Source of the DNA: Chloroflexota bacterium
Lineage (GTDB): Bacteria > Chloroflexota > Limnocylindria > Limnocylindrales > CSP1-4
Assembly (NCBI GenBank): GCA_013815585.1
Contig: JACDFU010000008.1
Span: 1 to 33,131, forward strand
DNA length: 33,131 nt
Reading direction: 5' to 3'
Both the position numbers and the translations under genes were made by a program. The notes beneath the pieces are model-generated. The model saw only the letters and a list, made by a program, of their open reading frames with translations. It did not search any database and was not told the DNA's origin. This document shows positions 1-33,131 of the stretch, piece by piece (the first letter of the stretch is position 1; every line of letters begins with the position of its first letter).

Positions 1-914
1 ACCCAGTACGGCTCATAGGTCGTCGCCTCACGAAGCGGTTCATCGGCCGGAGGCGGAGCACCGCGCCGCCTCCGGACGGCCCCATATGGGCCGATGAGCT
101 CGCCCCGAGTGGCCGACGTGGCCGGCCCACCCTCGATCAGCTGCGTCTCGGTGAAAAAGAGCTCGATGCCCTCCGCCTCGAGCCAGCGTTCGAGGCCCGG
201 ACGCAGTTGGGCGGTCGCTGGCAGGGCGTCGCCTGCCCCGGGCGGCCCCTCGGGGACGGCCGGACGATAGGCACACTCAGGTAGCCAGATGCTTCGCGGC
301 CGGCGGCTGAAGAACCGCTCGTAGGACCGGATCCCTTCGCGAATCTGGCCCCGGATTGCGGCGTCCGTGCTGAGCAGCGGAAGATAGCCGTGGGTTGCCG
401 CCGAGGTGGAGACCTCGATGACGCCGTCTTCCTGGAGACCGCGGAAGGCGCCCAGGACATCCCGTCCGTACCTGACCGTGAAGGCGTCGTGGAGGTGCCC
501 GTATCGGTCTGCATACCAGCGCGCCAGCGCGGCACGCTCCTGAGCTTCCCCCGTGCGCTCGTTCCCCCGCTGCGTCCTCCGCTCCGCATCCCGGTTTGCC
601 CTGGCAGCCCGGTCCGCCGTGTATTCCACGAATCGCTCGACGACCAGCGGATCTGCGAGCTGCTCGCAGAGGATCGGAGTGAGACCCAGGGTCACGCCGC
701 CGCGGATTCCGTCGTCCGCAAGATCGGAAAGCACGTCCAGCAGAGGGAGGTAGGTCTCGGCGAGGGCCTCGTAGAGCCACTCTTCGCCGTGGGGCCAGGT
801 CCCGTTCTCCCGGACGTAGGGCAGATGCGAGTGCAGCATGAAGGTGAAGGCACCGCGCTGCGGCTGATCGGCCGATCGGCTCGCCGGCTCGTCCACCGTG
901 GGGGGCAGATACAT
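1..914 (-). CDS. GH57 family glycosidase, probable 1,4-alpha-glucan branching enzyme (3' end outside window)
   Basis: Minus-strand reading frame open from ATG at 914 to the window edge: MYLPPTVDEPASRSADQPQRGAFTFMLHSHLPYVRENGTWPHGEEWLYEA...RSIWLPECAYRPAV. HSHLPYVR and WLPECAYRP are GH57 branching-enzyme motifs. TGATG overlap with the upstream gene's stop. Confidence 0.85.
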   Translation of the reverse strand, partial: MYLPPTVDEPASRSADQPQRGAFTFMLHSHLPYVRENGTWPHGEEWLYEALAETYLPLLDVLSDLADDGIRGGVTLGLTPILCEQLADPLVVERFVEYTADRAARANRDAERRTQRGNERTGEAQERAALARWYADRYGHLHDAFTVRYGRDVLGAFRGLQEDGVIEVSTSAATHGYLPLLSTDAAIRGQIREGIRSYERFFSRRPRSIWLPECAYRPAVPEGPPGAGDALPATAQLRPGLERWLEAEGIELFFTETQLIEGGPATSATRGELIGPYGAVRRRRGAPPPADEPLREATTYEPYW

Positions 915-3226
915 CAGGCGGCTCCTCGAAGCGCAACCTCGGGAGCGGCTTCCTCAGCCGCCAGGTCTCGCTCCTGGATGACATCGAACCGGACCGAGAA
1001 CGACGCCTTGTCGCCCGGGCCGAGCTCCAGCCGCCAGCGGAAGAGAAGGGCGCTGCCCTGGTAGACACGCTCGAAGCCGGCCTCGGAGTTGGAAACGGTC
1101 TCGATGGGGAACCATGACGCGCGCCCGCGTGGGCTCGTGACAACGTTCACCTGTAGGCCCACATCGTCGTTGCCAAACGCAAGGGAGCTGCCCTCGCGAT
1201 CGTCAGCACCGTCCCGGATTCCTGTCACGTCTCCGCTTCCGTCGTGGGGGAGCCGCATTGGCTGACGCTGGTCGCCGACTCCACCGACGGCATACCAGGC
1301 CGCCGGATTGCCACCGCCGCCCATGAGGTTGATCCCCCACTCGATGCCGAGGTCGCAGTCGACGGCGCCCGATGCTGCGCTTTCGACCTCCACAGCCACC
1401 TCGAGCGACGGCGCCAGGCGATCTCCGCCGGTCCGGATCTCCTTGGCGATTCTCAGAGGATGCGGTCCACCCGCGACAAAGAGCGCTCCCTCGCGCCGAA
1501 CAACCAGGCTCCCGCCAGGCCCAAGCCGCTCAACCTGGAACGGCTGGTCGGCAAAGTCGCCCCACTCGGGGTAGCGCAACGGCCGCAGGTCGGCTACCTC
1601 CACGTCGCGCGGCATGAGGTGGATCAGCCCGCTGCGCCGCTCGTGCCAATCGTAGACCAGAAGCTCCTCAAGGCCCGGCTCCTTGACGCGGACAGTGTCG
1701 TGGATGGTGGCGGGCTTTTCCGCGACCACGCCTGCCTCATCCCGGCTCCTCGCCCGGTCGGGAGCGGTGGCAGCGGCAGCCCGGCGGCGTGCGTGCTCAC
1801 GCAGGGTTTCGTGGTAGGCCTCCGGCCGGCGGCGCATGACCGAGGCGAGGGCGATCCTGCTCGCTCGCAGATCCCAGTTGCCCAGCCCGGCGCCCTCCTC
1901 CAGATCGACGGTCACGACCTGGCCAGCGGTGGAGATCAATACCTCATCATGCCCGTCGAGGTCCAGGTCCACCAGCCGGGTTTCCCCGAGAGTCGAGTTA
2001 CTACCTGGTATCACGGCACCCGTCGCCGCGCGCGAGGCCTCCGCCGTCCTCGCCAGATCTTCGGCCGCGATGAGGTGACCGAGCGTGGCCATGCGCATGT
2101 GGACGATGTAAACCCCCCCGAAGAGTCCGTGCCAGTAGCAGTCGTTGGACTGGCCCTGGTAGAGGTGCTCCAGCGCACGATCATGCATCGGACCAGGTGC
2201 CATCGCGGCAACGGCCCTGGAGGTGCGGAGCATCTGTTTGTGCAGGTCGTTGATCTCCCGATATCGGACCTGGAAATTTCGCCAGGAAGCGCCCTGCAGG
2301 AAGCGCGCCGCGGGAAGCCTGTCCCGGCGGGCGGTGGCCAGCGCCTCGTGGAAGACATTGGCCTCGTCGCTCGGGAGCGCCCACTCGGTCATCTCGACGT
2401 AGGAGGTGGCCGGTACCGCGATGCGGCCGATCGGCTGGTGGCGGGTCATCCATTCGCGTGGGGTGACGGTCGCCAGCCAGTCGGCGTTCGCCTCGATCGC
2501 GGAGAAACAGTGATCGACCCATGCCGTCTTTCCCCAGCAGTGCTCGAAGGTCCCCGGCCAGGCACCGAACTTCTCGCCATCGTCACCCATCGTTCCGAGC
2601 CGATCGCCTGACTCGGTTGCGTGCTGGCGCAGGTAGCCGATGACGTCCTCCACCTCGCCGAACGGAATTCGATACCGAAGACCCTGCTCGGTGCCAAAGA
2701 CCGTCAGCAGCTCGCCCTGGTCGTCGGTCGTGAAGGTGCCCCACATCGCGTCATCCCTGACCGCAGCGGCACGGAGGTGGTTATCGTCGAGCACCGTGTA
2801 TTGATAGCCGGCGCGGGCGAGGTCCCGGGCCAGTGACGGCTCCCAGACGCGTTCCGCGAGCCAGGCACCATGTGGCCGCTCGCCGAAGAGCACCTCAAGC
2901 TCGTTGGCCATCCGCAGCAGCTGGCCGGCCCGGTCGGCATCCGGGAGCGATGCGAGGACCGGCTCGTAGTAGCCGCCGCCCAGAATCTCGACCTGCCCGC
3001 GCGTCACCAGCGTCTGGATCCGCTCCAGGGTCTCGGGCCGCTCCTGGCGCAGCCAGTCCAGCACCGGACCACTGTAGTGAAGGCCCATCCGGATGGTTGG
3101 GTGCCGCTCGAGCGCTCCGATCATGGGCTCATACGCCTGGTGGTAGACCTCCTCGACGACCCAGCCGAAGTTCCCGACGGGTTGGTGGTTATGGAGGACG
3201 AGGGCTAAGGCGATTCGGGCGGTCAA
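914..3226 (-). CDS. GH57 alpha-amylase/4-alpha-glucanotransferase-like protein
   Basis: 770 aa; N-terminus ALVLHNHQPVGNFGWVVEEVYHQAYEP, GGGYYEPVL, HGAWLAERVWEP and YTVLDDNH are typical of GH57; C-terminal beta-rich DUF1925/1926-like region. Confidence 0.88.
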   Translation of the reverse strand: MTARIALALVLHNHQPVGNFGWVVEEVYHQAYEPMIGALERHPTIRMGLHYSGPVLDWLRQERPETLERIQTLVTRGQVEILGGGYYEPVLASLPDADRAGQLLRMANELEVLFGERPHGAWLAERVWEPSLARDLARAGYQYTVLDDNHLRAAAVRDDAMWGTFTTDDQGELLTVFGTEQGLRYRIPFGEVEDVIGYLRQHATESGDRLGTMGDDGEKFGAWPGTFEHCWGKTAWVDHCFSAIEANADWLATVTPREWMTRHQPIGRIAVPATSYVEMTEWALPSDEANVFHEALATARRDRLPAARFLQGASWRNFQVRYREINDLHKQMLRTSRAVAAMAPGPMHDRALEHLYQGQSNDCYWHGLFGGVYIVHMRMATLGHLIAAEDLARTAEASRAATGAVIPGSNSTLGETRLVDLDLDGHDEVLISTAGQVVTVDLEEGAGLGNWDLRASRIALASVMRRRPEAYHETLREHARRRAAAATAPDRARSRDEAGVVAEKPATIHDTVRVKEPGLEELLVYDWHERRSGLIHLMPRDVEVADLRPLRYPEWGDFADQPFQVERLGPGGSLVVRREGALFVAGGPHPLRIAKEIRTGGDRLAPSLEVAVEVESAASGAVDCDLGIEWGINLMGGGGNPAAWYAVGGVGDQRQPMRLPHDGSGDVTGIRDGADDREGSSLAFGNDDVGLQVNVVTSPRGRASWFPIETVSNSEAGFERVYQGSALLFRWRLELGPGDKASFSVRFDVIQERDLAAEEAAPEVALRGAA

Positions 3227-3266
3227 GTCGGTCCCCTGTCGGAGGACACCTGGCAGGCCTGTTCGA

Positions 3267-5435
3267 TCAGGCGGCTTCCCCAGCGGTGGCCAACGCGTCG
3301 GCGGTCGCGGCCGGGATGTAGAGCTGCTCGGCGTACTCCTGGAGCATCCTCGTGGTCGAGAAGCGCCAGATCGTGCTGGCGATCGACTCCTTCATCGTGG
3401 CCAGCCATGCTCGGGGCAGGCCGTCCTCGTCGCGCTGGTAGTAGCGCGGCACGATCTCCTCCTCGAGCAGCCGGTAGAGATCCTGGGCGTCCTGCCAGTC
3501 CTGGGCGCCTTCGTCGGGATTCGTGTCCCGTCCGCCGATGGCCCACCCGTTCGTTCCCGTCCAGCCCTCGTCCCACCAGCCGTCCAGGACCGAGCAGTTC
3601 ACGACCCCGTTCGCGGCTGCCTTCATACCGCTCGTGCCCGACGCCTCGAGCGGTCTGCGAGGGTTATTGAGCCAGACGTCCACGCCCTGCACCAGATGGC
3701 GAGCGATGCGGATGTCGTAGTCCTCCAGGACATAGACGCGGCCACGAAGGCGTGGCGAGCGACTGCGCGCGAAGATGTCCTGGATGACCGCCTGACCGGG
3801 CCGGTCGGCTGGGTGGGCCTTGCCGGCGAAGATGAGCTGCACGGGGCGCTCCTCGTTCCAGAGCAGTCGCGCCAAGCGCTCCTCGTCGCTGAAGATCAGG
3901 GACGCGCGCTTGTACGTGGCGAAGCGGCGTGCGAAACCGATCGTGAGGATCCGTGGCTCGAGCGTATCCGCCAGAGCTCGGAGCGTCGCCGGTGACTCGC
4001 CGTGCCGGGCGAGCTGGTTGCGCAGGCGCCCACGTACGAAGAAGCTGAACTCGAGCTTCTGCCGCTGATGCGCCTCCCAGAGGTGTCGGTCCGAGAGATC
4101 GTTCAGGCGCTCCCAGAATGGCCCCCCGGCTCCCGCATCGAGATGGTCAAGCTCCGCGCCGATATCCGCCAGCCGCTCACGAACCGCGCGGCCGATCCAG
4201 CTGGGGGGATGGATGCCGTTGGTGATGCCCAGGATCGGCGCGCGCGGGACGCCCTGCCAGGTGCCGTTTGCGGTCTCTGCGTGGACCCGGCTCACCGCGT
4301 TCGCCCGGTGCGTCAGCCGCAGGCTGAGAGCCGTCATGTCGAAGTGGTTGGTGTCACCATCCACGCCCCGCGCCAGCTCCGCGATGCGACCGAGGTCCAC
4401 GCCGCTGCCAGCGAACAGGGGAGCGCCGACCTCCTGTACGAGTCCGACCTCGAAGCGCTCGTTGCCTGCCGGCACGGGGGTGTGGATGGTGAAGACAGAG
4501 GTCCGTTTGACTTCTTCCAGGGCATCGTCGAGCGAGCGGCCCTGGCTCGTGAGCTCCCGCGCACGTTCGATCAGCAGGAAGGCGGAATGGCCCTCGTTCA
4601 GGTGCCAGGCGGAGGGCGTGATCCCAAGCGCCCGCAGCGCGCGTACGCCGCCCACGCCCAGGACGAGCTCCTGGTGGAGGCGCATCTCGCGTCCCCGCAC
4701 GTACAGGATGTGGGTGATCGGCCGATCCTCGTCGGAGTTCTCGGGAATATCCGTGTCAAGGAGCAGGAGCGGCACGCGGCCCACCTGCGCGAGCCACACC
4801 CCGCAGGAGACAACTCGTCCGGGCAGCTCCACCGGCACGATGAGCGGCCCCCCGTCGCTACCGGCCACGCGTAGCAGCGGCAACCTGGAGGTGTCGTAGT
4901 CGGGGTAGGCGTGCTCCTGGTGACCGTCCGCGTCGATGGCCTGGCGGAAGTAGCCTCGGCGGTAGAAGAGGCCAATACCCACCAGGGGGAGCGCCATGTC
5001 AGACGCGGCCTTGAGGTGGTCGCCGGCCAGCACTCCGAGGCCCCCGGAATAGATACCGAGGGACTCGTGCAGGCCGTACTCCGCGCAGAAGTAGGCGATC
5101 GGCCCGGCATCCAGGGCCGTGCTGTGCTCGCGCTGGAACCAGTGCCCGCGGCCATTGGCCAGGTACTGGCCGAAGGCGGCCTCGGTGGTCGACAGGTCGG
5201 CCATGAAGTCCGCATCGTCGGCCAGGTCAGCCCAGTGGAGAAAGCCCTCCAGCACCGGGATGGGGTTCCGGTACCGCGCCCAGCCCGCCGAGTCGATCCT
5301 GCCGAAAACCGCTCGGACAGCGGGGTGCCAGGTCCAGTAGAGGTTGTAGGCGAGGTGGCGGAGGCCTTCGAGTCTGGCGGGGAGCCGGAACGCGGCCGTC
5401 GCAGGCAGCGTTGCGATCGAGGGCGGCAACGACAT
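3267..5435 (-). CDS. glgP: alpha-glucan phosphorylase (GT35, short bacterial type)
   Basis: Start re-assigned to MSLPPSIATLP at 5435. AYNLYWTWHP (DUF3417), AYFCAEYGLHESLGIYSGGLGVLAGDHLKAASD, HLNEGHSAF, and NNPRRPLEASGTSGMKAAANGVVNCSVLDGWWDE (PLP site). Confidence 0.92.
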   Translation of the reverse strand: MSLPPSIATLPATAAFRLPARLEGLRHLAYNLYWTWHPAVRAVFGRIDSAGWARYRNPIPVLEGFLHWADLADDADFMADLSTTEAAFGQYLANGRGHWFQREHSTALDAGPIAYFCAEYGLHESLGIYSGGLGVLAGDHLKAASDMALPLVGIGLFYRRGYFRQAIDADGHQEHAYPDYDTSRLPLLRVAGSDGGPLIVPVELPGRVVSCGVWLAQVGRVPLLLLDTDIPENSDEDRPITHILYVRGREMRLHQELVLGVGGVRALRALGITPSAWHLNEGHSAFLLIERARELTSQGRSLDDALEEVKRTSVFTIHTPVPAGNERFEVGLVQEVGAPLFAGSGVDLGRIAELARGVDGDTNHFDMTALSLRLTHRANAVSRVHAETANGTWQGVPRAPILGITNGIHPPSWIGRAVRERLADIGAELDHLDAGAGGPFWERLNDLSDRHLWEAHQRQKLEFSFFVRGRLRNQLARHGESPATLRALADTLEPRILTIGFARRFATYKRASLIFSDEERLARLLWNEERPVQLIFAGKAHPADRPGQAVIQDIFARSRSPRLRGRVYVLEDYDIRIARHLVQGVDVWLNNPRRPLEASGTSGMKAAANGVVNCSVLDGWWDEGWTGTNGWAIGGRDTNPDEGAQDWQDAQDLYRLLEEEIVPRYYQRDEDGLPRAWLATMKESIASTIWRFSTTRMLQEYAEQLYIPAATADALATAGEAA

Positions 5436-5443
5436 GAGCGGCC

Positions 5444-5449
5444 ATCGTA
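5444..5449 (-). promoter_or_regulatory. putative -10 element (TACGAT) 8 nt upstream of the glgP start
   Basis: Minus strand TACGAT-ggccgctc-ATG. Confidence 0.4.
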
Positions 5450-5522
5450 CACGACGCCCCGCGCCGATAAACCGATTTAGCCCCGCTTCGCCTGACGCCC
5501 GCTGTTGCCTGATCGTCCCCTG

Positions 5523-5528
5523 TAGGAT
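5523..5528 (+). promoter_or_regulatory. putative leaderless -10 element TAGGAT for glgA
   Basis: TAGGAT-gccgcg-GTG: exactly 6 nt to the start codon. Confidence 0.5.
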
Positions 5529-5534
5529 GCCGCG

Positions 5535-7040
5535 GTGCGCATTGCGATGGTCAGCTCGGAGTGCGAGCCGTACGCGAAGGTCGGCGGGCTTGCGGACGTC
5601 GTGGACGCGCTCGCCCGAGGCCTCGGTCAGCTGGGCCACGAGGTCGATGTTTTCCTTCCGCTCTATCGCGGAGTTCGTCCGCCGGCCGGCTCTCACCGCA
5701 GAGCGCTGGCCGTGGCCCGCGCGACCGACCCGTCATCCGCGGACGAGGACGAGGGGGACGTCGCCACCGTCGATCTGCTGACGGGGCCCGCTGACGGCTA
5801 TCGGATCCGCCTGGTGGACCATCCCTTCAGCTACGACCGCGCTGGCCTGTACGGTGAAACCGGCGCTGACTATCCGGACAACGCGGCTCGATTCACCCTG
5901 CTCGGCCGCGTCGCGCTCGAAACGATCAGCGAGGAGGGCAGTCAGATCGACATCCTTCACGGTCACGACTGGGAGGCCGGGCCAGCGCTCCTGATGCAGC
6001 GCCACCTCTATGCCTCCGATTCGGCCGTCGCCTCTGCAGCCAGCGTGCTGACCTGCCACAACCTTGCCTATCACGGCTGGGTGGCGCGGGGCCAGGCTTG
6101 GCAGCTGGAGCTGCCCGAGACGCTCGGCGCACCGGACGGGATCGACCTGCTCCGGGAAGCCGTGGCGGTCGCCGACATCGTCAACACGGTCAGTCCGACG
6201 TATGCCGAGGAGTCCCGGACCGCGGCCATGGGCGCGGGGCTGGATGACCTTCTTCGCAGCCGCGCCGACCGTTACCTGGGCATCATCAACGGCATCGACA
6301 CGACACTCTGGGATCCAGCGGCCGACTCGATCATCCCGGTCCCCTTCAGCCGCGATGACCTTTCCGGCAAGCAGGCCTGCAGGGCGGAGCTGGGCGCGCG
6401 GCACGGTCTTCAGCTGGGCGATGGAGGATGGGAGCGCGGCGCGCCGATCCTCGGAATGATCGGCCGGCTCGACCCCCAGAAGGGGTTCGACCTTCTGGCC
6501 TCCGCAGCCCCTGGCCTGCTTGAGGCCGGCGCCCGGATCGTCGTCCTGGGGACGGGCGACCCGGCGCTCGTGCGAGGGCTCCAATCCCTGGCCACAACGC
6601 GACCCGACCGATTGGTCGTGCTCGATCGCTTCGATCGAGACGAGGCCCGACGGATCTACGCCGGCGCCGACATGTTCCTCATGCCGTCACGCTTCGAGCC
6701 ATGTGGGCAGGGTCAGATGATCTCCATGCGGTACGGCACCGTGCCCGTCGTGCGCGCCACTGGCGGGCTGGTCGACACCGTCCGCGATGCCGATGCTGAC
6801 CCGCAAGCCGGCACGGGGTTCGTGTTCGGGCCGGCGGAGCCCGAAGCGCTGGTTGAGGCAGGACGCCGCGCGATCGCGGCCTATCAAGACGAGGGCCGCT
6901 GGAGGGAGCTCGTCCAGCGCGACATGGCGCTCGACTTTTCGTGGGGTGGCCCGGCGCGCGAGTACGTCGCCGCCTACGAGCGGGCGGTCGCGAGCCGCCG
7001 GCAAGCCCCGTTGGACGCCGCCCAAAGGCAGCTCGCCTAG
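5535..7040 (+). CDS. glgA: glycogen synthase (GT5)
   Basis: MRIAMVSSECEPYAKVGGLADVVDALARGL (KxGGL motif), HGHDWEAG, INGIDTTLWDP, MIGRLDPQKGFDLL, MPSRFEPCGQGQMISMRYGTVPVVRATGGLVDTV. Confidence 0.95.
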   Translation: MRIAMVSSECEPYAKVGGLADVVDALARGLGQLGHEVDVFLPLYRGVRPPAGSHRRALAVARATDPSSADEDEGDVATVDLLTGPADGYRIRLVDHPFSYDRAGLYGETGADYPDNAARFTLLGRVALETISEEGSQIDILHGHDWEAGPALLMQRHLYASDSAVASAASVLTCHNLAYHGWVARGQAWQLELPETLGAPDGIDLLREAVAVADIVNTVSPTYAEESRTAAMGAGLDDLLRSRADRYLGIINGIDTTLWDPAADSIIPVPFSRDDLSGKQACRAELGARHGLQLGDGGWERGAPILGMIGRLDPQKGFDLLASAAPGLLEAGARIVVLGTGDPALVRGLQSLATTRPDRLVVLDRFDRDEARRIYAGADMFLMPSRFEPCGQGQMISMRYGTVPVVRATGGLVDTVRDADADPQAGTGFVFGPAEPEALVEAGRRAIAAYQDEGRWRELVQRDMALDFSWGGPAREYVAAYERAVASRRQAPLDAAQRQLA

Positions 7041-7064
7041 GCCAGCTCCACTGGCCCAGCTCGT

Positions 7065-8024
7065 CTAGCCCAGCAGACGCCTCATGAGGCGCATGACGTC
7101 GTTCATGTGCGTGAACTGCGGGCTGTGGCCCGCCTGCCGAAGGTAATGCACGTGGCCGCGCCCCAACAGGATCCGAAGGATCTGGCGGGCGCGCCAGGGT
7201 ACCAGGCCGCCGTTCTTCGGGCTGCCGCAGATGATGTCGACGCGAGCCCTGGGGCGCTCGGCCCGCCATCGTTGGAGGAAGCGATACGGCCCGTCTCCGT
7301 TCTCGACTGCCGCGGCACCCAGGGCCAGTGGGGAGGCCTGCGTGAGCGCCTCGGCCGTCGTCTCCAGGTCGTCCGGGTCCCAGTCCGGGTTCTCTGCGAG
7401 CAGGACCGCCCTCGCCGCATCGAGGTCCGGACGAAGCCTGGCCTCCAGCTCTGACACCAGCTCGGCCGTGGCGGGCGCGCTCATGAATGGCGGGTCGATG
7501 AGGATCGCGCGACCGAGTGGAGCCCGCTCCAGGATCGAAGCGGCTGCTACGCCGGCCCCCCAGGAATGGCCGATGACGACGGGTGGGGATGGCAGCTCCA
7601 GCAGGCCCAGGGCCCGGGCCACGACGTCGCCGAGCCGGTCGAGCCGGTAGACGCTCGGCTGGACAGTCTCCTGGTCGTGGAGTGGCAGGCCCTCGTCGTC
7701 TAGCCATGCGGAATGCCCGTGCCCGGGCAGATCCAGCGCTCGGACGGACCACCCCTCGTCCGTGAGCGCGGTCGCGAATCGCACCTGTGTGGCGGCGCTG
7801 CCATGGAGACCATGCAGCAGGACGATCTCGCCCCGGACGGCGCCGCCGGCAGCGGCGTGCGGGCCTGTAGGCAGCCAGTGGAGAACGCTCAGCCGGATGC
7901 CAGGGAGCGTCAGGTCGGACCGCGTGGCGCCGGGGGTCAGGCCGGCTGATCGCACCTCGCTGGCCACATCGTCAGGGTACCCGAGGTCAACGCTCGACCA
8001 TGTCGCTGAGCGTGGTGAGCACAT
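7065..8024 (-). CDS. alpha/beta hydrolase (true start may be internal)
   Basis: EIVLLHGLHGSAATQ, ALDLPGHGHS and VIGHSWGAGVAAA (GxSxG elbow). The N-terminus overlaps the upstream gene, so the real start may lie nearer 7965. Confidence 0.85.
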   Translation of the reverse strand: MCSPRSATWSSVDLGYPDDVASEVRSAGLTPGATRSDLTLPGIRLSVLHWLPTGPHAAAGGAVRGEIVLLHGLHGSAATQVRFATALTDEGWSVRALDLPGHGHSAWLDDEGLPLHDQETVQPSVYRLDRLGDVVARALGLLELPSPPVVIGHSWGAGVAAASILERAPLGRAILIDPPFMSAPATAELVSELEARLRPDLDAARAVLLAENPDWDPDDLETTAEALTQASPLALGAAAVENGDGPYRFLQRWRAERPRARVDIICGSPKNGGLVPWRARQILRILLGRGHVHYLRQAGHSPQFTHMNDVMRLMRRLLG

Positions 8025-9687
8025 ACCCCCGGCTTCGCAGGCCCCGGATCATGGCGTGGAGCGCATCGGCGGTCTCGTAGCCGCCCAGGTGCATCAGCAC
8101 ATCCGAGCCCGCCTGCGCATTGCCCACGACCTTCAGCGTCATCGAGGTGGCGGTGGGACCGCCCTGCGATGTGGGCTTCCAGTCGATGGTGTCGACGTCC
8201 CACATGAACGTCTTCGTGTAGCCCACGTCGTCGATCGCATTCAACACCGTCGAGTTGTAGGCGCCGTAGGGCGGCCGCCAGTACGGCCTTGCGCTCTGGC
8301 CGGTGGAGTTGGCGATGATCGTGCCGGCGTCGGAGAGCTGCTGGCGTATGAAGGCAGCGCTGGGCGTGGTGCCCGAAGCGGGGCAGAACGCGGTGCTCGG
8401 CGAGCCGCCACCGCCATCACGCAGGTTGCAGTGATCCATCGTGTGGTTGCCCATCTCGAACAGCTCCGGGTGGGCGCGGATGATGGCCATCACCTGCTGG
8501 CCCTCGGCGGTCTCCGTCATGACCCCGGTGGGGAAGATCGTGGCGCAGACGCGGTTCGCGACCAGGCTGTTCATGATCCGCGCGGCGGGGACCATGCGAC
8601 CGCCCATGTCGAAGGTGAGCGCCACGCGATTACCCGCTCCCGGGATCGCGCCGTCGAAGACCTGCGGGGTCCCTGCTGTCGTGGAGTGGCCGGCCGTGCA
8701 GCCGCTTCGGGAAGCCTGGCTCTGGTAGGTGACGCGGTTGAAGCTGATGGAGCTGCTGGCGTGCGCGTCGAAGGGAGCCCTGGCGCCCGTGGCCAGGCGG
8801 TTGGGCGTAGTCCACGAGGAGCCGAGTCCGGCCACGCCACCGCGCGCGTCATAGAGGGTGACGAGGGTTTGCGTGAGATTGACCGTCGACGCGTTGGCGT
8901 TGCGGACGGTGCCACCAAAGTGCCAGCGACCACTCGAGGCGTAGGGTGCGCTGGCAGTGATCGGAAGGTTTGCGACGGGAGTGGCGGTGGTGACCCTGCT
9001 CGTCACACTCAGGCTGGAATGGTGGTATGCGGACGGTCGACGGGCGATCACCTCGAACGGCGAGCGGGACCGTGGTGCCAGGATGCCGAGCTCGGCGTAG
9101 CCAACGCCGCTGCCGAGCGAGCGCCCTGCGCTGTCCCGGAGGGAGGCATTGATCTGCACCCAGCGCCGTCGGTCGCCCGTGTTGTTCAGCACCTCACCGA
9201 CGACATGCAGGTAGCCGGCGCTGTCGGTGGAGGCGGTGTAGGAAAGGATCTGGGCGCCCTCGGCAAGGGGGCGGAAGCGTAATTGATACGGGCTGGAGCC
9301 CGAGGCGCTTTCGAAGCCGACCACCTTCACGTAGTAGGTGCCTGCCGGAAGGTAGCGATAGATCTCGTCGTAGACGCGGTTGGAGCGGTGGGAGGAGGCG
9401 ATCGCGTTGGCGCAGGATGATGAGGCGTACAGGAAGAGGTCGTAGTCGGCAGGCAGCGCTCCGAGCGTGATCAGGGCGTAACGCCCCGTGGCGTTGCTGA
9501 AGCGGTACCAGTCAACGTCCGTCGCTGACCCGATGGTGTCGGAGAGCCAGGTGTTGGTTGGGCTGCTCACCGTAGCCCCGGTGCACTGGTTCGGCCTGTC
9601 GGCGGCGGCCACCGGAAGGGGCAGCGCGGCCGCGACGAGCGTTGCGACGAGGGCTGGGATGAGGCTGAGCAGACGAGCGCGCTTCAT
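7987..9687 (-). CDS. secreted polysaccharide deacetylase (NodB) with N-terminal PPC-like domain and FxLYD-like repeats
   Basis: Signal peptide MKRARLLSLIPALVATLVAAALPLPVAAA; PPC-like SDTIGSATDVDWYRFSNATGRY...DYDLFLY; NodB-like RVALTFDMGGR...GNHTMDHCNLR...YWRPPYGAYN; SD-like GGGAG upstream of the ATG. Confidence 0.85.
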   Translation of the reverse strand: MKRARLLSLIPALVATLVAAALPLPVAAADRPNQCTGATVSSPTNTWLSDTIGSATDVDWYRFSNATGRYALITLGALPADYDLFLYASSSCANAIASSHRSNRVYDEIYRYLPAGTYYVKVVGFESASGSSPYQLRFRPLAEGAQILSYTASTDSAGYLHVVGEVLNNTGDRRRWVQINASLRDSAGRSLGSGVGYAELGILAPRSRSPFEVIARRPSAYHHSSLSVTSRVTTATPVANLPITASAPYASSGRWHFGGTVRNANASTVNLTQTLVTLYDARGGVAGLGSSWTTPNRLATGARAPFDAHASSSISFNRVTYQSQASRSGCTAGHSTTAGTPQVFDGAIPGAGNRVALTFDMGGRMVPAARIMNSLVANRVCATIFPTGVMTETAEGQQVMAIIRAHPELFEMGNHTMDHCNLRDGGGGSPSTAFCPASGTTPSAAFIRQQLSDAGTIIANSTGQSARPYWRPPYGAYNSTVLNAIDDVGYTKTFMWDVDTIDWKPTSQGGPTATSMTLKVVGNAQAGSDVLMHLGGYETADALHAMIRGLRSRGYVLTTLSDMVER

Positions 9688-9878
9688 GGTTCGACTCCCG
9701 TGGGCGGTACCTGCCCGTGACGCGATCGGACAGGTTGGCCGACTCACCGGAGCCTCGTCGGAGGCGGCAACCGGCGGATCACGCCGGGGCAACAAACGCG
9801 TAACGGAGCGCACCAGGCCACCGGGAGCATCGCCCCGGGAGGATCCCGCCGGACTCCCGCCGTCGAACCCAGCGACGG

Positions 9879-11471
9879 TCAGCTGAGCTCGACTTCCTCC
9901 CGCCAGGTTGGACGGTGCGTTTGCAGGCCGAGGGCCTGGACCTTCGGCTCGAGCGCCTCCTCGGCCGGGGGATCGCCGTGGACGAGGAAGACGCGCTTGG
10001 GCTTCCTGCTCGCTTTCGCGAAGTGGCCGAGCCAGTCGAGCAATTCGCTCTCGTCGGCATGGGCGCTGAACCCGCTGATCGAGCGGATCTCGCACCGCAC
10101 CTCGTGCCAGCCGCCGTCGATACGCACCTTCTTCGCCCCGGCCTGGAGATGCGCGCCGAGTGTGCCCTCACCCTGGTAGCCCACGAAGAGGACGATGCCG
10201 GCCGGATCTCCGATGATGTCCCGCAGGTGATGGAGCACGCGGCCGCCGGTCAGCATGCCGCTCGACGCCACGATCATCATCGGCCGGGGCGCACGTCGGA
10301 CCTGCTTTGACTCGTCCGCGGTGCGGGTGACCGTCGTGCCGGGGTAGTCCAGCGGCGTTTCGCCGCTCTGGAGTAGCTCATGGGTCTGCTCGTCGTAGTA
10401 GCCGGGGAACGCGGCGTAGACAGCGCTCGCCTTTGTCGCCATCGGTGAGTCGAGGTACAGCGGCACGTGCGGGATACGGCCCGCCTCCAGCAGCCGATCC
10501 AGCACCCAGACGACCTCCTGCGTCCGCCCGATGGCGAACGAGGGAATGAGCAGCACCCCCCGGTGGTCCGCCACCGCACCCACCGCCTCCGCCAGGAGGC
10601 GGATCGCCTCCTGCTCCGGCTCGTGCTCGCGGCCGCCGTAGGTCGACTCCACGAGGACGTAATCTGCCCCGTCCAAGATGGCCGTGGGATCCCGGATGAT
10701 CGGCGTGTTCGGCCGGCCAAGGTCACCGGAGAAGCAGATGCGGGTCTGGGATCCACCGCCTTCGCTCGCGTCGACGACGATGATCGCCGAGCCAAGGATG
10801 TGGCCGGCGTCCCGGAAGGTCGCCTGCACGCCGTCCGCGACCTCGATGACCTCGTCGTAGTCGATCGGCTGGAACTGGGCGATTGCCGCCTCCGCGTCGT
10901 CAACGGTGTAGAGCGGCTCGAACAACGTGGTCTCGACTTCCGGGGGCTGACGTCGAAGCGCCTCCTCCGGGTCGTGGCCGGTCTCCTGCCAGTCCTCCGG
11001 TGCCCACGGTCGCCCGCGCCCGCGGCGCTCGTGAAGAGCCTCCTCGCTGGATGCCGCGTGGCCTGCGCCCGAGCCATCGGCCGCTGGGACCTGGCCGCCG
11101 CGCTCCGCCTCCCTGCGCGCCTTGCGCTCCTCCTTCCTGCGCCGGTCGTGGGCCTGCTCGACCTGGAGCTTGGCGCTATCGAGCAGGACGATCCGGGCCA
11201 GCTCGGCTGTCGCCCTGGTGGCGAAGATCGGCCCCCTGAACCCCTCGCGCACCAGCAGCGGGATCAGGCCGCAATGGTCCAGATGGGCATGGGTGAGGAG
11301 GAGTGCGTCGATGCTCGATGCGTCGTAGGCAAGCGGTACTCGGTTGCGAGCGCTCTCGGTCGGGGAGCCCTGGAACATCCCGCAGTCCACGATGACGTTC
11401 GACTCACCGGCGGTGAGGAGGAACTGCGACCCGGTGACCGTCGTTGCGGCGCCTAGGAACTGAAGCTTCAT
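9879..11471 (-). CDS. MBL-fold RNA-processing exonuclease/endonuclease, beta-CASP family
   Basis: MKLQFLGAATTVTGSQFLL, LLTHAHLDHCGLIP, FSGDLGRPNTPI, ESTYGGREH, SSGMLTGGRVLHHL, SGFSAHADESELLDWL, VHGDP. Confidence 0.93.
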   Translation of the reverse strand: MKLQFLGAATTVTGSQFLLTAGESNVIVDCGMFQGSPTESARNRVPLAYDASSIDALLLTHAHLDHCGLIPLLVREGFRGPIFATRATAELARIVLLDSAKLQVEQAHDRRRKEERKARREAERGGQVPAADGSGAGHAASSEEALHERRGRGRPWAPEDWQETGHDPEEALRRQPPEVETTLFEPLYTVDDAEAAIAQFQPIDYDEVIEVADGVQATFRDAGHILGSAIIVVDASEGGGSQTRICFSGDLGRPNTPIIRDPTAILDGADYVLVESTYGGREHEPEQEAIRLLAEAVGAVADHRGVLLIPSFAIGRTQEVVWVLDRLLEAGRIPHVPLYLDSPMATKASAVYAAFPGYYDEQTHELLQSGETPLDYPGTTVTRTADESKQVRRAPRPMMIVASSGMLTGGRVLHHLRDIIGDPAGIVLFVGYQGEGTLGAHLQAGAKKVRIDGGWHEVRCEIRSISGFSAHADESELLDWLGHFAKASRKPKRVFLVHGDPPAEEALEPKVQALGLQTHRPTWREEVELS

Positions 11472-11487
11472 CGGCGCAGTGTGACGG

Positions 11488-12156
11488 TCAGGCCGCGCCT
11501 TCGGCGAGCATCGGGTCCACCTGCTCCTCCCGGCGCCGCCGCATGACCCTTCCCTCCGGGTCGCAGACGCGGAGTGAGGCCTGGACCACCGGGCCGATGC
11601 CGAACGCGAACACGATCGTGCCCAGGCCGATCGTGCCCCCGAGCAGGAAGCCTGCCACGAGGACCGTGACCTCGATCACGGTGCGAGCACGGGCGATGCT
11701 CCAGCCGAACCGGTGGTGGACACCGGTCATCAGCCCATCCCGCGGTCCCGGGCCTAGGTCGGCCGACAGGTAGAGCCCGGTCGCAATCCCCATCATCACC
11801 ACGCCACCGGCCATGAGGGCGAGGCGGTAGGGCAGGTCCGCCGGCACCGGCAGCACGGCCATGGCGACGTTGGTGGCGGTCCCCACGGTGATGATGTTGA
11901 GGATGGTGCCCGGACCCGGGCGCTGGCCGAGCGGCAGCCAGGCAAGAAGGATCGGCACGCCGAAGAGGATCGACACGGTCCCCAGCGGGATGCCGGTCTG
12001 GCGGCTGATCCCCTGGTGGAAGGCCTCCCACGGCCCGAGGCCCAGGTTGGCCTGGGCCATCATGGCGATGGCCACCCCGCACAGCACCAGCCCGACCATG
12101 AGCCCCGGCACTCGTCGGAGTGCCGCAGCTGTCCATCGCTCGCCCACCCGCGGCAT
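11488..12156 (-). CDS. YczE/YitT-like integral membrane protein
   Basis: MPRVGERWTAAALRRVPGLMVGLVLCGVAIAMMAQANLGLGPWEAFHQGIS: repeated hydrophobic segments and LGLGPWE / LGPGPRDGL repeats typical of YczE-type proteins. Confidence 0.78.
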   Translation of the reverse strand: MPRVGERWTAAALRRVPGLMVGLVLCGVAIAMMAQANLGLGPWEAFHQGISRQTGIPLGTVSILFGVPILLAWLPLGQRPGPGTILNIITVGTATNVAMAVLPVPADLPYRLALMAGGVVMMGIATGLYLSADLGPGPRDGLMTGVHHRFGWSIARARTVIEVTVLVAGFLLGGTIGLGTIVFAFGIGPVVQASLRVCDPEGRVMRRRREEQVDPMLAEGAA

Positions 12157-12276
12157 GCTAGCCGACGCGGAGGGCCTACCATGGCGGCGCGAATCCGGAC
12201 GCAAGGCGAGACGCCCAACCACCGCCCGGCGCGACGGCCAACCGCGGCCAGATACTCGCTCTGCTACGAGGAGACG

Positions 12277-13062
12277 ATGACCCTGCTGGAGGGAAAGAAA
12301 GCGCTCATCTTCGGTGTGGCGAACGACCATTCGATCGCCTGGGGCATCGCGAAGGCGTTCCATGCCGAGGGGGCGACTGTCGGGTTCAGCTCGGTCGAGA
12401 GCCTCATCGAGCGCCGGGTCCGGCCGCTGGCGGAGAGCATCGGATCCACCTTCGTCGAGCCGTGCGACGTGCAGGACGATGCCCAGATCGAGCGCGTCTT
12501 CAACCGCTGGAGTGAGCAGGAGGGAGCGCTCGACATCCTCGTCCACGCCCTGGCGTTTGCGAAGCGGGAAGAGCTCGACGGTGCCTTTGTCGACACTTCC
12601 CGGGATGGCTTCACGCTGGCGCTGGACGTCAGCGCCTATTCCCTCGTCGCGTTGGCCCGGGCCGCGCGACCGCTCCTCCGACCGGGTTCCAGCATCCTCA
12701 CGCTGACCTATTACGGCGCGGAGAAGGTCGTCGCGCACTACAACGTGATGGGCGTGGCGAAGGCGGCTCTCGAAGCCAGCGTCCGCTACCTGGCGGCAGA
12801 CCTGGGACCCGAGGGCGTGCGCGTGAACGCCATCAGCGCCGGCCCCATCCGCACCCTCGCCGCATCGGGGATCGCCGGCTTCAAGGGAATGTACGGCACC
12901 TTCCGCAACGTTGCGCCGCTACGGCAGAACATCACGATCGGGGATGTCGGGAACACGGCCGTCTACCTGGCGAGCGACCTGTCGCGAGCGGTGACCGGGG
13001 AAGTGATCTACGTGGATGGCGGCTTCAGCGTCCTCGGCGTGCCGCTGCCCGACGAGGGTTGA
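12277..13062 (+). CDS. fabI: enoyl-[acyl-carrier-protein] reductase (NADH)
   Basis: LEGKKALIFGVANDHSIAWGIAKAFHAEGA, HALAFAKREELDG, LTYYGAEKVVAHYNVMGVAKAAL, NAISAGPIRTLAASGI; SD GAGGAGA before the ATG. Confidence 0.95.
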   Translation: MTLLEGKKALIFGVANDHSIAWGIAKAFHAEGATVGFSSVESLIERRVRPLAESIGSTFVEPCDVQDDAQIERVFNRWSEQEGALDILVHALAFAKREELDGAFVDTSRDGFTLALDVSAYSLVALARAARPLLRPGSSILTLTYYGAEKVVAHYNVMGVAKAALEASVRYLAADLGPEGVRVNAISAGPIRTLAASGIAGFKGMYGTFRNVAPLRQNITIGDVGNTAVYLASDLSRAVTGEVIYVDGGFSVLGVPLPDEG

Positions 13063-13181
13063 TCCGAGCGGAGGTGCGCCGGCACCCTGCCGCGCCACCA
13101 GCGGCCGCCTGGCGCGCGGGCGGGCGACCAGCCGCGAGTGCGCGGCATCCCCCGAATGGACGGGGCCGCCTTCCACCACAG

Positions 13182-13440
13182 ATGCGCTGAGCGCATGCTG
13201 TCCAGGCCGGGTCGGTGCCGCTGCCACAAATCATGCGGGAGCCGCATGAGTGGTGGGCTCCTCGCGTCCATTCCGGCCGTCATTCCGCCGGCGATGCGCC
13301 AGGCGCATCGGTGACAGGACGCGTCCCGCCGGGAGCTCCGGCGAGCTGGAGCGCATGCGGTGGCCGCATGGCTGACGGAGATGGGCGCCCAGGGCGCACC
13401 GCCAGTCCCCGGTTTGCTGTCACTGATGCGAGCTGCGCAT
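13182..13440. repeat. array of five perfect 15-bp dyads ATGCG-N5-CGCAT with near-integral helical spacing
   Basis: Copies at 13182-13196, 13233-13247, 13294-13308, 13355-13369 and 13426-13440; centre spacings 51, 61, 61, 71 bp. Confidence 0.93.
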
Positions 13441-13497
13441 CGCTGACCGGTTCGCTGCGGGAGTCCTCGGAAACCCGCGGCCAGCCACACTAGGGTC

Positions 13498-14712
13498 ATG
13501 CCTGACTCGTCTCTGCCGCCCAGCTTCGACCCATTGGCGCCGCTCCCTGGGCCGCCCGAGCCCTGGACGAGCTCGACCATGCCTGAGCCGCGAGAGGGAC
13601 CGCCCTATCGCATGACGGAGATGATCGCCGCTGAGCCGGCCCTCGCGGAGCGGCTGTTGCGACGCCTGGAGGCCGATCCCGCGGTGGCAGAGCTGGCAGG
13701 GGCCATCCAACGGGCTGCCCGTGCCGACGAGCCCATTCGCCTCACGGGCTGCGGGACCAGCGAGCACGCCGCCCAGGCCATCGCCGTGATCCTCGGGGAG
13801 GCGCTGCTCCGGGTGGACGGCCACTCACGAGCCGGTCGGCAGCTCACCTCTGAGCAGGCGTTCGAGGTCGTCCTCGAGCCCCAGGCCGCCGGGCTCATGG
13901 TGGCCGTCTCCCACGAGGGCGGCACCTGGGCCACGAACCGGGCGCTGGATGCGGCTCGCGCGCGGGGCGTGCGCACCGCCCTGATCACTGCTGGCAGGCA
14001 GTCACCGGGCGCGGCGATCGCCGATATCGTCGTGGCCACCGGCGAACAGGACCAGTCCTGGTGCCATACCGTCGGCTACCTGTCGCCCCTCGTGGCTGCG
14101 GTGGTCCTGGCGGGTCGACTCACAGGCAGGCAGATCGATCCAGGGGCCGTGACCAACGCCCTTGGGCGAGCATCGGGGCAGGAGGGCAGAGAGCAGGCGG
14201 AGCAGGTTGCGACCGCCCTCAAGGACGTCGATCGCGTCATCGTGCTGGCCTCCGGAGCGGACAGGCCCGCTGCTCGCGAGCTGGCGCTCAAGATCGAGGA
14301 GGCGGCGCATCTGCCAGCCACCGCCCGGGATGTCGAGACGCTGCTCCACGGCCACCTTCCGGCCGCGGACGACGGCAGCGGCCTCGTGCTCATCCTTGCC
14401 GATCGCGACCATCGGTCGGACCGGCTCGATCGAGCACGTCAGGCCCTCGCCGCCGCGGGAGCCATCGGGGTGGCCGCAGCCGCCATCCTTGCCGAGGAAG
14501 CAGTCGGCGCACTGGCTCCGGAGCTCACCCCCGCCGGGCGGATCGTCGCGCCGGAGATGCCGACACTGCCCGAGGCGGGAGCCGCACTGCTCGGTACAGC
14601 CATCCCGTTGCAAATCCTGACCGAGCGGCTGGCCCGGGCTCGTGGGACCAACCCCGACACGCTTCGTCGCACGGATGAGCGATATCGGAATGCGGCCGCA
14701 ACGTACGAGTAG
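13498..14712 (+). CDS. SIS-domain sugar-phosphate isomerase/aminotransferase-like protein
   Basis: MTEMIAAEPALAERLLRR, IRLTGCGTSEHAAQAIAVIL (GlmS/AgaS-like SIS motif), VSHEGGTWATNRAL, KIEEAAHLPATARDVETLLHGHLPA. An alternative start is 13579. Confidence 0.85.
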   Translation: MPDSSLPPSFDPLAPLPGPPEPWTSSTMPEPREGPPYRMTEMIAAEPALAERLLRRLEADPAVAELAGAIQRAARADEPIRLTGCGTSEHAAQAIAVILGEALLRVDGHSRAGRQLTSEQAFEVVLEPQAAGLMVAVSHEGGTWATNRALDAARARGVRTALITAGRQSPGAAIADIVVATGEQDQSWCHTVGYLSPLVAAVVLAGRLTGRQIDPGAVTNALGRASGQEGREQAEQVATALKDVDRVIVLASGADRPAARELALKIEEAAHLPATARDVETLLHGHLPAADDGSGLVLILADRDHRSDRLDRARQALAAAGAIGVAAAAILAEEAVGALAPELTPAGRIVAPEMPTLPEAGAALLGTAIPLQILTERLARARGTNPDTLRRTDERYRNAAATYE

Positions 14713-14806
14713 CCGCCCTCAGACGGCTCCGGTCCTTACAGCACTATCGTGGTGTCCGTCACGCCACCTCCACGCGCCACGGAGCAGCGAAGCCGAGGTT
14801 TCACAC

Positions 14807-15538
14807 ATGAGTTTTCTTGACCGGCTGCTGGGTCGCAATCAGGCCGACCCGTCGTCATCGCAACCAGGGCAGCCACAGCGGCCCGGTGCCACATCCTGGG
14901 GCGGCAGCGCTCCCCGCGCGACAGGCGCACCAGGCGTCGGAATGTCCGCCGACGAGCAGGCCCTGTCGCGGTATCGATACATGCTCAAGACCGCTCCACC
15001 CGAGGACATCGAGCGGGCGCACGAGGCCTTCTCGCGCCTCAGCCCCGAGCAGCGGCAAATGGTGCTGCAGGGCCTTGCCGAGCAGGTGCCGCCCAGCGAG
15101 CGAGCGACGAGCGACGATCCCCGCGAGCTCGCGCGCATGGCGACACGGGCGGAAATGCACCAGCCCGGCACGATCGAACGGACCTTCGGCGGTGGCGGTT
15201 ACGGCTCGGGCATGCCCGGCCTCGGCAGCATGTTCATGTACTCACTGGCCGGAAGCTTCATTGGTACTGCCATCGCCAGCCAGTTCTTCGCCAATGACAC
15301 CGGCTACAACGAGGGCTACGCGGAGGGCTACCAGGAGGGTCAGGCCGGCGACACCACAACAGGAGAAGGCTCGGCCGAGGGTGGCAGCTACGGCGACGAA
15401 GGGGCCGCTGGATCAGACGCTGGCGCAGACACGGGCTCGTACGATACGGCGGGGTACGACCCGGGCGCCGACGGTGGCGGGGGCCACTTCGGCGGGGGTG
15501 ACTTCGGCGGCGGGGATTTCGGCGGAGGCGACTTCTAG
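14807..15538 (+). CDS. hypothetical protein with Gly/Phe/Asp-repeat C-terminus
   Basis: MSFLDRLLGRNQADPSSSQ...; hydrophobic SMFMYSLAGSFIGTAIASQFF, NEGYAEGYQEGQ, and C-terminal GGGHFGGGDFGGGDFGGGDF. Confidence 0.75.
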   Translation: MSFLDRLLGRNQADPSSSQPGQPQRPGATSWGGSAPRATGAPGVGMSADEQALSRYRYMLKTAPPEDIERAHEAFSRLSPEQRQMVLQGLAEQVPPSERATSDDPRELARMATRAEMHQPGTIERTFGGGGYGSGMPGLGSMFMYSLAGSFIGTAIASQFFANDTGYNEGYAEGYQEGQAGDTTTGEGSAEGGSYGDEGAAGSDAGADTGSYDTAGYDPGADGGGGHFGGGDFGGGDFGGGDF

Positions 15539-15562
15539 TCCCGCGCGGTTACGCCCGCAAAA

Positions 15563-15595
15563 CCGGGCTGAACGGGCCGCAACCCTTCAGCCCGG
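15563..15595. terminator. stem-loop between convergent genes (10-bp stem, 13-nt loop)
   Basis: CCGGGCTGAA - 13 nt - TTCAGCCCGG perfect inverted repeat. Confidence 0.55.
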
Positions 15596-15600
15596 GGTGG

Positions 15601-15623
15601 GAGAGCGGCGGGGTGCCGCTCTC
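15601..15623. terminator. second stem-loop between convergent genes (9-bp stem, 5-nt loop)
   Basis: GAGAGCGGC-GGGGT-GCCGCTCTC perfect inverted repeat, no clear T-tract. Confidence 0.5.
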
Positions 15624-15638
15624 CTGGTACGAGAAGCG

Positions 15639-16118
15639 TCAGTCGCCGAGCTGGCCTCGCAGCGCGCCGCCCGGAAACTCCGTGTTGTGGACATTGACGT
15701 AGTAGCCCGTCGGGTCCGCGATGATGCCCGCGATGGTGCGTGACTCGGCTGGTACGCAGCCGAGCGTCGTGCCCAGGGAAAGGGGCCCGAGAGGGACCAC
15801 GACGGGGCCGTTCACGCCCGCCGGCGCCTCGTGGATGTGCGCTGCGAAGGGTGTGTCATCCACATTTGGGGTGATTCCGACCAAGGTGATCGTGTAGCAA
15901 ATCGTCTTCTGACCGGGGTTGAGGGTGAGGGTCGCTGTTCCGCTGCCGCCGAGGTCGCCCTGGTTCGGAACGCCCGCAGCGTTGACCTCTTCGGCACCTG
16001 AGAGCGTGGTCGTGAAGGTGAACGCGCGTGCGGTGTCGCTCTTCGCGAGCGCCACCCCGGCGATCATGAGCGAGGCGAGCCCCGCCAGCAGAAGTGGCAG
16101 GAGTCTCGTTCTGGCCAT
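15639..16118 (-). CDS. secreted CHRD-domain protein
   Basis: Signal peptide MARTRLLPLLLAGLASLMIAGVALA; FTTTLSGAEEVNAAGVPNQGDLGGSGTATLTL...AHIHEAPAGVNGPVVV...YYVNVHNTEFPGGALRGQLGD; SD GGGAGGA. Confidence 0.9.
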   Translation of the reverse strand: MARTRLLPLLLAGLASLMIAGVALAKSDTARAFTFTTTLSGAEEVNAAGVPNQGDLGGSGTATLTLNPGQKTICYTITLVGITPNVDDTPFAAHIHEAPAGVNGPVVVPLGPLSLGTTLGCVPAESRTIAGIIADPTGYYVNVHNTEFPGGALRGQLGD

Positions 16119-16271
16119 TGGAAATCCTCCCTGATTGCGCTTGCGGCGCTTGGTCTGGCCGCTGACTTCGCAGAAGCGCATGCGGCCGCCTGCAAGGCTT
16201 ACTACGTTGCTGCTCGCCTGGCGGATCGTCGCGCTTTTCTCACCGAGGACCCCCACGGCGGTCATCATCGC

Positions 16272-16907
16272 GTGATGAGTTCCGGGAATTCAACGCCTGG
16301 CCGTTCCGCGAGTTTGCTTGAAGCCCTCACACCCGTCACGCTCGAGGGATCCCGCCTCCGACTGGAGCCGATGACTCGCGATCACCTGCCCGGACTCGTC
16401 GAGGTCGGGCTGGATGCGGCCATCTGGCGCTGGATGTACGAGGTGATCGACACCCCGGACAAGATGAAGCGCTGGCTGGAGACAGCGTTGGAGGCGGCCG
16501 CGGCCGGGAGCGAGCTTCCGTTCGCCTCGATCGAGCTCTCGACCGGCCGGGTCGTGGGCAGCACCCGCTACCTATCGATCGTCCCCGAGCACCGCCGCCT
16601 CGAGATCGGCTGGACCTGGCTCGCACCCGAATGGCAGCGCAGCGGCATCAACCGCGAGGCAAAGCTGCTGTTGATGCAGCACGCCTTCGAGGAGCTCGGT
16701 TGTCGCCGAGTGGAGTTCAAGACTGACGCGCTCAACGAGGGCTCGAGAGCCGCGCTGCTCGGCATGGGTGCGACCTTCGAGGGGATCTTCCGCCGCCACA
16801 TGACCATGGCCGACGGCCGCCTCCGGGACTCGGCTTACTACAGCGTCATCGACTCCGAGTGGCCAGGGGTGCGACGGGGGCTGGAGCGACGCCTCGGGCA
16901 GTCGTAA
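16272..16907 (+). CDS. GNAT family N-acetyltransferase
   Basis: LEGSRLRLEPMTRDHLPGLVEVG, IGWTWLAPEWQRSGINREAKLLLMQHAFEELGCRRVEFKTDALNEGSRAALLGMGA. Confidence 0.9.
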   Translation: MMSSGNSTPGRSASLLEALTPVTLEGSRLRLEPMTRDHLPGLVEVGLDAAIWRWMYEVIDTPDKMKRWLETALEAAAAGSELPFASIELSTGRVVGSTRYLSIVPEHRRLEIGWTWLAPEWQRSGINREAKLLLMQHAFEELGCRRVEFKTDALNEGSRAALLGMGATFEGIFRRHMTMADGRLRDSAYYSVIDSEWPGVRRGLERRLGQS

Positions 16908-16936
16908 GGGCAGCTCCCGAGTAAGGGGCGGGGGAC

Positions 16937-17012
16937 TGGAGCGGGAGACGAGGTTCGAACTCGCGACATTCAGCTTGGAAGGCTGACGCTCTGCCAACTG
17001 AGCTACTCCCGC
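16937..17012 (-). tRNA. tRNA-Gly (anticodon TCC), CCA encoded
   Basis: Reverse complement GCGGGAGTAGCTCAGTTGGCAGAGCGTCAGCCTTCCAAGCTGAATGTCGCGAGTTCGAACCTCGTCTCCCGCTCCA folds as a cloverleaf; anticodon loop CTTCCAA; GTTCGAA T-loop. Confidence 0.95.
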
Positions 17013-17120
17013 TCGTTCCCCAATCGTAGCCGACGAGCATTGCGATCAGCCGAGCCCGGGGATGTGGGGAATTGGCTACGCTCTCGTGTCCCGGCCGAAT
17101 ATAGAACACGAGGGGTCTGA

Positions 17121-20100
17121 GTGGTCTGTCCGAGCTGTGGCACGGCCAGCGAGAACGGCCAGAAATTCTGTCCGCAGTGCGGGACGCGCCTCGCGCGCGT
17201 CTGCTCCGCGTGCGGCGCGGCGAACGCACCGACCTATCGCTTCTGTGGCGAATGTGGCTCGGCGCTCGGCGATCCCACTGGGCCGGCTGCGTTCAGCGCG
17301 ACGGCTCCCGCAGGGAACGCTCCGCCGGCTCCCTCCGGCCCTGCTCCGAATCTTCCCGCCACCGTCGCCGAACGCCGCGTGGTGACTGTGCTGTTCGCCG
17401 ATCTTGTGGGCTTCACCGGCCTCGCCGAAGATCGGGATCCCGAGGCCGTTCGGGAACTGCTGACGAGATACTTCGAGCGAGCTCGCGAAACGATCGAGCG
17501 GTACGGCGGCACCGTCGAGAAGTTCATCGGCGATGCTGTCATGGCCGTCTGGGGGGCGCCGATCGCTCGCGAGGACGACGCCGAGCGCGCCGTACGTGCG
17601 GCCCTGGAGTTCGTCGACGTGGTGCGCGGGTTGCGGCCGAGTGCCGAGGGGGACGAGATCCTTGCCCGGGCAGCCGTGCTGACGGGGGAAGCAGCGGTCA
17701 CGCTCGGTGCGACGGGTCAGGGCATGGTGGCGGGCGATCTGGTCAACACCGCGTCGCGACTTCAATCGGTCGCGCCGCCGGGCGGCGTGCTCGTGGGTGA
17801 GTCGACACACGCGGCGACTGCGGAGGCAATCGCGTACGAGCGGGCCGGCGAGCACGTCCTCAAGGGCAAGGCGGCCCCCGTCGCTGCCTGGCGCGCGATG
17901 CGGGTCGTCGCGAAGCTGGGCGGCGTTGCCCGCGCGGAGGGCCTGGAGCCGCCCTACGTTGGGCGTGATGCGCAGCTCCGACTGCTGAAGGATTTCCTCC
18001 ATTCCACGGCATCGGAAGGCCGCCTGCGGTTCGTGTCGGTGACCGGACAGGCCGGGACCGGCAAGAGCCGGCTCACGTGGGAGTTCCACAAGTACATCGA
18101 CGGCCTCGTCGATGACGTGTTCTGGCACCAGGGCCGCTCGCCGGCCTACGGCGAGGGCGTGACGTTCTGGGCTCTCGGCGAGATGGTACGGAAGCGGGCA
18201 GGCCTGGCGGAGGACGACGATTCCGCCACCACCCGGGCCAAGATCAGGGCCGCCCTCGAGGAGTACGTCCCCGACGAGGAGGAGCGCCGCTGGATCGAGC
18301 CCACCTTGCTCGGACTGCTTGGCCTCGAGGAGGTCCGGACGGTAGAGCGCGAGGAGCTGTTCGCCGCCTGGCGGACGTTCTTCGAGCGCGTAAGCGACCG
18401 GGGCGTGACCGTCCTGGTCTTCGAGGACGTTCATTGGGCCGACCAGGGTCTGATCGACTTCATCGACCACCTGGCAGAGTGGTCGACCGAACATCCGATC
18501 CTGCTCCTGACGCTGGCACGCGCGGAATTCCTCGAGACGCACCGGGAATGGGGAGCCGGGCGACGGAACTTCGTCGCGCTCTCGCTCGACCCGCTGCCCG
18601 ACGAGGCCATGGGAGAGCTCCTTGCTGGCCTGGTCCCGGGCCTGCCTGACGCCGCCAGGCAGGCGATCCTCGAACGCGCGGAGGGGATTCCGCTGTATGC
18701 GGTCGAGATGGTTCGCAAGCTTCTCGTCGACGGCCGGCTGGAACGGGTGGGGGACGCGTACCGTCCGGTCGACGACCTCGCGCGCCTCGAGATTCCCGAC
18801 ACGCTGCATGCGCTGATCGCTGCGCGTCTCGATTCGCTCGACCCCGCAGAGCGCTCGCTGCTGCACAATGCCGCGATCCTGGGCCAGACCTTCAGCGTCG
18901 CCGCGCTGGCCGCTGTCAGCGGCAGTCCTGCCGAGGCGATCGAGCCGCTGCTCCGCGACCTTGTGCGACGCGAGGTGCTGGCCCACAACCGCGATCCGCG
19001 CTCGCCGGAGCGTGGTCAGTACGGCTTCGTCCAGGCGCTAATCCGCGAGGTCGCGTACGCGACGCTCTCGCGGCGCGACCGCCGTTCGCGCCATCTCGCC
19101 GCGGCGCGGTACTTCGAGGCGTTGGGCGACGATGAGCTGGCGGGCGTCCTGGCCATGCACTACCTGGACGCTTTTCAGGCCTCCGACGAGGGCCCGGAAG
19201 CAGGCGCCATCGCCGCACAGGCCCGGATCGCCCTGCGGGCGGCGGCCGAGCGCGCCCTGGCACTTCACTCCCCCGAACAGGCGCTGTCGTACGTGGATGC
19301 CGCACTGCAGGTCACCCGCGAGCCCCTTCAGCGCGGCCTCCTGCACGAGCTGGCGGGCAGCGCCGCGCGAGGCGCGGCCAGGTCTGACCTGGCGAGGCAG
19401 CACTATCGTCGGGCGCTCGACGAGCTGACCACTGCAGGTGATGGGCGCGGCATCCTGCGGGCCACTGCCGCCATCGGCACGGTCGCCGCGACGGATGGCC
19501 AGGCCCACGACGCGATCGCGCTATTGGAGCCTGCTGTCGCAACGCTCGGTGAGCTCGCGGATACGCCCGAGGGGATCGCGCTCGTATCCACGCTGGCGCG
19601 TAGTTACCTGTTCGCGGATGACTACGCCCGTGCGATCGAGGCCTCTGACCGGGCTCTGATTGCGGCCGAGGCGATCGACGATATCGCCCTCATCACCGAG
19701 GCGGTGCTGACCAAGGGGACGACGCTCGCGTTCACGAGTCGCCATCGCGAGGCGCTGGTCTTGTTGAGCGGTGCGCTCCAGCTCGCGGAGACGAACGGAT
19801 TCGTCGCCTCGGAACTGCGTGCTCGCCTCAACATCAGCTTCCTGCAGCTCTCTGACGATCCACGCCAATCCTTCGCGTCCGCGTATGCGGGCGTGGAACG
19901 AGCTCGGCGCCTGGGCCTCAGAAATTGGACCTTCCTGCTCACCGGCAACGCGTCCAGCGCTGCCTTTGCCCTCGGCGACTGGGATTTCCCCGTCCACGCG
20001 GCCGAGGAGCTCGCCCCCGCGGACGTCACGCTCTCGGGCACGGACGCCTCCGAATTGGTGGGCGTCTCCATGATCATCCAGGCTCTCCGCGGCGACAGGG

Positions 20101-20687
20101 GAAGTGCGGGCGGCGTCGACCGCTTCGACGAGTTGGTTGCGAACACAACCACGACCCAGGAACAGACAACCTATGCGCTCGTCCACGCTTGGCTGGAGGT
20201 CTCGAGAGGACGGTTCGCGGATGCGCTCGCGCACGACGTCGGCGGTACCGATCCCGCGATCAGCCTGCTGTTCTACGTGCCTGCCACGCACGCGGCCCTC
20301 TGGCTCCGCGACCTCTCGGAAAGCCGCTCGCTTCTGGAACGGATCACCGCCACCGGGCTCCATGGACGCTGGGTCACGGCGCTGGGGCAGGCGGTTGCGG
20401 CTGGAATCGCGGCGCTGGAGGGGCGCCTGCCGGAAGCCGAGGTTGGCTGGACGGCATCGCTGACGGCGTTCCGTGAGATCGGCGCAGTGCGCGACGTGGC
20501 GCTGGTCGAGATGGACCGCGCGGCGCTTGCGGAACCTGCAGTGGCCCAAGCCGCGGCGGGAGCCGCGCGCGAGCTGCTCCTGTCCCTTGGCGCGACCGCT
20601 GCCCTACAGCTTCTGGAACAGATCGGCGCTCAATGGGCGCCGATCCGTGAGCCGGCCACGGATGATGCGCGGGCGCTGTCGCGGTAG
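17121..20687 (+). CDS. double zinc-ribbon, class III adenylate/guanylate cyclase, AAA ATPase and TPR-like regulator
   Basis: 1188 aa: MVCPSCGTASENGQKFCPQCG...CSACG...FCGECG; VTVLFADLVGFTGLAE...FIGDAVMAVWGAP; VTGQAGTGKSRLTWEF (Walker A), VLVFEDVHWAD (Walker B); helical repeats at the C-terminus. Confidence 0.9.
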   Translation: MVCPSCGTASENGQKFCPQCGTRLARVCSACGAANAPTYRFCGECGSALGDPTGPAAFSATAPAGNAPPAPSGPAPNLPATVAERRVVTVLFADLVGFTGLAEDRDPEAVRELLTRYFERARETIERYGGTVEKFIGDAVMAVWGAPIAREDDAERAVRAALEFVDVVRGLRPSAEGDEILARAAVLTGEAAVTLGATGQGMVAGDLVNTASRLQSVAPPGGVLVGESTHAATAEAIAYERAGEHVLKGKAAPVAAWRAMRVVAKLGGVARAEGLEPPYVGRDAQLRLLKDFLHSTASEGRLRFVSVTGQAGTGKSRLTWEFHKYIDGLVDDVFWHQGRSPAYGEGVTFWALGEMVRKRAGLAEDDDSATTRAKIRAALEEYVPDEEERRWIEPTLLGLLGLEEVRTVEREELFAAWRTFFERVSDRGVTVLVFEDVHWADQGLIDFIDHLAEWSTEHPILLLTLARAEFLETHREWGAGRRNFVALSLDPLPDEAMGELLAGLVPGLPDAARQAILERAEGIPLYAVEMVRKLLVDGRLERVGDAYRPVDDLARLEIPDTLHALIAARLDSLDPAERSLLHNAAILGQTFSVAALAAVSGSPAEAIEPLLRDLVRREVLAHNRDPRSPERGQYGFVQALIREVAYATLSRRDRRSRHLAAARYFEALGDDELAGVLAMHYLDAFQASDEGPEAGAIAAQARIALRAAAERALALHSPEQALSYVDAALQVTREPLQRGLLHELAGSAARGAARSDLARQHYRRALDELTTAGDGRGILRATAAIGTVAATDGQAHDAIALLEPAVATLGELADTPEGIALVSTLARSYLFADDYARAIEASDRALIAAEAIDDIALITEAVLTKGTTLAFTSRHREALVLLSGALQLAETNGFVASELRARLNISFLQLSDDPRQSFASAYAGVERARRLGLRNWTFLLTGNASSAAFALGDWDFPVHAAEELAPADVTLSGTDASELVGVSMIIQALRGDRGSAGGVDRFDELVANTTTTQEQTTYALVHAWLEVSRGRFADALAHDVGGTDPAISLLFYVPATHAALWLRDLSESRSLLERITATGLHGRWVTALGQAVAAGIAALEGRLPEAEVGWTASLTAFREIGAVRDVALVEMDRAALAEPAVAQAAAGAARELLLSLGATAALQLLEQIGAQWAPIREPATDDARALSR

Positions 20688-20707
20688 GTCGCGTGACTGA
20701 GTCGCTT

Positions 20708-21390
20708 CTAGCTCGCCACTGGTTGCAGGACGTCCAGTGAGGCCCGCTCGCCGGCAGGGATGATCGTCTCGTCGCTGCCGCGGAGGACGGTCATCACGCC
20801 CCAGTCTCGGACGTCGAGCGTGCCGGCCGCTGGGTCGAGGATGCAGCTCGTGTGCTCGTCCAGGCCGAGCACCACGGTGGTCGGCGGCAGAAGCTCGCGC
20901 AGCCGCTCAAAGCGGTCACGGCCCACGAAGCACCGGCTCGTGTCGAGCCCAGCCCCGCCCTCCGTGTTGTTCCAGTGCGGCACCACGGTGAGCTCGATGC
21001 CGATGTCGGCACAGAGATCGAGGCCCGGGCGCCAGCTCAGTTCCTCCCCCGCCTTGTAGATCTCGTAGACCGGCAGGCAGTGCGTCCCGATCGCCACGGC
21101 GGCCGCGCTCGCCAGAGCCAGGCCGGAACCGCCATGCCATGCACCTCCGGGTCGCCTGCGTCGCCCGGCGAAGCGCCCGGATCACGACCACCTCCGGGTG
21201 GTGGTTCCCTAGGCTGTGGCGCACGAAATCGGCCAGCCTGCCGGCGACCGCGTCGGCGTTCGGCTGGAAGCCCGCCGGGGTGGGCAGGATGGCGACGCGG
21301 ACTGGGCTGGGGAATCTGCGCAGCACCTCTTCGTGGACTTGCCTGCCGCTCCGCGCGGTCTCCCCGGATCCGAACAGGACGAGCGGTCCG
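20708..21390 (-). pseudogene. S51-like/type 1 glutamine amidotransferase-like protein, frameshifted and internally deleted
   Basis: N-part GPLVLFGSGETARSGRQVHEEVLRRFPSPVRVAILPTPAGFQPNADAVAGRLADFVRHSLGNHHPEVVVIRALRR in one frame; GDAGDPEV in a second frame; GSGLALASAAAVAIGTHCLPVYEIYKAGEELSWRPGLDLC...PHWNNTEGGAGLDTSRCFVGRDRF in a third. Confidence 0.7.
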
Positions 21391-21442
21391 CGGGCAGCCG
21401 CCAGCCCGCTGCTGCCCCGGTCGGGTGTGGCCTCCGTGTGCC

Positions 21443-21892
21443 TCAGCTGACCTGGCGCTGCGCCTGCTCCTTGCGCGCGGCCATCCGGGCCCCGAGCTCC
21501 TCGAGCTCGGCCTTGTCGAAGACCTGCCGTGCCTTGGAGAACATCTCGCCCTCTTCCTCTTCGACGTGATGCTCGATGTTCTCCTTCATCACCTTCGCCT
21601 TGGGACCCCAGGTCTCGTGGTCGAAGGGAAGTGCGGAGAGCTCGCCCATCAGGGTATCGACGACGTTGTGCTCCTCGTAGCCCTCGAGCACGATCTCCTT
21701 GGCCCTGGGGTGCTCCTTGAGGGCCGGGTAGAAGATCTCCTCCTCGATCACCTCGTGGACCGTCAGCTCGGCCTTGATCTTGGTGAACAGCTCCTCTCGC
21801 GTCTTGACGCCGCGCTCAGTCGTCGTCTCCAGCTCATCGAGGAGCTTCTTCACCTTGGCGTGGTCGTCGGTCAGGAGCTTGATCGCGTTCAC
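21443..21892 (-). CDS. hemerythrin HHE cation-binding domain protein
   Basis: MNAIKLLTDDHAKVKKLLDELE, EVIEEEIFYPALKEH, EEHNVVDTLMGEL, VEEEEGEMF; SD GAGGAGGA upstream of the GTG. Confidence 0.92.
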   Translation of the reverse strand: MNAIKLLTDDHAKVKKLLDELETTTERGVKTREELFTKIKAELTVHEVIEEEIFYPALKEHPRAKEIVLEGYEEHNVVDTLMGELSALPFDHETWGPKAKVMKENIEHHVEEEEGEMFSKARQVFDKAELEELGARMAARKEQAQRQVS

Positions 21893-22028
21893 AGGTCCTC
21901 CTCAGGCGTGGTCAGGGGTTAAGGGGGTCGTCCACGCAAACGGGACCACGGCGGCGGGGCGATGCTCGCATCAGGCAGCGGGGCCAGGCTCTCACTGCCC
22001 TTTCAGTCCGGCGGGACCCCCTCGGCTT

Positions 22029-22475
22029 CTACCCCGCGTCGGCCTCCAGCCGGTCGATCTTCTCGATTCTCGCGACGTGGCGCCCGCCCGCGAACTCGGT
22101 GGCGAGAAAGGCCTCCACGCACGCCCGGGCCACCGCCGTGCCCACGATGCGCGCCCCCATCGAAAGCACGTTGGCGTCGTTGTGCTTTCGACCCAGACCC
22201 GCGACGACCGGGTCTGATGCCTCGACGCAGCGGATGCCGCGCACCTTGTTGGCTACGATCGCTTCGCCGGTTCCGCTGCCACCGAGCACGATGCCTCGCT
22301 CGCATTCGCCGCGGGCGACCGCCTGAGCGGCAGGCGCGATGGCATCGGGGTAGTCGTCAGCCTCGCCGCCGTCCGTGGCGAAGTCGACCGGCTCATGCCC
22401 GAGCTCGTGCACCCACTCGATCACCTGGCCCTTGAGGGGCAGCCCGGCGTGATCCGAAGCGACGCAGATCCTCAC
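22029..22475 (-). CDS. rpiB: ribose-5-phosphate isomerase B (RpiB/LacAB family)
   Basis: MRICVASDHAGLPLKGQVIEWV, IVLGGSGTGEAIVANKVRGIRC, RKHNDANVLSMGARIVG, FAGGRHVARIEKI. Confidence 0.92.
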   Translation of the reverse strand: MRICVASDHAGLPLKGQVIEWVHELGHEPVDFATDGGEADDYPDAIAPAAQAVARGECERGIVLGGSGTGEAIVANKVRGIRCVEASDPVVAGLGRKHNDANVLSMGARIVGTAVARACVEAFLATEFAGGRHVARIEKIDRLEADAG

Positions 22476-22481
22476 CTGATC

Positions 22482-22487
22482 ACCGTA
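22482..22487 (-). promoter_or_regulatory. putative leaderless -10 element TACGGT for rpiB
   Basis: Minus strand TACGGT-gatcag-GTG (6 nt). Confidence 0.4.
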
Positions 22488-22490
22488 CCT

Positions 22491-23291
22491 TCACTCCGGC
22501 TCGGCCGTGCGAGCCGCCCGTCGTTCTCTGTCCGCCTCCGCGGCCTCATCTGTCTGGGATGTCGCTGCGGCAACGGCTTCGGCCCTGAGCTCCTGCTGGG
22601 CCGAGCGGACCAGGATGGCGACCGCCTCTTCGACGTCGTCGGTCACATGGACGAGGCCAACATCCGATCGGGCGATCTTGCCCTCGCCGGCCACCGGTCC
22701 CGCGAGCCAGTCGATCAGGCCGCGCCAGTAGTCGGAGCCGAAGAGGACGACTGGGAAGTGCTCGATCTTGCCCGTCTGGACCAGGGTGAGCGACTCGAAG
22801 AGCTCGTCGAGCGTCCCGTAGCCGCCCGGGAAGATCACGAAGCCCTGGGCGTATTTCACGAACATCGTCTTGCGCACGAAGAAGTACCGAAAGTTGATCG
22901 TCACGTCGCAGTAGGGGTTCGTCGACTGTTCGTGCGGCAACTCGATTGCGAGGCCGATCGACGGGCCGCCGCCCTCGCGAGCCCCACGGTTCGCAGCCTC
23001 CATGATCCCCGGCCCGCCGCCGGTGATGATGGTGAATCCGCTCTCGGCAAGCCGGCGGGCAAGCTGTCTGGCCGCCGGGTACATCGGATCGCTCTCGTCG
23101 GTGCGGGCCGACCCGAAGATGCTGATGCTGATGCCGAGCTCCGCCAGGCTGTCGAAGCCCTCGATGAACTCGCCCATGATTCTCAGCGCGCGCCAGGCGT
23201 CGCTCTGAAGGAAGGTTACGTCCGCAGGCGGCTTCTGGAGAAACCGGCGGTCCTCGGTCGGGCGCGTCTGTGGCCGGCGCTCCTCGGTCAT
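22491..23291 (-). CDS. TIGR00730/LOG family Rossmann-fold protein
   Basis: ISIFGSARTDESDPMYPAARQLARRLAESGFTIITGGGPGIMEAANRGAREGGGPSIGLAIELPHEQ, VIFPGGYGTLDELFESLTLVQTGKI (PGGxGTxxE). Confidence 0.95.
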   Translation of the reverse strand: MTEERRPQTRPTEDRRFLQKPPADVTFLQSDAWRALRIMGEFIEGFDSLAELGISISIFGSARTDESDPMYPAARQLARRLAESGFTIITGGGPGIMEAANRGAREGGGPSIGLAIELPHEQSTNPYCDVTINFRYFFVRKTMFVKYAQGFVIFPGGYGTLDELFESLTLVQTGKIEHFPVVLFGSDYWRGLIDWLAGPVAGEGKIARSDVGLVHVTDDVEEAVAILVRSAQQELRAEAVAAATSQTDEAAEADRERRAARTAEPE

Positions 23292-23297
23292 GGCGCG

Positions 23298-23303
23298 AGC
23301 ATA
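23298..23303 (-). promoter_or_regulatory. putative leaderless -10 element TATGCT for the LOG-family gene
   Basis: Minus strand TATGCT-cgcgcc-ATG (6 nt). Confidence 0.5.
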
Positions 23304-23330
23304 GCGGCGGTGAATCTCGTGCGCGGTGGC

Positions 23331-23336
23331 CATACT
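23331..23336 (+). promoter_or_regulatory. putative leaderless -10 element CATACT for the lipoprotein gene
   Basis: CATACT-gaaggc-ATG (6 nt). Confidence 0.45.
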
Positions 23337-23342
23337 GAAGGC

Positions 23343-23834
23343 ATGACCGGCCATCAGAGCGGCGACCCGGCTCGCCGGGCGTCACGCCGCGGCCCGCCAG
23401 CGGTTCTCCTGCTCGCTGCCAGTCTGCTGGTCGCGGCCTGCTCGAGTAGCGCGGGCGCCCTGCCGACCTCCAGCGCCGAGACCGCACCCCCCGGGGCCAC
23501 GGGATCCACGGGCACCGCTCCGTCGGCATCGGCCGGAGGCGGTCCGGTCGGCGGTGTCGACAGCGTCGAGGAAGCGATCGCGGCGGTGGGCGAGCTTGAC
23601 TCCAACTTCCTGGGCTACGAGCCGCTCGACCCGAACGTGATCGGCGCATCCAACTGGGTGGAAGTCGAGGAGACCGCCGACGGGTACGCCCTCGTCTTCG
23701 TCAGCGGGTCAGGCGATTGTCCCGCTGGCTGCATCAACCGGTCGAACGTGAAGTTCAGCGTCGCGCGGGACGGTGCGGTCGAGCGCCGCTGCGAGTGGCA
23801 CACGGGCGACCAGGCCGCGGGCACTCCCTGCTGA
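23343..23834 (+). CDS. putative lipoprotein
   Basis: MTGHQSGDPARRASRRGPPAVLLLAASLLVAACSSSAGALP: lipobox VAAC followed by a Ser/Gly/Ala linker and a small globular domain. Confidence 0.75.
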   Translation: MTGHQSGDPARRASRRGPPAVLLLAASLLVAACSSSAGALPTSSAETAPPGATGSTGTAPSASAGGGPVGGVDSVEEAIAAVGELDSNFLGYEPLDPNVIGASNWVEVEETADGYALVFVSGSGDCPAGCINRSNVKFSVARDGAVERRCEWHTGDQAAGTPC

Positions 23835-23920
23835 CGGTGCATTTCACGCTTGTGGACTAAAGTCTTCGGTGGCGCGCGGGTGGAACAGCCCGGCCCCGTG
23901 TCACCTGGAGGGCTCGCGAG

Positions 23921-24091
23921 ATGGCAACCGAGGTCGACCCGGTCTGCGGGATGCAAGTCGAAACGGAGGGAGCGCAGCTCGTCTCCGAGTACGACGGCAA
24001 GACTTACTACTTCTGCGGCAAGGGTTGCAAGCTGGATTTCGACGAGGATCCGAAGCGCTATCTCGATCCGAGCTACCAGCCGTCGATGTGA
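23921..24091 (+). CDS. YHS-domain protein
   Basis: ATG at 23921 with GGAGGG upstream: MATEVDPVCGMQVETEGAQLVSEYDGKTYYFCGKGCKLDFDEDPKRYLDPSYQPSM. DPVCGM...YYFCGKGCKxxF is the YHS signature. Too short for the supplied ORF track. Confidence 0.93.
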   Translation: MATEVDPVCGMQVETEGAQLVSEYDGKTYYFCGKGCKLDFDEDPKRYLDPSYQPSM

Positions 24092-24092
24092 C

Positions 24093-24136
24093 GTAAGCGG
24101 CCGGTAAGCGGCCGCCAACCGCGCGTCAACCGGCTC
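24093..24136 (+). promoter_or_regulatory. four 11-bp direct repeats, candidate OmpR/PhoB-type response-regulator box
   Basis: GTAAGCGGCCG / GTAAGCGGCCG / CCAACCGCGCG / TCAACCGGCTC in exact 11-bp register, followed by a -10-like TAGCGT at 24141. Confidence 0.6.
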
Positions 24137-24208
24137 TCGCTAGCGTGCCGTCCGTCGCCATCCTGGGCGACCCGGGGAACGACACGAGGGCATGGAGGAT
24201 GCGCGGAT

Positions 24209-24391
24209 ATGCAGATCGTCATCACGCTCGTCGCCAGGACTGGGGCCGTGCTCAGTCAGCGACACACCCCAGCCGGCCTGCTCCTGCTCGTCGGGGGCCT
24301 CCTCGCCTTCGGCGTGGGTGGGTCGATCCCAGGCCTCGGCCTTACGCCTGACGGCTGGCTGAGTCCGCTTCCCTTTCGCTGGGCAACCTGA
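24209..24391 (+). CDS. small hydrophobic protein (possible single-TM)
   Basis: [68 protein letters not shown] 9 nt upstream of the ATG; promoter-like elements upstream. Confidence 0.45.
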
Positions 24392-24396
24392 GCCAT

Positions 24397-24423
24397 CGGA
24401 CGCGCCAGCGCGTGGCGCGTCCG
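24397..24423. terminator. GC-rich stem-loop (10-bp stem, 7-nt loop)
   Basis: CGGACGCGCC-AGCGCGT-GGCGCGTCCG perfect inverted repeat 6 nt after the small ORF stop; no T-tract. Confidence 0.5.
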
Positions 24424-24533
24424 GCAAGTTATCGCTGACAGCCACGCTGTCAATGGCGACGTCGCTCGGGGCTCGTCTGCGCTCGCCCGGGGTAAGATTG
24501 CCTCACTGCCGCGCGATCAAAGTGGAGAGCCCG

Positions 24534-24824
24534 ATGACGTACGTCATTGCCGAGCCCTGTATCGATCTCCTCGATCAGTCCTGCGTCTCGGTCTGCCCGG
24601 TGGACTGCATCCACTTCGAGCAGGGCGTGGATCGCAAGCTGTACATCGATCCGAACGAGTGCATCGACTGCGGTGCCTGCGAGCCGGAGTGCCCGGTGAC
24701 CGCGATCTACCCGGAGGACGCGCTTCCCGCCGAGTACGCGCAATACACGGAGCTCGATGCGCGCTGGTTCCAGGACAAGGACTCGGCCCGGGCGACCATC
24801 GACCAGTGGAAGCCTCCCGCCTGA
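24534..24824 (+). CDS. fdxA: 7Fe (3Fe-4S/4Fe-4S) ferredoxin
   Basis: [59 protein letters not shown]; Cx7Cx3C plus Cx2Cx2Cx3C cluster ligands. Confidence 0.95.
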
Positions 24825-24826
24825 GC

Positions 24827-26086
24827 TCAGTCCCGGGCGAACACCGCCGAGGCCAGCTGGCGCAGGCTGGGCCGAACACCGTAGAGCAACAGGGTGGCGC
24901 GGAAGATTCGCGCTGACGCGACGGTAGCCAGCACCACGAACGCCACCAGCACGGCGAGGGAAAGGCCGATCAGCGGCCAGGGCGGTTCAGGCGCGACGAC
25001 CAGGAGCAGCAACGCCGACGCCGGGGCGGTCAGGGGAAGGAGCAGCAGGCCCGTGACCACCGGCGATCCGCTGTTGGTGAGGAACAGGGCGCTCAGGATG
25101 AGCGGAATGACGGCGAAGAATCCAAAGAAACCCGAGTACTGCTGGGCCTCGCGGGTACCCGGTGCCAGTGCGCCGATCGCGCTGAAGATGGCGCCGTAGG
25201 CGGCATAGCCGAGCACGAAGTAGACCAGCGCCAGGAGCAGTGCCTCCGGGCTCAGGTTGATCGGTCCCAGGTTCCCGCGCGATCCGAGCGCCGGCAGCGT
25301 GATGGCCGCCGTGGCGAGCCAGATAGCCACCTGCGTCAGCCCGGCACCGCCCAGGCCGATGATCTTGCCGGCCATCAGCGGCAGCGCCGGGATGGAACTG
25401 AGCAGGATCTCGACGACGCGGTTCTCCTTCTCCTCCGTGACCGACTGAAGGAGGTAGCCGCTGGTGATGAAGATGCTGATGACGAAGAAGGTGCTGAAGG
25501 CGTAGGGGACGATGAATCGGGCAGCAAGACCGTCGCTCGCCGGCGGGGCGCCATCCAGGCTTCGTTCGCGGACGGCGACGGGCTCCAGCAGCCGCTCGAC
25601 ACGGTCCGGCGGGAGCTGGATCTGCGCGGCCAGGCTTCGGCGAAGATAGTCGGCCAGCCCGTTCTCCTGTACCTGTCGGCGCTGGAGATCGCCCAGGTCC
25701 ACGCGGCCGCCGGAGGACACGGCAATACGTTCGACGACGCCGCTCGCCAGGTAGTCGTCCGCCAGGATATAGAGCTCGCGGCCGTTGCCCCGATCCAGTT
25801 CCGCCAGACCCGCCGCCCGATCCACCAGTCGGACCCGGAAGCCGTCCCTCGTCTCCTCCGCGAGGCCAAGCGACGACTCGTTTGCGAGCGTGATTGTCAC
25901 GTCCCCGCCTGCTCCGGCGAGTCCGTCGAGGGCGCCGCCGGCGAAGAAGCTGGCGATCCCCCCGATGATCCCGATGGAGAGAGGCAGCAGCAGGGTCCCG
26001 ACGATGAACCCCCGACGGCGCACCGTGCGCAGGTAATCGCGCTTCGCCACGAGCGCGATGAGCCGCAGGAACGATCGATCGATCAT
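24827..26086 (-). CDS. ABC-2 type (NatB-like) transporter permease
   Basis: MIDRSFLRLIALVAKRDYLRTVRRRGFIVGTLLLPLSIG; multiple TM helices; EEKENRVVEILLSSIPALPLMAGKIIGLGGAGLTQ motif. Confidence 0.93.
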   Translation of the reverse strand: MIDRSFLRLIALVAKRDYLRTVRRRGFIVGTLLLPLSIGIIGGIASFFAGGALDGLAGAGGDVTITLANESSLGLAEETRDGFRVRLVDRAAGLAELDRGNGRELYILADDYLASGVVERIAVSSGGRVDLGDLQRRQVQENGLADYLRRSLAAQIQLPPDRVERLLEPVAVRERSLDGAPPASDGLAARFIVPYAFSTFFVISIFITSGYLLQSVTEEKENRVVEILLSSIPALPLMAGKIIGLGGAGLTQVAIWLATAAITLPALGSRGNLGPINLSPEALLLALVYFVLGYAAYGAIFSAIGALAPGTREAQQYSGFFGFFAVIPLILSALFLTNSGSPVVTGLLLLPLTAPASALLLLVVAPEPPWPLIGLSLAVLVAFVVLATVASARIFRATLLLYGVRPSLRQLASAVFARD

Positions 26087-26105
26087 GCCGCTTCTTGGCA
26101 CCCGG

Positions 26106-27065
26106 TCATGGGACGCGCTCGGCGCGCCGATCACCCCGCACCGCCAGGATGAAGATCTCGTTGAGCGACGGAGAGGCGACCTCGAAGCGCTCGACGCGCG
26201 TATCGAGCGCGGCCAACTCCCTGAACAGGTCCTGTGGCGTTCGCCCGGGGCTCAGGATGTAGCGGACGGTACCGTCCACGCGCTGCGCCTCGGCCACGCT
26301 CCTGAGCGGGCCGGGGTCGGTCGGGACGGCCTCACCGCGCACGACAACGGCGCCGTCGCTGAACGCGGCGCGTACTTGCGGGATCGTCCCGTAAAGAAGG
26401 CGGCGACCGTGGTCGATGAGCAGGACACGATCGCAGAGGGCCTGCGCCTCTTCCATGTTGTGGGTGCTCATGATCACGGCCGCTCCGCGACTGCGCTGGC
26501 CAAGGACCACCCTTCGCAGCAGGTCCGCGTTGACCGGGTCGAGCCCCTGGAAGGGCTCATCGACGATCAGCAGGTCAGGCTCGTGCAGGATCGTGGCTAC
26601 GACCTGTGCCTTCTGGTGCATGCCCCGGCTGAGCTCGCTGGCGCGCTTGCGCATCGAATCGCCAAGCCCGACCTCTTCGAGCAACCTGGTCGCCCGCCGC
26701 CGTGCCTCGCGCGACGGAAGGCCCTTGAGCGAGCCGAAATAGGTCAGCGTGTCGAGGACCGAGACGTCCCGGTAGAGGCCGCGCTCCTCGGGGAGGTAGC
26801 CGATCCGGCGCTGATGCCGTGCACCTGGGGCGCCGCCGAAGACCGTGATCTCGCCCCGGTCGGGGCGGATGAGGTCAAGAATCATGCGCATCGTCGTGGT
26901 CTTGCCCGCGCCGTTGGGTCCTAGGAAGCCCAGCAGCTCCCCGGGCCGCACCTCGAAGGACAGGTCGCGCACCACGTCGACGCGTCCGAAGCGCTTCCAG
27001 GCCCGGTGGACGACGACGGTGGGCACGACCTGCGCGGGATTCGCGTCCGGCGTGATTGAGGTCAC
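26106..27065 (-). CDS. ABC transporter ATP-binding protein (NatA-like)
   Basis: GFLGPNGAGKTTTMRMILDL (Walker A), ELSRGMHQKAQVVATILHEPDLLIVDEPFQGLDPVNADLL. Confidence 0.95.
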   Translation of the reverse strand: MTSITPDANPAQVVPTVVVHRAWKRFGRVDVVRDLSFEVRPGELLGFLGPNGAGKTTTMRMILDLIRPDRGEITVFGGAPGARHQRRIGYLPEERGLYRDVSVLDTLTYFGSLKGLPSREARRRATRLLEEVGLGDSMRKRASELSRGMHQKAQVVATILHEPDLLIVDEPFQGLDPVNADLLRRVVLGQRSRGAAVIMSTHNMEEAQALCDRVLLIDHGRRLLYGTIPQVRAAFSDGAVVVRGEAVPTDPGPLRSVAEAQRVDGTVRYILSPGRTPQDLFRELAALDTRVERFEVASPSLNEIFILAVRGDRRAERVP

Positions 27066-27093
27066 TGGCGCGGGATTGTCTCACCGCCACGGC

Positions 27094-27099
27094 TAGACT
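27094..27099 (+). promoter_or_regulatory. putative leaderless -10 element TAGACT
   Basis: TAGACT-cgattt-GTG (6 nt). Confidence 0.5.
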
Positions 27100-27105
27100 C
27101 GATTT

Positions 27106-28035
27106 GTGCGCATCGTCTCCCTCCTCCCCTCAGCCACCGAGATCGTCTTTGCCCTGGGCCTTGGGGACGAGCTGGTTGGTCGGACGCACGAGTGCGACTT
27201 CCCGGCGGGGGCGGCGCCGGTGCCGGTCATGACGGCAAGCGTCGGTGGGCAACCGACAGATACGAGCCGCGAAATCCACGATCGTGTCAGCGCATCCGTC
27301 CACGGTGGTAGCTCGATCTATCGACTCGACGAAGAGGCGCTCGCGGCCGCCCGGCCCGACCTGATCCTCACCCAGGAGCTGTGCGAGGTGTGCGCGGTGG
27401 GATACCGGGAGGTGACCGAGGCAGCCCGTGCGATCGTTGGCGAGGTCAGCGTGATCAGCCTGGAACCGACTTCGATCGAAGGCATTTTCAACACGATCTC
27501 GACCGTTGGCGCGATGGCTGACGCGGAGGATGAGGCAGTCGGACTCCTCGAGATCCTGCGCGAGCGTCTGGGTGACCTGGAGAACCGCGTCCTGCAGCGT
27601 CGCCTGGCCGGGATCCCGCCGCGCCGGGTCGCGGCCCTGGAGTGGCTCGACCCCCCGTTTGCTGCCGGCCACTGGGTGCCCGAGCAGGTCCGCCGTGCGG
27701 GCGGCTGGGAGCTCCTCGGACAGGAGGGCGAACGGTCCGTCGAGACGACCTGGGACCAGGTGCGCGAGGTGGACCCGGAGCAGCTGCTCTTGATGCCGTG
27801 CGGCCTGGACGCAAACGCCACGGCCGCCGAGTGGGAGCGGCTGTCCAAGCCGGGGTGGTTCCCCGAGCTGCGTGCGGTCCGCCGGCGGGAAGTGTTCGCC
27901 CTGGACGGCTCGGCCTATTTCAGCCGTCCCGGGCCGCGGGTCGTCGACGGCATCGCGATGCTGGCGGAGCTCTTCGACCCGCACGGATTCATCGACGAGG
28001 CGCCGCCCGACGGCTGGGTGCCGATCGACCCGTGA
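27106..28035 (+). CDS. BtuF-like cobalamin-binding/periplasmic-binding-fold protein lacking a signal peptide
   Basis: MRIVSLLPSATEIVFALGLGDELVGRTHECDFP, ARPDLILTQELCEVCAV, EWLDPPFAAGHWVPEQVRRAGG. Confidence 0.9.
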   Translation: MRIVSLLPSATEIVFALGLGDELVGRTHECDFPAGAAPVPVMTASVGGQPTDTSREIHDRVSASVHGGSSIYRLDEEALAAARPDLILTQELCEVCAVGYREVTEAARAIVGEVSVISLEPTSIEGIFNTISTVGAMADAEDEAVGLLEILRERLGDLENRVLQRRLAGIPPRRVAALEWLDPPFAAGHWVPEQVRRAGGWELLGQEGERSVETTWDQVREVDPEQLLLMPCGLDANATAAEWERLSKPGWFPELRAVRRREVFALDGSAYFSRPGPRVVDGIAMLAELFDPHGFIDEAPPDGWVPIDP

Positions 28036-28088
28036 CCGCAGCTCCAGGCATCGCCGTCGACGTCCAGTCCTAGCCGCAAGCCTGCTGC

Positions 28089-28865
28089 GTGCCCTTCCGC
28101 GCTTCCTTCGACTGCCTGTGGTGTGGTCGTCCGCACACGGCCCGTGGCGACGGCGACCTCGAGGGCTGGGCGCAGCTCTGCCCGGACTGCGTGGGCCGGG
28201 CGCAGGAGAACGAGTTCCTGCGTTACCGGGTGCGGGCCGCTTTGGCCGAACGAACCCGCGCCCTCGCCCCTTCGGGGGCCAACGTGCCCGTCGCTGCTGC
28301 GACCACCGTAGACGCGCCGTCGGCCAGCGACATCGACGATTGGTACCGGCGCCAGGGCCGCCACAGCCAGGGCCCGATCCAGGACCAGGTCTGGCACGCC
28401 GAGCTCGACACGGCGACAGCCTGGCTCGACCGGCTTCCGTGGCGCGGCGAACTGGTGGAGCTGGCGGCCGGCGTCGGGTGGTGGTCGCCGCTGCTGGCGC
28501 AGAAGGGTGAGCTTTCGCTCTACGACCAGTCTGAGTCGGCGCTCGACCGCGCCCGAGAGCGCCTGGTCGCCCATGGCCTCAAGGCCCATCTTCACGTGCG
28601 GGACCCGTGGGCGGAGCCGGACCGACAGGTCGACGGGCTCTTCACGGCTCGCTGGCTCAGCCGCCTCGGGCCGGCCGAGCTGCCGCGGTTCCTGGGCCTG
28701 GCAAAGTGGTGGCTGAAGCCTGGCGGGCTCTACGCGTTCATCGATGAGGCGGCTGGGGGGATCGACTCGGACGCGCTGGGACAGGCGCTTCTCGAGGCAC
28801 GGTTTCAGGCCGTGGAGACGAGCTCGACCGGCCGGTTTCTGATCATGGGTCGTGGCTCGGGCTGA
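28089..28865 (+). CDS. zinc-ribbon-containing class I SAM-dependent methyltransferase
   Basis: FDCLWCGRPH...LCPDCVG, then VELAAGVGWWSPLLAQKGELSLYDQSESALDRARERL...LGLAKWWLKPGGLYAFIDE. Confidence 0.8.
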   Translation: MPFRASFDCLWCGRPHTARGDGDLEGWAQLCPDCVGRAQENEFLRYRVRAALAERTRALAPSGANVPVAAATTVDAPSASDIDDWYRRQGRHSQGPIQDQVWHAELDTATAWLDRLPWRGELVELAAGVGWWSPLLAQKGELSLYDQSESALDRARERLVAHGLKAHLHVRDPWAEPDRQVDGLFTARWLSRLGPAELPRFLGLAKWWLKPGGLYAFIDEAAGGIDSDALGQALLEARFQAVETSSTGRFLIMGRGSG

Positions 28866-28900
28866 CCGATCGGATCTGTAGCGCTGATTACTGCCCCGAT

Positions 28901-28919
28901 GGCCCCGCGGGCCTTGTTT
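28901..28919 (+). terminator. short GC hairpin plus T-rich tail
   Basis: GGCCC-CGC-GGGCC followed by ttgttt, 36 bp after the methyltransferase stop. Confidence 0.45.
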
Positions 28920-29089
28920 GTGTCATTCAGCAACCCCGGTAGTGGTATGCGGGATCGAGCCGCGCCGGCTGTGTCACTCAGCATCCCCGTTGGTATCCGA
29001 CACGCTCGTTGCCCTCGCGAGCGTGAGGCACTGGCCCAGACTCCGGAACTTGTGACATAACACCACCATGGTTCGTACCTGACACAAAC
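28916..29089. mobile_element. MITE-like or decayed IS-end element with imperfect terminal inverted repeats
   Basis: GTTTGTGTCA (28916-28925) and TGACACAAAC (29080-29089) are a perfect 10-bp IR; similarity extends to 24 of 33 positions from 28917. An internal direct copy of the end lies at 28971. Confidence 0.55.
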
Positions 29090-29203
29090 GCTCTTGCCGC
29101 GACCAGAGGGACCATTGTTGGTGGCGCCGGGCCCGTCCCCTTACCGCTCGGGAGATCGAGGTCTCGTGAGCGGCCAGAACGCCGTGGCTATACTCGCCGC
29201 CTC

Positions 29204-30067
29204 ATGTCGCTCCAGGACCGCACGATCGCCACGATCGGCTCGGGGGTCATGGCCGAGGCGATGATCGCTGGCCTTCTCCGGGGAGAGCAGCTCGGCGCCG
29301 ATCGGATCCTGGCCAGCCATCCGCGTCCAGATCGTCGGGAGGAACTCCAGCGGGAGTACTCGATCCGCACGGTGGAGTCGAACGTCGCGGCGGTGGAGCA
29401 GGCGGACGTGGTGGTCCTTGCCGTCAAGCCGCAGATGGTGGTTCGGGTGGGCCGGGAGATCGCACCGGCGCTGCGTGACGGTCAGCTGATCCTGAGCGTG
29501 GTCGCTGGAGCCACGACCACTGCGCTGGGCAACGTGCTGCAGCGCCATCAGATCGTGCGGGCGATGCCCAACACTCCAGCCCGGCTGGGCCGAGGCGTGA
29601 CCGTCTGGTACGCCACCCCCGACGTCACCGACGAGCAGCGCGATCAGGCAGGCGCCCTCCTCCAGACCCTGGGCGTTGAGCTGGAGGTCGACGACGAGAA
29701 GCTGGTCGCGATGGCCACGGCCGTCAGTGGTACCGGGCCGACGTATGTCTTCCTCGTCATGGAGGCACTCATCGACGCGGCGGTGCACCTCGGCTTTCCG
29801 CGGCACATGGCCCACGACCTGGTCCTGGAGACGCTGGAGGGCAGCACCCTGTTCGCGAAGGCGAGTGGCGAGCATCCTGCGCAGCTGCGCAACCTGGTCA
29901 CGTCCCCGGGCGGGACCAGCGCTGCGGCGCTGCATGAGCTCGAATCCGGTCGGCTTCGGACGGTGCTCTCAGAGGCCGTCTGGGCAGCGTTCCGCCGAAC
30001 CGAGGAGCTTGGCCGCCAGCTCGAGGACGCAACTGACGCCCCTGGGAGTAGGCCGGACCGTCGCTGA
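29204..30067 (+). CDS. proC: pyrroline-5-carboxylate reductase
   Basis: IATIGSGVMAEAMIAGLL, VVLAVKPQMV, RAMPNTPARLGRGVTVW, SGTGPTYVFLVMEALIDAAVHLG, LVTSPGGTSAAALHELE. Confidence 0.95.
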   Translation: MSLQDRTIATIGSGVMAEAMIAGLLRGEQLGADRILASHPRPDRREELQREYSIRTVESNVAAVEQADVVVLAVKPQMVVRVGREIAPALRDGQLILSVVAGATTTALGNVLQRHQIVRAMPNTPARLGRGVTVWYATPDVTDEQRDQAGALLQTLGVELEVDDEKLVAMATAVSGTGPTYVFLVMEALIDAAVHLGFPRHMAHDLVLETLEGSTLFAKASGEHPAQLRNLVTSPGGTSAAALHELESGRLRTVLSEAVWAAFRRTEELGRQLEDATDAPGSRPDRR

Positions 30068-30101
30068 CGCGTCGGTCCCCAATTGGCGGCCCCCTGGGCG
30101 A

Positions 30102-30473
30102 TCAGGGCAACCGGAAGCCCACGATGCGGAGCTGAATCTCTGAGTCCGGCTCGGCGCTGAAGCCGATTTCGACCTCCACGTCGGTGCCGGCCGGGAGGTA
30201 GTCGATGTCCACCTCACTGACCTCCTCGCTGCCGTCGACGTCGGCGCTGGCTTCGAGCACGATGGCCTCGGCCGCCTCGTCGCCCTGATTGGTCACGGTG
30301 ACCGGGGCATACCAGCCGAGGTCGCTGGTATGCGCCTTCTCCAGGTGGATCTCTGCGACCGGGCTGGGAGGCGTCTCCTCGGAGAGGCCATCGAGGAAGA
30401 GAAACGCAACGAGCCCGCCGATAGCCACCACGCTGAGACCCAGCACGAGCCACTCCAGCCAGTTCCGTTTCAT
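30102..30473 (-). CDS. TIGR02588-like membrane-anchored protein
   Basis: MKRNWLEWLVLGLSVVAIGGLVAFLFLDGLSEETPPSPVAEI...APVTVTNQGDEAAEAIVLEA...IDYLPAGTDVEVEIGF; ATGA overlap with the upstream gene. Confidence 0.75.
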   Translation of the reverse strand: MKRNWLEWLVLGLSVVAIGGLVAFLFLDGLSEETPPSPVAEIHLEKAHTSDLGWYAPVTVTNQGDEAAEAIVLEASADVDGSEEVSEVDIDYLPAGTDVEVEIGFSAEPDSEIQLRIVGFRLP

Positions 30474-31405
30474 GCGCCCGCTCCGGCTGTCCCGGGAGCT
30501 GGCGAGGTGCGCTTGCCACGTCCCCGCTTCTTCCGGCCGGTGCCTCTGCCGTCCTCGGCGCCCGCGGCACCCCCGCCACCCTCGTCGCTTTCGTCCCTTT
30601 CGTCGTTCCCGCTGACGATCAGCAGTCGCCCGGCCGCGGCCCCGAAGGAGGCCACGACGCCGAGCATGATCATCGGACCGATGATCGCTCGCAAACTCAC
30701 GCCGTCGGTCCGCCCGAAGGCCCATAACAGGAGCAGGGAGACGAGCAGGCTCACCGCGTAGGTGGCCAGGGTCTCGGTCAACGGCCCGCTGATCGGCCCG
30801 TCAGCCGGTGGGCGGGCTCGACCGCCGCGGAACTCCGCGTAGAAGACGATCGAGAGATTGATCAGGAAGCTGGCGGCCATGGCGAGCAGGAGCAGCCACC
30901 AGTCCGCCTCCACGCCGAGCAGCAGCGGCTCCTCGGTTGGTGCCACGTTGAGGGCGAAGAGCAATGCCCCGCCGGCCGCCACCAGCAGCCGGCCGAAGGA
31001 GCCCACCGGTGCACCTGATGGCGAGCCCCGATCGTCGTCCGAACCCTGTGAGCCATCGCCGGCGAATTGCGTAGACGCTACGGAGATGCCGATCGAGATG
31101 GCGATGGCCTCGAGCGCGACGGTGCCGGCCACCTGGCGGGGATCGGTGGAGACGTTGATCCGGCCAAGGACGAACAGGGCGACAAGCGCCACCACGATCG
31201 CCAGACCGATGGCCTCAATGGAATCGATCAGCAGCTCGGTTGTGTTCCGTTCCCGCCTGAACCCGCTCAATGAGTTGTACCCGACGACCACCGCCGACGT
31301 GATGCCCAGAAGGACGAGAATCTTCCAGCCGCTGAGCAGGAAACCCGCATTCCAGGTCTCCTGGGTGAAGAGCAGCGGAAGGCCGATGAGAAGCCCACCG
31401 AGCAC
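30470..31405 (-). CDS. TIGR02587-like integral membrane protein (start may lie further upstream)
   Basis: LGGLLIGLPLLFTQETWNAGFLLSGWKILVLLGITSAVVVGYNSLSGFRRE; 6-8 TM segments. The in-frame region upstream of 31405 (DTAHDDVRQTGREYLRAV) looks coding. Confidence 0.78.
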   Translation of the reverse strand: MLGGLLIGLPLLFTQETWNAGFLLSGWKILVLLGITSAVVVGYNSLSGFRRERNTTELLIDSIEAIGLAIVVALVALFVLGRINVSTDPRQVAGTVALEAIAISIGISVASTQFAGDGSQGSDDDRGSPSGAPVGSFGRLLVAAGGALLFALNVAPTEEPLLLGVEADWWLLLLAMAASFLINLSIVFYAEFRGGRARPPADGPISGPLTETLATYAVSLLVSLLLLWAFGRTDGVSLRAIIGPMIMLGVVASFGAAAGRLLIVSGNDERDESDEGGGGAAGAEDGRGTGRKKRGRGKRTSPAPGTAGAGA

Positions 31406-31575
31406 CGCCCGGAGGTACTCGCGGCCGGTCTGCCGGACGTCGTCGTGGGCGGTGTCGGGCAGCGGTTTCCCTCCAGGCCAGCAGGCAGGCCACTCGGCGG
31501 AGTTAGGATAGCCGCCGAATCAGCCCCCTGAGTGAGAGACGCGCCAGCTTGAGCAGACACCGCACGGAGCGAACA

Positions 31576-33131
31576 GTGGGCGGCCAGGGGCCGGCCGCAC
31601 CGTCGGCCGCCCAGGAAACCGCCGCCCAGAGCCCTGCCGCAGCTCCGGCCGTTCCGGACACCGCCGCCCAGAGCCCTGCCGCAGCTCCGGCCGTTCCGGA
31701 CACCGCCGCCCAGAGCCCTGCCGCACCGCCGGCCCTCCGCAGAGCCGTCGTGCGAGGCTTGGCTGAGCCGCTGTCCGAGCCAGCGACCGCGGCCCAGACG
31801 CAGGAGCGCGAGGAAACGCGGCGCATGCCGAGGCACCGATCGTGGGCCGAGCCGTTCCGCATCAAGGTCGTTGAGCCGATCCGGCTGCTCTCGCGGCCCG
31901 AGCGCGAGACGGCCGCTGCGGAGGCGGGCTACAACACGTTCCTCCTGCGCAGCGAGGACGTCTTCATCGACCTGCTGACGGACAGCGGCACCAGCGCGAT
32001 GTCCGACTACCAGTGGGCCGGGATGATGCTCGGGGACGAGGCCTACGCGGGCAGCCGCAACTTCTACCACCTGCTGGAGGCAGTTCAGTCGGCCTACGGC
32101 TACGCATACATGGTGCCTACCCACCAGGGCCGGGGCGCGGAGCACATCCTCTCCAAGCTGCTGATCGAACCGGGCGACCACGTGCCCGGGAACATGTACT
32201 TCACGACCACGCGGCTTCACCAGGAGCTGGCCGGCGCGACCTTCCACGACGTGATCATCGACGAGGCTCACGACCCGGACTCCGAGCATCTCTTCAAGGG
32301 CAACGTCGACGTGCACAAGCTCTCAGCGCTGGTGGACGAGGTCGGTGCGGATCGCGTGCCCTACATGTCGGTCGCTGCCACGGTCAACATGGCCGGCGGG
32401 CAGCCGATCTCGATGGAGAACATGCGAGCGATCAGGGCCTACTGCGCGGCCAAGGAGATCCCCGTCATGCTCGACGCCACGCGGGCGGTCGAGAACGCCT
32501 ACTTCATCAAGCTCCGCGAGCCCGGCTACGCCGACCGCTCCGTGGCCGAGATCCTGCGCGAGTTCTGCTCACTATCCGACGGCTGCACGATGAGCGGAAA
32601 GAAGGATGCTCTGGTCAACATCGGCGGCTGGCTTGCCCTCAATGACCGCGACCTCTTCGATCGTGCCAGCAACCTTGTCGTGGTGTACGAGGGTCTGCAT
32701 ACATACGGCGGGATGAGCGGGCGGGACATGGAGGCGATGGCGCGGGGGATCGAGGAGTCGGTCCAGGAGGACCACATCCGAGCCCGCATCGGCCAGGTCG
32801 AGTACCTGGGCCGGCACCTGATCGACGAAGGCGTGCCGATTGTGCGGCCGATCGGCGGCCACGCCATCTTCATCGACGCACGCCGTTTCTACCCGCAGAT
32901 CAGCCAGGACGACTTCCCGGCCCAGACCTTGGCCGCCGAGCTGTATGTCGACTCCGGCGTCAGGGCCATGGAGCGCGGGATCGTGTCCGCGGGTCGGAAC
33001 CAGCAGACCGGCGACCACAACCGGCCGAAGCTCGAGCTCCTCCGGCTGACGCTGCCGCGGCGCGTCTACACGCAGGCGCACATGGACGTCACCTGGGAAT
33101 CGGTCGCTGAGCTGTACGAGAAGCGTGACGA
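31576..33131 (+). CDS. tryptophanase/tyrosine phenol-lyase family PLP enzyme with repetitive N-terminal extension (3' truncated by window)
   Basis: PFRIKVVEPIRLLSRPERETAAAEAGYNTFLLRSEDVFIDLLTDSGTSAMSDYQWAGMMLGDEAYAGSRNFYHLLEAVQ, PTHQGRGAEHIL, LDATRAVENAYFI, SGKKDALVNIGGW. Start ambiguous: TTG 31549, GTG 31576 or ATG 31825. Confidence 0.88.
   Translation, partial: MGGQGPAAPSAAQETAAQSPAAAPAVPDTAAQSPAAAPAVPDTAAQSPAAPPALRRAVVRGLAEPLSEPATAAQTQEREETRRMPRHRSWAEPFRIKVVEPIRLLSRPERETAAAEAGYNTFLLRSEDVFIDLLTDSGTSAMSDYQWAGMMLGDEAYAGSRNFYHLLEAVQSAYGYAYMVPTHQGRGAEHILSKLLIEPGDHVPGNMYFTTTRLHQELAGATFHDVIIDEAHDPDSEHLFKGNVDVHKLSALVDEVGADRVPYMSVAATVNMAGGQPISMENMRAIRAYCAAKEIPVMLDATRAVENAYFIKLREPGYADRSVAEILREFCSLSDGCTMSGKKDALVNIGGWLALNDRDLFDRASNLVVVYEGLHTYGGMSGRDMEAMARGIEESVQEDHIRARIGQVEYLGRHLIDEGVPIVRPIGGHAIFIDARRFYPQISQDDFPAQTLAAELYVDSGVRAMERGIVSAGRNQQTGDHNRPKLELLRLTLPRRVYTQAHMDVTWESVAELYEKRD
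31621..31725 (+). repeat. 42-bp in-frame tandem repeat, about 2.5 copies (AAQSPAAAPAVPDT)
   Basis: gccgcccagagccctgccgcagctccggccgttccggacacc at 31621 and 31663; partial copy from 31705. Confidence 0.95.

Follow-up and report, generated by a model that had tools for sequence, protein, structure and literature searches.

The region between fabI and a SIS-domain gene in a 33,131-nucleotide stretch of DNA from a Chloroflexota bacterium (the window hereafter) contains repeated copies of the palindrome ATGCG-N5-CGCAT, and this raises the question of which kind of protein reads them and whether they serve the gene that follows. The original prediction was that they form a cooperative array for a dimeric regulator, possibly one controlling amino-sugar metabolism. 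Five exact matches were recovered where they had been placed, starting at positions 13182, 13233, 13294, 13355 and 13426, and the window holds no other, as had also been claimed. The number expected is 0.06, and at least five matches were found in 0 of 100 shuffles. All five have the exact core and fit an extended consensus of 33 bp to which no strand can be given: site 1 at 13173-13205 (core 13182-13196, ATGCG-ctgag-CGCAT), site 2 at 13224-13256 (core 13233-13247, ATGCG-ggagc-CGCAT), site 3 at 13285-13317 (core 13294-13308, ATGCG-ccagg-CGCAT), site 4 at 13346-13378 (core 13355-13369, ATGCG-gtggc-CGCAT) and site 5 at 13417-13449 (core 13426-13440, ATGCG-agctg-CGCAT). Counted from one site to the next, the spacings are 51, 61, 61 and 71 bp, as originally given.

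The upstream neighbor, fabI (12016-13062, plus strand), encodes an enoyl-ACP reductase (Pfam PF13561, 1.3e-87); its top NCBIfam matches are all FabI models, each under its cut-off, and the gene probably lies outside the array system. The downstream neighbor (13498-14712, plus strand) encodes a GlmS/AgaS-like SIS isomerase domain (Pfam PF01380, 2e-16) and starts about 49 bp past site 5. No sigma-70-like promoter was found in the gap between these two genes. Elsewhere in the window, the minus-strand gene at 9879-11471 encodes a Beta-CASP metallo-hydrolase with an RMMBL domain, for which the nearest NCBIfam models are the type VII Cas14 MBL/CASP and aCPSF1 models (under both cut-offs). The plus-strand gene at 17121-20687 encodes a large protein with a double zinc ribbon, an adenylate/guanylate cyclase domain and an AAA ATPase, and its product matches the TOMM system kinase/cyclase model with a score under the cut-off.

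The genome, a MAG of 2.57 Mb in 221 contigs that is 83% complete, contains 19 exact ATGCG-N5-CGCAT sites, compared with 1 for the reversed control. The original prediction had named a scattered, REP-like repeat as the contrary case, and the search gave part of each: four further arrays stand beside unrelated genes, yet the sites are clustered, 17 of the 19 lying within the five arrays. When degenerate copies were included, the arrays C13, C110 and C187 reached five sites each, with spacings of 51/61/51/71, 71/50/61/50 and 51/62/61/71, respectively; that of C110 is near the C13 order reversed. The C142 array has four sites (83/82/51) plus a degenerate fifth one, read by eye, at about +51. The neighbors are a sugar isomerase-like gene and proS at C110, a ctaA/ctaB fusion gene at C142, glnA at C187, and a response regulator gene at C13, where a gene for a protein with an XRE helix-turn-helix (HTH) and a PD-(D/E)XK-like domain lies directly 5′ of the array. 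According to gene orientations deduced from codon composition, which are approximate, the C110, C142 and C187 arrays sit between convergent genes. The spacers are unrelated from array to array. A recent mobile repeat with a conserved body was considered for the ATGCG copies and rejected on the lack of common sequence in the spacers.

A consensus built from 24 array copies in this genome showed that the full site is a palindrome of about 33 bp, CtGtCA-N3-ATGCG-N5-CGCAT-N3-TGaCaG, in which CtGtCA and TGaCaG are the outer half-sites. The helical phasing that had been proposed for the window was found in all arrays of the genome taken together, with a best period of 10.2 bp and a mean cosine of 0.946, and none of 20000 random sets was as good. 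The proposed covariation of the inner pair fared less well. The two innermost positions had a weak excess of complementary pairs (13 and 12 of 24, compared with 7.6 and 9.4 expected, respectively), but the palindrome as a whole showed no excess over shuffles, its covariation score of 0.190 (0.175 in shuffles) being equalled or beaten in 113 of 500. The symmetric positions are kept as letters, without compensatory changes, which points to a duplex-type site bound by a dimer rather than a hairpin.

Several arrays of this kind adjoin genes whose products combine an XRE HTH (Pfam HTH_31/HTH_3) and a C-terminal PD-(D/E)XK nuclease-like domain. These genes form two subfamilies, A (P0001 and P0002; up to 13 matches per genome) and B (the C163 gene of this genome and its relatives; up to 11 matches per genome), with partly overlapping lists of matches. 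Subfamily B was present in 34 of 399 sampled genomes of the phylum, all of the same class. AlphaFold models, with pLDDT values of 92 and 91, consist of the HTH followed by an alpha-beta-beta-beta-alpha-beta core. In subfamily B, residues E102, D115, E130 and K132 are invariant in 26 sequences, from which the PD-(D/E)XK site appears intact. Subfamily A keeps D124 and E139 and has an invariant K157 further on; the lysine of its E-x-K motif is not conserved, which makes nuclease activity doubtful. In profile and fold searches of the PDB the HTH was best matched by HigA2, HigA, HipB and C.BclI, while the nuclease-like core gave weak matches to HSDR_N_2, UPF0102 and DruK and a weak Foldseek match to R2. 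No transposase domain was found in the array-associated proteins.

Arrays were then sought around these genes with a de novo detector that accepted 5-bp arms of any sequence and loops of 3-11, with shuffled controls. An array was found upstream of the gene in 11 of 36 cases and downstream in 0 of 35 in subfamily A (Fisher p 4e-4), and downstream in 5 of 26 and upstream in 0 of 28 in subfamily B (p 0.02); related genes were included, so that both p values are somewhat optimistic. By this strict test about a third of the subfamily A genes and a fifth of the subfamily B genes have arrays, with spacing periods of 10.42 and 10.18 bp, respectively. The arms differ among paralogs, being TGGCA, TGGAC, TCGGT, ATCGG, TCGAC and GATGC in subfamily A and TACGC, CACGA, CACGC and ACCGC in subfamily B. 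At C13 the ATGCG array follows immediately 3′ of the gene, the place typical of subfamily B, and no HTH gene remnant was found beside the other ATGCG arrays. A frameshift near L045:1822 interrupts the C13 gene, which may be a pseudogene or reflect an assembly error. The true partner of the ATGCG arrays could be another paralog or could lie within the missing 17% or so of the genome. In this genome, three of the genes of subfamily B are broken up over different frames or separate matches (C13, L045:1565-2127; C24:3987-4569; C163:11667-12080), and in these decay and assembly error are indistinguishable.

Relatives were examined for the same arrangement. Conservation of the array between fabI and the SIS gene would have spoken for the original prediction; no such array was present in the 20 regions upstream of SIS genes of relatives that were long enough to scan, which counts in part against it. 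Few genomes of the phylum, 3 of 399, contain exact ATGCG pairs. When the search was loosened to the pair ATGC-N7-GCAT, phased arrays emerged in 17 of the 107 genomes from the same family, among them Chloroflexi bacterium BP4.bin63, BP4.bin83 and WY3.bin108, with spacings of mainly 30, 42, 52, 62, 72 and 82 bp; the reversed control gave 0 in all. Searches for the window motif in relatives by profile and exact pairs produced few clusters because the relatives use other arms. Many dispersed ATGCG-N5-CGCAT pairs, mostly spaced by 58-61 bp, are also found in Tsukamurella genomes (loci among L061-L177). ATGCG pairs occur in some other genera as well; within the stretches covered, neither these nor Tsukamurella had a subfamily A or B gene, and those of the other genera gave weak generic HTH matches and nothing stronger. 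All of these pairs were judged a separate phenomenon, and those of Tsukamurella look like an independent repeat family. In a Tannerellaceae MAG, seven near-tandem ATGCG-type palindromes with A/T-rich spacers lie 40-41 bp apart (L163:5780-6232), and they are unrelated to the system of the window.

A second dispersed family in the same genome has the arms of the intact C163 gene. The pair TACGC-N7-GCGTA was found at 37 sites genome-wide, compared with 2 in the reversed control, and forms arrays at about 16 loci besides C163, at most of which the layout is 157/50 or 50/157. These copies have part of their interior in common. The copy at C25 retains the C-terminal part of a subfamily B gene as a remnant (57% over 61 amino acids, L319:3711-3863), a stretch that extends up to and into the dispersed array and hints at joint copying of gene and array. 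Dispersal of the TACGC arrays, together with this piece of gene, indicates that these arrays are multi-copy elements of which one copy stands at the gene.

The region upstream of ychF showed how such an array can change. GATGC-N7 arrays are present there in G433 and G426. In G431, where ychF is 92% identical, an array with the spacing 52/52/30/52 stands at the same place with GGTGG arms, and this spacing also occurs in GATGC arrays, e.g., L068. The arms at ychF have changed in concert, all from GATGC to GGTGG, with place and spacing retained. One subfamily A protein of G431 (L275) has an array of its own with the matching half-site and, as read by eye, carries H in the recognition helix where the GATGC-type proteins have Q. 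Across subfamily A, proteins with more nearly identical HTH sequences also had more nearly identical half-sites (Mantel r 0.41, p 2e-4, n=16), a value to which orthologous pairs contribute; the correlation in subfamily B was not significant (n=7, p 0.21). B-type consensus half-sites often have G about 12 and C about 14 bp from the center, which suggests a second contact.

Taken together, we consider it probable, at about 0.66, that the five arrays, that of the window included, are dispersed copies of a putative operator array of about 275 bp that belongs to one member of the XRE-HTH and PD-(D/E)XK-like family. The cooperative array for a dimeric regulator of the original prediction fits the symmetric sites, the strict phasing, the divergent spacers and the existence of a candidate dimeric HTH family that has cognate arrays; its proposed link to amino sugars found no support. 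One dimer would occupy each palindrome, with the HTH reading the ATGCG/CGCAT arms and a second contact, one helical turn further out, reading TGaCaG. The five dimers, on one face of the helix, would touch each other and build a cooperative nucleoprotein block within the intergenic region. To judge by its location, this block may act by blocking, insulating or bending the DNA locally rather than as a classic promoter operator. Arrays between convergent genes and behind their own gene, as in subfamily B, suggest a local block or insulator, and arrays upstream of their own gene, as in subfamily A, and of ychF suggest autoregulation and regulation. The distal copies would have come from duplication of the gene's own array into other intergenic sites, and some at least, such as that at ychF, are probably held by selection to match the protein. 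The nuclease domain might take part in dispersal or maintenance of the arrays, as in REP/RAYT, or be a DNA-binding relic.

Other explanations were weighed against the operator arrays. The dispersal could be selfish, as in REP/RAYT, with the HTH-nuclease protein mobilizing, or having mobilized, the array that belongs to it; the distal arrays, that of the window among them, would be non-autonomous miniatures with no host function. This would account for a gene flanked by an array plus dispersed intergenic copies of fixed architecture (51/61/61/71 or 157/50), for the common interior part of the TACGC copies, for the gene remnant in the distal copy at C25, for the intact PD-(D/E)XK residues of subfamily B and for the tendency of the ATGCG copies to lie between convergent genes. 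However, the ATGCG spacers are unrelated while sites and phasing are kept, the concerted change at ychF at retained spacing points to selection for binding, neither target duplications nor empty sites were observed, the copies are few, and the covariation of REPIN-type hairpins (cf. PMC3116915) is missing; we regard selfish dispersal as unlikely. Sites that organize the chromosome or resemble partition sites, where arrays nucleate a nucleoid or segregation complex, would also be multi-copy, orientation-independent, phased and palindromic and would lie near diverse genes. That each genome has many paralogs, each with a motif of its own, makes this improbable, and no ParA-type ATPase was noticed beside the genes; in comparison with parABS, neither ParA nor ParB was among the neighbors examined in this incomplete genome.

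A reading in which the array is an operator devoted to the SIS-domain (amino-sugar) gene draws on the short distance, about 49 bp, from its end to the SIS start. Against it stand the four other arrays, which adjoin glnA, proS, the ctaA/ctaB fusion and a response regulator gene, three of them between convergent genes, as well as the 20 relatives with no array upstream of SIS and the gap with no sigma-70-like promoter. A SIS-specific operator was rejected as an exclusive reading on the grounds of the other arrays and the SIS genes of relatives, and we give it very little weight. A structured RNA or single-stranded hairpin element, another alternative raised in the original prediction, is hardly credible. 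The inverted repeats are perfect, and the ten array strands folded somewhat more stably than shuffles (z -0.2 to -3.0), but the folding is weak, the covariation is no greater than column composition gives, and the quantized spacing of about 10.2 bp points to duplex DNA. The sole Rfam match in the window was a tRNA, and none fell across the array.

A more tentative proposal, which we judge slightly less likely than not, is that these arrays belong to an undescribed class of genetic elements of Chloroflexota, in which diversified HTH and PD-(D/E)XK-like proteins each have their own phased array, beside the gene and dispersed, with specificity and arrays co-evolving. It would follow a REP/RAYT-like logic built from unrelated parts, with the nuclease possibly copying or conserving the arrays. 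In open full text, the part of the literature that was searched, no paper was found that describes such arrays together with an XRE/PD-(D/E)XK protein. If the proposal is right, the lineage would have a system specific to it, of many paralogous DNA-binding, nuclease-like proteins that each keep private phased operator arrays; it would offer XRE proteins and their cognate DNA sites as a ready-made set of pairs, useful for a recognition code, and, at ychF, a testable case of a whole array changing in concert with its protein. In annotation, such arrays should not be taken as regulators of the adjoining gene.

The proteins share the HTH fold with XRE/lambda-type repressors and with the C proteins of restriction-modification systems (HipB, HigA2, C.BclI, C.AhdI). 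As in those systems, the core is a palindrome of about 15 bp made of two 5-bp half-sites around N5, and the subfamily A arrays lie in the promoter region of their own gene. Unlike them, the proteins described here have a C-terminal nuclease-like domain, the arrays comprise 3-8 phased sites that in subfamily B lie 3′ of the gene, and there are dispersed distal arrays at unrelated genes. Specific binding of these proteins to the adjacent palindromes is indicated only indirectly, by adjacency and by the correlation between HTH and half-site in subfamily A. The core fold is that of PD-(D/E)XK proteins such as UPF0102/YraN, HSDR_N, DruK and the restriction-like domain of the R2 retrotransposon, and E, D and E-x-K are invariant in subfamily B; what sets the present proteins apart is the XRE HTH joined to the core and the palindrome arrays that go with them.

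REP, BIME and REPIN repeats are paired with RAYT transposases (PMC2817692, PMC3116915, PMC3733652). As in REP/RAYT, a protein gene is flanked by palindromic repeats and the same repeat is dispersed in intergenic DNA: the C13 and C163 genes have their arrays on one side, and the distal copies of these occupy 4 and about 16 loci, respectively. Several independent gene/repeat families coexist in a genome in both cases, and the flanking repeats change sequence while keeping their symmetry. The protein, however, is an XRE-HTH and PD-(D/E)XK-like one, whereas RAYT is an HUH/Y1 tyrosine transposase of the IS200/IS605 type. The sites are duplex-type palindromes of 15-33 bp, grouped by 3-8 into arrays phased at 10.2-10.4 bp; they show no compensatory covariation, the GTAG/CGTC tag of REP is absent from the ATGCG consensus, and each family has tens of sites rather than hundreds. 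If the proposal is right, dispersed extragenic palindromes would have arisen by a second route that is unrelated to the first.
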